DNA from: Alphaproteobacteria bacterium
GTDB taxonomy: Bacteria > Pseudomonadota > Alphaproteobacteria > Micropepsales > Micropepsaceae
Reading direction: 5' to 3'
DNA: 64,000 bases
Assembly (NCBI GenBank): GCA_028871795.1
Contig: JAGWMG010000002.1
Span: 1-64,000, forward strand
The notes under the pieces were generated by a model, which was given only the letters and a program-made list of their open reading frames with translations, searched no databases and was not told where the DNA came from. This document shows positions 1-64,000 of the stretch, in pieces. Position 1 is the first letter of the stretch, and each line of letters starts with the position of its first letter. A program made the translations under genes and the position numbers.

Positions 1-110
1 GCCTGGATTCCCAACACGTCTGCCGCCGAACGGGCCGTCACCTCCAGCACAAAACATTCCAGCAGCCGCAACTGCTGTTTCGTGCCCAATTTGCAGCGCT
101 TAATCCCCAT
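1..110 (-). CDS. IS1595-family-like transposase, N-terminal fragment (runs off window)
   Basis: Reading right to left from the ATG at 108-110, the open frame begins MGIKRCKLGTKQQLRLLECF and continues with VLEVTARSAADVLGI up to the window edge. The basic start, the KxQxxLLxxF pattern and the T-A-R-S/T-A-A-D-x-x-G segment are the usual N-terminus of IS1595-type (IS1016-like) DDE transposases, which later carry a zinc-binding and a DDE catalytic domain. Only about 36 codons are visible, so I cannot say whether the gene is intact. It sits next to a tRNA gene. Confidence 0.6.
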   Translation of the reverse strand, partial: MGIKRCKLGTKQQLRLLECFVLEVTARSAADVLGIQ

Positions 111-151
111 TCAACCACCGTAGATAATCTCCTTATCTACGTCAGCCCCCT
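1..151 (-). mobile_element. Terminal part of an IS1595-like insertion sequence
   Basis: Outside the transposase start, 121-139 is a short palindrome (TAGATAA, five bases, TTATCTA), and it is followed by GTCAGCCCCC at about 141-150. Read on the minus strand this gives GGGGGCTGAC-GTAGATAAGG, plausibly the terminal inverted repeat of the element. The exact tip and the target duplication cannot be fixed without the other end. Confidence 0.45.
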
Positions 152-206
152 TATTTTTATCCAGCTTGGTCGGCACCGCTGCGTGCATAATCAATTGGTT
201 AGAAAA

Positions 207-281
207 TGGCGCTCCCAACCGGAATCGAACCGGTGTTTCAGCCTTGAGAGGGCCGCGTCCTGACCGCTAGACGATGGGAGC
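207..281 (-). tRNA. tRNA-Glu (anticodon CUC), CCA encoded
   Basis: The minus strand folds as a complete cloverleaf. Acceptor GCTCCCA pairs with TGGGAGC, followed by discriminator G and an encoded CCA (207-209). The T arm contains GGTTCGATTCC. The anticodon stem is CGGCC/GGCTG and its seven-base loop CTCTCAA gives anticodon CUC, reading GAG (Glu). The D-arm TAGCGGTCAGGAC matches tRNA-Glu. Confidence 0.95.
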
Positions 282-297
282 CGGCGGCGGGATGGGC

Positions 298-738
298 TTA
301 TAGCGGGCGCGGACCGCTCACATCAAGCTGCTCCAGAACCAGCGGGCGGAAGTCGGCGTCGATGAAGGCCGAGAATTCCGGCGCAGCGTCCCTGCTGGCC
401 AGCGCCGCGATCAGCCAGACGAAACCTTCCGAGCCGTCGCGGGCGCGGTCGTGATCGGAGAGCACCGGCCGGCCGCGCGGATGGGAATGATAGCAGCCGA
501 CGATCTCGTGCCCGGCGGCGCGAGCCTCGCGCATCAGGCGCAGATGGGCGGCGGGGTCGATCTCGAAGCCGGAGGGGTCGTCGCTGAAATTTGCCGTGGG
601 ACGCAGCGCCAGCGCGCGCACGCCGTCGACTTCGCGCACGCCTTCGATCAGGCCGCAGCATTCGCGCGGAAACACGCTACGCGCCTCGGCCGCCAATTGG
701 GCGCGAAGGTCGGGCGGAAGGAGGAGTCTTGCGAACAT
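298..738 (-). CDS. JAMM/MPN (M67 family) metallopeptidase-like protein
   Basis: This 146-residue protein is a stand-alone Mov34/MPN/JAB domain. Such proteins are zinc isopeptidases, and bacterial members often process ubiquitin-like sulfur carriers. The zinc motif is complete: Glu26 in PRECCG, then His84-Ser-His86-Pro, and seven residues on Ser94-x-x-Asp97 (HSHPRGRPVLSDHD). I start at the ATG at 736-738 (MFARLLLPP) rather than at upstream in-frame codons, because the upstream extension is arginine/serine-rich out-of-frame shadow of the next gene. It lies 13 bases downstream of the small membrane protein gene on the same strand. The substrate is unknown; no sulfur-carrier gene is adjacent. Confidence 0.85.
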   Translation of the reverse strand: MFARLLLPPDLRAQLAAEARSVFPRECCGLIEGVREVDGVRALALRPTANFSDDPSGFEIDPAAHLRLMREARAAGHEIVGCYHSHPRGRPVLSDHDRARDGSEGFVWLIAALASRDAAPEFSAFIDADFRPLVLEQLDVSGPRPL

Positions 739-751
739 TGCGGAAGCACGC

Positions 752-1087
752 CTACTTCGGCGACTGCGCAGAGATGATGCTGACGATGCGTCCGTCGTTG
801 ATGTCGATGATGTCGATTTCGTCCTTCTCCGGCGAGCGCAGGTGCAGGATGAGCCGGCCCGGCTGGGTGTCGGCACTCAGGATCGTATAGCCCGGCGCCA
901 GCGTCATGTGGACCGGAATCTTCGGCGTAGCGGCCGCGGACGGCGGCGAACCGCCCCAGCCCTTGGTCAGCCCGACGATCAGCACGCCGACGCCGATGAC
1001 AATCAGCACGCCGAAGAATATGACGGCAGCCAGCGCCAGGCGGTAGCCTAGCGCGGCTTTGGGATTGGATCCGGCGGTGTCAGACAC
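752..1087 (-). CDS. Small single-pass membrane protein (DUF6476-like)
   Basis: 111 residues. One strongly hydrophobic segment (about residues 19-41, LALAAVIFFGVLIVIGVGVL) follows a short polar N-terminus. A short Ala/Pro linker and a C-terminal soluble domain follow, with the pattern GYTILSAD-x-RLILHL-x-IDIIDINDGRIV. That pattern fits a family seen in alphaproteobacteria (DUF6476 as I recall it), whose role is unknown. It is transcribed divergently from the RluD-type gene, and the two starts overlap by about 11 bases or sit head to head, so their promoters must overlap each other's coding start. Confidence 0.7.
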   Translation of the reverse strand: MSDTAGSNPKAALGYRLALAAVIFFGVLIVIGVGVLIVGLTKGWGGSPPSAAATPKIPVHMTLAPGYTILSADTQPGRLILHLRSPEKDEIDIIDINDGRIVSIISAQSPK

Positions 1088-2087
1088 AAAATCCTCCGTA
1101 GGCGGAAAAAAGCGGAAAACCGTTGCGGCCGAGGATCAGTCGGGCCAAAGGCTGGACCGGTTCCTGGCGGACGCGCACGCCGACCTGAGCCGCTCGCGCC
1201 TGCGCCAGTTGATCGATGCCGGCGCCGTGAGGCGCGGCGGCGAGACGATAAGAGACGCCAATCACAGGGTCAAACGCGGCGAAACCTATGTGCTCGAAGT
1301 GCCGCAGGCCGTCCCCGCCGTCCCCCTCGGCCAGGCCATTCCACTGGCGGTGGTCTACGAGGACAAAGACTTGATCGTCATCGACAAACCGGCGGGGCTG
1401 GTGGTGCATCCGGCGGCGGGCAATCCCGACGGCACGCTGGTCAACGCCCTGATCGCCCATTGCGGCGATTCGCTGTCGGGCGTCGGCGGCGTGGCGCGGC
1501 CGGGCATCGTCCACCGCCTCGACAAGGACACCAGCGGGCTCCTGGTCGCGGCCAAGAACGAGCGCGCCATGACCAGCCTCGGCAAACAGTTCGCCAATCA
1601 CACCATCGAGCGCGCCTATCATGCGGTGGTGTGGGGAAGTCCGCGGCTCGGCGACGGCGTCATCGACACGCAGATCGGGCGCAATCCCTACGACCGCAAA
1701 CGCATGGGCGTCCTGCGCGCCGGCGGCAAGCAAGCCCGTACCCGCTATCGGGTCGTCGAACGTTTCGGCGAGCGTCCCCTCGCCTCGCTGGTGGAATGCC
1801 GTCTGGAGACCGGACGCACGCACCAGATCCGCGTGCATCTCACGCATATCGGCCATCCGCTGATCGGCGACGCCTCCTATGGACGGACCCGGCAGACCCC
1901 GCGGGCGAAGTCCCCTGCCGAAGCGGAAGCCTATGACGCCGTCGCCAACTTTCCGCGCCAGGCGCTGCATGCCGTTTTGTTGGGCTTCCAGCACCCCAGC
2001 CTGCACAAGACCCTGCGTTTCGAGTCGAAATGGCCCGAGGACATATCCCGCCTGATCGCCGCTTTGCGCGGCTTGAACAATCCTTAA
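1077..2087 (+). CDS. rluD: RluA/RluD-family 23S rRNA pseudouridine synthase
   Basis: The protein isomerises uridines to pseudouridine in large-subunit rRNA. It has an N-terminal S4-like RNA-binding domain (about residues 15-75, GQRLDRFLADAHADLSRSRL) and a catalytic domain with the hallmark HRLDKDTSGLLVAAK, where the Asp is the catalytic nucleophile. Further conserved blocks are VIDKPAGLVVHP and ETGRTHQIRVHL. Length (about 336) is typical of RluD. No ATG lies near the conserved start. GTG at 1077 and TTG at 1059 are both possible, and I prefer GTG because it overlaps the divergent gene less. RluC is the main alternative, but the S4 domain and the VVHPAAGN block favour RluD. Confidence 0.85.
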   Translation: MSDTKSSVGGKKRKTVAAEDQSGQRLDRFLADAHADLSRSRLRQLIDAGAVRRGGETIRDANHRVKRGETYVLEVPQAVPAVPLGQAIPLAVVYEDKDLIVIDKPAGLVVHPAAGNPDGTLVNALIAHCGDSLSGVGGVARPGIVHRLDKDTSGLLVAAKNERAMTSLGKQFANHTIERAYHAVVWGSPRLGDGVIDTQIGRNPYDRKRMGVLRAGGKQARTRYRVVERFGERPLASLVECRLETGRTHQIRVHLTHIGHPLIGDASYGRTRQTPRAKSPAEAEAYDAVANFPRQALHAVLLGFQHPSLHKTLRFESKWPEDISRLIAALRGLNNP

Positions 2088-2239
2088 TCGCGCCTACATC
2101 TTGAGGCACGTTTGCCGTGGTATCGCGTTTACCTTATCCGGCCTCGCATGGGGCGTAGTAGAGTATGTGTGTCCGGCGCGCTTGGGCGCCGGACGATCGC
2201 GCGGTCCTTTGGGGGATTGCGTCCAAAAAGGGGTTGAAG

Positions 2240-3148
2240 ATGAGCAGCCGCGGACTCCCGGCTCTCCACGGCGAAGGCGGCTTGTCGCGCTACCTTTCCG
2301 AAATCCGGAAGTTTCCGCTTCTGGCGCCGGAAGAGGAATACATGCTCGCCAAGCGCTGGAAGGAGCACGAAGACCCCGAAGCCGCGCGCAAGCTCGTCAC
2401 CTCGCATCTGCGCCTGGTGGCCAAGATCGCCATGGGCTATCGCGGCTACGGCCTGCCGGTGTCCGAGATCGTCGCCGAAGGCAATGTCGGGCTGATGCAG
2501 GCGGTCAAGCGTTTCGATCCCGAACGCGGGTTCCGCCTGGCGACTTACGCCATGTGGTGGATCCGCGCCTCTATCCAGGAATTCATCCTGCGTTCCTGGA
2601 GCCTGGTGAAGATCGGCACCACCTCGGACCAGAAGAAGCTGTTTTTCAACCTGCGCAAGGCCAAGAACAAGATCAGCGCCATCGAGGAGGGCGATCTGAC
2701 GCCAGAGCATCTGGCCACGCTCGCCGATCAGCTCGGCGTCTCGCAGAACGAAGTCGTCAACATGAACCGGCGGCTATCGGCGCCGGATTCCTCGCTCAAC
2801 GCGCCGCTGCGCGGGGACGGAGAATCGGAATGGCAGGACTGGCTCCCCGACGACGCCATCGATCAGGAAACCCGCCTGGCGGAGACCCAGGAGGTCGACG
2901 AGCGGCGCGAACTGCTGAACGCCGCCTTGGGCGAACTGCCCGAGCGCGAGCGCGAGATCATCCGCGCCCGCAGATTGCAGGACGACCCGCAGACGCTGGA
3001 AGAGCTGTCGCACAAGTTCGGGATTTCGCGCGAGCGCGTGCGCCAGATCGAGGTGCGCGCCTTCGACCGTCTGCAACGCAGCATGAGGCACGCCTTGCGC
3101 GAGAAGCGCAGCGCCATCGTGGACGCCAGCACGGCGGGGCAAATGTAA
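2240..3148 (+). CDS. rpoH: RNA polymerase heat-shock sigma factor (sigma-32)
   Basis: 302 residues with the sigma-70 family layout. Region 2.1-2.2 is LVTSHLRLVAKIAMGYRGYG, the region 2.3/2.4 block is FRLATYAMWWIRASIQEFI, and the HTH region 4.2 is LEELSHKFGISRERVRQIE. QKKLFFNLRKAK at about residues 130-142 is the RpoH box that distinguishes RpoH from RpoD. The start is the ATG at 2240, preceded by AAAAAGGGG. Upstream in-frame codons lack a ribosome site. The gene follows rluD by 150 bases. A diverged copy of its 3' end lies 1.2 kb downstream at about 4258-4380. Confidence 0.95.
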   Translation: MSSRGLPALHGEGGLSRYLSEIRKFPLLAPEEEYMLAKRWKEHEDPEAARKLVTSHLRLVAKIAMGYRGYGLPVSEIVAEGNVGLMQAVKRFDPERGFRLATYAMWWIRASIQEFILRSWSLVKIGTTSDQKKLFFNLRKAKNKISAIEEGDLTPEHLATLADQLGVSQNEVVNMNRRLSAPDSSLNAPLRGDGESEWQDWLPDDAIDQETRLAETQEVDERRELLNAALGELPEREREIIRARRLQDDPQTLEELSHKFGISRERVRQIEVRAFDRLQRSMRHALREKRSAIVDASTAGQM

Positions 3149-3266
3149 GGGATTCCGTACTTGCAGGCGGTTGGGTTTGCGGCCCCGCGGATTGTCGTGT
3201 TTACTTACCTATCCGCAATAAACGCGGAGCCTTGGCGCAGGTTTTGTCTTCCGGGAGAGATGCGAA

Positions 3267-3758
3267 ATGCACAGGATGCTGCTGATAGGGGCCGCGCTTG
3301 CGGCCGTCGCGGTGGTCGGTGTCGCGGGCTACGGCGTTTTCACCGCCGTTCGATCGGCCGACCGCCAACAGGGTTCCGCAATGATGAGCGGCGGCATGAT
3401 GGGCGGCATGATGAGCCAAGGCATGATGGCGCAGCCGCAAAGCGCGCCGCCGGACGCCACGGGCGAGCAAATCTTCCGCGGCAATTGCCGCTTGTGCCAC
3501 ACGATTGGCGCGAACGAAGGCAACGGCCTCGGACCGAACCTTCACGGATTGTTCGGCCGGCGCTCCGGAAGCCTCAAAGGGTTCCCATACTCGCAGGCCA
3601 TGCGCGATGCCGGCATCGTGTGGGGCGAAAAGACGCTCGACCAATACCTCGCCCAGCCGGCCGGGGTCGTGCCGGGCAACCGGATGCCATTCGCCGGAAT
3701 CAAGGACGACGGGCAGCGGCACGCCCTGATCGCCTACCTCGAAGAGGCGACGAAGTAA
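3267..3758 (+). CDS. Membrane-anchored class I cytochrome c with Met-rich linker
   Basis: 163 residues. An uncleaved-looking N-terminal anchor (about 4-27) places the protein on the periplasmic face. A methionine/glycine-rich stretch follows (residues 39-54, MMSGGMMGGMMSQGMM), then a mono-haem cytochrome c domain. The haem site is CRLCH (Cys74, Cys77, His78) and Met140 in GNRMPF is the likely axial ligand. The spacing and GLGPNLHGLFGR resemble soluble cytochrome c2/CycM types that pass electrons to terminal oxidases. It lies alone after rpoH. The Met-rich segment could bind copper; that is inference. The start ATG is preceded by GGGAGAG. Confidence 0.9.
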   Translation: MHRMLLIGAALAAVAVVGVAGYGVFTAVRSADRQQGSAMMSGGMMGGMMSQGMMAQPQSAPPDATGEQIFRGNCRLCHTIGANEGNGLGPNLHGLFGRRSGSLKGFPYSQAMRDAGIVWGEKTLDQYLAQPAGVVPGNRMPFAGIKDDGQRHALIAYLEEATK

Positions 3759-3786
3759 CGCGCCGGAGACCGCGAAGCGGACAGAA

Positions 3787-4173
3787 TTAAGTGTTGTGTC
3801 TCCGTGATAATAGCCAATCCCTCAGGGCCACGGCGTTGTTGTGCTCCGTATCGCGGGCGGCATAGAGAAGCGTCACGGCCGTATCGGCGAGGTTCCCTTC
3901 GATCGCAGCGGCGAGAGACAACGCCGGTTCGCGCGCCAGTTCCTTGGCATAGGCGGCAGTAAATTCTTTCCACGCGCCGGGCTTGCCGTGGAACCGCCGC
4001 CGCAGATCGTTGCTCGGCGCGACGTCCTTCAGCCACAGGTCGATGTGCGCTTTCTCCTTGGCGATGCCACGCGGCCACAAGCGATCGACCAGGATGCGCA
4101 GCCCGTCGCTTTCGTCCGGCGCCTCATAGACGCGCTTGAGGCGCAACGCTCCGCGAACCCGTGCCACGATCAA
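3787..4173 (-). CDS. DUF488 (YeaO-like) protein
   Basis: About 128 residues with the family signature VDRLWPRGIAKEKA, then LWLKDVAPSNDLRRRFHG, W-x-x-F, and ending VTLLYAARDTEHNNAVALRDWL. These match the DUF488/YeaO family, which has no firm biochemical function. There is no ATG near the conserved start. The first codon is TTG at 4173 or GTG at 4167, with LRLKRVYEAP being where most family members begin. The mosaic duplication starts only 12 bases upstream (4185), so the native 5' end may have been replaced. The stop is 28 bases from the convergent cytochrome gene. Confidence 0.8.
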   Translation of the reverse strand: MIVARVRGALRLKRVYEAPDESDGLRILVDRLWPRGIAKEKAHIDLWLKDVAPSNDLRRRFHGKPGAWKEFTAAYAKELAREPALSLAAAIEGNLADTAVTLLYAARDTEHNNAVALRDWLLSRRHNT

Positions 4174-4184
4174 CCGCCGACCAA

Positions 4185-4256
4185 GCGTTCGCCGAAATCC
4201 GTCGCCACGTCGAGCCAGCCCGTCAAGTGCGAGAACGCGGCGGGCGCGAAGCCGGC
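4185..4256. repeat. 72-bp copy of the 3' end of the 6204-6959 membrane-protein gene
   Basis: Bases 4185-4256 match 6219-6290 with a single mismatch that I can see (A at 4235 against G at 6269). The 6219-6290 copy encodes, on the minus strand, the last residues of the membrane protein (PAALSHLTGWLDVATDFGE). At 4185 the segment stands alone without the rest of that gene, so it is a displaced fragment. Confidence 0.9.
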
Positions 4257-4257
4257 G

Positions 4258-4380
4258 ACGCTGAAACGGCTGTCGCGCAAGTTCGGCACCTCGCGCGAGC
4301 GCGTGCGCTCGATCAAGGTGCGTGTATTCGACCGACTGCAGAGAAGCATGACGAGGCGCTGCGCGAAAAACTGCGGTGTA
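4258..4380 (+). pseudogene. Diverged fragment of the 3' end of an rpoH gene
   Basis: Translated from about 4258 the fragment reads LKRLSRKFGTSRERVRSIKV followed by RVFDRLQRSM. This parallels RpoH residues LEELSHKFGISRERVRQIEV and RAFDRLQRSM (DNA 2998-3095). After the methionine codon the frames diverge through small indels. There is no start and no upstream sigma domains, so it cannot make a sigma factor. It directly abuts the 72-bp fragment of another gene, making a two-part mosaic. It could derive from this rpoH or from a second rpoH paralogue. Confidence 0.85.
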
Positions 4381-4526
4381 TAGCCATACTCGACATCCAG
4401 CGATTTGAAAACGTCAATGGCTCGAAACGATTGTTGAACATGCTAGTCATTATCGGAAATTCGACGTAATCTTTGTGAGAATTATGGGGGCGCCAGCCGC
4501 AAAGCGAATGCGGCGCGCTTGGGAGC

Positions 4527-5453
4527 ATGAGAACTTCGCCGTTAATGCGGTGGGTCGGCGTGACGGCCGTGTTGGTGATAATGCCGCATCTGGCCACAGG
4601 GGCATCGCTGACGCAGAAGCAAATCGACACCATGACGCCCGAGCAAGCGGGTGCGACGCCGGTGCTCGATCTTATGGCCTACGTGGATCCGAACGCGGCG
4701 CCCGCCGACATCCGCACCGTTCTCGAACTGTGGCTGCGCACACTCGGCTATTATCAGGGTTGGCCCGACGGCGCCGATAGCCCTGCCTACCATCAGGCGG
4801 TGAAGGACTTTCAAACCGCGACCGGAGAATCCGCGACCGGTATCGTCACATTCAAAGAGGCCGGCGAACTCGACCGCCGCGCCGAGCGATTCGAACCTTC
4901 GGCGGGCTTGGGTCTGCGAGGCCGCGACATCTATGCCGACAAGAACGGGATATCCGCCTGGGGGACGTGGCTCGACCGCGGCAAGCCTCTGCCTGACGCG
5001 CTCAATTACACCCATATTGAATGCCGTCCGCGGAGCGGTTGCAGCGAGAACGGTTTCGCGGCCAACGTCTCCATCGACGGGTCGTATTATTACGTGACAC
5101 CAGTCACGCGGACCTGGACGATCGCCGATTGGACGCCACAACGGGTCGTCGCCAACACCACAATGGGCCCCTGCATGGACATGACGCTGACCGTCGATGC
5201 CAAGGCGCAGACCGCGACGTTGGCAAAGCGCATTGCCGCACATCCTTTGCCGTCTTGCGGCAAGCCGTCGGAATATCTGCGCGATTACGACCTCACTGAC
5301 GGCGAGCAAGTGAGCAAGGATGTCAAGGTCGACCGCGACAAGGCGCGCGAGGAATCCCTCAATCCCGCTTATCGTGCCGTGCTCGACCGCCTGCGTAAGG
5401 GTGGTGTGTGGTCGTTCATGCGGAGTTTCGCCGTCCTGACCGAACCGCCCTAA
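4527..5453 (+). CDS. Secreted protein with a peptidoglycan-binding-like segment
   Basis: 308 residues. A signal peptide is evident (basic start, hydrophobic VGVTAVLVIMPHLATG, cleavage near residue 26). Residues about 60-110 (LGYYQGWPDGADSPAYHQAV, KDFQTATG) match the PG_binding_1 repeat: two short helices and the G-x-x-x-G-x-x-D/N-G turn. The rest, including a four-cysteine middle region (HIECRPRSGCSE, GPCMDM, PSCGK), is not recognised. It is followed after 57 bases by a small membrane protein on the same strand, probably co-transcribed. An envelope role is likely; no catalytic residues are visible. Confidence 0.6.
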   Translation: MRTSPLMRWVGVTAVLVIMPHLATGASLTQKQIDTMTPEQAGATPVLDLMAYVDPNAAPADIRTVLELWLRTLGYYQGWPDGADSPAYHQAVKDFQTATGESATGIVTFKEAGELDRRAERFEPSAGLGLRGRDIYADKNGISAWGTWLDRGKPLPDALNYTHIECRPRSGCSENGFAANVSIDGSYYYVTPVTRTWTIADWTPQRVVANTTMGPCMDMTLTVDAKAQTATLAKRIAAHPLPSCGKPSEYLRDYDLTDGEQVSKDVKVDRDKAREESLNPAYRAVLDRLRKGGVWSFMRSFAVLTEPP

Positions 5454-5510
5454 TCGTCAGATTTGGCCTTGCCCGGCCCACAGCGCAAAATAAACGAATC
5501 GGAGGCACGC

Positions 5511-6047
5511 ATGCTCATCGACTACGACCTCTTCGACATGGTGCAAAGCGGCATCATATACGGCTTTGCCGGCCTCGCGCTGTTGCTGCTCGTCGCCGCG
5601 TTCTGGAAGAAACGCTTTGTCTTCGCCGCCGGTGCAGCGGTGGCGTTTGTGCTTGCCGTCGTCGCAATTCCCGGACCCGATTCCTTCACCATGCCCGTAT
5701 TCCTGGCCAAGGGTGGGCCGGCGAACATCGAATTTGGCCGCGCGATGCTGGTCGGCACCCACCCCTATCGCTTCGCCAACGGCCGGACTGTTACGCTGCA
5801 ACGTCGACCGGAACCCACCGAACTTGTGCTTAACGATACCGCAAAGACGCTCACCATTTCGTCGGTAACCTTTTCCTTGGGCCCGATGATGGCACCCGAG
5901 CCACCGCCGCCGGTCAAGGTTGCGCCGTATCAGGCGTTCTATACCGATCTCTGGATTCAATATTACGGCAATGGCGACCACAAACCGCCCGACGTCGTGA
6001 AAGGCTACGGCACAGTCGACATCCGCTATTGGCTGGAGGCGGAATGA
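5511..6047 (+). CDS. Unrecognised membrane protein
   Basis: 178 residues from the ATG at 5511, chosen because CGGAGG lies just upstream; an earlier in-frame codon has no ribosome site. Two adjacent hydrophobic helices (about residues 10-32, SGIIYGFAGLALLLLVAAFW, and 36-54, FVFAAGAAVAFVLAVVAI) are followed by a soluble domain of about 120 residues. This contains a proline run (APEPPPPVK) and ends YGTVDIRYWLEAE. I do not recognise the family. Its position behind the secreted PG-binding-like gene suggests a shared envelope function, but that is inference. Confidence 0.55.
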   Translation: MLIDYDLFDMVQSGIIYGFAGLALLLLVAAFWKKRFVFAAGAAVAFVLAVVAIPGPDSFTMPVFLAKGGPANIEFGRAMLVGTHPYRFANGRTVTLQRRPEPTELVLNDTAKTLTISSVTFSLGPMMAPEPPPPVKVAPYQAFYTDLWIQYYGNGDHKPPDVVKGYGTVDIRYWLEAE

Positions 6048-6090
6048 CGCCGGACAATCGGAGAGTCACAAGACGTTACGCCTTCTGGCA

Positions 6091-6207
6091 ATGGCATTGC
6101 ATCTTGCCGCAGGCATTCTGACGGCGTCCCTTGTCGCCACGCCGGCCGCGGCACATTCCAATCCACGGAACGAGACGCCGGTATCGGCCGACCGATTTCA
6201 CCGCTAG
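6091..6207 (+). pseudogene. 38-codon ORF resembling a signal peptide; likely gene remnant
   Basis: From ATG 6091 the frame gives MALHLAAGILTASLVATPAA then AHSNPRNETPVSADRFHR and stop. The first 22 residues are a classic Sec signal peptide with an AxA cleavage site, and only 16 residues follow. There is no clear ribosome site. The stop overlaps the end of the convergent membrane-protein gene. I read it as the 5' stub of a secreted-protein gene whose remainder was lost, but a genuine tiny secreted peptide is possible. Confidence 0.3.
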
Positions 6208-6959
6208 CTTCCTACGACGCGTTCGCCGAAATCCGTCGCCACGTCGAGCCAGCCCGTCAAGTGCGAGAGCGCGGCGGGCGCGAAGCCGGCAACGAAGACG
6301 CCTACCGCCAGCTTGCGGATGTTGCGCCAGCGGATGTTGATGCCTTCGAGTTTCTCGTCGAGCCAGCGGTCCATCTTTTCCCGGCCGCCGGGGTCGCTCC
6401 GCCAGCGCTGGCGCAGGCCGCGCTGGAGGCCGTGAAACGCCCACACCACGGCCAGCAGCAGGGACGTCTGGAAGATCAGATCGGCGTAAAACGGAATGCC
6501 TTTGTCGTGGCCGATCGTCAACGGGAATTCCACCAGCTGGTAGAGCAGGAACAGCAGATAGAAGAACAGCACCTTGCGCGCCTGCCGATTGTCGTCGTCG
6601 GTGGCGTCGGTTTCGGCGGACAAGGGCGAACGCTCCATCATCTGCCGGTAGAAGGCGCGCACGCCCCGCGCGTTCTTCGGAACCGTGAGCAGAACGAAGA
6701 CGGCAAAGCCGAACGCGCCCAGCAGCCAGTTTTCCCGCATCCGTTCGGAATATTCCGAGACCTTCACGAATTGATCCCGGTGGCTGTGGTAGGAGGCGTC
6801 GAACTGCTTGACGCCGCGGGCGAGCATCGGCGCGGCAGCGGGCGCGCTCGTCTGCGCCGCCCGGACCGGCGCGGGCGTTCGATTTGCCTGCGCAACGGCA
6901 ACGGCCGCTCCAATCCCGGCGGCGACGAGAACGGCAAGCGCCACAACTCCGATGCGCAT
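6204..6959 (-). CDS. Unrecognised multi-pass membrane protein
   Basis: About 251 residues from the ATG at 6957-6959, which has GGGGGG just upstream. There is an N-terminal hydrophobic stretch (VVALAVLVAAGIGAAVAVA) resembling a signal anchor, then an Ala/Pro linker. Hydrophobic helices follow at about 80-97 (LLGAFGFAVFVLLTV), 130-150 (VLFFYLLFLLYQLVEFP), 160-180 and near the C-terminus. A charged loop (REKMDRWLDEKLEGINIRWR) lies between the last two. I know no family for it. The last codons are duplicated at 4185-4256. Confidence 0.6.
   Translation of the reverse strand: MRIGVVALAVLVAAGIGAAVAVAQANRTPAPVRAAQTSAPAAAPMLARGVKQFDASYHSHRDQFVKVSEYSERMRENWLLGAFGFAVFVLLTVPKNARGVRAFYRQMMERSPLSAETDATDDDNRQARKVLFFYLLFLLYQLVEFPLTIGHDKGIPFYADLIFQTSLLLAVVWAFHGLQRGLRQRWRSDPGGREKMDRWLDEKLEGINIRWRNIRKLAVGVFVAGFAPAALSHLTGWLDVATDFGERVVGS
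6219..6290. repeat. Source copy of the 72-bp repeat (partner at 4185-4256)
   Basis: This is the in-gene copy, part of the C-terminal coding sequence of the 6204-6959 gene. It is 72 bases, with one mismatch to the displaced copy and the same orientation in the genome, offset by 2034 bases. Confidence 0.9.
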
Positions 6960-7100
6960 GACACCCCCCACTTTCGCCGCCGATGTTACGCGCTTGGAGG
7001 CCGAAATGCCATGTCCGGCGGCGAGTGTCTCTGATAGGCTCTGGACGCTTGAGGAATTGGTGGAGCAGACCTCTCAATAGAGAATATCCGGAAGTCACGT

Positions 7101-7784
7101 TTGAACATGATTTCGAAGTTGAAAGGCGTGGGGGTCGTCCTGCTTTTGTTTGTGGCGGTTTATGCGCCCGCCTTTGCAGCAGTGGCGTGGCTGCATCATA
7201 AACACCTTTGGTGTGGCGACAAATTGGGGCGGTTATGCCCAAGCGTCCAAGTCACGATACCGCTCATCATTATCGTGTCGGCAGGAATGGCCTTGCTGTT
7301 CACGGCCATTCTTGCGCGCGGCACAAAAGGAATCGCCGAATTCGGCGTTGCGAAGTCTCCGACGTCGTACGTCATTGCAGCAGTGTTGGCAGGCATTGTC
7401 GTGGGCGGCGCGCTTGCCTATCTCGCCGCCCGTTATCCCGCGCCGTCTCCACTCGATCTTTCGAAGCTACCGTCCTGGTCGATTTTCGTCTTTTTCATTC
7501 TCGCGGCTCCCGTCCAGGAAGAATTCATCTTTCGCGGCCTGTTGCAGACCACGATGGCGCGCGCCGTATCCGTGCAGGGAAGCTTTTGGGCCGTCCATTT
7601 CCCCGTCGTTTTCGTAGCCGCGCTTTTCGGGGTCATTCATTTGGGCTCCGGCATCGTTGTCGCGGCGGGCGCCATTCTGCTGGGCCTGATCGCTGGCGAG
7701 TTGCGGCGGTTGAGCGCCAGCCTGGTGCCCGCGATCCTGGTTCACGCTCTCTTCAACGCCGCATCGCTGTGGTCAACCGGATGA
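7101..7784 (+). CDS. CPBP (CAAX protease/Abi) family intramembrane metalloprotease
   Basis: 227 residues with about six hydrophobic segments. The three family motifs are present in order: PVQEEFIFRGLLQT (EExxxR, the catalytic glutamates), ALFGVIHLGSG (FxxxH) and ILVHALFNAAS (HxxxN/D). Bacterial CPBP proteins cleave within membranes and are associated with bacteriocin immunity, anti-sigma processing or unknown tasks. The start is TTG at 7101 or ATG at 7107. GGAAG lies 8 bases before the TTG and 14 before the ATG, so the TTG is credible. It stands alone between a divergent gene and the serC leader. Confidence 0.85.
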   Translation: MNMISKLKGVGVVLLLFVAVYAPAFAAVAWLHHKHLWCGDKLGRLCPSVQVTIPLIIIVSAGMALLFTAILARGTKGIAEFGVAKSPTSYVIAAVLAGIVVGGALAYLAARYPAPSPLDLSKLPSWSIFVFFILAAPVQEEFIFRGLLQTTMARAVSVQGSFWAVHFPVVFVAALFGVIHLGSGIVVAAGAILLGLIAGELRRLSASLVPAILVHALFNAASLWSTG

Positions 7785-7877
7785 ACCCATCCGATGCCGT
7801 GCTTCGATTCACATTAAGACGCTACTGTCTTCCCGTTTGACGACTCCCGCACGAATAGGTATATCGGTCGCGGGCCA

Positions 7878-7915
7878 CGCCTCCCCAACGAGGCGCAACA
7901 TTCTGAGAGGAATGT
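7878..7915 (+). promoter_or_regulatory. Tandem hairpins of the serC leader (serC-motif-like RNA)
   Basis: Two small hairpins sit immediately before serC. 7878-7895 pairs CGCCTC with GAGGCG around CCCAAC. 7898-7915 pairs ACATTC with GAATGT around TGAGAG. The loop of the second contains the purine-rich AGAGG that would act as the ribosome site for ATG 7919, so pairing could control translation. An alphaproteobacterial 'serC motif' RNA upstream of serC is known; I think this is it but could not compare with the consensus. Confidence 0.65.
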
Positions 7916-7918
7916 GAG

Positions 7919-9076
7919 ATGACCGGTAATCCGCCGGCCGTGCGCCCCGCACGGCCTTTTTTTTCGTCCGGACCTTGCGCCAAGCGGCCGGGCTGGACTC
8001 CCGAAGTCCTCAACGCCGCGCTCCTCGGCCGTTCGCACCGCTCCAAACCCGGCAAGGCGCGGCTGAAGGAAGCCATCGACCGCACCAAAGCGCTGCTCGG
8101 CATTCCGTCCGATTACCGCGTCGGCATCGTGCCGGCCTCCGACACCGGCGCCATGGAAATGGCGATGTGGTCGATGCTGGGGCCGAAGACCGTCGATTGC
8201 TTCGCCTGGGAAAGCTTCGGCGAAGACTGGGTCACCGACACCATCAAGCAGCTCGATCTGCGCGACAGCCGCATCTTCAAGGCGCCCTACGGCGAATTGC
8301 CGAACCTCAAGGACGCCAATCCCGGACACGACGTCGTGTTCCTGTGGAACGGCACGACCTCGGGCGTGCGGGTGCCGAACGGCGACTGGATCAGCGACGC
8401 GCGCGAAGGCATCACGATCTGCGACGCCACCTCGGCGGTCTTCGCCATGGACATCCCGTGGAAGAAACTCGATGTCGCGACCTTCTCCTGGCAGAAAGTG
8501 CTGGGCGGCGAAGCCGCGCACGGCATGTTGATCCTCTCCCCGCGTGCCGTCGCGCGGCTCGAAGCCCACACGCCCCCTTGGCCGATGCCGAAGATCTTCC
8601 GCCTGACCAAGGCCGGCAAGCTGGCGCAAGGCATCTTCGAAGGCGAGACCATCAACACGCCGTCGATGCTGGCGCTGGAGGATTATCTCGACGCGCTGAA
8701 ATGGGCGGAAGAGATCGGCGGCCTGCCGGCGTTGATGGCGCGCTCCGACGCCAACCTCAACGTGCTGGCGCGCTGGGTGAAGGAATGCGGCTGGGCCGAT
8801 TTCCTCGCCAAGGACGCGGCCAACCGCTCCAACACCAGCGCGTGCCTCAAGATCGTCGATCCCTGGTTCGCGGCCCTGCCGCTCGACGCGCAGGCCGGCG
8901 CGGCGAAGAAAATCGCCTCGACGCTGGATAAGGAAGGTGTCGCGTTCGACATTGCGGCCTACCGCGCGGCGCCTCCCGGCCTGCGCATCTGGTGCGGCGC
9001 CACCGTGGAGCGCGCCGATCTCGAAGCGCTGACGCCCTGGCTCGATTGGGCCTGGGCGAAGGTGAAAGCGAGCTAG
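7919..9076 (+). CDS. serC: Phosphoserine aminotransferase
   Basis: 385 residues. It converts 3-phosphohydroxypyruvate and glutamate to phosphoserine in serine synthesis, as a cytosolic PLP enzyme. The N-terminus [18 protein letters not shown] and [10 protein letters not shown] are typical of the alphaproteobacterial SerC type. [14 protein letters not shown] contains the PLP lysine, [14 protein letters not shown] binds cofactor, and [14 protein letters not shown] holds the aspartate that contacts the pyridine. The start at ATG 7919 agrees with family N-termini. That start places a strong terminator-like hairpin within codons 6-15. serA follows after two bases, so the two are one operon. Confidence 0.95.
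7936..7964 (+). terminator. Intrinsic-terminator-like hairpin inside the first codons of serC (attenuator candidate)
   Basis: GGCCGTGCG (7936-7944) pairs perfectly with CGCACGGCC (7948-7956) around a three-base loop, followed at once by eight T residues (7957-7964). This is as good an intrinsic terminator as any in the window, yet it is translated as part of SerC ([11 protein letters not shown]). It fits attenuation of serC-serA, with the upstream hairpins or ribosome progress deciding the outcome. Confidence 0.7.
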
Positions 9077-9078
9077 CC

Positions 9079-10656
9079 ATGCCGAAAGTTCTCATCGCCG
9101 ACAAGCTGTCGCACGCCGCCGTTTCCGTCTTCAAGACGCGCGGCGTCGAGGCCGACGTGAAGACCGGATTGAGCAAGGAGGAATTGCTCAAGATCGTCCA
9201 TCAATACGATGGAATCGCCATCCGCTCGGCGACCAAAATCACCGCCGAAATCATCAAGGCCGCCAAGAAGCTGAGAGTCGTCGGCCGCGCCGGCATCGGT
9301 GTCGACAACGTCGACATCCCCGCCGCCACCGCCGCCGGCGTCATCGTGATGAACACGCCGTTCGGCAATTCGATCACCACCGCCGAGCACGCCATCGCGC
9401 TGATGATGGCGCTGGCGCGCGACATTCCCGCCGCCACGGCCTCCACGCACGCCGGCAAGTGGGAGAAAAACCGCTTCATGGGAACCGAACTCTACGGCAA
9501 GACGCTGGGCCTGATCGGCGCGGGCAACATCGGGGGCATCGTCGCCGACCGCGCCAAGGGCCTGAAGATGCACGTCGTCGCCTACGATCCCTATCTGTCG
9601 GCGGAACGCGCCGCCGAAATCGACGTGGAGAAAGTCGCGCTGGATGATCTTCTGGGGCGCGCCGATTTCATCACCCTGCACACGCCGCTCACCCACGAGA
9701 CGCGCAATATCATCTCCGCCGATGCCATCAACAAGATGAAGAAGGGCGCCCGCCTCATCAACTGCGCGCGCGGCGGCTTGGTGGACGAGGCGGCGCTGAA
9801 GGTAGCGTTGGACGCCGGACACCTGGCCGGCGCGGCGCTGGACGTGTTCGCGGAAGAACCCGCCAAGACGAATATCCTGTTCGGCAACGACAAGGTCGTG
9901 GCGACGCCGCATCTGGGCGCTTCCACCGAAGAGGCGCAGGAGAACGTGGCGCTGCAGGTCGCCGAACAGATCGCGGACTACCTGCTGACGGGCGCCATCG
10001 TCAACGCGCTCAACATGCCCTCGATCAACGCCCGGGAGGCGGCGCAGGTACGGCCTTGGATCGCGCTGGCGGAGAAACTTGGCGCCTTCGCGGGGCAACT
10101 GACCGAAACAAGCATCGAAACGGTGGAGATCCTCTATGAAGGCACCGCCGCTGAGATGAACCAGCATGCGCTGACCCAGGCGGCGCTGGCGGGACTGCTC
10201 AAGCCGCATCTGCCGGAAGTCAACATGGTCAACGCGCCTTTCGTCGCCAAGGAACGCGGCACCAAGGTCAGCGAAACCCGGCGCGACCGGCAGGGCATCT
10301 ACGAGGGCTACATCAAGATCACCGTGCAGTCCGGCCATCTGACCCACGCCGTCGCCGGCACGGTGTTCTCCGACGGCCGCCCGCGGCTGATCCAGATCAA
10401 GGACATCGACCTGGACGCCGGGTTCGCCCCGCACATGCTGTATGTGACGAACGAGGACAAGCCGGGCTTCATCGGCCGGCTGGGCACAATCCTCGGCGAC
10501 GCCAAGGTCAACATCGCGAACTTCACCCTGGGCCGCACCGCGCCCGGCGCCGACGCCATCGCCCTGGTGGAAGTCGACGGAGAAGTCGGCGAGAAAGTCC
10601 TGGCCGACATCCGCAAGCTGCCGCTCGTCAGGCAGGCCAAAGCCCTAGTTTTCTGA
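9079..10656 (+). CDS. serA: D-3-phosphoglycerate dehydrogenase
   Basis: 525 residues, starting at ATG 9079 two bases after the serC stop. It catalyses the first step of serine synthesis, NAD-dependent oxidation of 3-phosphoglycerate. The nucleotide-binding loop is GLIGAGNIGGIVADR. Catalytic residues lie in NCARGGLVDEAAL (Arg) and TPHLGASTEEAQ (His). It is the long form: an allosteric-substrate-binding domain (about 320-450) and a C-terminal ACT domain (about 455-525, LYVTNEDKPGFIGRLGTILG), expected to give serine feedback inhibition. It should share regulation with serC through the leader. Confidence 0.96.
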   Translation: MPKVLIADKLSHAAVSVFKTRGVEADVKTGLSKEELLKIVHQYDGIAIRSATKITAEIIKAAKKLRVVGRAGIGVDNVDIPAATAAGVIVMNTPFGNSITTAEHAIALMMALARDIPAATASTHAGKWEKNRFMGTELYGKTLGLIGAGNIGGIVADRAKGLKMHVVAYDPYLSAERAAEIDVEKVALDDLLGRADFITLHTPLTHETRNIISADAINKMKKGARLINCARGGLVDEAALKVALDAGHLAGAALDVFAEEPAKTNILFGNDKVVATPHLGASTEEAQENVALQVAEQIADYLLTGAIVNALNMPSINAREAAQVRPWIALAEKLGAFAGQLTETSIETVEILYEGTAAEMNQHALTQAALAGLLKPHLPEVNMVNAPFVAKERGTKVSETRRDRQGIYEGYIKITVQSGHLTHAVAGTVFSDGRPRLIQIKDIDLDAGFAPHMLYVTNEDKPGFIGRLGTILGDAKVNIANFTLGRTAPGADAIALVEVDGEVGEKVLADIRKLPLVRQAKALVF

Positions 10657-10734
10657 AAACACTTCACAGGCTTATCGGGCACTTCCCGCCGAAGCGGCCC
10701 CTCGGCGGCCGAAAATGCGCTAATAATGAGGACA

Positions 10735-10772
10735 AGAGCGGCCGCCGATTCGGCATCGCCGCCGGCCGCTCT
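10735..10772 (+). terminator. GC-rich hairpin between serA and the next gene
   Basis: AGAGCGGCCG (10735-10744) pairs with CGGCCGCTCT (10763-10772). No T-tract follows, so it is either a weak or Rho-assisted terminator for serCA or a 5' structure of the following gene, which starts 17 bases later. Confidence 0.35.
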
Positions 10773-10789
10773 GCGGGTGGAGGGGTGAG

Positions 10790-11371
10790 ATGTCGCCGTT
10801 GGTCGCGATCTATCTGCTGTGGTTCGTCTGGGTTGTGACGTGGATCGCCGCATCGCTGTGGGCCAACCCGACCATCAAACGAGCCGGGCTGGGGCGCAAA
10901 ATCCTCTACCGTGTCGCGGTCCTCGCCGGCTACGTATTCCTGTTCGGATTCGATTCGAACGGTTATGACATGAGACATCGCTTCTGGGACGTGCCGAAAA
11001 ACACGTTCGGCTGGGCGATGGTCGCCGCCGTTGCGATCGGCTTCGCCTTCTGCTGGTGGGCGCGGCTTCATATCGGCAAATTGTGGTCGAGCAGCGTCAC
11101 CCGCAAGAGCAGCCATCGCGTGATCGACACCGGTCCCTACGCGCTGGTTCGCCACCCGATCTATACGGGCATAACGCTTGCCGCGCTGGCGACCGCCGCC
11201 GTCCACGGCACGCCGGGCTCCTTCTTCGGCGCCGCGCTGATGATGGGAGGCTGGTACGTCAAGGCCCGGCTGGAGGAACGCTTCCTGCGCGAAGAACTCG
11301 GACCGGAAGCCTACGATTCCTATGCCCGGCGCGTGCCGATGCTGGTGCCGTTCCTGCACTGGCGTTCCTGA
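10790..11371 (+). CDS. Isoprenylcysteine carboxyl methyltransferase-like membrane methyltransferase
   Basis: 193 residues, four to five hydrophobic segments (for example LVAIYLLWFVWVVTWIAASL at the start and AMVAAVAIGFAFCWWARL in the middle). The C-terminal motif DTGPYALVRHPIYTGITLAA, with R-H-P and the downstream LEERFLREELGPEAYDSY, is the SAM-binding signature of the ICMT/phospholipid methyltransferase superfamily. In bacteria the substrates of such stand-alone members are mostly unknown; phospholipid or isoprenoid O/N-methylation is possible. GGAGGGG precedes the ATG. It is convergent with the enoyl-CoA hydratase gene. Confidence 0.8.
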   Translation: MSPLVAIYLLWFVWVVTWIAASLWANPTIKRAGLGRKILYRVAVLAGYVFLFGFDSNGYDMRHRFWDVPKNTFGWAMVAAVAIGFAFCWWARLHIGKLWSSSVTRKSSHRVIDTGPYALVRHPIYTGITLAALATAAVHGTPGSFFGAALMMGGWYVKARLEERFLREELGPEAYDSYARRVPMLVPFLHWRS

Positions 11372-11383
11372 CCCGCGCGGACT

Positions 11384-12181
11384 TTACCGCCCCTTGTACT
11401 GCGGCTCGCGCTTCTCGAAGAAGGCCGCCAGCGCCTCGGCGTGATCCTCGCTGACATGCGCGCGCGCCTGGAACGCCGCCGATCTGTCCATGATGGTTTC
11501 GAGGTTGGCCCCCACGGCCTCGCGCATCAGCTTCTTGGTCATGCGCAGGACGCCCGGCGGCTGCCGGCAGATCTCCCGGGCGAGGCCGTGCGCTTCCTCC
11601 ATCAGCAGCTCGGGCGGCACCAGCCTGGAGACCAGACCCCATTGCAGCGCGGTGGCCGCGTCGATCGTCTCGCCGGTGAAGAACAACTCGGACGCGCGCG
11701 CCTGTCCGATGATGCGCGGCAAAATCCAGGCGCCGCCGTCGCCGGGCACCAGCCCGATCTTAAGGAAGGTGGCGCCGAAGACCGCAAACTTGGAAGCGAT
11801 GCGGATGTCCGCCAGGCAGGCGACGTCGTTGCCGAGTCCGATGGCCGCGCCGTTGATCGCGGCGATCAGCGGCACTTCCAGGTTCCACAGGCTGCGCACG
11901 ATCTTGTGGATGTTGGTCTTGTAGCCTTCCTCGATCTGCTGCGGCGTGCCGGCGAAGACGCCGCTCTTCTCCCGCATCGCCTTGAGGTTGCCGCCCGCCG
12001 AGAAGGCGCTGCCCGCGCCGGTGAGGATGGCGCAGCGCACCTCGCGGTCGGCGTTGATCCGCGCCGCGGCGGCTTCGAACAGCGCGCCGTCGCCCTCCTC
12101 GCCCAAAATGTTGCGGCTCTCGGGCCGGTTGATGGTGAGCGTGGCGACGAAACCGTGTTTCTCGAAAAGCAGCGCTGACAT
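11384..12181 (-). CDS. Enoyl-CoA hydratase/isomerase (crotonase) family protein
   Basis: 265 residues of a single crotonase domain. The two oxyanion-hole segments are visible, GSAFSAGGNLKAM and NGAAIGLGNDVACLADIRIA, followed by GLVPGDGGAWILPRIIG. A glutamate is missing from the usual first catalytic position, but GDGGAW retains the second acidic position, as in many hydratases and isomerases that are not the main beta-oxidation enzyme. The C-terminal helix ends FEKREPQYKGR, which closes the active site in the family. It probably acts in CoA-ester degradation. It is monocistronic, with a large non-coding stretch upstream. Confidence 0.88.
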   Translation of the reverse strand: MSALLFEKHGFVATLTINRPESRNILGEEGDGALFEAAAARINADREVRCAILTGAGSAFSAGGNLKAMREKSGVFAGTPQQIEEGYKTNIHKIVRSLWNLEVPLIAAINGAAIGLGNDVACLADIRIASKFAVFGATFLKIGLVPGDGGAWILPRIIGQARASELFFTGETIDAATALQWGLVSRLVPPELLMEEAHGLAREICRQPPGVLRMTKKLMREAVGANLETIMDRSAAFQARAHVSEDHAEALAAFFEKREPQYKGR

Positions 12182-12700
12182 GGGTTCCTGCTGGGTGAGC
12201 CGTGGCGGCGCACTCTAGAGCACGATGTCCCCGAACAGAACCACGCTCCTTCGGCGCGACAAGCCGAAGGCGGGCTTCCCCGGAGCGCCGTTTCAGGCAA
12301 CCCGGCGAACCCGCCTTCGGCGCGAAGCTACGGCAGGCCAGTGGTCCCCGTTTTTCAGGCGGAATCCCCAAGCACCTTCGCTTCTCCGCGGACCGCGCGA
12401 AGCAGGCGTTATTGCGATCCGCCGCCACTTGGGCGGCACCCTCGCCGGCTTGCTCCGTTGGGATGCGCACGAGTTCGCACCCAGGCCCTGTATGCTCGCG
12501 TCAGCTTCGGCTCGGGACCGGCCCGCGCCTGCCATGGCGTCTCCCTGCAACAACTCGACGGGCATCCGCGCCGGGATGCCACGCGGGAGAGATGGGAACG
12601 GAAAACGAACGTTCAAGGCGGGGGCGCGAGATTTAATGTTCGCGAATGCGAGGCGGTATCGTCTATAATATCATCTGTACACGGATTGATTTGCGGGGGT

Positions 12701-12730
12701 CCGCTTTGCGCCGATTTTGTTGAAAAACTC
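12701..12730 (-). mobile_element. Possible solo end of an IS5/IS1182-type insertion sequence
   Basis: Read on the minus strand the segment is GAGTTTTTCAACAAAATCGG followed by CGCAAAGCGG. A GAGTTTTTCAACA-x-x-x-TC opening followed by x-AAAGCGG is frequent just inside or beside the ends of several alphaproteobacterial IS families. No transposase or second end is present within the gap, so this would be a relic. Confidence 0.3.
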
Positions 12731-12738
12731 TTTGGGCG

Positions 12739-12789
12739 AGGCGCCGTCCGCCGAGTTGAGCCCCGCCCCATCTGGATGGGGCGGCGCCT
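12739..12789 (+). ncRNA. Nested hairpin in the FTCD upstream region
   Basis: The outer stem AGGCGCCG (12739-12746) pairs with CGGCGCCT (12782-12789). The inner stem GCCCCAT (12765-12771) pairs with ATGGGGC (12776-12782) around CTGG. Stem lengths are good, but no T-tract follows and I recognise no riboswitch. It could be a terminator-like or mRNA leader structure of the FTCD gene 112 bases downstream. Confidence 0.35.
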
Positions 12790-12900
12790 ATCCGGTAGTC
12801 TCCAGCGCTCCGGTACGCGTCAGGCCGCGCGGCCGCCAAGGCGCCGCATCCAAACCCGACACGTGCGATATTACTTGATCTCATCGAGTGCGAGGACGAC

Positions 12901-14748
12901 ATGAACCAACGCGTGGTCGAGTGCGTGCCCAATTTTTCCGAAGGCCGCGACCCGGCCAAGATACGCCAGATCACCGAGGCCGTAGAGTCGGTGCCGGGCG
13001 TGAGGCTGATGGATGTCGACCCCGGCGCGGATACCAACCGCACTGTGGTGACCTTCGTCGGCGATCCGGACGGCGTGGTCGAGGCCGCCTTCCGCGGGAT
13101 CGCCGTCGCGGCGAGACTGATCGACATGCGCACGCACAAGGGCGCGCACCCGCGCATGGGCGCTTGCGACGTGTGTCCTTTCATCCCGGTCGAAGGTGTG
13201 ACCATGGACGATTGCGCGAAGCTCGCGCGTCGCCTGGGCGAGCGCGTCGGCAGGGAACTGGAGGTCCCGGTTTACCTCTACGAACACGCCGCCAGCCGTC
13301 CGGAGCGCGAAAACCTGGCGGTCGTGCGCCAGGGCGAGTACGAAGGCCTCGAAAAAAAATTGCAGGATCCCGCGTGGAAGCCCGACTTCGGCCCGGCCCG
13401 CTTCAATCCGGGTTTCGGGGCGTTGATCGCCGGCGCGCGCGAATTTCTGATCGCCTACAACATCAACCTCAACAGCACGGATAAGTCCCATGCGTCCGAC
13501 ATCGCCCTCGAGTTAAGGCAGAGCGGCCGCGTGGCGCGGCGCGGGCAGAAGAACGCCTATTACTCCAGCGGGCGGAAACTGCGTTATGCCGAGGGCTGTT
13601 TTCCCTGCGGCAACTGCGATTTCGACGGCAAAACCTTCGAGGACACGGAGCGGCACTGCCGGGAAGCCCACGGCTATCCGTTGCGCGACCTGCTCGCCGC
13701 GAATGACATCGACGCCGCCAAAGGCGTGGCCGGCCGGAAAGTCTACCGCGCGGGGATGTTCAAGGCCTGCAAGTCCATCGGCTGGTATGTGGAGGCGTAC
13801 AAGCGCGCCCAGATTTCGATCAACCTGACCGACTGGCGCCAGACCTCGCCGCGCGACGTGCTGGAGGCCGCGCGCAAACTGGCGGCGGCGCGCGGCCTGG
13901 TCGTGACCGGCAGCGAAATCGTGGGCGTGGTTCCGTTCGAGGCGCTGTTCGAGGCGGGACGCGCCTATCTGGAGGCCCAGGGCAAATGCGCCTTCGTGCC
14001 GGTCGGTGACGTGCTGCAGGCGGCGGTGTTCAGCTTGGGCCTGACCGACGTGGCCCCGTTCGAGATAGCCAAGAAAGTCATCGGCATGCCCAAGACCTAT
14101 CCCGGCGGCCTGGCGGACATGGCCTGCCGCGATTTTGTGGACGAGGTCAGTCGCGCAACGCCCGCCCCGGGCGGCGGGTCCATCGCGGCCCTGGCCGGAA
14201 GTTTGGGCGCGGCGCTCGCCTCGATGGTCGCCAATCTGACGCAAGGCAAAGCCGCCGGCGAAGCGGCCGAGCAGGAGCTTCTTGCGGTGGCGGAAAAGGC
14301 GCAGCGCATCAAGGACGCACTGCTGCTGGCGGTGGACGAAGATACGTCCGCCTTCAATGCCTACATGGAGGCGCGCCGGCTCCCCGCAGGCAGCGCCGAA
14401 GAGAAAGCTCTGCGGGCCGCGAAAATGCAGGAGGGCCTCAAGCTCGCGATCGAAGTGCCGTTGCGCACCGCGCGGCTGTCCTATGAAGCCATGGAAATCG
14501 CGGCGGCGGCCATGCGGCACGGCAATCCAAACTCCATCACCGACGCCATGGTGGGTTTCACCATCGCATTTGCAGGAGTGCGCGGCGGCATCTGGAACGT
14601 CTTTATCAATTTCAAAGGCATCACCGATGCCGCTTACGTGGCCGAGATGCGTCCCGCCTGCGACAAACTGCTGGAGCATGCCGACGCCCTTCTGGCGAGC
14701 GCGACCGGCGACGGAAGCGCGCGCCTCGAAGCGATGATGAGAAGCTAA
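12901..14748 (+). CDS. ftcD: Bifunctional glutamate formimidoyltransferase / formimidoyl-THF cyclodeaminase with C2H2-like insert
   Basis: 615 residues. The N-terminal half transfers the formimino group from formiminoglutamate (histidine degradation) to tetrahydrofolate. The C-terminal half deaminates it cyclically to methenyl-THF. Formiminotransferase blocks are VECVPNFSEGRDPAKI, GDPDGVVEAAFRG, MRTHKGAHPRMGACDVCPF and ITDAMVG-type helices; the cyclodeaminase domain begins near residue 400 (DFVDEVSRATPAPGGGSIAA). Between the formiminotransferase subdomains, residues 231-258 form EGCFPCGNCDFDGKTF then EDTERHCREAHG, a C-x2-C-x12-H-x4-H pattern. No hut genes are adjacent. The ATG has GAGGAC upstream. 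Confidence 0.88.
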   Translation: MNQRVVECVPNFSEGRDPAKIRQITEAVESVPGVRLMDVDPGADTNRTVVTFVGDPDGVVEAAFRGIAVAARLIDMRTHKGAHPRMGACDVCPFIPVEGVTMDDCAKLARRLGERVGRELEVPVYLYEHAASRPERENLAVVRQGEYEGLEKKLQDPAWKPDFGPARFNPGFGALIAGAREFLIAYNINLNSTDKSHASDIALELRQSGRVARRGQKNAYYSSGRKLRYAEGCFPCGNCDFDGKTFEDTERHCREAHGYPLRDLLAANDIDAAKGVAGRKVYRAGMFKACKSIGWYVEAYKRAQISINLTDWRQTSPRDVLEAARKLAAARGLVVTGSEIVGVVPFEALFEAGRAYLEAQGKCAFVPVGDVLQAAVFSLGLTDVAPFEIAKKVIGMPKTYPGGLADMACRDFVDEVSRATPAPGGGSIAALAGSLGAALASMVANLTQGKAAGEAAEQELLAVAEKAQRIKDALLLAVDEDTSAFNAYMEARRLPAGSAEEKALRAAKMQEGLKLAIEVPLRTARLSYEAMEIAAAAMRHGNPNSITDAMVGFTIAFAGVRGGIWNVFINFKGITDAAYVAEMRPACDKLLEHADALLASATGDGSARLEAMMRS

Positions 14749-14789
14749 GGAGTTGGGGGCTGCCGTCGTCGGTCCGACGCCGGTCTTTC

Positions 14790-14811
14790 TCCGCCTTTGG
14801 CGCGAGGCGGA
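14790..14811. terminator. Small hairpin between convergent genes
   Basis: TCCGCCT (14790-14796) pairs with AGGCGGA (14805-14811) around eight bases. It lies between the ends of the convergent FTCD and acyl-CoA dehydrogenase genes. There is no strong T-run on either side, so its efficiency is doubtful. Confidence 0.3.
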
Positions 14812-14828
14812 CATGCGAAGGGCGAGGC

Positions 14829-15950
14829 TTACGGCTCCGCGAACCGCTTCAGATGATAGTCCACGTTGCCGTAGAGCGTGTCGATCATCGTCAGGCGCTT
14901 GAAGTAGTGGCCGACGTTCAGCTCGTCGGTCATGCCCATGCCGCCGTGGATCTGGATCGCCTGCTGACCGACGAAGCGGCCGGCCTTGCCGATCTGTACT
15001 TTCGCCGCGGAGACCGCCTTGTGCCGCTCCGGCCCGGCGAGCTTCAGCGTCGCCATCAGCGTGGCGGACACCGACTGTTCCAGCGCGACGAACATGTCGG
15101 CCATGCGGTGCTGCAGCACCTGGAACTTGCCGATCGGCTGGCCGAACTGCTTGCGCGTCTTGGAATACCGCACCGTGGCGTCGAGCAGCACCCGCATGCA
15201 GCCCACCGCTTCCGCACAGTGCGCGGCGATGGCCTCGTCGCAAGCCTGCTCGATCAGGGCATGGCCGCCGTCCGCCGCGCCGATCAGCCGCTCGGCCGGC
15301 ACTTCGACGTTCTCCAAGGCGATTTCCGAGGCGCGCGAACCGTCGACGGTGGGATAATCGCGGGCCGCAACGCCTTTCGCCCGCTTGTCCACCAGAAAGA
15401 CGCCGATGCCGTTCTCCTCGCGCGGGCCGCCCGACGTGCGCGCGGTGACCAGCAGCGCGTCGGCCCAAGGTGCGCCGAGCACCACCGTCTTGTGGCCGTT
15501 CAGCACGGTGGAGGCGCCCTGTTTCCTTGCCGTGGTCCGCACGTCGGCGAGATTGTAGCGGCCCGCGGGTTCGGCCAGCGCGGCGGCGACGATCGTCTCG
15601 CCGGCGGCGATCTTCGAGAGCCATTGCCGCTTCTGCGCCTCGCTGCCGGCGCGCGCGATCAGGCCGCCGGCCAGGATCGCGGTGGAAACATAAGGCTCGA
15701 TCACCAGCGCCTTGCCGAACTCCTCCGCGATCACCATGGACTCGACCGGCCCGCCGCCCAGCCCGCCGCAAGCCTCCGGCAGCGGCGCCGCCATCAGGCC
15801 GAGGTCGGCGAATTGCCGCCAATGGCGGGGATCGCGGCCGTCGCCCGCGCGGACAAATTCGCGCCGCGCCTCGAAGCCGTATTCGTCCGCCAGGTACCTG
15901 GCGAGCGAATTGCGCAGAAGCGTCTGTTCTTCGGAGAAGGAGAAATCCAT
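14829..15950 (-). CDS. Acyl-CoA dehydrogenase family protein (second of a pair)
   Basis: 373 residues, FAD-dependent acyl-CoA dehydrogenase fold. The N-terminal helical domain is FSFSEEQTLLRNSLARYLAD. In the middle domain, AALAEPAGRYNLADV replaces the more typical glutamate/serine-rich FAD loop. The C-terminal domain contains KVQIGKAGRFVGQQAIQIHG then GMGMTDELNVGHYFKRL. Its start overlaps the stop of the preceding acyl-CoA dehydrogenase by one base (TGATG), so the two are translationally coupled. Such side-by-side pairs often form heteromeric (alpha/beta) dehydrogenases, as in steroid or branched side-chain catabolism; that is inference here. Confidence 0.85.
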   Translation of the reverse strand: MDFSFSEEQTLLRNSLARYLADEYGFEARREFVRAGDGRDPRHWRQFADLGLMAAPLPEACGGLGGGPVESMVIAEEFGKALVIEPYVSTAILAGGLIARAGSEAQKRQWLSKIAAGETIVAAALAEPAGRYNLADVRTTARKQGASTVLNGHKTVVLGAPWADALLVTARTSGGPREENGIGVFLVDKRAKGVAARDYPTVDGSRASEIALENVEVPAERLIGAADGGHALIEQACDEAIAAHCAEAVGCMRVLLDATVRYSKTRKQFGQPIGKFQVLQHRMADMFVALEQSVSATLMATLKLAGPERHKAVSAAKVQIGKAGRFVGQQAIQIHGGMGMTDELNVGHYFKRLTMIDTLYGNVDYHLKRFAEP

Positions 15951-17125
15951 CAGAGCCCCAAGATCGCCTTGGCGATGATGTTGCGCTGGATTTCGTTCGA
16001 GCCGCCGTAGATCGACGTCTTGCGCAGGTTGAAATAGCGCCCCGCCGCCCCCAGCGCGAACTCGGGACCGAAGCGCTCGTTGGCGCCGAGCGCGCGCTCG
16101 TCGGGGAAGGCGTAGTAGCCGACGGCCTCCTCGGCGAGTTCGCTGATGCGCTGCTGCAATTCGGTGCCGCGGATTTTCAGGATCGAGCTTTCCGGACCGG
16201 CCGTCCCGCCCTTGGCTTCGGCGGCCAGCGTGCGCAGCTCGGTGAACTCGAGCGCGGCCAGTTCGATTTCCGTCTCGGCCAGCTTGCGCCGGAAGTCGCC
16301 GTCGTCGAGCTCGGTGCGCGCGAATTCCTTGAGCCGCTCCAGCGCCCGCTTGGAGCGCGCCACCCCGGCGATGCCGGAGCGTTCGTTCACCAGCAGGAAC
16401 TTCGCGTAGGTCCAGCCCTTGTTCTCCTCGCCGACGCGGTTGGCGAGCGGCACGCGCACGTTGTCGAAGAAGACCTCGTTCACCTCCGGGGCGCCGTCGA
16501 GCACGACGATCGGCCTCACCGCGATGCCCGGCGACTTCATGTCGATCAAGAGGAAGCTGATGCCCTCCTGCGGCTTGACGTCGGGATCGGTGCGCACCAG
16601 GCAGAAAATCCAGTCCGCGTACTGGGCCAGCGTGGTCCAGGTCTTCTGGCCGTTGACGATGTAGCCGCCCCCGGAATCCTTATCCGGCGCGGCGCGCAGA
16701 CGCAGGCTGGCGAGATCGGAACCCGCGCCCGGCTCGGAATAGCCCTGGCACCACCAGTCCTCGCCCGACAGGATGCGCGGGAGAAATCTTTTCTTCTGCT
16801 CGTCGTTGCCGAAGGTGTAGATCACCGGCCCGACCATGGTGAGGCCGAAGATCACGAGCGGCGGCATGTCGGCGGCGGCGCATTCCTCGTTGAAGATGTA
16901 GCGCTTGGTCACGCTCCAGCCGGGACCGCCATATTGCTCGGGCCAGTGCGGAGCCACCCAGCCCTTACGGTAAAGCAGCTTGTGCCACGCCATGTAGTCG
17001 TCGCGCGAACGCATGACGGCTTCCGGCGCCCACAGCGCACTCGGCAGAAGCCGCTTGGATTCGGCAATGAAGGCGCGCACCTCGGCGCGAAACGCTTCTT
17101 CCTCCGGCGAAAAGGAAAGATCCAT
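15950..17125 (-). CDS. Acyl-CoA dehydrogenase family protein (first of a pair)
   Basis: 391 residues from ATG 17125 (MDLSFSPEEEAFRAEV). An in-frame upstream extension is rejected because the family begins here. Conserved FAD/substrate segments are QGYSEPGAGSDLASLR and YIVNGQKTWTTLAQYADWIF. The C-terminal IYGGSNEIQRNIIAKAILGL carries the usual GGSxEIQRN signature. The partner gene follows with a one-base overlap. The sequence type (WHKLLYRKGWVAPHWPEQYG, GPGWS) is that of ACADs acting on large or branched CoA thioesters. Specific substrate unknown. Confidence 0.88.
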   Translation of the reverse strand: MDLSFSPEEEAFRAEVRAFIAESKRLLPSALWAPEAVMRSRDDYMAWHKLLYRKGWVAPHWPEQYGGPGWSVTKRYIFNEECAAADMPPLVIFGLTMVGPVIYTFGNDEQKKRFLPRILSGEDWWCQGYSEPGAGSDLASLRLRAAPDKDSGGGYIVNGQKTWTTLAQYADWIFCLVRTDPDVKPQEGISFLLIDMKSPGIAVRPIVVLDGAPEVNEVFFDNVRVPLANRVGEENKGWTYAKFLLVNERSGIAGVARSKRALERLKEFARTELDDGDFRRKLAETEIELAALEFTELRTLAAEAKGGTAGPESSILKIRGTELQQRISELAEEAVGYYAFPDERALGANERFGPEFALGAAGRYFNLRKTSIYGGSNEIQRNIIAKAILGL

Positions 17126-17226
17126 GGCGTCACTCCGGCCGGGCGCCCGCCCGCAGGCGGAACAGAACACAGGCGCGGACGCCGGCCAAGCGGCGGCGCG
17201 GAAAATCTTGCCGCAGCGGAATCGGT

Positions 17227-17520
17227 TTACCCGCGCTCCTTGCGGATCGCTTCATGGTGGCGGATCACTTCCTTGATGATGAAGTTGAGGAACTTCTCGG
17301 CGAAATCGGGATCGAGCTTCGCCTCTTTCGCCAGTTGGCGCAGATGCGCGATCTGCTTGGCTTCGCGCTCGGGGTCGGCGGGCGGCAGGCCGTGTTCCGC
17401 TTTGTAACGGCCGACAACCTGCGTGCACTTGAAGCGCTCGGCCAAAAGGTGGACCAGCGCCGCGTCGATGTTGTCGATCGAGTCGCGCAGGCGCAGCAGT
17501 TCTGGATCGGTGGACGCCAT
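17227..17520 (-). CDS. Chorismate mutase (AroQ type)
   Basis: 97 residues, almost entirely helical. It has LLRLRDSIDNIDAALVHLLA, then ERFKCTQVVGRYKAEHGLPP and DPEREAKQIAHLRQL, ending with NFIIKEVIRHHEAIRKE. The arginine of the first helix (LRxxID), the ERF...V-x-x-Y/K-x segment and the later E/Q positions match monofunctional AroQ enzymes that convert chorismate to prephenate for phenylalanine and tyrosine synthesis. No other aromatic-pathway gene is adjacent, and it ends about 100 bases before the acyl-CoA dehydrogenase pair. Start at ATG 17520. Confidence 0.85.
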   Translation of the reverse strand: MASTDPELLRLRDSIDNIDAALVHLLAERFKCTQVVGRYKAEHGLPPADPEREAKQIAHLRQLAKEAKLDPDFAEKFLNFIIKEVIRHHEAIRKERG

Positions 17521-17584
17521 CGGCCGGCCTCTTGGAAACCCCAGTCATAGGCGATCGCGGCCGTTTCGCGCAATGCGGGGCGCG

Positions 17585-17683
17585 CTACTTCCCGTCGCCG
17601 GCGTCGAGTTCGAGCCACATCGCGTTCAGCACCGCCAGCGTGACGGCGAAGCCCAGTCCGAGAACCCAGGAAAAATACCACAT
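17585..17683 (-). CDS. cydX: Cytochrome bd oxidase small subunit CydX
   Basis: 32 residues (MWYFSWVLGLGFAVTLAVLN then AMWLELDAGDGK): one transmembrane helix beginning M-W-Y-F-x-W-x-L-G, the conserved CydX/YbgT pattern, and a short acidic tail. It follows cydB with a 12-base gap on the same strand. In known bd oxidases this subunit stabilises the haems in CydA. It is easily missed because of its size. Confidence 0.92.
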   Translation of the reverse strand: MWYFSWVLGLGFAVTLAVLNAMWLELDAGDGK

Positions 17684-17695
17684 GGCGCTTGTCCC

Positions 17696-18829
17696 TCAAT
17701 AATTGCTTTGGCTGTCGGAAGAGATCGACTCGGCCTTCACCGGGCCGCGAAGAATGCGGTAGGCCCAAGCGGTGTACGCCAGCACGATCGGCAGGAAGAC
17801 GACGGTGCATCCCAGCATGATCTCCAGCGTCAGCTTGCTGGAGGAGGCGTCCCACACCGTCAGGCTCATGTCGGGATCGCTCGAAGACGGCAGCAAGAAC
17901 GGGAACAGCGACAGCCCCGCCGTGGCGATCGTCCCCAGCGGCACCAGCGCCGAGCCGATCCACGCGATCAGCGGACTGCGCCTGCCGCACGCCAGCACGG
18001 CGATGGCCGCTCCAAGGTAGGCCACGGCCGGCGCCAGCCAGAAGCTGGGATGCAGCGCGTAATTTCCCCACCAGCCGCCGGTGACGCGCGTCACCGTCTT
18101 CAGCAGCGGGTTGGAAGGCCCGCCTTCGACAACTGCGCTGGTGATGCGAAAGCCGTCGAGCTGCAAGACCCACACGCCGGCGACGGTGAAGAGAAGCATG
18201 AAGACCACGGCGGCGTAAGGCACGACCGCGCGGGCGCGGGTGCCGGGCGCGCCGTCGGCCTTCAGGCTGAGCCAAGTGGCGCCGTGCAACGTCACCATCG
18301 CCACCGAGATCAGGCCGGCCAGCAAGGCAAACGGATTGAGCAGCGAGAACAGGGTGATGGTTTCGTGCATCCGCAAATCGCCGTCGAAGCCGAACGGCAC
18401 GCCGACGAACAGATTGCCGAAGGCGACGCCGAAGATCAGCGCCGGCACCAAGCCGCCGACGAACAAGGCCCAATCCCACATACTGCGCCAGGCCGGGCTG
18501 GTCAGCTTGCTGCGGAACTTGAAGCCCACCGGCCTCAGGATCAGCGCCGCCAGCACCAGGAACATCGCCAGATAGAAACCGGAGAACGCGGTGGCGTAGA
18601 GCGGCGGCCAGGCGGCGAAGATCGCCCCTCCGCCGAGGATCAGCCAGACCTGGTTGCCTTCCCACACCGGACCGACCGTGTTGATCACCATCCGGCGCTC
18701 GATGTCGCTGCGCCCCACGAAGGGCAGCAGGATCGCCGTGCCAAGATCAAAACCGTCCATGATCGCCAGCCCGATCAGCAGAATGCCGAGCAGCGCCCAC
18801 CACACCAGCCGCAGCGTTTCGTAATTCAT
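17696..18829 (-). CDS. cydB: Cytochrome bd oxidase subunit II
   Basis: 377 residues with about nine transmembrane helices. The start is the ATG at 18827-18829 (MNYETLRLVWWALLGILLIG), five bases after the cydA stop. Typical CydB elements include GFDLGTAILLPFVGRSDIER, NTVGPVWEGNQVWLILGGGA and the later YAxWAYRVLRG-like end (YTAWAYRILRGPVK). Together with CydA it forms the quinol-oxidising, oxygen-reducing bd complex in the inner membrane. It supports the three haems held by CydA and has no haem ligands of its own in most members. Confidence 0.95.
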   Translation of the reverse strand: MNYETLRLVWWALLGILLIGLAIMDGFDLGTAILLPFVGRSDIERRMVINTVGPVWEGNQVWLILGGGAIFAAWPPLYATAFSGFYLAMFLVLAALILRPVGFKFRSKLTSPAWRSMWDWALFVGGLVPALIFGVAFGNLFVGVPFGFDGDLRMHETITLFSLLNPFALLAGLISVAMVTLHGATWLSLKADGAPGTRARAVVPYAAVVFMLLFTVAGVWVLQLDGFRITSAVVEGGPSNPLLKTVTRVTGGWWGNYALHPSFWLAPAVAYLGAAIAVLACGRRSPLIAWIGSALVPLGTIATAGLSLFPFLLPSSSDPDMSLTVWDASSSKLTLEIMLGCTVVFLPIVLAYTAWAYRILRGPVKAESISSDSQSNY

Positions 18830-18834
18830 GGCCT

Positions 18835-20391
18835 TCACTCCGCCGGGACGCGGGCGGACGGCGTTGCCACGGGGTGGCCGAGCGTGCCGTCCGGACCGAG
18901 CCGGATGTATTTCACCATCAGGAAAACGTCGGCGACCAGCAGGCTGCTGTAGAAAATGACGAAGCCGAGCAGGCTGAACAGGACATTGGCGGCGGCGGTG
19001 GACGAGACACCGAGCGCGGTGGGCAGGACGCCTTCGATCACCCAGGGCTGGCGGCCGTATTCGGCGACGATCCAGCCCAGTTCGGCGGCGATCCACGGCA
19101 GCGGCAGGGTCCACAGCGCCACTCTCAGGAATAGGCGACTCCTGTCGAGCCGGCGCTTGGCGGACAGCCAGAAGGCGACGGCGAACAGCGCGATGAAATA
19201 GAAGCCCAGCCCCACCATGAAGCGGAACGACCAGAACAGCACCGGCACGTTGGGAATCGTCGAGGCCGCGGCGGCGGCGATCTCCCCCGGCGTGGCGTTC
19301 TGCACGTCGGGACGGAAGCGTTTCAACAGCAGCGCATAGCCCAGATCGTCGACATGGGCGTCGAGTTCCTGCCGCAGCGCTTGGTTGCCGCGGTCGGCCT
19401 TCACCTTCAGCAGCGTGTCGTAGGCGACGATGCCGCTCTTGATGCGCAGCTTGGCCAACTCGACCAGATCGTTGATGCCCGGCACCGGCTTATCCGCCGA
19501 GCGCGTGGCGATCAGGCCGAGCACCCAGGGCACCTTCACGGCGTATCTGGTGGTGTGGCTCATGAGGTCGGGAATTCCGACGACGGTGAAGGCGGCGGGC
19601 GCGGGCTCGGTGTTCCACATCGCTTCCACGGCGGCGATCTTCATCTTCTGGTTTAAACCGGCGGTGTAGCCGCTCTCGTCGCCCAGCACCACCACGCTGA
19701 GCGCGGAGGCCAGCCCGAAGCTCGCCGCCACCGTCATCGAGCGCTTGGCCAGCTCCACATGGCGGCGGCCGAGCAGATAATAGGCGCTGACCGCCAGCAC
19801 GAAGACGGAGCCCACGACATACCCGGCGCTGACCGTGTGGACGAATTTCGCCTGCGCCACCGGGTTGAACAGCACCGCCATGAAGTCCGCGACTTCCATG
19901 CGCATGGTGTCGGCGTTGAAGCGCGCGCCGGCGGGAAACTGCATCCAGCCGTTGGCGATGAGGATCCACAGCGCCGACAGGTTCGTGGCGATGGCGAGGC
20001 ACCAGGTGACGACCAGGTGGCTGATCCTCGACATCCTGTTCCAGGCGAAGAAGAACAGGCCGACGAACGTCGCCTCGAGGAAAAAGGCCATCAGCCCCTC
20101 GATGGCGAGCGGCGCGCCGAACACGTCGCCGACGTAATGGGAGTAGTAGGCCCAGTTGGTGCCGAACTGGAACTCCATGGTGATGCCGGTCGCCACCCCC
20201 ATCGCGAAATTGATGCCGAAGAGAGCGCCCCAGAATTTCGTCATGTCGCGCCAGATGGCGCGGCCCGTCATCACGAAGACGGTCTCCATGATACCGAGCA
20301 GAATCGACAGGCCCAGCGTCAGCGGCACGAACAGAAAGTGGTAGAGCGCGGTGACGGCGAATTGCAGCCGGGAAAGATCGACGATGTCCAT
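18835..20391 (-). CDS. cydA: Cytochrome bd oxidase subunit I
   Basis: 518 residues. It holds haems b558, b595 and d and oxidises quinol while reducing O2 to water. Conserved features are the N-terminal histidine in ALYHFLFVPLTLG, the GDESGYTAGLNQKMKIAAVE then AMWNTEPAPAAF segment (quinol-binding Q-loop), and GRQPWVIEGVLPTALGVS. The length and the extended second part of the Q-loop (KADRGNQALRQELDAHVDDL) match the long-Q-loop, E. coli-like class. It heads the cydA-cydB-cydX unit, with cydP just upstream. High oxygen affinity fits the FixL/FixJ genes nearby. Confidence 0.96.
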   Translation of the reverse strand: MDIVDLSRLQFAVTALYHFLFVPLTLGLSILLGIMETVFVMTGRAIWRDMTKFWGALFGINFAMGVATGITMEFQFGTNWAYYSHYVGDVFGAPLAIEGLMAFFLEATFVGLFFFAWNRMSRISHLVVTWCLAIATNLSALWILIANGWMQFPAGARFNADTMRMEVADFMAVLFNPVAQAKFVHTVSAGYVVGSVFVLAVSAYYLLGRRHVELAKRSMTVAASFGLASALSVVVLGDESGYTAGLNQKMKIAAVEAMWNTEPAPAAFTVVGIPDLMSHTTRYAVKVPWVLGLIATRSADKPVPGINDLVELAKLRIKSGIVAYDTLLKVKADRGNQALRQELDAHVDDLGYALLLKRFRPDVQNATPGEIAAAAASTIPNVPVLFWSFRFMVGLGFYFIALFAVAFWLSAKRRLDRSRLFLRVALWTLPLPWIAAELGWIVAEYGRQPWVIEGVLPTALGVSSTAAANVLFSLLGFVIFYSSLLVADVFLMVKYIRLGPDGTLGHPVATPSARVPAE

Positions 20392-20400
20392 GTTCGCTTC

Positions 20401-20565
20401 CTAGGGATGGGCGCGGCCGAGCAGATGGGCAGAGACCACCGCCGTGTCGGCGAGCGGGCGGTGCGCCGGACCGAAGAACAGAAGATAGAGACAGGCCAGC
20501 GCCAGCACTTTGGCGGCGAGCAGAAGCGCGATCTCGCGCCACAGAAGCGGCTTGCGAATGCTCAT
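20401..20565 (-). CDS. cydP: Putative cytochrome bd small subunit CydP
   Basis: 54 residues from ATG 20565 (MSIRKPLLWREIALLLAAKV). A polar start with LWREI precedes a single hydrophobic helix (IALLLAAKVLALACLYLLFF) and the short FGPAHRP motif. That pattern is what annotation systems call CydP, a small protein often encoded directly before cydA. It ends nine bases before cydA. The alternative, an unrelated small membrane protein, is less likely given its position. Confidence 0.65.
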   Translation of the reverse strand: MSIRKPLLWREIALLLAAKVLALACLYLLFFGPAHRPLADTAVVSAHLLGRAHP

Positions 20566-20759
20566 CTGCCGTTCTTCCCGGCTCGGCTTCCCGCCAGCCA
20601 ACTTACGGCGGCCGAGACGGCGGCAAAAGCGGTTAATGCGGGCTTTACCATCGCCGCCAGCCCCGCTTCCGGTTCCGCCATGAGCTTTTAACGGGTTCGG
20701 TTTCCGCCATGGCGCGTCGTCTGCCGTGTTTAACGGAAATTAATTTTCCAAATTCGAAA

Positions 20760-20773
20760 TTGAATTATTCCAA
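20760..20773. promoter_or_regulatory. Candidate FNR/FixK-type box
   Basis: TTGAATTATTCCAA compares with the FNR/FixK consensus TTGAT-N4-ATCAA: both outer triplets match (TTG...CAA) and the inner bases are partly conserved. It lies in the AT-rich middle of the cydP/fixL divergent region, where an oxygen-responsive activator would be expected. Single occurrence, so weak evidence. Confidence 0.3.
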
Positions 20774-20805
20774 CGAAAAACGAAACGGAAGGCCGGGAGG
20801 ACGAA

Positions 20806-20907
20806 ATGACGCTGGCGCACGCACGCGACGGAAGCCGGCGGCCGTTCGAGGTCGCGGCGATCCGGCGCGGCGCCAGCCGACGTTTCCCCCACGATAACAG
20901 GCTGTAG
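20806..20907 (+). CDS. Possible 33-residue small protein
   Basis: The frame from ATG 20806 reads MTLAHARDGSRRPFEVAAIR then RGASRRFPHDNRL and stop. A textbook ribosome site, GGGAGG, is six bases upstream of the ATG. The product is basic, with seven arginines, and has no membrane segment. I recognise no family. It lies between the AT-rich regulatory centre and fixL on the same strand, so it could be a leader ORF or small regulator. It may equally be chance. Confidence 0.35.
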   Translation: MTLAHARDGSRRPFEVAAIRRGASRRFPHDNRL

Positions 20908-20960
20908 CGCCGGGAATTTCTATCCCAGGTGTTGGTGGAACCATTCCATTCTGCTAGAAT

Positions 20961-20966
20961 TATAAT
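20961..20966 (+). promoter_or_regulatory. -10 element (TATAAT) before fixL
   Basis: A perfect TATAAT 21 bases before the fixL ATG. No good -35 lies at 16-18 bases; TTGGTG at 20932 is too far. Either an activator assists, or the transcript start is so close that the leader is very short. Confidence 0.35.
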
Positions 20967-20987
20967 GAGTTTCGATTGCAAGAGGAC

Positions 20988-22508
20988 ATGGCTGGACCAG
21001 CCGCCAAGTCGCCGCCAGACACCCCCAGCGACGATTCGCTCTTCCGGACTCTGATCGCCACGGCCGTGGACGGCATCATGGTGATCGACGAGCGCGGAAT
21101 CGTGCTGGTCTACAACAACGCCTGCGAACGTCTGTTCCAGTACCGCGCCAAGGAGGTCGTCGGGCAGAACGTCAAGATGCTGATGCCGGCGCCTTACCGC
21201 GACGAGCACGATTCTTATCTCGACCGCTATCGGCGGACCGGCGATGCCCGCATCATCGGCATCGGGCGGGAGGTCCGCGCCGCGCGCAAGGACGGCTCCG
21301 CGTTCCCGGTCTATCTGTCGGTAGGCGCCGGCACGCTGAACGGCGAGCGCATCTTCGTCGGCATCGTCCACGATCTGAGCCAGCTCAAGGCGGAATCGGC
21401 GGCCCGCGAAGAGCAGCGCGCCATCATGGCCTCCATCGTGGAATCGTCGAACGACGCGATCATCAGCAAGACGCTCGACGGCAAGATCACGAGCTGGAAT
21501 GCGGGGGCGCACAAGATGTTCGGTTTCACCGCCGAGGAAGCGTTGGGCAAGCCGATCGCGATGCTGTTTCCACCCGAGCGTTTCAGGGAAGAAATCGACA
21601 TCGTCGCGAAACTGGAAAAGGGCGAAAGCATCCAGCATTACGAGACAGTGCGCCGCCGCAAGGACGGCAGCGACTTCGAAGTCTCGCTGACCATCTCGCC
21701 GCTGTACGACGCCGCCGGGAGACTCGCCGGCGCCTCGAAGACCGCCCGCGACATCACCGAGCGCAAATCCGCCCAAGCCCGCCTGCAACAGCTCCAGGAC
21801 GAGTTGAACCACGTCGCGCGCCTGACCGAGATAAGCCAGTTCTCCACCGCGCTGGCGCACGAACTCAATCAGCCGCTCGCCGCCATTATGAATTACATGA
21901 ACGTCGCCAAGCGGCTGCTCGCCCCCGCCAAGGAAGGCGCACAGGCCAAGGTGCAGGATGCCCTCGCCAAGGCCGGCGAGCAGGCGCAGCGCGCCGGACA
22001 GATCATCCGCCGACTGCGCGACTTCGTCGAAAAGCGCGACAGCACCCGCACCGTCGAGGACATCAACGCCATCGCCGAGGACGCCATCGCCTTGGGACTG
22101 GTCGGCGCCAAGAGCTCGAACATCAAGGTGCGCACCCGCTTCGCGCCCGATTCGCCTGCGGTGCTGGTGGACAGGGTGCAAATCCAGCAAGTTATGGTCA
22201 ATCTGCTGCGCAACGCCACCGAAGCGATGACGAGCTCGCCCAAACGCGAGTTGACGATCACCACCGCCGGCCTCGACGGCAGCGGCGTGGAAGTCACCGT
22301 CGCCGATACCGGGCCGGGCATCCCCAAGGAGGTCATGGACCGCCTGTTCAAACCTTTCGTCACCACCAAGTCCGGCGGCATGGGCATCGGACTGGCCATC
22401 AGCCATTCCATCGTCGAAGCCCATGGCGGGCGCTTGCGCATGAAGCCGAACGACGGCGGCGGCACGGTCTTCCATTTCCAGCTGCCGGCGGCACCGCCAA
22501 CGGAGTAA
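20988..22508 (+). CDS. fixL: FixL-like oxygen-sensing histidine kinase (haem-PAS)
   Basis: 506 residues from ATG 20988 (AAGAGG five bases before it). PAS domain 1 (about 20-130) has NVKMLMPAPYRDEHDSYLDR then YRRTGDARIIGIGREV. His74 occupies the place of the proximal haem histidine of FixL, and the IIGIGR arginine of the oxygen-binding pocket is present. PAS domain 2 (about 140-255) follows, then a HisKA domain with H-box STALAHELNQPLAAIMNY and an ATPase domain with NLLRNATEAM, DTGPGIPKEV and GMGIGLAISHSIVEAHGG. There are no transmembrane segments, so it is cytosolic. Expected to phosphorylate FixJ when oxygen is low. It is divergent from cydP-cydABX. Confidence 0.88.
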   Translation: MAGPAAKSPPDTPSDDSLFRTLIATAVDGIMVIDERGIVLVYNNACERLFQYRAKEVVGQNVKMLMPAPYRDEHDSYLDRYRRTGDARIIGIGREVRAARKDGSAFPVYLSVGAGTLNGERIFVGIVHDLSQLKAESAAREEQRAIMASIVESSNDAIISKTLDGKITSWNAGAHKMFGFTAEEALGKPIAMLFPPERFREEIDIVAKLEKGESIQHYETVRRRKDGSDFEVSLTISPLYDAAGRLAGASKTARDITERKSAQARLQQLQDELNHVARLTEISQFSTALAHELNQPLAAIMNYMNVAKRLLAPAKEGAQAKVQDALAKAGEQAQRAGQIIRRLRDFVEKRDSTRTVEDINAIAEDAIALGLVGAKSSNIKVRTRFAPDSPAVLVDRVQIQQVMVNLLRNATEAMTSSPKRELTITTAGLDGSGVEVTVADTGPGIPKEVMDRLFKPFVTTKSGGMGIGLAISHSIVEAHGGRLRMKPNDGGGTVFHFQLPAAPPTE

Positions 22509-22514
22509 CGGGCA

Positions 22515-23123
22515 ATGGCACAAAGCGGACCAGTCTTCGTCGTCGACGACGATGCCGGCGCTCGGGATTCCCTGGCGATGCTGCTGGAATCCTCCGGCTA
22601 CGCCGCGCAATGCTACGAGTCCGCAGTGGCGTTCCTGGCGAGCCGGGCACCGGATGCGAGAGGCTGCCTGATCGCCGACGTCCAGATGCCCGACATGAAC
22701 GGCTTGCAGCTGCAGAACGAACTCGCGGCGCGCCGTTCTCCGCTCAGCGTCATCGTCGTGACGGGTCACGGCGATATTCCGGTGGCGGTACAGGCGATGA
22801 AGGCGGGCGCCGTCGATTTCCTGGAAAAGCCGTTTGAAGAAACCGTGCTGCTGGACAGCGTGCGGCGCGCGCTGGAGCGCGCCACTTCGGCCGGCCGCCA
22901 GGACGATGCCGCCAAGGACGCCCGCCGGCGCCTCACCCAGTTGACGGAGCGCGAACGGCAGGTGCTCGACCTGATCGTGACCGGCAAGGCGAACAAGGTC
23001 ATCGCCTACGAACTGTCGATCTCGCCGCGCACGGTGGAGATCCACCGCGCCCGCGTCATGGACAAGATGGGCGCCGCCAACCTCGCGGAACTGGTCCGCA
23101 AGGTGCTTTCCCTGACCGCCTAG
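22515..23123 (+). CDS. fixJ: FixJ-like response regulator (LuxR-type HTH)
   Basis: 202 residues. The receiver domain has the acidic pair in FVVDDDAGARDSLAML and the phosphoacceptor aspartate in GCLIADVQMPDMNGLQL. The switch threonine lies in VIVVTGHGDIPVAVQAMKAG and the lysine in DFLEKPFEE. The DNA-binding domain is LTERERQVLDLIVTGKANKV then IAYELSISPRTVEIHRARVM, the usual FixJ pattern. It starts six bases after the fixL stop, so the two form an operon. Likely targets are oxygen-regulated genes such as the bd oxidase or a fixK-type regulator not seen here. Confidence 0.93.
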   Translation: MAQSGPVFVVDDDAGARDSLAMLLESSGYAAQCYESAVAFLASRAPDARGCLIADVQMPDMNGLQLQNELAARRSPLSVIVVTGHGDIPVAVQAMKAGAVDFLEKPFEETVLLDSVRRALERATSAGRQDDAAKDARRRLTQLTERERQVLDLIVTGKANKVIAYELSISPRTVEIHRARVMDKMGAANLAELVRKVLSLTA

Positions 23124-23160
23124 GGGTTTTCCCTATCATCCTAGTGGTTATTACGTATTC
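23124..23160. promoter_or_regulatory. AT/GC-patterned site after fixJ, possible operator
   Basis: The segment contains GGGGTTTTCCCTAT and, 15 bases on, TTACGTATTCC. A similar TATTCCCTATG occurs in opposite orientation at 23628-23640. Both flank the lone receiver gene, which suggests a shared binding site, possibly for FixJ, though I cannot confirm this. Confidence 0.25.
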
Positions 23161-23212
23161 CGCTTCGGCCCGGCCGTGGCTAGCCTGAATGCCGTCTTAA
23201 ATTACGCGAAAC

Positions 23213-23602
23213 GTGGAGAATGGCGCCTTGCCCCTGATCGTCGACATCGTCGAAGATGACGACGCGGTGCGCGACTCGATTTGCGCGCTGCTGGAGGCGT
23301 ACGGCTATACGGCTCACGGATACGCTTCGGCGGCGCATTACCTGAGGCGGCCGCCCGCGTCGAGCAATTGCCTCATCGTCGACCTGCACATGCCGGAAAT
23401 GTCGGGGCTCGAACTTCTGGAGCATCTGCGTTCGCACGGCGACCACGTTCCGGCGCTGATCGTGACGGCCCGCCACGACGCTTCGCTGGACCCCCGCATC
23501 GCGCGGGCGGGCGTCGTCAAACTGCTGCATAAGCCGGTCGAGGACGAGCAGCTGTTCGGCTGGATCGAGCAAGCCTGCCGCAAGAAGACGCAACCGAACT
23601 GA
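23213..23602 (+). CDS. Single-domain response regulator
   Basis: 129 residues consisting only of a receiver domain: acidic pocket VDIVEDDDAVRDSICALL, phosphoacceptor Asp57 in NCLIVDLHMPEMSGLELLEH, threonine in ALIVTARHD and lysine in VVKLLHKPVEDE. There is no output domain. The start may be GTG 23213 or TTG 23228; GGAGAATG sits eight bases before the TTG, which makes the TTG credible. It lies about 90 bases after fixJ on the same strand. A role as phosphate sink or modulator of the FixL/FixJ phosphorelay is the obvious inference. FixT-like feedback is possible in function, but the sequence is not FixT. Confidence 0.85.
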   Translation: MENGALPLIVDIVEDDDAVRDSICALLEAYGYTAHGYASAAHYLRRPPASSNCLIVDLHMPEMSGLELLEHLRSHGDHVPALIVTARHDASLDPRIARAGVVKLLHKPVEDEQLFGWIEQACRKKTQPN

Positions 23603-23627
23603 ATCGCGCGCGTTTCCGGCCGCCCGC

Positions 23628-23654
23628 ATAGGGAATAGCCCTTAGGGGAAAGCC
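23628..23654. promoter_or_regulatory. Second operator-like site flanking the lone receiver gene
   Basis: CATAGGGAATAGCCC then TTAGGGGAAAGCC contains two GGGAA-type cores and near-palindromic CCCTTAGGGG. Its reverse complement shares TATTCCCTATG / TTTTCCCTAT with the site after fixJ. It precedes the next two small genes. Confidence 0.25.
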
Positions 23655-23747
23655 ACGACTACCAAACGCGCCGGTCTTCGACCACCGTGGTTCCAATAAC
23701 AACAATAAAAGAGTGGCGGCGAACTCATGGCATACGGGAGCCTCTTT

Positions 23748-23984
23748 ATGAGCACGGCGGAAGATTCCTCTGACGATAACCCTCGGGTGAATCTTTCGGC
23801 CGCCGCCACTCGTCCTTTTTCCGGCCTGACGATGGCGCCCGAACTCGCCGCCATCCGCGAGCGGCTGACGGCCGTCGCCGCCGAGCTCCGCCAGACGGCG
23901 CTCAACCGCGCCCTGCCGGACCGGGAACTGCTCGACCTCGCGGACAGGCTCGATACGCTGGCGGCAGAGGAGTCCGCGACATGA
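23748..23984 (+). CDS. Hypothetical 78-residue protein
   Basis: Starts at ATG 23748 with GGGAG about eight bases upstream. Soluble. The first 30 residues are polar and disordered-looking (STAEDSSDDNPRVNLSAAAT). Two predicted helices rich in Leu/Arg/Ala follow (APELAAIRERLTAVAAELRQ and ALPDRELLDLADRLDTLAAE). I do not recognise the family. Its last four bases overlap the start of the next gene (ATGA), so the pair is translationally coupled. It lies downstream of the two-component genes and could belong to their regulon. Confidence 0.55.
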   Translation: MSTAEDSSDDNPRVNLSAAATRPFSGLTMAPELAAIRERLTAVAAELRQTALNRALPDRELLDLADRLDTLAAEESAT

Positions 23985-24187
23985 TCCCCTTTCACGCCGG
24001 CCTTTTGGCGCCGAACGCGCTGGCGATGGCCGCCACGAGCCTCGGGCCCGGCTACAGCGACGGCGGTCTGGAAGCGATCGGCGCAACGATCTTGGAGCAC
24101 ATGCGCCAGTTCAAAGCCGATCTGGGCGGGCATCCCGACTTCGCCGAACACATCTATCAAATCGTTAACTCTGCCACGGACGCCTGA
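23981..24187 (+). CDS. Hypothetical 68-residue protein
   Basis: Starts at ATG 23981 overlapping the previous stop by four bases. The sequence begins MIPFHAGLLAPNALAMAATS, then LGPGYSDGGLEAIGATILEH, and ends HPDFAEHIYQIVNSATDA. It is soluble and mostly helical, with no motif I can name. Tight coupling to the preceding small gene suggests the two products work together. No paralogue is seen elsewhere in the window. Confidence 0.55.
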   Translation: MIPFHAGLLAPNALAMAATSLGPGYSDGGLEAIGATILEHMRQFKADLGGHPDFAEHIYQIVNSATDA

Positions 24188-24282
24188 CCGGATTTGGAAT
24201 AACTTTGAGAATCACCGGCTTGCCACTGCGACACAGAAGAACTTGACGTAGCCTCCACCCCGCGCCGACGCTCGTCGGCAAG

Positions 24283-24882
24283 ATGAGCTTTCGCCAAACC
24301 GCCGAACCGCTCCCCGCAATGTTGTTGCGGGCAGTGGTGCCTGCGCGCTGGATGTCCCACGACAAATCCACCCGCCGGGAGACGCAGCGCGAGCCTGACG
24401 CCTCCGTTCTTGCGCGCGAGAGAAGCATCTTCTTCCGTTTCGTGAATTCGAACACCCTTCACTTCGCCGGGATCGCGGCGCTGATCCTTCTGATTCTGGC
24501 AACGCCCGCCAAGGCCGCCCCGACCCTCAGCAACGGCTGGATACGATGGCTGCCGGCCGGCCTGCCCGCGGCAGGCTACTTCGATCTGCACAACGGCGGC
24601 GAAAAGACCGTCTCGCTGACCGGGGCGAGTTCGCCGGCCTGCGGCATGGTGATGCTGCACAAAAGCGAAACCGCCGGCGGAGCCATGCGCATGGAGGACG
24701 TCTCCAGCGTCGAGGTGGCGCCGGGCGCCACGCTGAAGTTCGCGCCGGGCGGCTATCACCTGATGTGCATGAATCCGAACCCGGCGCTAAAACCCGGCGG
24801 GCGCACGGCCGTGACACTGGTCTTCTCCGACGGCACAAAATTGACGGGCGAATTCGCCGTCCGCAACGCGGCGGGGGAATAA
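24283..24882 (+). CDS. PCuAC-type periplasmic copper chaperone
   Basis: Up to 199 residues. The functional part starts with a signal peptide at about residues 54-78 (LHFAGIAALILLILATPAKA, cleavage before APTLSNGW). A beta-sandwich follows with the copper motif: His in VMLHKSETAGGAMRMEDV, an Met ten residues on, and the downstream pair in GGYHLMCMNP (H-x-M). PCuAC proteins deliver Cu(I) to CuA/CuB oxidases. The long N-terminal extension before the signal is unusual; a GTG start at 24442 would remove it, but no codon has a convincing ribosome site. It is convergent with ubiV, six bases apart. Confidence 0.8.
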   Translation: MSFRQTAEPLPAMLLRAVVPARWMSHDKSTRRETQREPDASVLARERSIFFRFVNSNTLHFAGIAALILLILATPAKAAPTLSNGWIRWLPAGLPAAGYFDLHNGGEKTVSLTGASSPACGMVMLHKSETAGGAMRMEDVSSVEVAPGATLKFAPGGYHLMCMNPNPALKPGGRTAVTLVFSDGTKLTGEFAVRNAAGE

Positions 24883-24887
24883 GGCGT

Positions 24888-25802
24888 TCAGTCCACCTCG
24901 TCCAGCAGCCGGGCGCCCGGCAGTCCGCGCAGATAGCCGTCGGACAGCGGTCCGGGAAGCGCGATGACGGACAGGGCCTCGGTGGCTTCTTCCTGCGTTG
25001 TGTGTCCGTCGGCCAGGTCGCGGAAGATCGTCGCCACCTTGACCATGTCGCAGCTTTGCGGCGACAGGCGCAGCGAGACCACGCCCGCGGCGCGCAGAGC
25101 GGAAAGCTCGCGCGTCGCCGCCGTCACCACATAGCCCAAGGCCTGGACGCCGTTGACCGACAGGAACGGCTTGCCGTCGATGGTGAACACATCCATGCCG
25201 TCCACATCGCGCTCGCAGACGAACTGGCAGGCGTCCTTCGGCACGCCGTGCGCGCGCGCGTGGTAACAGCGCGCCGAAAGCGCCAGCGGCGCGCGGCCGA
25301 AGGCGAACACTTCCACGGCCTCGTTTCCCGCCGCGATCAGGCGGATCGACGCCAGCGGAAGCTCCGGCGGCAGGCAGACCCGCGTCGCGCCCAGCTTCAG
25401 ATGCAGCGCCAGCGTCGCCTCGTTGTAGATGTTCAGGAACGGGCCGACGACGTGGTGGCGTCCGTTCAACAGGTGAACCGTCGCGATGTCGTTGGCCTCG
25501 ATCAGAAAGCCCGCGTCGATCATCTCGCCGATGGCGCGCACTTCGCGCTTGGTGGTCGGCAGCGCCAAGGTCGAATAGACCACTTCCTTGCCGCCGCGCT
25601 GCAGCCGGTCCGCGGTTTCGAGAATGACCTCGTCGCGGAACGGCTGGCGCTTCGAGCAGACGACCTCGCCGAGGCAGACGCGGTCGACCGGCGCCTCGTC
25701 GGCGACGCGGGCGTAGAAATCGACCCATTGCTTGACCGGCCAGTTGAACAGCACCGGCCCCAGCGTGAGGTTCATTCCCGGGCGCCGTTCGGTCATCGCC
25801 AT
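24888..25802 (-). CDS. ubiV: O2-independent ubiquinone biosynthesis protein UbiV (U32 family)
   Basis: About 304 residues, or 295 if it starts at MNLTLGPVLFNWP (25775), where most family members begin. U32-peptidase-like TIM-barrel protein with LGPVLFNWPVKQW, VCLGEVVCSKRQPF and cysteines in SARCYHARAHGVPKDACQFV, expected to bind a [4Fe-4S] cluster. UbiU and UbiV together hydroxylate the ubiquinone ring without O2, using prephenate as oxygen donor. The start overlaps the ubiU stop region by about ten bases. GAAGG lies before the ATG codons at 25796-25802. Confidence 0.92.
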   Translation of the reverse strand: MAMTERRPGMNLTLGPVLFNWPVKQWVDFYARVADEAPVDRVCLGEVVCSKRQPFRDEVILETADRLQRGGKEVVYSTLALPTTKREVRAIGEMIDAGFLIEANDIATVHLLNGRHHVVGPFLNIYNEATLALHLKLGATRVCLPPELPLASIRLIAAGNEAVEVFAFGRAPLALSARCYHARAHGVPKDACQFVCERDVDGMDVFTIDGKPFLSVNGVQALGYVVTAATRELSALRAAGVVSLRLSPQSCDMVKVATIFRDLADGHTTQEEATEALSVIALPGPLSDGYLRGLPGARLLDEVD

Positions 25803-26800
25803 GCCTTCTTGTAGGCGCCGACGGTTTCGCGCTGGCCCTCGGTCAGGGCGCGCAATTCATCGACATCGACCCTGCCGCCGGCCGCCATGGAATCGATGGC
25901 GCGGCGGAACGCCCGCACCACCGCGGCGACGTAGGCCCGGCCGCGCTGGCGCCCTTCGATCTTGAAGGCGGCGACGCCGATGTCCGCCAGCCGCGGCAGC
26001 AGATCGATGGCGTTGAGGCTGACGGGATCCTCGAACAGATGAAGGGCGCCGCCGCCGGCCTGGAAGCGTCCCTTGCACAAGGTCGGATAGCCGGCCGGTT
26101 CGCCGCGCTCGAAGCGCTCGACGGTGAAGCCGCCGACGGAAGCGATCATGGCGCCGTTCTCCTCGCGGTACGTCACGTGGCTCGGCGGGGAACAGACGCC
26201 CGTCATGTTGGGAGACTTGCCGGTGGCATAGGACGACAGCATGCAGCGCCCTTCGGCCATCACGCACAAACCGCCGAAGACGAAGACCTCGGTTTCGCAC
26301 GGCGCCGCCGTGGCGGTGAGGCGCGCGATCTCCTCCACGGTCAGCACGCGCGGCAGAACGACGCGGGCGACGCCGAAACGGTCGCGGTAGAAGGCGATGG
26401 CTTCGGGCGTGGCGGCGGCGGCCTGCACGGAGAGGTGCAGCCTTTGCTTCGGATAAGCTTCGCGCGCATAGGCCACCAGGGCGGCGTCCGCAAGGATCAG
26501 CGCGTCGGCGCGAGAGGCCACGGCGTCGTCCACGCCGCGTTTCCAGGTGTCGGTGGCGCCGGCCCGCATGAAGGTATTGAGGGCTATCAGCACCTTGACG
26601 CCGCGCTCATGGGCGTAGGCGACGCCTTCGCGCATCTCGGCGCGGTCGAAGTTGAGGCCGGGAAAATTGCGGGCATTGGTCTCGTCGCGGAAGCCGCAAT
26701 AGACGGCATGGGCGCCGGCATCGACGGCCGTTCGCAGGCCGGCCGGCGTTCCCGCCGGGCACACCAGCTCGGGAAGGTTCGAAAACGGGCGCGCGATCAT
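25793..26800 (-). CDS. ubiU: O2-independent ubiquinone biosynthesis protein UbiU (U32 family)
   Basis: 335 residues. The N-terminus LVCPAGTPAGLRTAVDAGAH then AVYCGFRDETNARNFPGLNF is the U32 signature of UbiU. Cluster cysteines are visible in FGGLCVMAEGRCMLSSYATG and NMTGVCSPP, with another cysteine in YPTLCKGRF. It pairs with UbiV to hydroxylate ubiquinone precursors under anaerobiosis. Its ATG overlaps the ubiT stop by four bases (ATGA), giving the order ubiT-ubiU-ubiV. The presence of the trio means the organism can make ubiquinone for anaerobic respiration. Confidence 0.94.
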   Translation of the reverse strand: MIARPFSNLPELVCPAGTPAGLRTAVDAGAHAVYCGFRDETNARNFPGLNFDRAEMREGVAYAHERGVKVLIALNTFMRAGATDTWKRGVDDAVASRADALILADAALVAYAREAYPKQRLHLSVQAAAATPEAIAFYRDRFGVARVVLPRVLTVEEIARLTATAAPCETEVFVFGGLCVMAEGRCMLSSYATGKSPNMTGVCSPPSHVTYREENGAMIASVGGFTVERFERGEPAGYPTLCKGRFQAGGGALHLFEDPVSLNAIDLLPRLADIGVAAFKIEGRQRGRAYVAAVVRAFRRAIDSMAAGGRVDVDELRALTEGQRETVGAYKKAWR

Positions 26801-27351
26801 GGCGAATAGGCCTTGCGGCCGCTCGGTTCCGGCGCATCGAGGCTGCGGCGCAGGCGTCCGAGCGCCATGTCGGTTGCCCGGTTGAACGGCCCGCTCACGT
26901 TCTGAGGCAAGCCCAGCACCAGCGAAGGGTCAAACTCGGCGTTCTCGATGGCATTGCGCAGCGCCAACACCGCCGCGGTATCGCCTTCGATGACCAGATC
27001 GCGCGAGAAGAACAACGCGTCTCCGTCATAGGTGCCGTCGATCATGCCCAGCAGCACCACCAAGGGCGCCGCGATGCGCGCATCGTAGGCGGACGCCGAC
27101 AGATCGCGCACCACGCGAAGTTTGGCGCGGCCGCCTTCCGGCGCGATCAGGAAAACGAACGGGCAATCGACCGGGTCGATCGCGAAGGTGCGCCCCGCAT
27201 GTTCCCCCAGCCGCAAGGCGAAGGCCGGACGCGCCTTCAAGGCGTTGGCAAACAGCCGGCGCGCCGCCAACTCCAACGGGAGCAGCGGCAATATGCTCGC
27301 GGCTTTCGCCAGGATTGTCGGAATGTATCCGCGCATTGGACTCGCCGGCAT
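26797..27351 (-). CDS. ubiT: Ubiquinone biosynthesis accessory protein UbiT (SCP2 domain)
   Basis: About 184 residues from ATG 27351 (MPASPMRGYIPT). The reading frame stays open much further upstream, but that part is arginine-rich and unlike the family. An SCP2 lipid-binding fold is indicated by LRLGEHAGRTFAIDPVDCPF, the central beta strands and LMGMIDGTYDGDALFFSRDL-like LLGMIDGTYDGDALFF, then GDTAAVLALRNAIENAEFD. UbiT is the anaerobic counterpart of UbiJ, which holds the hydrophobic quinone precursor. First gene of ubiTUV, four-base overlap with ubiU. Confidence 0.88.
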   Translation of the reverse strand: MPASPMRGYIPTILAKAASILPLLPLELAARRLFANALKARPAFALRLGEHAGRTFAIDPVDCPFVFLIAPEGGRAKLRVVRDLSASAYDARIAAPLVVLLGMIDGTYDGDALFFSRDLVIEGDTAAVLALRNAIENAEFDPSLVLGLPQNVSGPFNRATDMALGRLRRSLDAPEPSGRKAYSP

Positions 27352-27817
27352 GTCGGTCACGCGCGGAGTCTCGGGCTTGTCGCCGACGACGTCAAATCCG
27401 CCGCTTCCCAATTTGCGGTATTTTCGGGACCTTGCGTCACTGCGGCGTGCGGCGCTGTGGCGCGCTTGCCCCACATGTATTCTTTGTCCGAGAGCATGCC
27501 GCGACGATAGCGCGAAGGAGCTGCCTGCGAGATGCGACACAATCGCAATGTCGGCGCGCTGCCCTCTTGCAATCCGCGACAGCCGCTCGCCGTGGCCGCC
27601 TGACAACCCGGCCATCCCCGCCGCAGATCGCGAGCGCCGCGCGCGCTTTCAGCACGCCACAGGCAGCACACCACGGGACGCGATCGCAGCGGCGCCATAA
27701 TATCGCGCCTAAAACAGACTCCTTAGCTTCAAAGAACCCTGGAGAATCGTTATCATCGCCTCCGATCTAGGGTCACGGGATACCGGAAATATCTGCGTGG
27801 GTATGAGTGGAAAAGCG
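27352..27817. other. Divergent intergenic region between ubiT and nfnA
   Basis: About 465 bases with no supported gene. I looked for FNR/FixK boxes and found none that match at both half-sites. The part near nfnA (27690-27780) is less GC-rich and is the likely promoter area. The minus-strand reading frame that continues ubiT upstream is probably non-coding. Confidence 0.5.
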
Positions 27818-28762
27818 ATGAAAATGTCCAATTTTGAAATCGTGGCACGCGAGGATTTCTCGGACGTCACTTATCTGCTCGAGGTGCGCCACCCGCTGAT
27901 GGCCAAGGCCGCCAAACCCGGGCAATTCGTCATCGTCATGTTGAACGAGCACAGCGAGCGTATCCCCCTCACCATCGCAGACTTCGACCGCCGCAAGGGA
28001 ACCGTCACGATGGTCGTTCAGGCGGTCGGCAAGACGACCATGCAGATGCAGCAGGAATGCCTGGTGGGGACGGCCCTCTTCGGGATGGTCGGCCCGATGG
28101 GTCATCCAAGCCAGACGAGCCGCGCCAAGAAGGTCGCTTGCGTGGGAGGCGGCTTGGGCGTGGCGCCGATCTTCCCCCAGGCGCGCGGCTTCAAAGAGAG
28201 CGGCGCCTATGTGATCGCCATCCTCGGTTTTCGCAACCGCGATTTGGTGTTCTGGGAAGACAAGTTCCGCGCCTGCTGCGACGAGCTCATCTTGTGCACG
28301 AACGACGGCTCGGCGGGCATCAAAGGGATGATTACCGACGGCATCAAGCTCGCCCTGGCGAGGCATTCCGATATAGAAGAAGTGGTTTCGATCGGCCCAC
28401 CCGTGATGATGAAGGCCTGCGCCGAGGCGACGCGCGCGGCCAAGATAAAAACCATGGTGAGCGTCAACCCGATCATGGTCGACGGCACGGGGATGTGCGG
28501 CGGCTGCCGGGTGAAGGTCGGCGGGCAAGTGAAATTCGCCTGCGTGGACGGACCGGACTTCGACGGCCATCAAGTGGACTTCGACGATTTGATGTCGCGC
28601 CTGCAGCGCTTCACCGCGGCCGAGCGCGAGGCCAAGGACCGCTGGTCGGAAAGCTGCCGCATGACGAAGCAAATCGGCCCCGGCGTGTCGCCACGGGGTT
28701 CGCCGGAGATCGAGAGCAGAAGTGAACTGCTTGATCTGCTGAACGACGCAAAAGGTGGCTAG
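27818..28762 (+). CDS. nfnA: NfnA-like ferredoxin:NADP+ oxidoreductase small subunit (FAD, [2Fe-2S])
   Basis: About 314 residues. A ferredoxin-reductase-type FAD domain (RIPLTIADFDRRKGTVTMVV, KPGQFVIVMLNEHSERIPL) and NAD(P)-binding domain (CVGGGLGVAPIFPQARGFKE) precede a C-terminal [2Fe-2S] site, DGTGMCGGCRVKVGGQVKFA with a further Cys (FACVDGPDFDGH). This layout is that of NfnA/NfnS, SudB and PyrK relatives. With NfnB it can couple NADH and reduced ferredoxin to NADP+ reduction. Several starts are possible (27797-27824); I chose 27818, eight bases after GGAAAA. It heads the operon continuing to korAB. Confidence 0.85.
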   Translation: MKMSNFEIVAREDFSDVTYLLEVRHPLMAKAAKPGQFVIVMLNEHSERIPLTIADFDRRKGTVTMVVQAVGKTTMQMQQECLVGTALFGMVGPMGHPSQTSRAKKVACVGGGLGVAPIFPQARGFKESGAYVIAILGFRNRDLVFWEDKFRACCDELILCTNDGSAGIKGMITDGIKLALARHSDIEEVVSIGPPVMMKACAEATRAAKIKTMVSVNPIMVDGTGMCGGCRVKVGGQVKFACVDGPDFDGHQVDFDDLMSRLQRFTAAEREAKDRWSESCRMTKQIGPGVSPRGSPEIESRSELLDLLNDAKGG

Positions 28763-28846
28763 ACCGGTTCGATAGTCGATATTGCGGCAGCCCGGCGCCC
28801 GAGCGGTGTTCCGCGAGCCGCCGGGCAGTCGCCAAGGGTCAAGGAT

Positions 28847-30352
28847 ATGGCAAAAAAGAAGACGATACGAAGCATACCGCAAGAACGCACGCCGATGCGC
28901 GAACAGGCTCCGCAGGCGCGGGCGAAGAATTTTGAGGAGGTCGCCTGCGGTTACGGCCTCGAGGAGGCGCTACGCGAATCCGAGCGTTGCCTGATGTGTC
29001 CCGACGAACCCTGCATCTCCGGCTGCCCGGTGGGAATCAATATCCCCGCTTTCATCCTGAAGATCACCGAAAAGAATTTCCGCGGCGCCTACGACATTCT
29101 CACCGACACCAATCTGCTGCCGTCCGTTTGCGGCCGGGTGTGTCCGCAGGAGAACCAATGCGAAGGCGTGTGTACGGTCGGCGAATCGCTTGAGGCGGTT
29201 GCCATCGGCCGCTTGGAACGGTTTGTCGGCGATGCCGCCATCAGAGAGGGCTGGACCAACATTCCCTATATCGAGCCGAACCGATTCAAGGTGGGGATCG
29301 TCGGCTCCGGGCCGGCCGGCATGGCCTGCGCCGCCGACATGGCCAAGGCGGGCTGCGACGTCACCGTCTACGAAGCCTTCCACCAGGCGGGAGGGGTATT
29401 GAAATACGGCATTCCCGATTTCCGCCTCCCCAACGAGGTGATCGACGCCGAGATCGACAATCTGAAGAAACTGGGCGTCAAATTCGAATGCAACACGCTG
29501 GTCGGCCGTCTGTTCACCATCGATCAAATGATCGGCGAGATGGGCTTTCACGCGGTATTCGTCGGTGTTGGCGCCGGTTATCCGACGATGCTGGGGATCC
29601 CGGGCGATTCCCTGAACGGAGTGCTTTCGGCCAACGAGCTTCTGACGCGCTGCAATCTGATGCGCGCCAAGGAATTCCCGGACTACGACACGCCCCTGCC
29701 CATGGGAAAGCGGGTCGCCGTCGTCGGCGCAGGCAACACGGCGATGGACGCCACGCGGGTATCCCTGCGTCTCGGCGCGGAGAAGGTGTACTGCATCTAT
29801 CGCCGTTCGCGCACCGAAGCTCCGGCGCGGGCGGAGGAAGTGCATCACGCCGAGCAGGAAGGGGTGGAATTCCACTGGCTTACCAACCCGGCGTCGATTC
29901 TGGACGACGGCAAGGGCGGCGTGCTCGGTATGCGCTGCGTGCGCATGGAGCTTGGCGAACCCGACAGTTCGGGCCGCCGCCGCCCGGTCCCGATCGCCGG
30001 CAGCGAATTCGACTTCGCGGCGGATCTGGTCGTATACGCCATCGGCACCAACGCCAATCCGATCATGGGACAGACCTCGAGTCTCAAACTGAACAAACGG
30101 GGCTATATCGACGTCGACGAGAACCTTGCGGCGTCGGTGGCGGGCGTCTTCGCCGGCGGCGACATCGTCACCGGCGCGGCGACCGTGATCGAAGCCATGG
30201 GTGCGGGCCGCAAAGCCGCGCGCAGCATGAAAGCCTATCTCGGCATCCGCGATGCCGGGCTTCCTTATCTCAACCGCAGCGGAACCGGCGCCGGCACGCT
30301 TTTCGGGATAGACACGAGGGAGCGGAATTTCGCGCGCGTACGCGTCGCCTAG
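28847..30352 (+). CDS. nfnB: NfnB/GltD-like NADPH-dependent flavoprotein subunit
   Basis: 501 residues. The N-terminal Fe-S domain has CLMCPDEPCISGCPVG and CGRVCPQENQCEGVC, giving cysteines for two [4Fe-4S] clusters. It is followed by FAD- and NAD(P)H-binding Rossmann folds (VGIVGSGPAGMACAADMAKA and VAVVGAGNTAMDATRV) and the C-terminal FAD motif GVFAGGDIVTGAATVIEAMG. It is homologous to glutamate synthase small subunit. Pairing with the nfnA-like gene 84 bases upstream identifies it as the large subunit of the transhydrogenase rather than GltD. Ribosome site AAGGAT before the ATG. Confidence 0.88.
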   Translation: MAKKKTIRSIPQERTPMREQAPQARAKNFEEVACGYGLEEALRESERCLMCPDEPCISGCPVGINIPAFILKITEKNFRGAYDILTDTNLLPSVCGRVCPQENQCEGVCTVGESLEAVAIGRLERFVGDAAIREGWTNIPYIEPNRFKVGIVGSGPAGMACAADMAKAGCDVTVYEAFHQAGGVLKYGIPDFRLPNEVIDAEIDNLKKLGVKFECNTLVGRLFTIDQMIGEMGFHAVFVGVGAGYPTMLGIPGDSLNGVLSANELLTRCNLMRAKEFPDYDTPLPMGKRVAVVGAGNTAMDATRVSLRLGAEKVYCIYRRSRTEAPARAEEVHHAEQEGVEFHWLTNPASILDDGKGGVLGMRCVRMELGEPDSSGRRRPVPIAGSEFDFAADLVVYAIGTNANPIMGQTSSLKLNKRGYIDVDENLAASVAGVFAGGDIVTGAATVIEAMGAGRKAARSMKAYLGIRDAGLPYLNRSGTGAGTLFGIDTRERNFARVRVA

Positions 30353-30423
30353 GCGTTGCAGCTTTCCCTTCCCGGCCTTGTGGCGCAGACGTTCACCGGC
30401 AGCAACAGAAAGACTTTGACAAA

Positions 30424-32322
30424 ATGAGCATACCGAACTCGCTTGACATACCACGCAGCAAAGCCCGCCCGCCCGCGCGCAAGGCAGCGGTCAAGCTGAA
30501 GGAACATATTGTCGAAATCATCAGCGATTCCGGCGAAGGCGCGCAAAAATGCGGCCAGCTTCTGGGGGCGATCGCCGCGCACACGGGAAACGGCATCTGG
30601 ACCACGGAGATCATTCCCGCCGAAATCCGCCCGCCGGCGCGCAGCGTCGCCGGGGCCAGCGGCAATCGCATCCGCATCGGATCGGGACGCATCACCAACG
30701 GCGGCGAAGAGACCGACCTCGTCGTGGCGTTCAACGAGCAGGTTCTGCTCGGAAGGTTGCGGGCAAAAGAACTCAAACCGAACTGCACCATCCTGCTGGA
30801 AAGCATTTGGCGCACTCACGTGGATCCGAAAATCGCGGCGTCCTATATCGAGGTCCACGACCGGCTCGTGGCCGCGGGATACAACGTGCACGAAGTGCCG
30901 ATGGAGCAGGAGTGCCGGGCCGTCGTCGCGGATGCGCGGCGCGGCAAGAACATGTTTGCGCTGGGCATGTTGTGCCACATCTACAGCCTCGAGATGAGGC
31001 TGGCGGCCGATCAGATCGCGCTTGCCTTCGGCAAGAAGGATCAGAGCGTGGTCGACGCCAACGTCAAGCTGTTGCAAGCCGGGTACAAGTGGGCGCAGAC
31101 CAATCTCGATTTTTGCTACAGCATCCCGGCGGCGCGCCCGACCGAACCGCAGATCGTCGTCAACGGAAATACCGCGCTGGCGTTAGGGGTGGTGGCGTCT
31201 GGGATGGAAATATGCGCCATGTACCCGATCACCCCGGCGACCTCGGCCTCGCACTATCTGTCCGAGATTTTTTCGAAGGTCGGGGGCGTGCTGCACCAGG
31301 CCGAGGACGAGATCAGTGCTTGCGCATTTGCGGTCGGGGCTTCTTACGCCGGGAAATGCGCGGTCACCATCACATCCGGCCCCGGGTTTTCCCTGAAGCA
31401 GGAGGCAATCGGGCTCGCGGTCATGGGGGAAATTCCCCTGGTGGTGGTGAACGTCCAGCGCGGCGGTCCCAGCACCGGCCTGCCGACCAAAATGGAACAA
31501 GGCGATCTCATGGCCGCGATTTTCGGAAGCCATGGCGACGCGCCGAAGGTGGTGATGGCGCCGGGCACCATCGAAGAGTGCTTTTACTCGATCATCACCG
31601 CGCGCAAGATCGCCGAAACCTTCAACATGGTGGTGGTCGTCCTGTCCGACGCGGGTCTTGCCACGTCGCAACAATCGTTTCCGCGCCCGCAATTCAGCGA
31701 AACCTGGATGGCGCCGCCGGTTGATCAAAGCCCGGTTCCCGACGGGGCAAAACCCTACGACTGGGACGACGCCACCGGTCTGGCGCGGCGTTTCGTTCCG
31801 GGCCGGCCCGGCGGCATGCACACGCTCACCGGGCTTGCGCATGACCGCGACAGCCACGTCGCCTATGACGCCGAAATCAACGAACAGTCCTTGCGCGCCC
31901 GCAGTCTGAAACTGGCCGCGCTGCAGAAAACACTCAAGGCGCCGCCGGTGTACGGCGATCGCAAGGGCGATCTGCTGGTGATCGGCTGGGGCAGCACGAA
32001 AGGCGCGATAGAGGAAGCGGTCGGGACGATGCGCGCCGATGGACACAAGGTTTCCTCCCTGCACCTGCAGTTCCTGCAGCCGCTGCCTTCGGGGATCAAG
32101 GAAATCATGCAGGGGTTCAAGAAGGTGATGACCGTCGAGAGCAACTGGAGCGACCGTCCCCAGGACGGGATAATCGACGAGACCAACCGCCGCTATTCGT
32201 CCCTGGCCATTCTGCTGCGCTCGCGCTACCTCGTCGACATCGACTGCTGGAGCGAGGTCAAGGGTCAGCCCATCAAGCCCGGAACCATCCGCCGCGTGAT
32301 GAGCGAGAAGCTGAAGCAGTAG
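30424..32322 (+). CDS. korA: 2-oxoacid:ferredoxin oxidoreductase, fused gamma-alpha subunit
   Basis: 632 residues. The N-terminal gamma-type domain (about 25-205: IVEIISDSGEGAQKCGQLLG, LVVAFNEQVLLGRL) is fused to the alpha domain, which carries ICAMYPITPATSASHYLSEI, QAEDEISACAFAVGASYAGK and TSGPGFSLKQEAIGLAV. The later MTVESNWSDRPQ fits domain II of the family. It oxidises a 2-oxoacid to acyl-CoA with reduction of ferredoxin, together with the beta subunit. 2-Oxoglutarate (KorAB) is the usual assignment for this architecture, but pyruvate or a branched 2-oxoacid cannot be excluded. It starts 71 bases after nfnB. Confidence 0.88.
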   Translation: MSIPNSLDIPRSKARPPARKAAVKLKEHIVEIISDSGEGAQKCGQLLGAIAAHTGNGIWTTEIIPAEIRPPARSVAGASGNRIRIGSGRITNGGEETDLVVAFNEQVLLGRLRAKELKPNCTILLESIWRTHVDPKIAASYIEVHDRLVAAGYNVHEVPMEQECRAVVADARRGKNMFALGMLCHIYSLEMRLAADQIALAFGKKDQSVVDANVKLLQAGYKWAQTNLDFCYSIPAARPTEPQIVVNGNTALALGVVASGMEICAMYPITPATSASHYLSEIFSKVGGVLHQAEDEISACAFAVGASYAGKCAVTITSGPGFSLKQEAIGLAVMGEIPLVVVNVQRGGPSTGLPTKMEQGDLMAAIFGSHGDAPKVVMAPGTIEECFYSIITARKIAETFNMVVVVLSDAGLATSQQSFPRPQFSETWMAPPVDQSPVPDGAKPYDWDDATGLARRFVPGRPGGMHTLTGLAHDRDSHVAYDAEINEQSLRARSLKLAALQKTLKAPPVYGDRKGDLLVIGWGSTKGAIEEAVGTMRADGHKVSSLHLQFLQPLPSGIKEIMQGFKKVMTVESNWSDRPQDGIIDETNRRYSSLAILLRSRYLVDIDCWSEVKGQPIKPGTIRRVMSEKLKQ

Positions 32323-32371
32323 GATGTTGTTGCGGACAGATTGAGCCGGCCTCCGGCTTCGGAAAGGTGAA

Positions 32372-33364
32372 ATGGCGATGAACATCATGTCCACGACCGG
32401 GTGCCTGCTCGAGATGTGCGACGAGCGCTTCGAACTGGAAGATTATCAGGGCGGCGTGCCGCGCTGGTGCACGGGCTGCGGCGACAACGCCATCCTGGCG
32501 GCGGCGCAGCGGTTGTGCCGCGATGAAGGGTTGCGCCCGGAGAAGACCGTGTTCGTGTCCGGGATCGGCTGCTCGAGCCGTTTTCCGCATTACATGAAGA
32601 CATACGGGTTCCACGGCATCCACGGCCGCGCCCTGCCGGTCGCCGAAGGCGTGAAGATGGCGCGCCCCGAGCTGACCGTATTCGTCAATACGGGCGACGG
32701 CGACTGCTGCAGCATAGGCGCCGCGCACTGGATCCACGCCGTCCGCTACAACATGAACCTTACGGTGTTCCTGCACGACAACAAGATTTACGGTCTGACC
32801 AAGAAACAGGCTTCGCCGACGACGCCTATCGGCACCAAGAGCAACACCACTCCGCGCGGCAGCTACCTGGAGGCTCTGAATCCCCTGACGGTCACCCTCG
32901 GCGTTCAGAACGTCTCTTTCGTCGCCCAAGCCGTCGACTGGATCCCGGAGGTCCTGTTCGACATTGTCAAGGCGGCCTACCGCCACAAAGGACTTTCGTT
33001 CATTCGCATCGTGCAGCGCTGTCCGGAGTGGCTGCCGGACATGTTCGAACCGTGGATGCGCGACCCCGACAAAGTGCAGCTGCTCCATCACGACGACGGC
33101 CTGCAGTTCAGCGCCAGCCTGTCGCGGCTGTACAAAAACCAGTTGCGGCACGATCCGTCGGACCTCAACCGGGCGCGCGAAATCGCCTCCTCTCTCGAGC
33201 CCATCCCCGTCGGCATCCTCTATCGCAACCCGGACGTTCCCTGCTACGAGGACCTGCTGCGTTCCGACAAATTGCGCACGCCGGAGCTGACGCGGGCGGT
33301 ACTCGATGCCGAGTTCGACAAGTACACGATCCGTCCGCAGGGCTCCGAGAAAATGCAAGCGTAA
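32372..33364 (+). CDS. korB: 2-oxoacid:ferredoxin oxidoreductase, beta subunit (TPP)
   Basis: 330 residues. The TPP motif is intact: FVNTGDGDCCSIGAAHW through NMNLTVFLHDNKIYGLTKKQ, with ASPTTPIG after it. Cluster cysteines occur in PRWCTGCGDNAI and VSGIGCSSRFPHY, plus a late cysteine in IVQRCPEWLP, consistent with the single [4Fe-4S] of KorB/PorB. It pairs with the gamma-alpha subunit 49 bases upstream. GGAAAGGTGA precedes the ATG. The C-terminal 60 residues (IPVGILYRNPDVPCYEDLLR) match the tail typical of KorB. Confidence 0.92.
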   Translation: MAMNIMSTTGCLLEMCDERFELEDYQGGVPRWCTGCGDNAILAAAQRLCRDEGLRPEKTVFVSGIGCSSRFPHYMKTYGFHGIHGRALPVAEGVKMARPELTVFVNTGDGDCCSIGAAHWIHAVRYNMNLTVFLHDNKIYGLTKKQASPTTPIGTKSNTTPRGSYLEALNPLTVTLGVQNVSFVAQAVDWIPEVLFDIVKAAYRHKGLSFIRIVQRCPEWLPDMFEPWMRDPDKVQLLHHDDGLQFSASLSRLYKNQLRHDPSDLNRAREIASSLEPIPVGILYRNPDVPCYEDLLRSDKLRTPELTRAVLDAEFDKYTIRPQGSEKMQA

Positions 33365-33469
33365 ACCCGCACCCCGGATGAACCACGGAATTGCGCGGCG
33401 CCCACCGCCACCGAATGCAACAGACCCCGGCGACAAAGCGGGTCGATCAAAAAAACAGGTTGATGAAAC

Positions 33470-35677
33470 ATGGACGCGGATACTCAAGCACAGGTTGCTT
33501 TCTTCTTGACCGGCCGGCGGCCGAGCGAATGTTTGGCTGCGGTCGATGGGCTGGACCTGCGCCCGGCCCTTTTCGCCGGATACCGGGAGCTTACCCGGCT
33601 TCGGTACGATTTTCCCCTTGTGCTGGTCGGCGGGCGCGCCGACGGCTTGTTCGCGCAGTCGCTGTCGGGCCTCGTCGACGGCGCCCTGGAAACCGTCGCG
33701 CAAGGCGGCGAAGGCGAACGCATCAGGAAACACGTGCTGCGTCTGGAGCTGGAAATCCGTGCGCTTGCCGCCGCGGGCGTCGTCAAGCCGTTTTCCGCGC
33801 TTTGGGACGAGGCAGCAAGCAGGTTGACGAAGACCGCGGACAAATCGTTCGCGGAAGATTTGCGGCGTGCCCGCGCCGCGATCAAGTTCGACGGCGAGGT
33901 GGCGGACTGCGACACGGCGCTGCCCTCCCGCCTGCTGCGGCATGGGTGGGCCGCGGTACAAAAACAGAAAGCCGAGGCGTTCCACAAAGATATTGGCCGG
34001 CTGGCACTGAAATTATCGGACATTCTCAAGGCCGATTACGAACGCTCCGACGCAGGGCGGAGCGCCAAGCGCCTGAAAGCGGCCGTAGGTGCCTCTTTCG
34101 GCGATACGTTCGACTTCGATGCGATGTCGCGCATGCTCGGCAAGGCCCTGCCGCAGGACGCGTTTCCGCCGAGCCGGCGCAAGCGCATTTGCGATCTTCT
34201 CGATGTTTTCGGCCGGCAGCAGTTCTTTCCCGCCCTTGACGCAGGGACCAAACCGACCGCCGCCAAGCCCTATTCCTTCCTCTTCGAGAGCTGCGCCGAG
34301 GCGCTTCAGGCTTTTCGCGACCGCATGCCCATGCTGATCGAACTCGTAAAGGCCATCACGGTCGCCGAGCTGGAGATCGACGGACAATACGTCGAATCCA
34401 AACACGATGCATTGTTCGAGCAGTTCGGCGCCAACGGGCTCGGCCAGCAGGATCTGGCTCGGTTTCCCGACTACCTGGTCTGCGTCAACGCCGGGCAATT
34501 GCAGGCGGTCGAGCAGGCCCGGCTGATGGAAATACTTTCCTCGAGCTTTCCGATCAAGGTGTTGTTCCAGATCGACGACATCCTCGAGGCGGCGCCGACC
34601 GGCGGAAGCAATCTCGATACCGGCGTGCGCACCAGGCAGATCGCCAACATGGCGATCGGCCTCAACACGGTCTATGTGCTGCAGTCGAGCAGCTCGAACC
34701 TGTTCCGGTTCCGCGAACGCGTGCTGCGCGGGCTGGCTTATCGCGGGCCGGCGCTGTTCAGCGTGTTCTCCGGCGCGAGTGCGAAGGCCTCCGGCCTCCC
34801 TCCCTATCTGATGGCGGCCGCGGCGATGGAGTCGCGCGCCTTTCCGGCATTTTCCTACGATCCTTCCGCCGGCGCGGATTGGGCGTCGCGTTTTTTTCTC
34901 GAAGCCAATTCGCAGCCGGATCTGGATTGGCCGGTCCAGAGTTTTGCCTACGAGAACGAAGAGCACCAGAGGGTGTCGGAGGACATTGCTTTCACTCTCG
35001 TCGATTTCATCGCCGGCGACCGCCGTTACGCCGCGCATTTCGCGAGCGTTCCGCGCGCGAAATGGAACGGCAGCCTGATCCCGGTGGACGAGTCGCTGAC
35101 ACGCGAAAGGAAGAGCTTGCCGGACAAAGTTCCCAGTCTGCTGATGGTCGACGAAGGCAACGTGCTGCATAAAGTGATCGTCGATGAAAAACTGATCGGC
35201 GAAGCCCGCCGTTGCCGGGAGATGTGGCACAGTCTGCAAGAGCTGGGCGGGATACACAACTCGCACGCCGAGAAGCTGCTGGCGCGGGAGCGGAGCGCAT
35301 GGGAAGAGCGCATGCGGCAAGAGGTCGAGGCGCATGCGGCGCAGGCCGCCGTCGTATCGGCCGCATCGGCCGCGCCGGCGGCGCCAGAGGCGGCGAGCCC
35401 GCCGGTCGAGCAGGAACCGGAACGATCCGCGGACGAAGCCTATATCGAGACGCCGCGGTGCTCGACTTGCGACGAGTGCACCCAGGTCAACAAGAAGATG
35501 TTCGCATACGACAAGAACAAGCAGGCATACATCGCCGACATCAACGCCGGCACTTACGCGCAACTGGTGGAGGCCGCGGAGAATTGCCAGGTGGCCGTCA
35601 TCCATCCGGGCAAGCCGCGCAACCCCAACGAGCCCGGCCTGGAGGAACTGCTCAAGCGCGCCGAGCCGTTTCTGTAA
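33470..35677 (+). CDS. PFOR-like protein lacking the TPP motif, with C-terminal Fe-S ferredoxin-like tail
   Basis: 735 residues. Residues about 1-330 are helical and unrecognised. About 335-520 resembles the TPP domain of pyruvate:ferredoxin oxidoreductases: MAIGLNTVYVLQSSSSNLFR, GLAYRGPALFSVFSG and MESRAFPAFSYDPSAG track the PFOR segments for cofactor strands, the 'YPGPSLI' stretch and the 'GYWPLYRYDP' stretch. Where the PFOR GDGW...N motif should be there is only DYLVCVNAGQLQAVEQARLM, so TPP catalysis is unlikely. An Ala/Pro/Glu linker leads to a C-terminal domain with CSTCDECTQ and a fourth Cys in EAAENCQVAV. It follows korB by 105 bases, presumably in the operon. Confidence 0.6.
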   Translation: MDADTQAQVAFFLTGRRPSECLAAVDGLDLRPALFAGYRELTRLRYDFPLVLVGGRADGLFAQSLSGLVDGALETVAQGGEGERIRKHVLRLELEIRALAAAGVVKPFSALWDEAASRLTKTADKSFAEDLRRARAAIKFDGEVADCDTALPSRLLRHGWAAVQKQKAEAFHKDIGRLALKLSDILKADYERSDAGRSAKRLKAAVGASFGDTFDFDAMSRMLGKALPQDAFPPSRRKRICDLLDVFGRQQFFPALDAGTKPTAAKPYSFLFESCAEALQAFRDRMPMLIELVKAITVAELEIDGQYVESKHDALFEQFGANGLGQQDLARFPDYLVCVNAGQLQAVEQARLMEILSSSFPIKVLFQIDDILEAAPTGGSNLDTGVRTRQIANMAIGLNTVYVLQSSSSNLFRFRERVLRGLAYRGPALFSVFSGASAKASGLPPYLMAAAAMESRAFPAFSYDPSAGADWASRFFLEANSQPDLDWPVQSFAYENEEHQRVSEDIAFTLVDFIAGDRRYAAHFASVPRAKWNGSLIPVDESLTRERKSLPDKVPSLLMVDEGNVLHKVIVDEKLIGEARRCREMWHSLQELGGIHNSHAEKLLARERSAWEERMRQEVEAHAAQAAVVSAASAAPAAPEAASPPVEQEPERSADEAYIETPRCSTCDECTQVNKKMFAYDKNKQAYIADINAGTYAQLVEAAENCQVAVIHPGKPRNPNEPGLEELLKRAEPFL

Positions 35678-35835
35678 CCGAATTGTCGGATTAAACCGGA
35701 AATTCCACGCCTAAACAATCCGGGCACAGACGAACGGGGCCGCCCGACGGGAAAGCCATACTTTCCTGTAGCGCCTTGCAGCCGCATGCGCTTAACTGCG
35801 GATAAGAGCCTTGGTGATCGAGGCGGGGGCCAACG

Positions 35836-37173
35836 ATGGGCATGCGCCCGCACACGTCGAATGGCACGCAACTGACGCGTGACCAAATCGAAGAGAATTT
35901 CGCGGACTTGCATCCGCCGTTGACACCCGCCCAAGCCGGCGTCGAAGCGAGCCGCTGCCTCTATTGCTACGATGCGCCCTGCGTGAAGGCATGTCCGACA
36001 TCCATCGACATTCCCGGCTTCATCCACCGCATCCGGACCGGGAATCTGGAGGGATCGGCGAGGACCATCCTCTCCGCCAACATCATGGGCGGCACTTGCG
36101 GCCGGGCCTGCCCCACCGAGGTGCTGTGCGAAGAAGCCTGCGTGCTGAACGCGCGCGGCGAAGAGCCCGTGCGGATCGGCGCCTTGCAGCGCTACGCCGT
36201 GGAGCACTTGATCGCCAAGGGCGGCGACCATCCCTTCAAGCGCGCCGCGCCGTCGGGAAAAAAACTGGCCGTGATCGGCGCTGGGCCGGCGGGACTTTCC
36301 TTCGCGCATCGCGCGGCGATGCTGGGCCACGCGGTGACGGTGTTCGACAAGAAGCCCAAAGCCGGCGGGCTGAACGAATACGGACTGGCCGCCTACAAAA
36401 TGGCAAACGATTTCGCGCAAGCCGAAGTGAAGTTCCTGCTCGGCATCGGCGGCATCGCCATCGAATACGGCAAGGAACTTGGACACGGGCTTGCGCTCGA
36501 CGATCTGAAAAAACGGTTCGATGCGGTGTTCGTCGGCGCGGGCTTGGCCGCCACGAACGCGCTGGGGGTGCCGGGCGAGGAGCTTTCCGGCGTGCGCGAC
36601 GCGCTCGATTTCATCGAGGAAATCCGCCAGGCAAGAGACAAGTCCGCCGTCCGTGTAGGCAAGAACGTGATCGTCATCGGCGGCGGCAACACCGCCATCG
36701 ACGCAGCCGTACAGTCCAAGCGGCTGGGCGCGGAAAGCGTCACCCTGGTCTACCGCCGCGGCGAAAACGACATGAGCGCGACCGGCTGGGAACGCGATTT
36801 GGCGCGCACCAACGACGTGGTGCTCAGGCAGTGGTCCGTCCCCGTGAAATTCGAGGGCAATGGCGCGGTGGAGATCGCCACCTTCGCGCGCGCGCGGATG
36901 AAGGGCGGCAAATTGGAGGCCGCGGCCGGGACGTTCAGCCTGGCGGCGGACATGGTGTTGAAAGCGATCGGGCAAAAACTCGATCCCGGGGCGTTGGAAA
37001 ATCTCAGGCTGGAGAAAAACAAAGTCTGGGTGGATGCGGATTACCGCACATCCGTTGCAGGCGTGTACGCGGGCGGGGACTGCATCTCGTCGGGCGAGGA
37101 TCTGACCGTTCAAGCGGTCGAAGACGGCAAACGCGCCGCACACGCTGCCGACGCCTATGTGAGGAGCGCCTGA
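35836..37173 (+). CDS. preT: NAD-dependent dihydropyrimidine dehydrogenase subunit PreT
   Basis: 445 residues. The N-terminal Fe-S region (cysteines in SRCLYCYDAPCVKACPTS and GGTCGRACPTEVLCEEAC) precedes FAD/NAD Rossmann folds (VIGAGPAGLSFAHRAAMLGH and IVIGGGNTAIDAAVQSKRLG) and the closing GVYAGGDCISSGEDLTVQAV. PreT feeds electrons from NADH to PreA for reduction of uracil and thymine. Its stop overlaps the preA start by one base. Distinct from the NfnB-like gene upstream by the pairing with PreA. First gene of the pyrimidine cluster, 158 bases after the PFOR-like gene. Confidence 0.93.
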   Translation: MGMRPHTSNGTQLTRDQIEENFADLHPPLTPAQAGVEASRCLYCYDAPCVKACPTSIDIPGFIHRIRTGNLEGSARTILSANIMGGTCGRACPTEVLCEEACVLNARGEEPVRIGALQRYAVEHLIAKGGDHPFKRAAPSGKKLAVIGAGPAGLSFAHRAAMLGHAVTVFDKKPKAGGLNEYGLAAYKMANDFAQAEVKFLLGIGGIAIEYGKELGHGLALDDLKKRFDAVFVGAGLAATNALGVPGEELSGVRDALDFIEEIRQARDKSAVRVGKNVIVIGGGNTAIDAAVQSKRLGAESVTLVYRRGENDMSATGWERDLARTNDVVLRQWSVPVKFEGNGAVEIATFARARMKGGKLEAAAGTFSLAADMVLKAIGQKLDPGALENLRLEKNKVWVDADYRTSVAGVYAGGDCISSGEDLTVQAVEDGKRAAHAADAYVRSA

Positions 37174-38444
37174 TGGCCGAGCTTTCCTGTCGCATCGCGG
37201 GAATCGACAGCGTCAACCCGTTCTGGCTCGCCTCCGCGCCGCCGACGGACAAGTACGTCAACGTCCTGCGCGCGTTCCAGGCGGGCTGGGGCGGCGCGGT
37301 GTGGAAGACGCTGGGCAACGATCCGCCGGTGGTCAACGCCACCAGCCGCTACGGCGTGCATCGCGATCAGACGCGCGCCATCGTCGGCATCAACAACATC
37401 GAACTCATCTCCGACCGCCCGCTCGACGTCAATCTGCGCGAGATCGAACGGCTGCGCCGCGAATGGCCCGACCGCGTCATCATCGGCTCGCTGATGGCGC
37501 CCATCGACGAACAAGCGTGGAAAGAACTGGCCGTGAAGATCGCCAACGCGGGCGTTCAGGGATTGGAGCTGAACCACGGCTGCCCGCACGGCATGTGCGA
37601 GCGCGGCATGGGCTCGGCCGTCGGACAGGTGCCCGAAATGGTCGAAAAGACGACGCGCTGGGTGAAAGAGGCGGTCAACCTCCCCGTCTTCACCAAGCTC
37701 ACCCCCAACATCACCGACATCGTGGTCCCGGCGGAGGCCGCGTGCCGCGGCGGCGCGGACGGCGTGGCGCTCATCAACACCGTCAATTCCATCGTCTCGG
37801 TGGATCTGGACTCCATGTCGCCGCGCCCCATCGTCGACGGCAAGGGCACGCATGGCGGCTATTGCGGCACGGCGGTGAAGCCCATCGCGCTCAACATGGT
37901 CGCGGCCGTCGCGCGCGATCCGGAAACGGCCGGGCTGGCGATCTCCGCCATCGGCGGCATCGCCACCTGGCGCGACGCGGCGGAGTTCATCGCGCTCGGC
38001 GCCGGCACGGTGCAGGTGTGCACCGCCGCCATGCTCTACGGTTTCCGCATCGTCGACGACATGATCGACGGGTTGGCGAATTTCATGGAGCGGAGCCGCT
38101 ACCGCACGATCGAGGATTTTCGCGGCCGCGCGCTGAAGAACACCGTGGATTGGAACGATCTGAACCTGAATTTCGATCTCAAGGCGTTCATCCACCAGGA
38201 TATGTGCATCGAGTGCGGCCGCTGTCACATCGCCTGCGAGGATACGGCGCATCAGGCCATCCGCATCGGCGCCAAGGCGGGCGGCGGGCGCACCTTCACC
38301 GTCGACAATCGCCAATGCGTCGGCTGCAACCTCTGCATGCACGTCTGTCCGGTCGACGGCTGCATCGAAATGAACCCGGTCGCCAACGGGTTGCCGCCGG
38401 TGAGCTGGCCTCACCACCCGAAAAACACATTACGCGTGGATTGA
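37173..38444 (+). CDS. preA: NAD-dependent dihydropyrimidine dehydrogenase subunit PreA
   Basis: 423 residues from ATG 37173. A dihydroorotate-dehydrogenase-like FMN barrel (FWLASAPPTDKYVNVLRAFQ, ELNHGCPHGMCERGMGSAVG with the active-site cysteine region, and GLAISAIGGIATWRDA for FMN phosphate) is followed by a C-terminal ferredoxin domain. The latter has two [4Fe-4S] motifs, CIECGRCHIACED and CVGCNLCMHVCPVDGC. It reduces uracil to dihydrouracil, the first step of the reductive pathway encoded downstream. Overlaps preT by one base and precedes the transaminase by one base. Confidence 0.95.
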   Translation: MAELSCRIAGIDSVNPFWLASAPPTDKYVNVLRAFQAGWGGAVWKTLGNDPPVVNATSRYGVHRDQTRAIVGINNIELISDRPLDVNLREIERLRREWPDRVIIGSLMAPIDEQAWKELAVKIANAGVQGLELNHGCPHGMCERGMGSAVGQVPEMVEKTTRWVKEAVNLPVFTKLTPNITDIVVPAEAACRGGADGVALINTVNSIVSVDLDSMSPRPIVDGKGTHGGYCGTAVKPIALNMVAAVARDPETAGLAISAIGGIATWRDAAEFIALGAGTVQVCTAAMLYGFRIVDDMIDGLANFMERSRYRTIEDFRGRALKNTVDWNDLNLNFDLKAFIHQDMCIECGRCHIACEDTAHQAIRIGAKAGGGRTFTVDNRQCVGCNLCMHVCPVDGCIEMNPVANGLPPVSWPHHPKNTLRVD

Positions 38445-38445
38445 C

Positions 38446-39756
38446 ATGAGCAAAAACGATCTCGACGCCTATTGGATGCCGTTCACCGGCAATCGCCAGT
38501 TCAAGCAGCACCCGCGCATGTTCGCGAGCGCCAACGGCATGTACTACAAGACGCCCGACGGCCGCGAGGTGATCGACGGCATTTCGGGCATGTGGTGCTG
38601 CAACGCCGGCCACAACCGCCCGCGCATCGTGCAAGCGATCCAGAAACAAGCGGCGGAGATGGACTACTCGCCCGCCTTCCAGATCGGCCATCACAAGGCA
38701 TTCGAACTGGCGAACCGGCTGGTCAAGCTGATGCCGGGAAAACTCGACCATGTGTTCTTCACCAATTCCGGATCGGAATCGGTCGAGACCGCGCTGAAAA
38801 TGGCCATCGCCTATCACCGCGTCCGCGGCGAAGGCGCGCGCGTGCGCCTGATCGGGCGCGAGAAAGCCTATCACGGCGTGAACTTCGGCGGCATGTCGGT
38901 GGGCGGCATGGTCGCCAACCGCAAGATGTTCGGCACGCTGGTCGCGGGCGTCGATCATCTGCGCCACACGCATGGCAATCCGGCGAATTTCTTCTCGCGC
39001 GGTGAGCCGGAACATGGAATCGAATTCGCGGACGATCTGGAACGGCTGTGCCAATTGCACGACCCCTCCACCATCGCGGCCGTGATCGTCGAGCCCGTGC
39101 AAGGCTCCGGCGGCGTCATCCTCCCGCCGAAGGGGTATTTGAAGCGCTTGCGCGAAATCTGCGACAGGCACGGCATCCTGCTGATCTTCGACGAGGTCAT
39201 CACCGGCTTCGGGCGCTTGGGCAAGCCGTTCGCGGCGGAGTTCTTCGGTGTCGAGCCCGATCTGGCCACCACCGCGAAGGGCCTGACCAACGGCGTAATC
39301 CCGATGGGCGCGGTGTTCGCGCAATCGAAGATCTACGAAGCGTTCATGCAGGGCCCGCCGAACGCCATCGAGTTCTTCCACGGCTATACCTATTCCGGAA
39401 ATCCTATCGCCTGCGCCGCGGCACTCGGCACCCTCGACACGTATGAGGAAGAAGGTCTGCTGACGCGCGCCGCCACGATGGCGCAATATTTCGAAGACGC
39501 GGTGCACAGCCTGCGCGACCTGCCGCTGGTGATGGACGTGCGAAACCTCGGGCTCGTCGCCGGCATTGAAATGCACGCGGCGCCCAACGAGCCGGCCAAG
39601 CGCGGCTTTTTGGCCTATGTCAAAACCTTCGAGGCGGGACTTCTGGGACGCACGACGGGCGACACCTTCGCGCTCGCCCCGCCGCTGATCGCGGAGAAGA
39701 AACACATCGATTTCATGGTCGACACGCTCAGGCGTGTCATCAAATCCATCGACTGA
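38446..39756 (+). CDS. Omega-amino acid:pyruvate/2-oxoacid aminotransferase (class III)
   Basis: 436 residues of a fold-type I PLP enzyme. YWMPFTGNRQFKQHPRMF and GMWCCNAGHNRPRIVQAIQK are typical of omega-amino acid:pyruvate transaminases. IFDEVITGFGRLGKPFAAEF contains the PLP-contact aspartate and TTAKGLTNGVIPMGAV the catalytic lysine. In this cluster it should convert beta-alanine or beta-aminoisobutyrate, the end products of pyrimidine reduction, to malonate semialdehyde or its methyl homologue. Starts one base after preA, so it is strongly coupled. Confidence 0.9.
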   Translation: MSKNDLDAYWMPFTGNRQFKQHPRMFASANGMYYKTPDGREVIDGISGMWCCNAGHNRPRIVQAIQKQAAEMDYSPAFQIGHHKAFELANRLVKLMPGKLDHVFFTNSGSESVETALKMAIAYHRVRGEGARVRLIGREKAYHGVNFGGMSVGGMVANRKMFGTLVAGVDHLRHTHGNPANFFSRGEPEHGIEFADDLERLCQLHDPSTIAAVIVEPVQGSGGVILPPKGYLKRLREICDRHGILLIFDEVITGFGRLGKPFAAEFFGVEPDLATTAKGLTNGVIPMGAVFAQSKIYEAFMQGPPNAIEFFHGYTYSGNPIACAAALGTLDTYEEEGLLTRAATMAQYFEDAVHSLRDLPLVMDVRNLGLVAGIEMHAAPNEPAKRGFLAYVKTFEAGLLGRTTGDTFALAPPLIAEKKHIDFMVDTLRRVIKSID

Positions 39757-39766
39757 GGGCACAAGC

Positions 39767-40636
39767 ATGACGACACTGCGCGGCGGACTGATCCAGATGA
39801 GCCTGAAGGGTTCGGCGGAGTCCGATCCGGAAACCATCCGCAAGACGATGATCGACGCCCATCTGCCGCTGATCGAAGAGGCGGGCAAGCAAGGCGTGCA
39901 GGTTCTTTCGTTCCAGGAAGTCTTCACCCAGCCCTATTTCTGCCCCAGCCAGGATGCCAAATGGTACGCCGCCGCGGAGCCCGTTCCCGACGGGCCGACG
40001 GTCAAGCTGATGCAGCGGCTCGCCGCGAAGCACAAAATGGTGATCGTCGCGCCGATCTACGAGGCCACCAACGTCTCGGGCGTCTATTACAACGCGGCTG
40101 CCGTCATCGACGCCGACGGAACCTATCTGGGAAAGTACCGCAAGACGCACATCCCGCAGGTCGCGGGCTTCTGGGAGAAGTTCTTTTTCAAACCCGGTTC
40201 GTCGAACTGGCCGGTGTTCAAGACGAAATACGTCAAGCTCGGCGTCTACATCTGTTATGACCGCCACTTCCCCGAAGGCTGGCGCGCTCTGGCGCTGGCG
40301 GGCGCGGACTACATCGTCAATCCGTCCGCGACGGTGGCCGGGCTGTCGGAATATCTGTGGAAGCTGGAGCAGCCCGCCGCCGCCGCCGCCAACGGCTGCT
40401 GGATCGGCGCCATCAATCGCGTCGGCAAGGAAGCGCCGTGGAACATCGGCGAGTTCTACGGCCAGAGCTACTTCGTCAATCCACGCGGCCAGATCGAGAA
40501 AATCGCCAGCCGCGACAAGGACGAACTCATCGTCCACGACATGGACATGGGGATGATCAAGCAGGTTCGCGACACCTGGCAATTCTTCCGCGACCGCCGA
40601 CCCGACACCTATCAACCGCTCGTGGCGCAGGAATAG
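39767..40636 (+). CDS. pydC: Beta-ureidopropionase (nitrilase family)
   Basis: 289 residues from ATG 39767. The carbon-nitrogen hydrolase triad is visible: Glu in LSFQEVFTQPYFCPS, Lys in GKYRKTHIPQVAGF and Cys in GVYICYDRHFPEGWR. It hydrolyses N-carbamoyl-beta-alanine (third pathway step) to beta-alanine, CO2 and ammonia, the substrate for the adjacent transaminase. Other nitrilase-family amidases are possible by sequence alone, but genomic context makes this assignment firm. It lies ten bases after the transaminase gene and two bases before the transporter gene. Confidence 0.92.
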   Translation: MTTLRGGLIQMSLKGSAESDPETIRKTMIDAHLPLIEEAGKQGVQVLSFQEVFTQPYFCPSQDAKWYAAAEPVPDGPTVKLMQRLAAKHKMVIVAPIYEATNVSGVYYNAAAVIDADGTYLGKYRKTHIPQVAGFWEKFFFKPGSSNWPVFKTKYVKLGVYICYDRHFPEGWRALALAGADYIVNPSATVAGLSEYLWKLEQPAAAAANGCWIGAINRVGKEAPWNIGEFYGQSYFVNPRGQIEKIASRDKDELIVHDMDMGMIKQVRDTWQFFRDRRPDTYQPLVAQE

Positions 40637-40637
40637 C

Positions 40638-43555
<2,918 letters not shown>

Positions 43556-43556
43556 A

Positions 43557-43599
43557 GCAACGCGCGAGAAGCGTGTGCGGGTTTCCGCATAAGCGTTGC
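43557..43599. repeat. REP-like nested palindrome after dihydropyrimidinase
   Basis: GCAACGC (43557-43563) pairs with GCGTTGC (43593-43599), and inside it TGCGG-GTTT-CCGCA forms a second stem. It directly follows the stop codon. The composition and form resemble dispersed intergenic palindromes of alphaproteobacteria. It may also aid termination. Confidence 0.4.
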
Positions 43600-43855
43600 G
43601 AAGAACGAAAGACATAGAGCTGCGGAGCGCAAGAACGCGGGCGATTGCGGCCCCGGCCGGCGCGCAGGTTCGCGTGATTAATCAATGGCATGGACAAAAT
43701 TCGGCCGGGGCCGGCGTTGGCTGCATTTTCACGTCGAAGGCGGCCGCCTTGGCTTCTGAGTGCCTCGGAAAGGCGCTACTATCCGCTTCGATCCAGGGCC
43801 GTCGGGGGAATGTCGGATTAAGCGAACGCCGGCCGAGATTGCGGGGTAGCTGCCC
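43600..43855. other. Intergenic region with an 11-bp inverted repeat
   Basis: GGCCCCGGCCG (43649-43659) and CGGCCGGGGCC (43702-43712) are perfect inverted repeats separated by 42 bases that include an AT-rich segment (GTGATTAATCAATGG). This could be an operator or a cruciform. No gene is supported here. Confidence 0.4.
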
Positions 43856-45076
43856 ATGGTGATGCCGCAACGATCAAAGCGTAAACCGTGCGTCTCGCTC
43901 CTGGCGTCCATCGCGATGTCGGCGGTGGCGGCGTCGAGCGCTGCCGTCGCCCAGCAAGCGGAGTATGTCGACGAGCAAGTTGCAAACCGTGTCTGCTATA
44001 ACGTCGACAAGGTCGGTGACGCCGGCAAGGTTGAAAAGGATGAGCTAAAAATCATTTTGACAAAATTTCAGCAAGATCAAGCGGCGGCGCCTCAACGCTT
44101 GAGCAATGCGCAAGCCAATTACAAGCACGCTTGGGCAAAGGTCGGTGACTTAACAAAAATCTTGGACAAACATCTTGCCGAGAGACGCAAATTGGCCACG
44201 CAATTAACGGAAATAATGAATAGTTTGCGGTCCGACGACAACGTGACGCAGCAATTGCGATCGCTCGACAGTCAGATCGACACGGATGCAACGGAGCTAG
44301 AGGACGCAAAGACGAATCGTGAAACTGCGGCAGAAGAGCTTGCCGACGCGCAGGCGGGTGCGTCCGAAGATGCGTCCTCTGCCCGGAATAAAATCGCCGA
44401 TTGCATCAAGGCGCGCCTGGACGCGCTGAACAAGGCGCCGGCCCACCCGTCCGCCCCTCCCGCGCTTGCCCACGCGGCACCCACGGCGCCGATCCGGACC
44501 GGCAATGCCTGGACGTGCGCGAAAGATCGGGTGGAGTACACGGAGGGCGGAAAGGTGCTGCCCAGCACCTCCAGCAACGACCTCGTGGTGGGCGAAACAA
44601 CCGTTGCCGTGCCCGCATACACAGACCGCTCGGGTTCGCATTACCCGGCGGCGCGGATCGCCTTCACGCCGCCCAAGCCGCGCTATGCGGTAGGCGAGAC
44701 GGTCGTGCTTGAGCTGAACGTCGAGGGAGGAAAGGATACAAACCGCTCGCCTGGGCACAACAATACTTCGCAGGGAGGCGCGTTTTGGTTCGCCAAGGAG
44801 ATCGGCGGCAGCAATATGATGGGCGGTGTCGACGCCTATGACCGGGGCGCCACCTGCGGAGACTCGGAACATGAATCCTGCGGGGACACGAGACAGACAA
44901 AGGTCTCCTTTGCGTTCCAGCCCAAGGCGCAGCAAGGCGTGGATGTCGTCGGCTCGCAGGGGTTTCAGATCAAGATCCCGCCGCTAAAGCATCCGCCGGG
45001 TGTCGTGGGTCTCGTCTTGGAGGCCTCAGGCGAAGGGCGAGGGGTGGGGATTTCGTGGATATGCCGGCCGCAGTAA
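43856..45076 (+). CDS. Secreted coiled-coil protein of unknown function
   Basis: 406 residues. A signal peptide (KRKPCVSLLASIAMSAVAAS, cleavage after AVAQ near residue 33) is followed by a lysine/glutamine-rich helical segment (about 60-190) with heptad-like patterning, suitable for a coiled coil. A Pro/Ala linker and a C-terminal domain of about 170 residues follow, with cysteine pairs (CGDSEHESCGDTRQ) and a final Trp-x-Cys (ISWICRPQ). I do not recognise the family. The first part of the gene is less GC-rich than its neighbours. The next gene, also secreted, follows in 42 bases and probably shares its transcript. Confidence 0.6.
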   Translation: MVMPQRSKRKPCVSLLASIAMSAVAASSAAVAQQAEYVDEQVANRVCYNVDKVGDAGKVEKDELKIILTKFQQDQAAAPQRLSNAQANYKHAWAKVGDLTKILDKHLAERRKLATQLTEIMNSLRSDDNVTQQLRSLDSQIDTDATELEDAKTNRETAAEELADAQAGASEDASSARNKIADCIKARLDALNKAPAHPSAPPALAHAAPTAPIRTGNAWTCAKDRVEYTEGGKVLPSTSSNDLVVGETTVAVPAYTDRSGSHYPAARIAFTPPKPRYAVGETVVLELNVEGGKDTNRSPGHNNTSQGGAFWFAKEIGGSNMMGGVDAYDRGATCGDSEHESCGDTRQTKVSFAFQPKAQQGVDVVGSQGFQIKIPPLKHPPGVVGLVLEASGEGRGVGISWICRPQ

Positions 45077-45118
45077 TGCGCGAGGGCGGCGCACGCGGCC
45101 AAAGCTGAAGGGGCTGCC

Positions 45119-46459
45119 ATGGCGATGTTGCAAGGATCGAAGCATCTACGAAGCCTCGCCGTCTTGCTGCTTGCAATCCTGTGCGGCGCGTTGCAGACGC
45201 GGGCGGCGCTGTGCGCTCAGAATCCGCCGCCTGGCGCAACGTCAACGAACGACATCCTCGGCCAGTTGAACAATAGCCTGGCGCAGGAAGCTTCGACCAG
45301 AGCCGCCCTGGCGCGCGAACTCGCACTCTACGCCGAGACGGTGCGTATGCGCGTCGTGCGCGGCGCTCTCGGCCAGGCCGCCGCGGACAGCGCGCTGCGC
45401 CAACGCGCTCGGGAGATGGCGCAGCGCGGCATGAGCATCCAGGACCAACAGGCGCTCCGCGCCGAGCAGCAGAAAGAGGCGGCACTCTACTTCCGATACA
45501 TCGAGCGCACGGTTTCCAGAAATGCGCATTGGCCGTCCGGCGATCCGGTGGCGGCGTACCTGGCGGAGGCGAACAGGCTGATGGCGCGCGCAAGGCAAAG
45601 CTACCGGCAGGCGATCGCCCAGAACCGCGATCCGGACTTTTCGCTCGCCATGGCCTACTGGGTGCTGCGCCTGGCCTCGGGCGACGCCAATGCGGTTATC
45701 TCCGCGACGCCTTTCGACAGCCGCGAGGGCGGTATCCAAGCCGGTCCGGCCCCGCCGCCTCCCGGCGCTCAATCGAACCAGCCCCCGGCGCCGGTTGCGA
45801 CGCTTCCCACAGCGATGCCGAAGGCCACGGCGATTGCACCTCTCGGGCACCCGACCGGCGGCTCGATCGGGATTCGGATCAAGGATGGCACCGTCGCCGG
45901 CAAGCCGGCCGTCTTGATCGTCGAGGTTCATCCCGGCTCTGCGGGCGCCGCCGTTGGCCTCCGAGCCGGCGATATCATCGTCAGCTTGGAGCACAAGCCA
46001 GTCGCGCATGCCCGTGCACTCCATCAGTCCGTGCAAGCATTCCAGCCGGGTCAAGTCGTGGCATTGGGCGTGGTCCGCGCCGGCGAGCCGCTAAACGTCC
46101 GGGTGAAGCTCAGCGCGCCGCTTCCGGCGGCGGCTGTGCCGCGAGGTGGCGCCAACGCCATTCAGGTATTGGCGGGCACCTATGGCGGCAATTGTCCGGC
46201 GCAGGAATTCTCGACCGGCCGTGGCAACGTCACGTCAAAGCTATCCGAAGCCTGCGACGGAAAAACCACCTGCGGCTACGTCGTCGATTATCGGGTTCTT
46301 GGAGATCCTTCCGTCGGTTGCGCCAAGACCTATGTCGCCGAATGGACCTGCGGCGACAGCGGGCGAGTTCGCCGCGCGGAAGCAGCGGCCGAGGCCGGCT
46401 ACGGCAGCACGGTCGAACTGACCTGCGAAGCCACAGGCAAACTTCAGAGGGCACGGTGA
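45119..46459 (+). CDS. Secreted PDZ protein with SUEL-lectin-like C-terminus
   Basis: 446 residues. Signal peptide (LRSLAVLLLAILCGALQTRA). A helical region (35-200) precedes a Pro-rich linker (PAPPPPGAQSNQPPAP). The PDZ domain is at about 240-330: GGSIGIRIKDGTVAGKPAVL, HPGSAGAAVGLRAGDIIVSL and VVALGVVRAGEPLNVRVKL. The last 100 residues contain AGTYGGNCPAQEFSTGRGNV, SEACDGKTTCGYVVDYRVLG and DPSVGCAKTYVAEWTCG, the cysteine and GDP pattern of galactose/rhamnose-binding SUEL lectins. No protease domain is present, so the PDZ is not part of a Deg enzyme. Its stop overlaps a small downstream ORF by four bases (GTGA). Confidence 0.7.
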   Translation: MAMLQGSKHLRSLAVLLLAILCGALQTRAALCAQNPPPGATSTNDILGQLNNSLAQEASTRAALARELALYAETVRMRVVRGALGQAAADSALRQRAREMAQRGMSIQDQQALRAEQQKEAALYFRYIERTVSRNAHWPSGDPVAAYLAEANRLMARARQSYRQAIAQNRDPDFSLAMAYWVLRLASGDANAVISATPFDSREGGIQAGPAPPPPGAQSNQPPAPVATLPTAMPKATAIAPLGHPTGGSIGIRIKDGTVAGKPAVLIVEVHPGSAGAAVGLRAGDIIVSLEHKPVAHARALHQSVQAFQPGQVVALGVVRAGEPLNVRVKLSAPLPAAAVPRGGANAIQVLAGTYGGNCPAQEFSTGRGNVTSKLSEACDGKTTCGYVVDYRVLGDPSVGCAKTYVAEWTCGDSGRVRRAEAAAEAGYGSTVELTCEATGKLQRAR

Positions 46460-46647
46460 TCGACTCGCCCATGATGAGAGATTTGCCGCTCGATGTCTGC
46501 CGCATCTTCGAGAATGAATGCGGCAAGCCCGCCTCCGACGCGCGTGATCGGTTCGGGTCAGATATGCAACGAGCCGTTCTGCGGCCGTATCGCTTCCCTG
46601 ACCTGCGCCGGCGCGGCAAACCAGTGACCTCGGTCGATTTCCTTTGA
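46456..46647 (+). CDS. Possible 63-residue protein coupled to the PDZ gene
   Basis: GTG 46456 overlaps the PDZ-gene stop in a GTGA arrangement, with AGAGGGCAC just upstream. The product contains MMRDLPLDVCRIFENECGKP and ends VTSVDFL. It is soluble, with two cysteines and an arginine-rich middle. No family recognised. The coupling argues for a real gene, but composition alone does not prove it. Confidence 0.35.
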   Translation: MIDSPMMRDLPLDVCRIFENECGKPASDARDRFGSDMQRAVLRPYRFPDLRRRGKPVTSVDFL

Positions 46648-46652
46648 AAAGA

Positions 46653-47327
46653 TCAAACGATTCCGGGGTCGCGTGTCGCCCGGCGCCTTAACATGCGGAT
46701 CAGCTGCCGCCCTATTTCCGACGGCGCCATTCCGCCCGGGCCGTACCAGAATTTCGTTCCGTTCAACGCCGTCAGAACGTGAAGGCGGAAAATCTTCGGA
46801 TCGATGTCGGCTTCCAGTTCGAGTTTCCCGATCAAGTCGCTGAACATGCTTTCATAGGCATCGCGCTGCGCCGTCAGTTGGCTGCGCAGAGCCCCGATCG
46901 TGACCGGGAATATCGGCGCGATGACGCCGACGAAGGCGCTGTCGCCGTTCAACGCTTCGCAATGGGCGGCGGCCGCCTCTTCCAGACGGTCCCACGGATC
47001 GGCGATGCCGGCGACGGCGGCGCGAACGGCATTGGTCATCATATCGATGGCGGCGCCGTGGACGGCGACGAAGAGCGCGTCCTTCGATTCGAAATGGTAA
47101 TAGATCGATCCGGCGAGGACGCCGGCAGCCGCCGCGACGTCTCGCATGTTGGCGCCGTGAAATCCGCAGGCGCTGAATTGCCGTGCCGCCGCTTCCAAAA
47201 TCTGCTGACGCTTATTCCTGGTGTGCGGATCGTCCGCCGGACGTATCGTCTCGGTCGCTTTCAACTGACAGAACTCCATCGGCGGGACGGGGAGGCCCCC
47301 TCCCACGGCTGTCGCCGCCACTTGCAT
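46653..47327 (-). CDS. TetR-family transcriptional regulator
   Basis: 224 residues from ATG 47327, chosen because AGGAAG lies nine bases upstream; the ATG at 47279 is the alternative. The helix-turn-helix is at about 40-85: RQQILEAAARQFSACGFHGA, NMRDVAAAAGVLAGSIYYHF and ESKDALFVAVH. The C-terminal ligand domain has no recognisable signature. It is divergent from the acyl-CoA dehydrogenase gene and separated from it by a perfect 12-bp palindrome. It probably represses the acd-icmF genes until a CoA ester or fatty acid is present. Confidence 0.9.
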   Translation of the reverse strand: MQVAATAVGGGLPVPPMEFCQLKATETIRPADDPHTRNKRQQILEAAARQFSACGFHGANMRDVAAAAGVLAGSIYYHFESKDALFVAVHGAAIDMMTNAVRAAVAGIADPWDRLEEAAAAHCEALNGDSAFVGVIAPIFPVTIGALRSQLTAQRDAYESMFSDLIGKLELEADIDPKIFRLHVLTALNGTKFWYGPGGMAPSEIGRQLIRMLRRRATRDPGIV

Positions 47328-47353
47328 GGTGCCTGCTTCCTGTTTACAACCTG

Positions 47354-47365
47354 ACAAACGTTTGT
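47354..47365. promoter_or_regulatory. Palindromic operator candidate (ACAAACGTTTGT)
   Basis: A perfect 12-bp palindrome in the divergent region, 27 bases before the TetR start and about 100 bases before the dehydrogenase start. The CAAACGTTTG core with flanking T/A is a common form of TetR-family fatty-acid/CoA-responsive operators. Its placement suits autoregulation and control of the divergent operon. Confidence 0.6.
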
Positions 47366-47465
47366 TCAACACATTGATCGGAAGGCTAATGGCGTCACTC
47401 TCGATCGCCGGCGGCGGGCATCGACCCACCCGGTTTGTCAAGACGCCGCGCTCAACGGAGGACAA

Positions 47466-49256
47466 ATGACCGGCTACGCCGCTCCTATCGCCGACATGCG
47501 TTTCGCCGCCACAAGACTGGCTGGCTTCGCCGAGATCGCTGCCTTGCCCGGCGGGGAGGATTTGAGCGACGAGCTGCTCGCCTCGATCCTGGAGGAAGGC
47601 GCCAAATTCGCCGGCGGCGTCCTGGCGCCCCTCAACCGTCTCGGCGATCTACAGGGATCCCGGCTGGAAAACGGCGTCGTGCGCACGCCCGACGGCTGGG
47701 CCGCCGCCTATCGCGCCTTTATCGACGGAGGCTGGAACGCGGTTCCCTTCGAGTCCGGCCATGGCGGCCAGGGCCTGCCGTGGCTGATTGCGACGGCGCT
47801 TCAGGAGATGTGGCATTCCGCCAATATGGCGTTTGCGCTTTGCCCGATGCTGACCCAGGCGGTGGTGGAGGCGATCGGCCGCCACGGCTCGCCGCAACTC
47901 AAGGCTCTGTTCCTGCCCAAACTGGTTTCAGGGCAGTGGAGCGGCACCATGAACTTGACCGAGTCGCAGGCCGGTTCCGATCTCGCCGCCATCCGCACCC
48001 GCGCGGTCAGGGAAGGCGATCATTACCGGATCAGCGGCCAGAAAATTTTTATTACCTATGGAGACCATGAACTGGCCGAAAACATCGTCCATCTGGTCCT
48101 GGCCCGCACGCCCGAGGCGCCTGCGGGCGTCAAGGGCATTTCTCTGTTCGTCGTGCCGAAGCATCTGGTCGGCACGGATGGCGGGCTCGAGGGCCGCAAC
48201 GATCTGCGCTGCGTCTCGCTCGAACACAAGATGGGTATCCATGCCAGCCCGACCGCGGTGATGTCCTACGGCGACAATGGCGGAGCCTTCGGCCTGCTTG
48301 TCGGCGAGGAGAATAAAGGCCTCCAATATATGTTCACGACGATGAACAACGCCCGGCTGTCGGTCGGCCTGCAGGGCGTGGCGATCGCGCAGCGTGCGCT
48401 GCAGAAGGCCGCGTCATTCGCCCGCGAGCGGGTACAGAGCCGCGACATTGCCAACGGCGACGCGAAACCGGTCACCATCATCCACCATCCCGACATTCGC
48501 CGCATGTTGCTGACGATGCGGGCCCTGACCGAGGCGAGCCGCGCGCTGGCCTATTTCGTCGCCGCCAAGCTCGACACAGCCAATCGCCATCCCGATCCGG
48601 CCAAGCGCCGGGCGGCCCAGGCGATCGTCGATTTGCTGATCCCGGTGGTGAAAGGCTGGAGCTCGGAAATCGGCTCCGAAGCCGCTGCAATGGGTGTCCA
48701 GATTCATGGCGGCATGGGCTATATCGAAGAAACCGGCGCCGCCCAGTTCATGCGCGACGCCAAGATCGCCGAAATCTACGAGGGCACGAACGGCATCCAG
48801 GCCAACGACCTGATCGGCCGCAAGCTGACCCGCGACGGCGGGGCAACCGCCAAGTCCTTCATTGCCGCCATGCGATCGCTCGATGGCGGATTGGGCGCGG
48901 CCGATGCCGAGTTGTCGCCGCTCCGCGCCGCTCTGGCCAAGGGACTGGCTGCGCTGGAGGCGACGACCGATTGGATTCTGGCTCATCGGGCCCGCAATCC
49001 GCGCGATGCGGCGGCGGGGGCGATGGCGTATTTGCGCCTGTGGGGAACGGTTGCAGGCGGCTGGCTGATGGCCAAGGCGGCGCTCGCCGCCCAAGCCGAA
49101 CTGGCGGCGGGAGAAGGCGATCCGGCTTTCCTGCGCGCCAAAATCATCACCGCGCGCTTTTACGGCGAGCACATACTGCCCCGCGCCTCGGCCCACGAGG
49201 CGGCGGTAACCGCCGGCGCGGGGACGTTGATGGCGATGGCAAACGAGGCATTCTGA
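47466..49256 (+). CDS. Large acyl-CoA dehydrogenase (DmdC/AcdA-like, extended C-terminus)
   Basis: 596 residues, longer than standard ACADs by about 180. The core contains [40 protein letters not shown] and [34 protein letters not shown] then [18 protein letters not shown] carries the catalytic glutamate. The C-terminal extra helical domain (about 470-596) is the feature of 3-methylmercaptopropionyl-CoA dehydrogenase (DmdC) and related broad-range enzymes. It heads the unit with icmF 55 bases downstream and is divergent from the TetR gene. It may oxidise short branched acyl-CoA produced or consumed by IcmF. Confidence 0.88.
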
Positions 49257-49311
49257 CGGCGGGCGGCGGGCAAAGCCGATGGAGTCCGCCTCCGTCGTCT
49301 TAGGAGAAAAT

Positions 49312-52300
49312 ATGTCGGACAGCGTCATCTCGAAAAGGACCGCGGCGGAGCACGCAAAACCGCGCAGCCGCGACGGGCGCAACAAGCTGCGCTTCGTCAC
49401 CGCGACCAGCCTGTTCGACGGCCATGACGCCGCAATCAATATCATGCGGCGGATCCTCCAGTCTTCCGGAGTGGAGGTCATTCATCTCGGCCATAACCGC
49501 TCGGTGGACGAGGTCGTCACCGCCGCGATCCAGGAGGATGTGCAGGGCATCGCCATCAGCTCCTATCAGGGCGGCCATGTCGAATATTTCAAGTACGCCA
49601 TCGATCTGCTGCACGAACGCGGCGCCGGACGGATCAAGCTGTTCGGCGGCGGCGGCGGCGTGATCGTGAAGGATGAGATCGCCGAGTTGTGCGCCTATGG
49701 GGTCGAGCGCATCTACTCCCCCGAGGACGGACAGCAAATGGGCCTCCAGGGCATGATCGACGACATGATCGAACGCGCCGACTTCGATCCAACCGACGAT
49801 GGCGCGATCGACATCAAAACGCTGGCGAATCCCGATTGGCGTCCGTTGGCGCGTTTCATCACCCGGTTGGAGCGGGGTCAGATCGACGCCGCAACCATGG
49901 CGGCGCTGTCCGGCGGCGCCGGGAAACGCCGGTCGATGCCGGTCCTGGGCGTCACCGGCACCGGCGGGTCGGGAAAATCCTCGTTGAGCGATGAGCTGAT
50001 CTGCCGCTTCCGCCTCGACAGCGACCGGTTCAGGATCGCGGTCCTGGCCATCGACCCGTCGAAGCGCAAGAGCGGCGGTGCGCTTCTGGGCGACCGCATC
50101 CGCATGAACGCGATCAACGCCCCGCAAATCTACATGCGCTCGATCGCAACCCGCCAATCCGACAGCGAAGTGCCGAAATTCGTGCCCGGCGCCGTCGAAG
50201 CCTGCCGCGCCGCCGGCTTCGATCTGGTGATCGTCGAAACGCCGGGCATCGGCCAGGGCAATGCCGCCATCGCGGATCTGGCCGACATCTCGCTTTACGT
50301 TATGACGCCGGAATTCGGCGCCGCCTCTCAACTCGAAAAAATCGACATGCTCGATTTTGCCGATCTGGTGGCGATCAACAAATTCGATCGCAAAGGCGCC
50401 GAAGACGCGCTGCGCGACGTCCGCAAGCAGGTTCAGCGCAATCGCAATGCCTTCGACCGATCGCCGGACGCCATGCCGGTCTATGGCGCCATCGCGGCGC
50501 GTTTCCAGGACGACGGCGTGACCGGGCTTTATCTCGGTCTGCGCGATCTTCTGGTGGAAAAGGGTTTCAAGCCGCCGCCCAGCCGGTTCAACCGGAAAGA
50601 GGGTCATGTCCCGTCGTCGCGGCCGGCGATCGTGCCGCCGTCGCGCCAGCGCTATTTGGCCGAAATCGCCGCCGCGGTGCGGGACTATCACAAGAGCGTC
50701 GCCGCCCAAGTGACCGTCGCTCGCGAAATCCAGCAGTTGAGAGGCGCGCGGCACATGCTGGAAGCGCGCGGCGGCGACGGCGCGGCGCTCGCCCCCTTGA
50801 TCGCCGAACGCGAGGAGCGCCAGGATGTCCGCGCCCGAAAACTGATCGAGAACTGGCCGAAGATCAGGGAAAGCTATTGCGGCGACGACTATGTGGTGAA
50901 GGTTCGCGACAAGGAAATCCGCACGCAGCAGGTCAGCGTCAGTCTGTCGGGGACGCCCGTCCGCAAGGTGGCGCTGCCGCGCTACGAGGATCACGGCGAG
51001 CTTTTGCGTTGGCTGCTGAGCGAAAACGTCCCCGGTGCGTTCCCCTATACGGCGGGCGTGTTTCCGTTCAAGCGCGAGGGCGAGGACCCGACCCGCATGT
51101 TCGCCGGCGAGGGCGATCCCTTCCGCACCAATGCCCGCTTCAAGTTCCTGTCCAAGGATTCGGACGCCAAAAGACTGTCGACCGCCTTCGATTCGGTGAC
51201 GCTTTACGGCTGGGACCCGGACGAGCGGCCCGACATCTACGGCAAGGTCGGCAATTCCGGCGTCTCCATCGCCACCCTCGACGACATGAAGGCGCTCTAT
51301 TCGGGCTTCGATCTGTGCGCGCCGACGACCTCGGTATCGATGACGATCAACGGGCCGGCGCCGATGCTGCTGGCGATGTTCTTCAACACCGCAATCGACC
51401 AGCAACTGGACAGGTTCGCGGCCGAGAACGCCCGCCCGCCTACCGACGGCGAGGCGGCGAAGATTCGCGCCCGGACGCTCGAAACCGTGCGCGGCACGGT
51501 GCAAGCCGATATTCTGAAGGAGGACCAGGGTCAGAATACCTGCATCTTCTCCACCGAATTCGCCCTGAAGATGATGGGCGATACCCAGGAATATTTCGTG
51601 CAGCATAAGGTCAAGAATTTCTATTCGGTGTCGATCTCCGGCTATCACATTGCCGAGGCCGGGGCGAACCCGATCTCGCAGCTTGCCTTCACGCTTGCCA
51701 ACGGCTTCACCTTCGTCGAGTCCTATCTGGCGCGCGGCATGAATGTCGACGACTTCGCGCCCAATCTGTCCTTCTTCTTCTCCAACGGGATGGACCCGGA
51801 ATACTCGGTGATCGGCCGCGTGGCGCGGCGCATCTGGGCGGTCGCCATGCGCTTCAAATACGGGGCCAACGAACGCTCGCAGAAGTTGAAATATCACATC
51901 CAGACGTCAGGCCGCTCGCTCCATGCGCAAGAGATGGATTTCAACGACATCCGCACCACCTTGCAGGCGCTGATCGCGATCTACGACAATTGCAACAGCC
52001 TGCACACCAACGCCTTCGACGAAGCCTATACCACCCCGACCGAGAACTCGGTCCGCCGCGCGATGGCGATCCAGATGATCATCAACCGCGAATGGGGACT
52101 GGCCAGGAACGAGAACCCCAACCAGGGCTCCTTCATCATCGAGGAGCTCACCGATCTGGTGGAAGAGGCGGTGCTCAAGGAGTTCGAGCGCATCGCCGAG
52201 CGCGGCGGCGTGCTGGGGGCGATGGAGACCGGTTATCAGCGCGGCAAGATCCAGGAGGAAAGCCTCTATTACGAACACAGGAAGCATGACGGCAGCCTGC

Positions 52301-52587
52301 CGATCATCGGCGTGAACACCTTCGTCAATCCCCATCAGGGGGCGATGCCGGGACCCGCACTGCAGCGCTCGACCGCCGGCGAGAAGCACAATCAGATCGC
52401 CCGGCTGTGCGATTTCCAGCGCCGTCACGGCGGCGAAGCCCCGGCGGCGCGGGAGCGGTTGCGTCAGGCGGTGATCCGCAACGAGAATGTTTTTGCGGTT
52501 CTGATGGACGCCGTGCGCGTCTGTTCGCTGGGCCAGATCAGCAATACGCTGTTCGAAGTCGGCGGACAGTACCGGCGGAATATGTGA
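49312..52587 (+). CDS. icmF: Fused isobutyryl-CoA mutase with its G-protein chaperone
   Basis: 1091 residues from ATG 49312. Three parts in order: a B12-binding domain ([20 protein letters not shown], His38 as lower cobalt ligand, and later [12 protein letters not shown]); a MeaB-like GTPase chaperone ([19 protein letters not shown]-loop, [32 protein letters not shown]); and the substrate-binding mutase barrel ([34 protein letters not shown]). This fusion is diagnostic of IcmF, which interconverts isobutyryl-CoA and n-butyryl-CoA using adenosylcobalamin. The Phe in AGVFPFKR fits IcmF rather than pivalyl-CoA mutase, though I cannot place the residue numbers exactly. Confidence 0.95.
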
Positions 52588-52641
52588 GACGCCGATAGCA
52601 GAAGGTCGAGTGCAAGAAACCGTCTAACTGTTTGGTTTTAT

Positions 52642-52706
52642 TGGTGCCCCTGGCCGGACTTGAACCAGCACGCCCGTGAAGGCAACAGATTTTGAGTCTG
52701 CCGCGT
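52642..52706 (-). repeat. 3' fragment of tRNA-Leu(CAA): attachment-site remnant (left end of integrated element)
   Basis: The minus strand reads as the 3' 65 bases of a class II tRNA-Leu: end of the D-arm (ACGCGG), anticodon stem-loop with CTCAAAA (anticodon CAA), long variable arm, T-arm GGTTCAAGTCC, acceptor 3' strand CAGGGGC, discriminator A and CCA. The 5' part is missing: from 52707 the sequence no longer matches a tRNA. A truncated 3' tRNA end is the usual leftover of tyrosine-integrase insertion. Its orientation puts the element to the right. Confidence 0.85.
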
Positions 52707-53023
52707 TAAACGCTAACTATTTGATATTACTTATGTTTGTATCATAAAAAGGGTGTATGTGTAAGTAATGTGCAAATGAATCCCGTGGCATACCGGCTTT
52801 CGTCAGGGAGCGCGTTTCAAATCGTCCAACATCCGTTTGATAAAGCCGGAAAACTTCACGGTGAAGCCCATCTCCGCCACGCCTTCCAATCTGCGCGCGA
52901 CTCACCCGCGCTGTGAAGCCCAAACTTGCGGGATACCCCCAAAAAGACCCCCACCTGATTTTTCCTCTTCCGAAGCGGTTTGCGCCTGCAAACCGGCTAG
53001 CCCTGTGGCAATGAGCGGGTTAA

Positions 53024-53110
53024 GCCGTCAAGACCGCAGGACGCGAGTGGTGCGGGCCGGAGCGCAGCGACAACCCGGTCGCGTTCTGCGCTTGCATTGG
53101 TCTTGACGGC
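53024..53110. ncRNA. Long stem-loop element (candidate ncRNA or DNA site)
   Basis: Outer stem GCCGTCAAGACC (53024-53035) pairs perfectly with GGTCTTGACGGC (53099-53110). Continuing inward, GCAGGACGCGA (53036-53046) pairs with TCGCGTTCTGC (53079-53089) with one G-T pair. The 32-base head can fold again (CGGG with CCCG). An intrinsic terminator follows two bases later. Total stem about 23 bp. It is symmetric enough that either strand could be transcribed. I recognise no known RNA family. Confidence 0.55.
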
Positions 53111-53112
53111 AA

Positions 53113-53134
53113 AGGGGCCAAAGCCCCTCGTTTT
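53113..53134 (+). terminator. Intrinsic terminator after the long stem-loop
   Basis: AGGGGC (53113-53118), loop CAAA, GCCCCT (53123-53128), then CG and TTTT. It directly follows the long stem-loop and precedes the methylase gene by 115 bases, so it most likely ends a short transcript containing the stem-loop. Confidence 0.65.
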
Positions 53135-53248
53135 ATTCGCTTAAATGGCGGTAGAGGTTCCTGCACGATGTCTGTGAGAATGTGATTTCCCTCGCGAAGG
53201 GACCCGTGTAGTCAATAAGTATTCTCGTTCTGCTTAATAGGCCACGGC

Positions 53249-55951
53249 ATGAACATCGCCGAGATAGAATCTGAACTACAGGCGCTTGCTGACGCACCGT
53301 TCGATCCGGCTACGTTTGTCTTTCGGTTTCTCGAAATTTACGACGCACCAAAGTCAACCCTCACGAAGCTAAAGCAGGGCACCGCGAACCACGCCAGTGA
53401 ACCTGGAGACTTGCTTTGGAAAAACAACCTGTTCTTCCGGGTGGCGCCGTCCGGCAAAACTGCTGAAACCGTCGATGCGATGCTGATCGATCCGCTTGTT
53501 AAGCGGCACAAGCCTCGATTCATAATGGCTGTTGATGGGAATGAGGTTTACGTCCGCGATCTCAAAGTCGATCAAACGGTCGATACCAGTTTTAAGAAAC
53601 TGAATGATGCCTTCCTATTTTTTCTACCGCTCGCGGGTATCGAACGCTATGACGCGGTTACCGAAAATGAAGCGGACATCAAAGCTACCGCGCGCGTCGC
53701 AAAGTTATACGACGCAATCTTGCAAGCCAATCCGGATTGGATTGATCGTGATCATACTCACGAGCTGAATCTTTTCATGACACGCATGCTCTTCTGTTTC
53801 TTCGCTGAAAGCACATCAATTTTCGAAAAGCACATTTTCACGAATACCGTCATAAATCGCACCGATGAGGATGGGTCAAACGCGCACGCCGTGCTTTCGG
53901 TGATATTTCGCGCGATGAACACGCCAAAGACGGAGCGGTCCGAATTGCCGGCATTCGCTCGCAATTTCGAATATGTGAACGGTGGGTTGTTCAGGGATGA
54001 CACGTCAGTCCCTCTATTTAACAAGCGAGCGCTCCGTCTGTTGAAAGAATGTGGCGAACTCGATTGGAAGGCCATCAATCCCGACATTTTTGGCTCCATG
54101 ATTCAGGCCGTTGCGCAACCAGGTCTGCGCGAAGATATGGGTCTGCATTACACGTCCATTCCGAACATTATGAAGGCGTTGCAGCCTCTCTTCCTGCTAT
54201 CGCTCGAAGAGGATTTTGAAGCCGCACGGAATAGCGAATTAAAGCTGAAAAAGCTTCTGCAACGAATCTACAATATCCGCGTGTTCGACCCGGCGTGTGG
54301 CTCCGGCAATTTCCTAATCATCGCCTACAAGGAGCTGCGCAAGTTGGAGATGCGTATTTTCGAGCGCCAAAAGCAGATCGCAAAGCAATGGTCGCTGGCT
54401 ATGACGGGTCTCCATTTGAATCAGTTCTTCGGTATCGAGCTTACAGACTTTGCCGCTGAGACGGCCAAGCTATCGCTCTGGATTGCCGAGTATCAAATGA
54501 ACGAGCAGTTCAAGGCGATATTCGGCTCCTCCCCTCCTTCTCTACCGCTACGCGATAGCGGCAATATCCTTCAAGAAAATGCGGCGCGCCTGCCTTGGGA
54601 CAGCGTTTGCCCGCCGAGTGAAGGAGCCGAAATATATATTGTCGGCAATCCGCCTTTTGAAGGCGCGCGGGGGCAATCGGAATCGCAAAAGGCCGACATA
54701 AACTTCGCTCTCGGCTCCGCTTACGACGGGGTAAATAGCCTCGACTACGTCTGTATCTGGTTCCATCTCGCGGGCAAGTACATAAAACAATTCCCCGCAC
54801 AAGCAGCATTCGTCGCCACGAGTTCTATCTGCCAGGGGCAATCTGTATCGTTGTTTTGGTCGAAGATGGTTTCACAGTCCGTCGAAATCGGCTTTGCCCA
54901 TAGTCCATTCAAGTGGCGCAATAACGCGACGCACAATGCGGCTGTAAATTGCGTTATCGTTGGTATCAGAAGACGGTCGGCTGCCAAGAAGATCATTTTC
55001 GACGAAGCTTCGTCGAAAGTGGTCGCCAATATATCTCCTTATCTCACTGACAATGATGACGTTGTCGTCGAGAAACGCTTTCAGCCTCCGGTCGGCTTGC
55101 CCGCATTGGTGATGGGCAATCAAGCAATCGACGGCGGTCACCTGATATTGTCCAAGCCCGAAATGGAAAAAATCGTATCGAACCATCCATCTGCGTCGCG
55201 ATTTATTCGGCCAGTTTATGGGGCAAATGATTTTGTTCGTGGTGAGTCTCGCTTTTGCATTTGGGTGCACGAGCAAGATTACGCGACCGCAAAGCGGATT
55301 CCGGAATTCGCAGCGAGGTTCGATAAAGTCAGAGAATATCGTGAAGTGAGCGGAGAGGTCGCGCGAAGCCTCATCAATATCCCCTACAGATTTAGATACG
55401 TACACGAAGCGAAGGAATGCTTGTTGGTTGTGCCGCGGACCACGACCGAACGAAGAGAGTATATCGCGTGCGGTGTGCTGGACAAGAATGCAATAGTTAC
55501 CGATGCAGTGCAGGTCATCTACGATCCGCAGATGTACTTGTTTGGCATACTGTCCTCGAAGGTTCACATCGTGTGGGTCAAGGCTGTGGCAGGTAAGTTC
55601 AAAACAGATCCCAGATATTCCAACACGCTTGTCTACAATACGTTTCCGCTACCGACTCTTTCCGACGAGCAAAGGAACGTGCTCGAAGAACATGCATTTG
55701 AAATTTTGAGAGTACGCGAGTCGTTTCCCGGAAAGACCCTTGGCTGGTTATATGACCCAGATACAATGCCTGATGATCTTCTAAAAGCGCACCACGACCT
55801 CGACGACACTTTGGAGCGTATTTACATCGGTCGCCCATTCAAAAATGACACAGAGCGCCTAGAACATCTCTTCAAGTTATATGCCGCAAAAAGAAAAAAG
55901 GACGGCAGTGCAAGAGTTGCTAGAGTGGCCGGGCGAAAGGAGAGCGCGTGA
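53249..55951 (+). CDS. MmeI-like class I SAM-dependent DNA methyltransferase
   Basis: 900 residues. The catalytic domain has motif I VFDPACGSGNFLIIAYKELR (Asp347 to Phe355) and motif IV IVGNPPFEGARG (Asn467-Pro-Pro-Phe470), so it should methylate adenine N6 in DNA. The order of regions (N-terminal domain 1-150, helical 150-330, methylase 330-620, target-recognition-like 630-800, C-terminal helices) is that of the MmeI family of single-chain type IIL/IIG enzymes. I see no convincing PD-(D/E)xK nuclease site in the N-terminal region (MAVDGNEVYVRDLKV is the closest), so cutting is probably done by a partner. The stop overlaps the helicase start by one base. Codon use is AT-richer than the chromosome. 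Confidence 0.85.
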   Translation: MNIAEIESELQALADAPFDPATFVFRFLEIYDAPKSTLTKLKQGTANHASEPGDLLWKNNLFFRVAPSGKTAETVDAMLIDPLVKRHKPRFIMAVDGNEVYVRDLKVDQTVDTSFKKLNDAFLFFLPLAGIERYDAVTENEADIKATARVAKLYDAILQANPDWIDRDHTHELNLFMTRMLFCFFAESTSIFEKHIFTNTVINRTDEDGSNAHAVLSVIFRAMNTPKTERSELPAFARNFEYVNGGLFRDDTSVPLFNKRALRLLKECGELDWKAINPDIFGSMIQAVAQPGLREDMGLHYTSIPNIMKALQPLFLLSLEEDFEAARNSELKLKKLLQRIYNIRVFDPACGSGNFLIIAYKELRKLEMRIFERQKQIAKQWSLAMTGLHLNQFFGIELTDFAAETAKLSLWIAEYQMNEQFKAIFGSSPPSLPLRDSGNILQENAARLPWDSVCPPSEGAEIYIVGNPPFEGARGQSESQKADINFALGSAYDGVNSLDYVCIWFHLAGKYIKQFPAQAAFVATSSICQGQSVSLFWSKMVSQSVEIGFAHSPFKWRNNATHNAAVNCVIVGIRRRSAAKKIIFDEASSKVVANISPYLTDNDDVVVEKRFQPPVGLPALVMGNQAIDGGHLILSKPEMEKIVSNHPSASRFIRPVYGANDFVRGESRFCIWVHEQDYATAKRIPEFAARFDKVREYREVSGEVARSLINIPYRFRYVHEAKECLLVVPRTTTERREYIACGVLDKNAIVTDAVQVIYDPQMYLFGILSSKVHIVWVKAVAGKFKTDPRYSNTLVYNTFPLPTLSDEQRNVLEEHAFEILRVRESFPGKTLGWLYDPDTMPDDLLKAHHDLDDTLERIYIGRPFKNDTERLEHLFKLYAAKRKKDGSARVARVAGRKESA

Positions 55952-57930
55952 TGGCGGATTTCGTTACAGTTACCTACGGCCAAACTGGCGCAAGCCAATC
56001 GACGAACGAATATGGCATGCGTTCGATGCAAGCACGCGTATTTGATGCTCGCAATTCGCAATACCTGTTGGTGAAAGCGCCACCGGCTTCTGGCAAATCG
56101 CGCGCGCTGATGTTTATCGGACTCGATAAGTTGGAAAATCAGGGAATTGCTAAGGTAATAGTGGCTGTCCCAGAGCGATCAATTGGCTCTTCGTTCAAAT
56201 CCACAAAGCTGACCGACGGCGGATTCTTTCGGGATTGGCTTGTCGATCCAAAGTGGAATCTGACTGAGACTGCTGGAGCCTCGGGAAAAGTTGCAGCGCT
56301 CAAGCAGTTCATGACTTCCCAGGATGAGATTCTCGTTTGCACGCACGCGACGCTGCGTTTCGCATTTGAACAGCTCGGCGCTAGCGCGTTTTCGTCATGT
56401 CTCATCGCGATCGATGAGTTTCACCATGTTTCGTCCGACGAGAATAGCCGCTTGGGTGATGTCGTCCGGGCGCTCATGGAAGTGGACAAGGCTCATATCG
56501 TTGCAATGACTGGATCGTACTTCCGGGGAGACGCTGCGCCGGTATTGCGGCCAGAGGATGAAGCGCGATTCAATCGCGTCACCTATACCTACTACGAGCA
56601 GCTAGATGGGTACAAATATCTGAAGACATTAGGCATCGGCTACCATTTCTATCGCGGCCGATACATCGACGCCATCAATCAGATTTTGAATTCCGATCTT
56701 AAGACTATCGTACATATCCCGCATGTGCGGTCTGCCGAATCGACGTCCGACAAGTATGCTGAAGTGGATAAAATTCACGATCATCTTGGGGAAATGCTGG
56801 GTAAGGACGAAGCTACAGGTCTGTATCGGGTCCGACGCGCAGACGGCAAGGTACTGAAGGTCGCTGATCTCGTTGATGACGGCCCCGACCGCGAACGAGT
56901 GATGCAAACGCTTCGCAGAATCGAGAGCCGCGACGACGTAGACATCATTATTGCACTTGGTATGGCCAAAGAAGGGTTTGATTGGATTTGGTGCGAACAC
57001 GCACTAACAGTCGGCTATCGCGGCTCCTTAACCGAAGTTATTCAAATCATCGGTCGGGCAACGCGAGACGCCCCAGGCAAAAGCCATGCTCAATTTACAA
57101 ATCTGATCGCGGAGCCGGACGCAAGCGAAGAGCGCGTGACGGATGCGGTTAACAATATGCTTAAAGCAATCGCTTGTTCGCTGCTCATGGAGCAGGTGTT
57201 GGCTCCGAACTTCAAATTCAAAACGCGCGACGACGCTGATGAACTGGACGGGTCCGCAAAAGAAACGGACATCACCTATACGCACGGTGATAGCGTCATA
57301 GCAATTCGTGGCTTTGCAGAGCCGTCAACGGAGCGTACCAAGCAAATTCTTGAAAGCGATCTTAGCGATTTAACTGCGGCGATATTTCAAGACGAGTCTG
57401 TTTTGCGAGCAGCGATGAACCCGTCTGACTACGCGCCCGAAGTTGTGAACCAGGTCTTCATACCCAAAGTTATTGAGCATCGGTATCCCGACCTTACGCC
57501 ACAAGAGGTAGAGGAGATACGGCAGGCGGTTGTCGCAAACGGTGTGTTCAAGAGTCCTTCGGTAGTCGTCGAGCAACAGGGTGACACGAAATTTGTTCGA
57601 ATGGCTGAGCGCCTGATAAATATCGATGAACTCGATATGGACTTGATTGATTCGATAAATCCCTTCCAGAAGGCGTACGAAATTTTATCAAAGTCCGTTA
57701 CCTCCGAAGTTCTTCAAACCATTCATGCTGCCATCACTTCGGTTTCTGTCTCAATGACGGAGCAAGAAGCCGTTTCCAGTTGGCCACGCATCCAGGCGTT
57801 CAGAAAAGAGCGCGGCGTAGCTCCGAGTCTAGTGAGCCCGAATCCTTTGGAGCGGCGACTAGCCGAGGCGTTGGCTTGGCTTCAGGCCAAGAAACGTGAA
57901 CGGGGTAGAACTTCCGGCGGGGGGCAATAG
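55951..57930 (+). CDS. SF2 helicase/translocase of the defence operon
   Basis: 659 residues. Walker A is APPASGKS (43-50), Walker B with DEFHH is at 155-159 in SSCLIAIDEFHHVS, motif III is AMTGSYFRGD, and the C-terminal RecA lobe has AKEGFDWIWCEHALTVGYRG and motif VI IQIIGRATRDAPG. The last 250 residues are helical and unrecognised. It resembles the translocase subunits of restriction systems more than replication helicases. Start at ATG 55951, one-base overlap with the methylase stop, and two bases before the nuclease gene, so the three are a single translational unit. Confidence 0.85.
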   Translation: MADFVTVTYGQTGASQSTNEYGMRSMQARVFDARNSQYLLVKAPPASGKSRALMFIGLDKLENQGIAKVIVAVPERSIGSSFKSTKLTDGGFFRDWLVDPKWNLTETAGASGKVAALKQFMTSQDEILVCTHATLRFAFEQLGASAFSSCLIAIDEFHHVSSDENSRLGDVVRALMEVDKAHIVAMTGSYFRGDAAPVLRPEDEARFNRVTYTYYEQLDGYKYLKTLGIGYHFYRGRYIDAINQILNSDLKTIVHIPHVRSAESTSDKYAEVDKIHDHLGEMLGKDEATGLYRVRRADGKVLKVADLVDDGPDRERVMQTLRRIESRDDVDIIIALGMAKEGFDWIWCEHALTVGYRGSLTEVIQIIGRATRDAPGKSHAQFTNLIAEPDASEERVTDAVNNMLKAIACSLLMEQVLAPNFKFKTRDDADELDGSAKETDITYTHGDSVIAIRGFAEPSTERTKQILESDLSDLTAAIFQDESVLRAAMNPSDYAPEVVNQVFIPKVIEHRYPDLTPQEVEEIRQAVVANGVFKSPSVVVEQQGDTKFVRMAERLINIDELDMDLIDSINPFQKAYEILSKSVTSEVLQTIHAAITSVSVSMTEQEAVSSWPRIQAFRKERGVAPSLVSPNPLERRLAEALAWLQAKKRERGRTSGGGQ

Positions 57931-57932
57931 CT

Positions 57933-59132
57933 ATGCCACGCCTGACGCTGACGGACATTCTGTCTTTGGAAGACCATGATGGTCTTCTCGACGTTAAGCC
58001 TCTTGCGCCCGCTGCTGCGTCGGAGTCTTCTCGGATAGAGAATGACTTTGAGGAGCTGAATCTCTTTATCGACGAGCATGGCTTCGTGCCGGGTTCCGGA
58101 ACTGGCGGCAATAAACCGTCCATTAAGGAACGGACGCTGTCGATGCGCTTGAAAAGCTACCGCGAACGTCCAGACATTGCTCAGCGTCTGAAGTTTGTCG
58201 ATCGCCATAACCTTTTGGAGGGAATTGGGGACGTACCGCCACCGGAAAGTCTCGATGAGATATTGGACCTGGATGACGACCTACTGAATGCCCCGAGCGA
58301 GGAGATATTTTCGTTTCGGCATTCTCGGCCTAGCTCAGCGCGTCCAGATCGTGTTTCAGAACGGAAGCCTTGTAAGGACTTTGAGAAGTTCAAGCCGCTT
58401 TTTGATGCCTGCGTGGCGGACCTCGTTTCGGGGAAACGTAAGAGCCTCAAATTTGCCAACGAGCAGGAAGTCAACGCGGGTGAGTTTTTTATTCTCAATG
58501 GCGTCATGGTGTACGTTGCTGAGGTAAACGACCCGCATATCCGAAATGGAAAGCGGAACGCGAGACTTCGCCTCATTTTTGAAAATGGAACTGAGGGCGA
58601 GAACCTTTTGCGTTCTCTCGCTACCGAACTCTACAAGGATGCCAGCGGGCGGCGCATTTCTAGTCCCGAAGTGGGGCCTCTGTTTGATCCTGAGTCAAGT
58701 GTTGCCACCGTTGAAGCTTCGGCCGAACGCATTACTGGCTCGATCTATGTGGTTCGTAGTCTTTCCACTCATCCTGAAATTGCTCGCTTGGACGGGCATC
58801 TTTTCAAAGTCGGGTTCACCGCTGGAAAAGTAGAGGACCGTTTGCGTGGCGCTAAAGATGATCCGACGTTCTTATTGGCACCAGTTCATTTGGTAAGGAG
58901 TTACGACGCTATCAACATGAACACGACGAAGCTTGAAAACCTGCTGCACCGCTTTTTTGCAGATGCACGTCTTGACGTAGAAATAAAAGACCGATTTGGA
59001 AAACCGTTCCGGCCGCGCGAATGGTTTATTCTGCCATTGCCGGTCGTCGATAAGGCTATCAGTATGCTGCTTGATGGCAGCATACTAGGCTATCGTTATG
59101 ACGCCGCCGCTCAAAAGTTGGTCAAGTCCTGA
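57933..59132 (+). CDS. GIY-YIG (T5orf172-type) nuclease of the defence operon
   Basis: 399 residues. Residues 1-260 are unrecognised, with an acidic helical stretch (ESLDEILDLDDDLLNAPSEE). Residues about 268-385 form the GIY-YIG/T5orf172 domain: GSIYVVRSLSTHPEIARLDG, HLFKVGFTAGKVEDRLRGAK, DDPTFLLAPVHLVRSYDAIN, TTKLENLLHRFFADARLDVE and REWFILPLPVVDKAI. The GSIY...FKVGFT pair stands for GIY...YIG; catalytic candidates are the arginines of EDRLRG and Glu335 in KLENLLHRFF. It is the obvious nuclease partner of the methylase and helicase. ATG two bases after the helicase stop, with GGCGGGGGG upstream. Confidence 0.8.
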   Translation: MPRLTLTDILSLEDHDGLLDVKPLAPAAASESSRIENDFEELNLFIDEHGFVPGSGTGGNKPSIKERTLSMRLKSYRERPDIAQRLKFVDRHNLLEGIGDVPPPESLDEILDLDDDLLNAPSEEIFSFRHSRPSSARPDRVSERKPCKDFEKFKPLFDACVADLVSGKRKSLKFANEQEVNAGEFFILNGVMVYVAEVNDPHIRNGKRNARLRLIFENGTEGENLLRSLATELYKDASGRRISSPEVGPLFDPESSVATVEASAERITGSIYVVRSLSTHPEIARLDGHLFKVGFTAGKVEDRLRGAKDDPTFLLAPVHLVRSYDAINMNTTKLENLLHRFFADARLDVEIKDRFGKPFRPREWFILPLPVVDKAISMLLDGSILGYRYDAAAQKLVKS

Positions 59133-59183
59133 TGCGCGAGCGGCGCGGTTTAAGACCTCGCGGGCACGAGACGAAACTGGGCG

Positions 59184-59486
59184 TCACGAATGCAAGTCCG
59201 GGTACTCCGTGAACAACTGCCCGAGGGTCCCACACGCCTTGTGCCACGCGATCAGTTCCGCGAGCGCAGCGTCCGGGTGCCGTGGGACAAGGCGCTCTGC
59301 TCTGTTCTCAATAGCACGCGCCTGCTGACGCCACATCGGTCCTGCACCACGCCTGGACATCTCTACAAATAATCCTGCCCCGGATTTGCACGGGACTTTG
59401 CGAACGTGCGCGAGCAATTGGCGGCCACGCCTCAGAATCGCAGAGGCGACGCTGCTGAAAAACCGTCGCAGCGATTTTCGTTTCAC
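59184..59486 (-). CDS. Hypothetical 100-residue protein downstream of relaxase
   Basis: Last gene of the minus-strand mobilisation set. It has a basic N-terminus (MKRKSLRRFFSSVASAILRR, GRQLLAHVRKVP) and a helical C-terminal half, WRQQARAIENRAERLVPRHP then DAALAELIAWHKACGTLGQL. It is soluble and not recognised. It begins 29 bases after the relaxase stop and ends convergent with the GIY-YIG gene. The order MobC-relaxase-small protein suggests an accessory role in transfer or control, but that is inference. Confidence 0.5.
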   Translation of the reverse strand: MKRKSLRRFFSSVASAILRRGRQLLAHVRKVPCKSGAGLFVEMSRRGAGPMWRQQARAIENRAERLVPRHPDAALAELIAWHKACGTLGQLFTEYPDLHS

Positions 59487-59515
59487 GATCCGACAGCATT
59501 GGCCCCACGCTGCCC

Positions 59516-60784
59516 TTACCGGCTCCGGGTGTGGCCTCCACCCGGAGCCTCGTGCTGCCGGTCTCGCTCCGTGTCGTCGAGAGTGTCGTCGTGCTTGCGG
59601 TCTTTCTTCTCGCTGGCAAGCATCCGGTGCATGCGCTCACGCTGCGCGTCGGTCATTTCCGTGGCGCCGCGCCGTTCGACTGTGCGGTCGCCTTCGCCGA
59701 CGGTTGTCTCATTCTGATTCCGGCGGGCTGCTTCCTCGGCCTCCCGTCGGTGATGATCGTCGTCCTGTTTCTGCTCGACGTATTGCTGTTGCCGGCGGTC
59801 GTCATCATCCGTCGCACGGACTTCCGGCTGTTGCGGGCGCGGGTCGTCGTTATTCAGGCGCTCCTGTCGCCGTTCGTGGTCCTTCAATGCCGCCTGCGTC
59901 TGGCTGACGTAATCGTCGCCTTTCGAGTAGTTCGCCTGAGTTAGAGCTTCTTCCCGGCTGCCGCGTCTTTCCCGTTCGCGCTCCAGTGCGGTTTGCCGGG
60001 CCTCTTCAGCGGTAGGAAGGGTTTCGCGATCAATGATGTCCATAAACTCGCGCAAGTCGGCGGCTCTTATGCCGTCGATGCGTCGCGCCAATGAGTGGAT
60101 CCCGCCTGCGCGATCCACGACGACGAAATCCCTTCGGTCGCCTTTAGCAAGGACGAGGTTTTGTTCTTCGATCTGCCGTTTGAAGTGTTCTGCATCGCGG
60201 CTCTTCTTGAAGGCCGCGGTCAGTGTCGCCCGGACTTCATCGCCCTTGATGCCGGTGCGTTCCTCCTGTCTCAGTTCGGCGCGCGACGGTGTGCGGCGCG
60301 GACGTCCTGCTCCGTCGCGCTCCGCGAGCGCGCCACGAATTTTCTCGTGCCCGAACCGGCGCTCAAGGTCGCGGGAGACTTCTTCGTGCTTGCGGTAATT
60401 GTGGCTATCGGAAACGGATTTCATCTGGTCGAGGTCGATGCGCGACCAGACCACATGCAGGTGTTGCCGCCCGAGCTTTTCATGCATCACCACGACCCGC
60501 GCGTGGCCGTTGAGGCCGAGCTTCTCTTCAAGAGCGTTGACGGCTTCGGCGCGCTGTTCCTGCGATAGGCGGTGCGGCGGCTCCGGACTGATGGCGGCGT
60601 GATAGAGCGACTTTTCGCAACGGGTGCCGCTGGCGTAGGCGTCCATTTCGATCAACGCGCCGCGCAAATCCTGCGCGACGGTGCCCTTGGTTTCCAGCAA
60701 CGCAATGCGCTCGTTCTTTTCGGCATTGCCGAGGTGGGCAGCGAGAGCGGAAGGTCCCGCCCGCGACTTGCCCTTGATAATCAC
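59516..60784 (-). CDS. Relaxase/mobilisation nuclease (MobA-like)
   Basis: 422 residues. The relaxase domain occupies about 1-250, with the three-histidine metal site H101-EKLGRQ-H108-L-H110-VVWSRID preceded by LNGHARVVVM, and an upstream AISPEPPHRLSQEQ. After it, IHSLARRIDGIRAADLREFM and a highly charged Glu/Asp/Arg/Gln-rich tail (for example DDDDRRQQQYVEQKQDDDHH) probably contact the coupling protein. It should nick one strand at oriT and lead it through the transfer channel. Its start overlaps mobC by four bases (ATGA). Confidence 0.85.
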   Translation of the reverse strand: MIIKGKSRAGPSALAAHLGNAEKNERIALLETKGTVAQDLRGALIEMDAYASGTRCEKSLYHAAISPEPPHRLSQEQRAEAVNALEEKLGLNGHARVVVMHEKLGRQHLHVVWSRIDLDQMKSVSDSHNYRKHEEVSRDLERRFGHEKIRGALAERDGAGRPRRTPSRAELRQEERTGIKGDEVRATLTAAFKKSRDAEHFKRQIEEQNLVLAKGDRRDFVVVDRAGGIHSLARRIDGIRAADLREFMDIIDRETLPTAEEARQTALERERERRGSREEALTQANYSKGDDYVSQTQAALKDHERRQERLNNDDPRPQQPEVRATDDDDRRQQQYVEQKQDDDHHRREAEEAARRNQNETTVGEGDRTVERRGATEMTDAQRERMHRMLASEKKDRKHDDTLDDTERDRQHEAPGGGHTRSR

Positions 60785-61137
60785 GCAACCCGCCCCAACG
60801 CCTTCAGGACGGCTGCGCGTATGTCGCGCAGGCCGCCGAGGGCGGTATCGATCTCGCCGGTAAAGACGGTTACGCCGGTATTCAGGGAGCGGGCGATCTG
60901 GTTGATGTTGCCGCCGATGCGGCCCAGCTCGCCCAGCAACCGGGCGAGTTCGCGTTTCTCGACCGGCGGACGCCTTACCTGCCGGGGCGCAGGCGCGCCG
61001 AGGAGTACCTGACGGGCGAAGCTTCCGGGCATCAGTCCGGCCCGCTCCGCCGCCGCATCGATGGCGGCCCGTTCTTCGTCGCTGAGCCGGATGGTCAGGT
61101 GGCGGTTGCGGACCCGCTTTTCGGTGCCGTGACTCAT
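60781..61137 (-). CDS. mobC: MobC-like relaxosome accessory protein
   Basis: 118 residues. N-terminal ribbon-helix-helix-type DNA-binding region (RHLTIRLSDEERAAIDAAAE) and the MobC hallmark LLGELGRIGGNINQIARSLN in the C-terminal half. MobC proteins melt DNA at oriT and help the relaxase load. It overlaps the relaxase start by four bases and lies next to the structured non-coding region that probably holds oriT. Start ATG 61137. Confidence 0.88.
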   Translation of the reverse strand: MSHGTEKRVRNRHLTIRLSDEERAAIDAAAERAGLMPGSFARQVLLGAPAPRQVRRPPVEKRELARLLGELGRIGGNINQIARSLNTGVTVFTGEIDTALGGLRDIRAAVLKALGRVA

Positions 61138-61637
61138 GGCCTGGTCCGCCGGGGATGGGGCGATATGGGGGTGTCCCCCTTGTGCGCTGGGGTCTCGGGG
61201 AGCAAGGCTCCTTGAGCGCGGATTCTCAAGGGGCGGACCCTTGAGGCGGGTGGTCCAGCGAGGGGGAAGACTCCTCCTGGCCGGGGTGCACGGGGATGGC
61301 GATCCCCTGCCAAGCCGCGCGGAGCGCGAGGGGTTAAGGCCCTGCCGGAAGCCCGAAGCGCACTACCGCGCATGGCTCGCCCTCAAACTTATTGCCTCAA
61401 ACATCCTATCGCACTCTCGAAAATGACGCTCTGTTCAAAATTCGATGCACGCTGGAAATTCAAAAATGGGAGGCAGGGCAGCTACCTCCCCGTCCGGCTT
61501 AAAGCGCGAACTGAGGGAGTGTACATCCGGGAAATACTTGCAACTGCTGGTAATTGTGTGGGTGCAAATTATCAAATGCCGGTACCAATGACTCGAACGT
61601 GATTCCGGGTCAGGGCAGACCGGAGGGCTGGGCCGTT
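61138..61637. other. 500-bp intergenic region with putative oriT
   Basis: No gene supported. The mobC-proximal 170 bases are extremely structured (see the oriT entry). The remainder holds AT-richer sequence (61410-61470) and GGGAGG-11-CCTCCC at about 61469-61492, which are likely promoter or operator elements for the plus-strand transfer genes. Confidence 0.55.
61161..61270. other. Candidate origin of transfer (oriT)
   Basis: GGGGG-TGT-CCCCC forms a hairpin at about 61167-61179. The segment CCCCCT...CGCTGG (61175-61190) can pair with CCAGCGAGGGGG (61255-61266). Inside it CTCAAGGG (61225-61232) pairs with CCCTTGAG (61238-61245) around GCGGA, while an upstream CCTTGAG (about 61210-61216) offers an alternative partner for CTCAAGG. 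Position next to mobC, in front of divergent transfer genes, is typical for oriT. The nick site is not identified. Confidence 0.5.
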
Positions 61638-62201
61638 ATGGACAATGATGCCGCCGGTGAGGTGTTTACAGCGATCTTCATGATCGCGGTTATCGGGCTG
61701 CTCTGGTACGCCGCCTGGTGGCGCGCGAAGTACCGGCCTCCTTACGTCACCGACGAGCGGGGCGAACGGCAGCGGGTCATTAAGTGGAGCCACGGAATAC
61801 CGGTCTACAACCCCAAGACCTGGCAGCAGCGCGTACACGAAGAAACCATTCTTGCCTCGAAGCGCCGCTGGGCGATCCTCGGCAGCGCGCCGTTTGTGCT
61901 GGGACCAATATGGCTTGCCTACGAGGCCTATACGACGGGAGGCAATCCGTGGCTGGGGGTGGCAGCGGCCCCGCTCCTGCTTTACGGGGCCTTGCCATTC
62001 GGTTTGCTCTTCTTTCTCCCTAACGTCCTGAAGGAGCTGCTTTACCAATCGGGCTATCAGGGAATGGAGGGAGCCAAGGTTCTCGACCGCGCGCCCAAGG
62101 CGCAGCCGGGGCGCGAACTGGTTGAGACGCAGAAAGCCCACGGCGACGCGCAGCTTGCAAGCGAAGCGGAAGCCGTCGCCCTGCTGAATTCCAGGAAGTG
62201 A
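61638..62201 (+). CDS. Small membrane protein preceding the TraG-type ATPase
   Basis: 187 residues from ATG 61638, GGAGGG ten bases upstream. One hydrophobic helix near the N-terminus (FTAIFMIAVIGLLWYAAWW) and two near the middle (WAILGSAPFVLGPIWLAYEA and LGVAAAPLLLYGALPFGLLF) flank a cytosolic, basic region (VIKWSHGIPVYNPKTWQQRV). The C-terminal tail is soluble. It ends six bases before the coupling-protein gene. Because that ATPase has no membrane helices, this protein may be its separately encoded anchor. I know no named family. Confidence 0.6.
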   Translation: MDNDAAGEVFTAIFMIAVIGLLWYAAWWRAKYRPPYVTDERGERQRVIKWSHGIPVYNPKTWQQRVHEETILASKRRWAILGSAPFVLGPIWLAYEAYTTGGNPWLGVAAAPLLLYGALPFGLLFFLPNVLKELLYQSGYQGMEGAKVLDRAPKAQPGRELVETQKAHGDAQLASEAEAVALLNSRK

Positions 62202-62207
62202 ACCGCC

Positions 62208-63974
62208 ATGCGGCTGTTTGGAAAAAAGCCACAAGGCACTCAACAACAGATTTCTGATCCGGGTTCTTCGATCTATCTCGGGCGCTATCTCGACCTAACG
62301 AACAAAACATCCGGCACCGAACTCAGCTATGACGGCGAACGTCATTTGCTGCTGTTCGGCCCGAACGGTTCGGGCAAAGGCACGCGCCTTCTCGTCTCGA
62401 ACCTCCTTCGCCTCAGGGACCGATCGGTCGTCGTGATCGATCCCAAGGGCGAGCTGACGGCCATCACCGCCGACTATCGCCGCAGCATTGGCGATGTCGT
62501 TGTTCTCAATCCTTTCGATGTGCTCGATCTCGGCGGCTCGGGCTTTAATCCCCTGGCCTCCCTTGATCCTGATGTACCGACCTTTGTCGATGACGCGGCC
62601 GGCATCGGCGAAGCGCTCATCAAGATCGAAGACAAAGACCCGCACTGGTCGGAGAGTGCGCAAAGTCTCCTTGTCGCTCTCATCATGTGGGAAGTGCAGG
62701 AAGCGAAGCGTGAAGGCCGCACGCCCCTGCTCGAAAACGTCCGGCGCATGCTGACGGAGCCGAACGAATACGAGCGCGACGAAGACGGTAAGAACAAACT
62801 CGTGAAGGGCCTTCGCTTCACGGCGGCGAAGATGGCTGCAATGGGCGGATTCGAGATCGAAAGTCTCGTCGGGCGCTTTCTGCGCGACAGCGATGAGATT
62901 GCGAGCATTCAATCGACGGCGGACCGCCAGACGAACTGGATGCTGTCGCCACTTATGCGCGCCAACATGGCGAAGAATGATATCGACTTCGCCGATCTCA
63001 AGAAGCGCCCGATTACGGTCTATCTGATCCTGCCTGCCGAACGCATGCGGACGCATAGCGTCTGGCTCCGTCTCGTGATCGTTTCGGCCCTTCGCGCGCT
63101 CTACAAGCCCGGCGGGGTTCGCGCGCTCTTTATGCTTGATGAATTCGCGCAGCTCGGCCATCTCGCCCCCATCGAAGACGCCTTCGGCCTCGTGCGTGGC
63201 TACGGCGTCCAGCTATGGCCGGTTCTGCAAGACCTCAACCAGCTCAAGGCGCTCTACAAAGACCGCTGGGAAACCTTCGTCGGCAACGCGGGCGTCGTTC
63301 AGGGCTTCGCGCCGAACGATCTTACGACAGCGGAATGGATGAGCCGCCGTGCGGGCGAAACGACGGTTGCCGCCGCTGCGTACAACAGGGGCGACGCTCA
63401 ATCGAGCGCGGGTCACGGCTCGATGAGCCAGAGTTCGGGCCTTAGCTACAGCCAGGCCCGCCGTCCCCTCTTCCTCCCGCAAGAACTGATGGATTTCCGC
63501 GAAGGTTCGGGACTTCTGTGGCCCGCCGGCACGTCGAAGAGCGTGCCGTTCCTTGCACCGTCCTACTGGCAAGTGCCCGAACTGCAATCGCGCGCACAAA
63601 ATAATCCCTACTACCAATCCGCAACCACACCGCCTGCGCGCGCGCAGGTGCCAGCCCCCGCATCAGGCCGCACAAACAAACTCGTGACTGGCGCGCAAGC
63701 CATCGCAATCAAGTCGGCCCCGCACATAAAGCGCGGCGCGGCCTGGGCGGCGACGAACACAGTGAAGGTTGCGCGTTGGGCGGCGGAGACCGCCGCGCGC
63801 GAGTTGCCGCCGCTGATGCGCAGACTGCAAGCGTTCGCATTGCAGTGCGCCCGCGTCATACGCGACCAGTTTAATAAGTCCCGTCAAACTTCACCAAGAC
63901 TCGAACCACTGGCTGAACATGAAAAACTCGGCCCGCCGGTCGAGGCGGGCCGAGATGCAAGCGAGAGCGAGTGA
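62208..63974 (+). CDS. TraG/VirD4-type coupling ATPase without N-terminal membrane anchor
   Basis: 588 residues. Walker A GPNGSGKGTRLLVSNLLRL (about residues 51-58 for the loop), VVVIDPKGELTAITADYRRS, Walker B ALFMLDEFAQLGHLAPIEDA and GVVQGFAPNDLTTAEWMSRR are the TraG/VirD4 motifs. It should dock the relaxosome to a type IV channel. Typical members begin with two transmembrane helices; here the ATPase domain starts within 40 residues of the N-terminus and no hydrophobic helix precedes it. The last 120 residues are Pro/Ala-rich and basic (PARAQVPAPASG, IKRGAAWAATNTVK). The upstream membrane protein may replace the anchor. Confidence 0.85.
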   Translation: MRLFGKKPQGTQQQISDPGSSIYLGRYLDLTNKTSGTELSYDGERHLLLFGPNGSGKGTRLLVSNLLRLRDRSVVVIDPKGELTAITADYRRSIGDVVVLNPFDVLDLGGSGFNPLASLDPDVPTFVDDAAGIGEALIKIEDKDPHWSESAQSLLVALIMWEVQEAKREGRTPLLENVRRMLTEPNEYERDEDGKNKLVKGLRFTAAKMAAMGGFEIESLVGRFLRDSDEIASIQSTADRQTNWMLSPLMRANMAKNDIDFADLKKRPITVYLILPAERMRTHSVWLRLVIVSALRALYKPGGVRALFMLDEFAQLGHLAPIEDAFGLVRGYGVQLWPVLQDLNQLKALYKDRWETFVGNAGVVQGFAPNDLTTAEWMSRRAGETTVAAAAYNRGDAQSSAGHGSMSQSSGLSYSQARRPLFLPQELMDFREGSGLLWPAGTSKSVPFLAPSYWQVPELQSRAQNNPYYQSATTPPARAQVPAPASGRTNKLVTGAQAIAIKSAPHIKRGAAWAATNTVKVARWAAETAARELPPLMRRLQAFALQCARVIRDQFNKSRQTSPRLEPLAEHEKLGPPVEAGRDASESE

Positions 63975-64000
63975 TTACGCAGCTTTCTTCGGCGACACGG
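63975..64000 (-). CDS. C-terminal end of a further gene (cut by window)
   Basis: On the minus strand the last bases read V-S-P-K-K-A-A-stop, with the stop at 63975-63977, one base from the coupling-ATPase stop. The Lys/Ala-rich end is plausible for a protein C-terminus, but eight codons cannot support any identity. Confidence 0.25.

What the first reader, a model, noticed from the sequence alone, without database searches (positions are those of the whole stretch)
53249..59132. Tight methylase-helicase-GIY-YIG nuclease operon: candidate undescribed defence system
Three genes with one-base overlap and two-base spacing encode an MmeI-like adenine DNA methylase without an obvious own nuclease site, a SF2 helicase and a 399-residue protein with a C-terminal T5orf172/GIY-YIG nuclease. 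Known type I systems use HsdR (nuclease and translocase in one chain), and MmeI enzymes are single-chain. Here methylation/recognition, translocation and cutting appear split over three proteins, the nuclease being GIY-YIG rather than PD-(D/E)xK. The unit is AT-richer than the chromosome and sits in a tRNA-integrated mobile element, the classic location for anti-phage cargo. DISARM, BREX and Druantia do not have this set.
Basis: partly seen in the sequence, partly recalled or inferred. Interest (0 to 1): 0.75.

Follow-up and report, generated by a model that had tools for sequence, protein, structure and literature searches.

The report
DnmA-YeeB-YeeC type split restriction-modification operon
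Three neighbouring genes on a mobile DNA element encode a DNA-marking enzyme, a DNA motor and a DNA-cutting enzyme that very probably work together to mark the cell's own DNA and attack unmarked invaders; the gene set is widespread and was already described in Bacillus subtilis, so it is a new example of a known but poorly understood kind.

Summary
In detail: an MmeI-type adenine methylase (M), an SF2 helicase (H) and a T5orf172/GIY-YIG protein (G) are packed head to tail at 53249-59132, AT-rich, in a ~19.7-kb element that splits a tRNA-Leu gene. The trio is not undescribed: it is the architecture of B. subtilis dnmA(yeeA)-yeeB-yeeC, called a possible Type I-like R-M system since 2009 and a conserved, defence-associated cluster in 2023; Vibrio homologues are reported to affect sensitivity to some phages, the B. 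subtilis ones not. My additions: (1) M has the whole MmeI domain set, but E80 and K82 of the MmeI nuclease are R64 and A66; 0 of 65 relatives keep E or K there. (2) Among other MmeI-family loci, 18 of 18 methylases without the motif have H downstream; none of 8 with it does (6 with enough sequence to tell). (3) In E. coli, four target-recognition types (38-51% identical) share H and G at least 95.7% identical, so sequence choice lies in M. (4) About half of relatives carry extra sequence, often genes, between M and H, some of known defence families. Best reading: a split, ATP-dependent restriction-modification system. New member of a known kind; mechanism open.

The parts
53249..55951 (+). M: MmeI-type N6-adenine DNA methylase; nuclease-dead N domain (1-159), helical spacer (171-248), MTase (324-584), target recognition domain (602-804), C domain (805-879)
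   Evidence: PADLOC REase_MTase_IIG, 931 bits; PDB 5hr4 MmeI, E 1e-164
55948..57930 (+). H: SF2 helicase/translocase (YeeB-type); Walker A PPASGKS 45-51, DEFH 156-159, QIIGRATRD 366-374; a conserved C-terminal part of its own
   Evidence: Foldseek best hit HsdR of EcoR124I, weak
57933..59132 (+). G: YeeC-type protein; helical N part, SH3/tudor-like middle (about 168-246), C-terminal T5orf172/GIY-YIG nuclease (270-378) with Y272, K292, G294, R303, E335 invariant in 53 relatives
52642..52706 (-). 3' part of the split native tRNA-Leu(CAA); 17-bp core of the left attachment site at 52690-52706. Its partner core lies at 72398-72414, outside the window (L087 8398-8414)

Best explanation
A DnmA-YeeB-YeeC type operon acting as a split, ATP-dependent restriction-modification system. 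M binds an asymmetric site through its target recognition domain and methylates one adenine, marking host DNA (this chemistry is published for DnmA of B. subtilis; inferred here). Its N-terminal domain has lost the nuclease site but is still recognisable as the MmeI N domain and, I infer, serves as the dock for H and G. On an unmethylated site M recruits H, which translocates DNA with ATP (inferred), and G, whose GIY-YIG domain cuts or nicks the DNA (inferred). Because only one strand of an asymmetric site can carry the mark, replication leaves one daughter site bare; a motor that must meet a second site or a stalled partner, as in Type III and ISP enzymes (recalled), would keep the host safe and would explain why a helicase belongs to the set.
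For: Conserved order M-H-G: 75 of 80 with M, 78 of 80 with G; in most loci G overlaps H by 8 nt. Split of the MmeI family: 18 of 18 complete methylases without D..ExK have H downstream on the same strand (9 within 55 nt, 7 at 0.27-1.7 kb, 2 at about 7 kb; G seen in 16, the other 2 cut by the range fetched); 0 of 8 with the motif do (6 of these with over 7 kb read downstream, L147 with 1.0 kb, L129 with 0.1 kb). Co-divergence over 65 trios: rank correlation of pairwise identities H-G 0.90, H-MTase 0.82, H-N domain 0.87, but H-TRD 0.55. TRD replacement with H and G nearly unchanged: L065/L068 H 97%, G 94%, MTase 93%, N 99%, TRD 51%; eight E. coli loci hold four TRD types at 38-51% identity with H at least 95.9%, G at least 95.7%, N domain at least 91%. 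If H or G read sequence on their own, such swaps would break self-protection. Catalytic residues or motifs of all three are present in the window copy apart from the lost nuclease of M. Patchy presence: 91 of 5,426 E. coli genomes by DNA match to one H gene; 230 plasmid records with a G match and 263 with an H match of 72,556. Published: DnmA makes m6A at GACGAG; Vibrio deletions raise sensitivity to some phages (passages, PMC7261158, PMC9973331).
Against: In B. subtilis, loss of dnmA did not change plasmid uptake, deletions did not change three phages, and the DnmA site is not depleted in phage genomes (PMC9973331, PMC7261158); the authors call it a relic there. In Vibrio some phage subclades were unaffected. 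No contact, ATPase, translocation or cleavage was tested here. Between the E. coli types the MTase domain also differs (67-86% identical), so the exchanged stretch is wider than the TRD. H's match to HsdR is weak and shared with many SF2 helicases. The G model has pTM 0.40 and the H model pTM 0.52. The window proteins were not aligned with the B. subtilis proteins themselves.
Confidence: 0.7

Rival explanations
1. Relic: M works as an orphan regulatory methylase, H and G are inert passengers, as proposed for B. subtilis.
For: PMC9973331 and PMC7261158 (passages): no restriction phenotype in B. subtilis.
Against: Among diverse relatives H keeps 149 invariant columns (41 sequences) and G 22 (53 sequences), the motor and nuclease motifs included, and both co-diverge with M. 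TRD types turn over while H and G stay almost fixed, which fits selection on all three. Vibrio homologues are reported to protect against some phages.
Confidence: 0.12
2. Methylation-guided defence without direct cutting at the site: like BREX or DISARM it senses unmethylated DNA and blocks replication, with G acting only on branched or stalled DNA (its nuclease domain aligns with Slx1).
For: The GIY-YIG region aligned with Slx1 (6sei_C, Z 5.9, 104 residues, model residues 260-399); M scores weakly against DISARM DrmMI (114 bits).
Against: Z 5.9 lies within the range that the tool calls common for models without a clear match, and any GIY-YIG fold would match Slx1. No BREX or DISARM core protein was found among the nine element genes scanned with PADLOC apart from the weak M hits; the other genes of the element were not scanned with it.
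Confidence: 0.13
3. Mobile-element competition or stabilisation module: its main role is to exclude rival plasmids and elements rather than phages.
For: The operon sits on an element with relaxase, NikA/MobC and VirD4-type genes; relatives are on many plasmids, 92 of the 230 records with a G match predicted conjugative.
Against: Does not exclude restriction; all 92 places in E. coli are chromosomal.
Confidence: 0.05

Closest known systems
DnmA-YeeB-YeeC cluster of Bacillus subtilis (PMC7261158, PMC9973331) and its Vibrio crassostreae homologues (Piel et al. 2021, seen only as cited)
   Same: MmeI-like methylase without nuclease motif, then SF2 helicase, then T5orf172 protein, same order; low-G+C, mobile-looking island
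   Different: PMC9973331 says that B. [quoted passage not shown]
MmeI, Type IIL restriction-modification enzyme (PDB 5hr4)
   Same: All five MmeI domains; aligned over residues 53-879 of M
   Different: E80 and K82 replaced by R64 and A66; nuclease and motor supplied by two other proteins
Type I restriction-modification (HsdRMS)
   Same: Swappable specificity with a constant motor; Foldseek places HsdR first for H, weakly
   Different: Specificity and methylase in one chain; motor and nuclease on separate chains; GIY-YIG nuclease instead of the HsdR nuclease
DISARM and BREX
   Same: Methylase plus helicase logic; weak M similarity to DrmMI and PglX
   Different: No DUF1998 protein, PLD nuclease, PglZ or BrxC found among the element genes scanned

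Membership tests
DnmA-YeeB-YeeC cluster | MmeI-like methylase lacking the nuclease motif | tested here: met
DnmA-YeeB-YeeC cluster | SF2 helicase gene directly downstream, same strand | tested here: met
DnmA-YeeB-YeeC cluster | T5orf172/GIY-YIG gene second downstream | tested here: met
   B. subtilis among the control genomes also rings for MmeI_TRD and MUG113
DnmA-YeeB-YeeC cluster | Order conserved across distant bacteria | tested here: met
   also a Bacillota plasmid
DnmA-YeeB-YeeC cluster | Direct sequence alignment with the B. subtilis proteins | not tested
DnmA-YeeB-YeeC cluster | m6A methylation of an asymmetric site | not testable with these tools
   needs methylome data
Type IIL (MmeI) | PD-(D/E)xK site in the N domain | tested here: not met
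   E80 to R64, K82 to A66; 0 of 65
Type IIL (MmeI) | MmeI MTase, TRD and C domains | tested here: met
Type I R-M | Motor and nuclease in one HsdR chain | tested here: not met
   H's helicase match starts at residue 27 and it has no nuclease family match
DISARM | DrmA/DrmB/DrmC set | tested here: not met
   H and G have no Drm match at E 0.001; M only a partial DrmMI match (114 bits against 931 for REase_MTase_IIG)
BREX | PglX above curated cut-off | tested here: not met
   22-23 bits against cut-offs of 400-900

The most novel reading that the evidence does not exclude
The family is its own type of ATP-dependent restriction-modification system: a nuclease-dead MmeI serves as interchangeable aiming and marking unit, its former nuclease domain having become the docking platform for a separate motor and a separate GIY-YIG nuclease, and the M-H junction is an acquisition site for further stand-alone defence genes.
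Probability: 0.45. Interest if true: 0.65.

Novelty: new member of a known kind. Interest (0 to 1): 0.38.

Why it matters
The cluster is common (M with H downstream in 22 of 398 genomes sampled in the window's phylum, the window's own included), yet the papers seen give no worked-out mechanism and the best-studied member looks inactive. The E. coli copies with four different recognition domains on an almost constant motor and nuclease are a ready-made set in a tractable host to test whether it restricts, what it recognises and how a site marked on one strand is kept safe.

Tried and rejected
PADLOC, NCBIfam and Pfam as a source of a system name: only M is filed (REase_MTase_IIG), H weakly (PbeA, Cas3, ResIII, dnd_restrict_1), G not at all in PADLOC and NCBIfam. 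PDB sequence search: nothing for G at E up to 1; for H only DHX58 at about 1e-5. Foldseek on G: no match at E 0.001 or better; the listed rows cover mainly the SH3/tudor-like middle part, so nothing is claimed from absences. The H model has moderate confidence (pLDDT 71.8, pTM 0.52). Phage records: 3 of 50,697 have an H match, none over 80% of the query, so it is not typical cargo in that collection. A loose D..[ED]xK pattern is hit in 7 of 65 M proteins elsewhere in residues 41-120, not at the aligned columns; I treat these as chance.

Limits of the counts. M under 850, H under 600 and G under 370 aa were dropped. One search has four N-truncated M frames left out of the 18-versus-8 comparison (L128, L130, L138 with H and G; L144 with neither); of the 8 with the motif, L129 and L147 lie too near a contig end to exclude H. 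The 80 loci are the best 80 of at least 583 and lean to close relatives. Genes between M and H were called mechanically (frames of 90 aa or more).

Papers. Not held: Morgan 2009, Makarova 2011, Piel; what I say of them is as cited in PMC7261158 and PMC9973331, of which I saw passages. PMC12707154 (passages) mentions DnmA once, as an orphan methylase; PMC12839542 has none of the terms asked. That I found no formal system name rests on searches in that library only.
Full report
What is there. Three genes lie head to tail on the + strand: M 53249-55951 (900 aa), H 55948-57930 (660 aa), G 57933-59132 (399 aa). M matches all five MmeI domains of Pfam, H matches DEAD and ResIII, G ends in a T5orf172/MUG113 (GIY-YIG class) domain. 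PADLOC files M as a Type IIG enzyme with 931 bits and has nothing for G. The four 2-kb windows over the operon have G+C 0.51-0.57, the other 28 have 0.61-0.67.

M is an MmeI without its nuclease. Aligned to MmeI of PDB 5hr4, D70 is kept as D54, but E80 is R64 and K82 is A66 (that these three are catalytic is recalled; PMC7261158 states a PD-ExK motif in MmeI's N-terminal domain). Among 65 M proteins of 850 aa or more, none has E at column 64 or K at column 66. The methylase motifs DPACGSGNF and GNPPF are present in the window protein (alignment).

The trio is a conserved unit. The best 80 relatives of H in one-genome-per-species contigs (of at least 583 found) carry titles from Proteobacteria, Bacteroidota, cyanobacteria, Verrucomicrobia, Planctomycetes, Chloroflexi and others (phyla assigned from the names by recall); 75 of 80 have M upstream and 78 of 80 have G downstream, on the same strand. 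Of the seven gaps in the table, five fall at contig ends; L012 and L051 have other genes in the 1.3 and 3.1 kb upstream of H and no M before the contig ends. The four plasmid records read add Niallia (Bacillota), Klebsiella, Bosea and Providencia.

The MmeI family falls into two kinds. In 398 genomes of the window's phylum, 51 have an MmeI_TRD match, 49 over the cut-off. I fetched the surroundings of all 30 places over 200 bits other than the window. Of 26 with a complete N domain, 18 lack the D..ExK motif and all 18 have H downstream on the same strand: 9 within 55 nt, 7 at 0.27-1.7 kb, and L120 and L131 at about 7 kb, where the range fetched ends before G; G is seen in the other 16. The 8 with the motif show no H or G; six of them have over 7 kb read downstream, L147 has 1.0 kb and L129 0.1 kb. 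Of 4 with a truncated M frame, 3 have H and G and 1 has neither.

Specificity sits in M. Over 65 complete trios the TRD has a median pairwise identity of 0.415, against 0.65 for the MTase domain, 0.71 for H and 0.53 for G; identities of H and G rise and fall together (rank correlation 0.90; H-MTase 0.82, H-N domain 0.87, H-TRD 0.55). Single cases are sharper: L065 and L068 agree at 97% in H, 94% in G, 93% in the MTase domain, 99% in the N domain and only 51% in the TRD. In E. coli, where 91 of 5,426 genomes match this H by DNA, the eight loci read hold four TRD types, 38-51% identical between types, with H at least 95.9%, G at least 95.7% and the N domain at least 91% identical. The exchanged stretch is wider than the TRD: identity falls from about residue 450 of M and recovers at about 780-810, so the MTase domain is 67-86% identical between types. 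If H or G chose their own sites, such swaps would leave the host unprotected; so M must aim them. The strong conservation of the nuclease-dead N domain suggests that it is the contact surface; this is inference.

H and G look active. 41 diverse H proteins keep PPASGKS, DEFHH and QIIGR.TRD without change; 53 diverse G proteins keep Y272, K292, G294, R303 and E335. The G model (pLDDT 83.8, pTM 0.40) shows a helical N part, an SH3/tudor-like middle and a C-terminal domain that aligns with the Slx1 nuclease (Z 5.9, 104 residues; modest). The H model's first Foldseek hits are HsdR of EcoR124I and MrfA (E 5e-9 and 9e-9, TM 0.30-0.36); that is weak and fits many SF2 motors.

It is already known. PMC7261158 (passages) and PMC9973331 (passages) describe B. 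subtilis DnmA (YeeA), YeeB and YeeC with this make-up, trace the observation to Morgan et al. 2009, and report conservation of the order and defence-rich neighbourhoods (1.8 against 0.56 defence-associated genes). DnmA methylates GACGAG. B. subtilis mutants showed no change in plasmid uptake or with three phages, and the authors call the cluster a relic there; they cite Piel et al. 2021 for raised sensitivity to some, not all, phage subclades upon deletion in Vibrio crassostreae. B. subtilis rings for MmeI_TRD and MUG113 among the control genomes, but I did not align the proteins directly.

Extra genes between M and H. In 39 of 75 loci M and H are within 55 nt; in 36 of 75 the gap exceeds 150 nt; the less biased sample gives 9 and 9 of 18. 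In 32 of the 36 there is a reading frame of 90 aa or more, in 28 the longest one on the operon's strand. Of 13 such proteins scanned with Pfam (10) or PADLOC (10), RhuM/PDC-S05 (L033), PDDEXK_4/PDC-S26 (L053), SoFic (L064) and DUF3800 (L055) were recognised, L047 had a marginal TmtA hit, and eight had no match. The window copy has no insert.

The element. The operon is at the left end of an element from 52690 to 72414, G+C 0.555. It cuts a tRNA-Leu(CAA) in two at a 17-bp core present at both ends; the joined flanks give an intact tRNA-Leu(CAA) by ARAGORN. The element carries its own intact tRNA-Leu(CAA) (70837-70923, minus) and, next to the right end, an integrase (70965-72284) recognised by its N-terminal SAM-like domain only. 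Other cargo: relaxase, NikA/MobC and VirD4-type coupling protein, a small GIY-YIG protein, a SIR2-like protein (weak), SRAP, a Y-family polymerase, and a DUF5131 protein with a neighbour that match PADLOC PDC-M30B and PDC-M30A.

Verdict. The best mechanism is a split, ATP-dependent restriction-modification system aimed by M. The two-site or collision step that would keep half-marked host DNA safe is my inference from the one-strand mark and the linked helicase, with Type III and ISP enzymes as recalled models.

Noticed in passing
52642-52706 and L087:6837-6923, 8398-8435 (window scale 70837-70923, 72398-72435): The element splits the native tRNA-Leu(CAA) at a 17-bp core and carries its own intact tRNA-Leu(CAA), 77% identical over 57 nt to the split one. 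It is the only intact CAA copy found in the held assembly (95.6% complete) by an 87-nt search (other intact Leu hits: TAG, CAG), so loss of the element might remove this tRNA unless excision restores the native gene.
   Followed up: partly
36 of 75 loci, between M and H; for example L021, L033, L043, L048, L053-L056, L064, L066, L081: The M-H junction often holds extra co-oriented genes, among them RhuM, PDDEXK_4, SoFic and DUF3800 families. A family of about 285 aa recurs there (L048, L054, L056, L066); L048 and L054 have no Pfam match and L054 no PADLOC match.
   Followed up: partly
L087:4695-6808 (window scale 68695-70808): DUF5131 gene followed by a gene matching PADLOC candidate families PDC-M30B and PDC-M30A: a second candidate defence pair on the same element.
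   Followed up: partly
L087:938-1975 (minus) and L087:435-941: SIR2-like protein (weak PADLOC match) beside a small protein with a GIY-YIG match just over the cut-off.
   Followed up: no
L087:2389-4380: SRAP (SOS-response peptidase family) gene next to a Y-family DNA polymerase gene on the mobile element, divergently oriented.
   Followed up: no
L086 (Providencia rettgeri plasmid) 11936-13141: In the place of G two genes are annotated, 95 aa (hypothetical) and 304 aa (GIY-YIG nuclease family protein).
   Followed up: no
G000 contig C21:63104-63322 (L162): A second MUG113-domain match in the same genome, in an open frame of 314 aa; its neighbours were not read.
   Followed up: no
   Followed up: no
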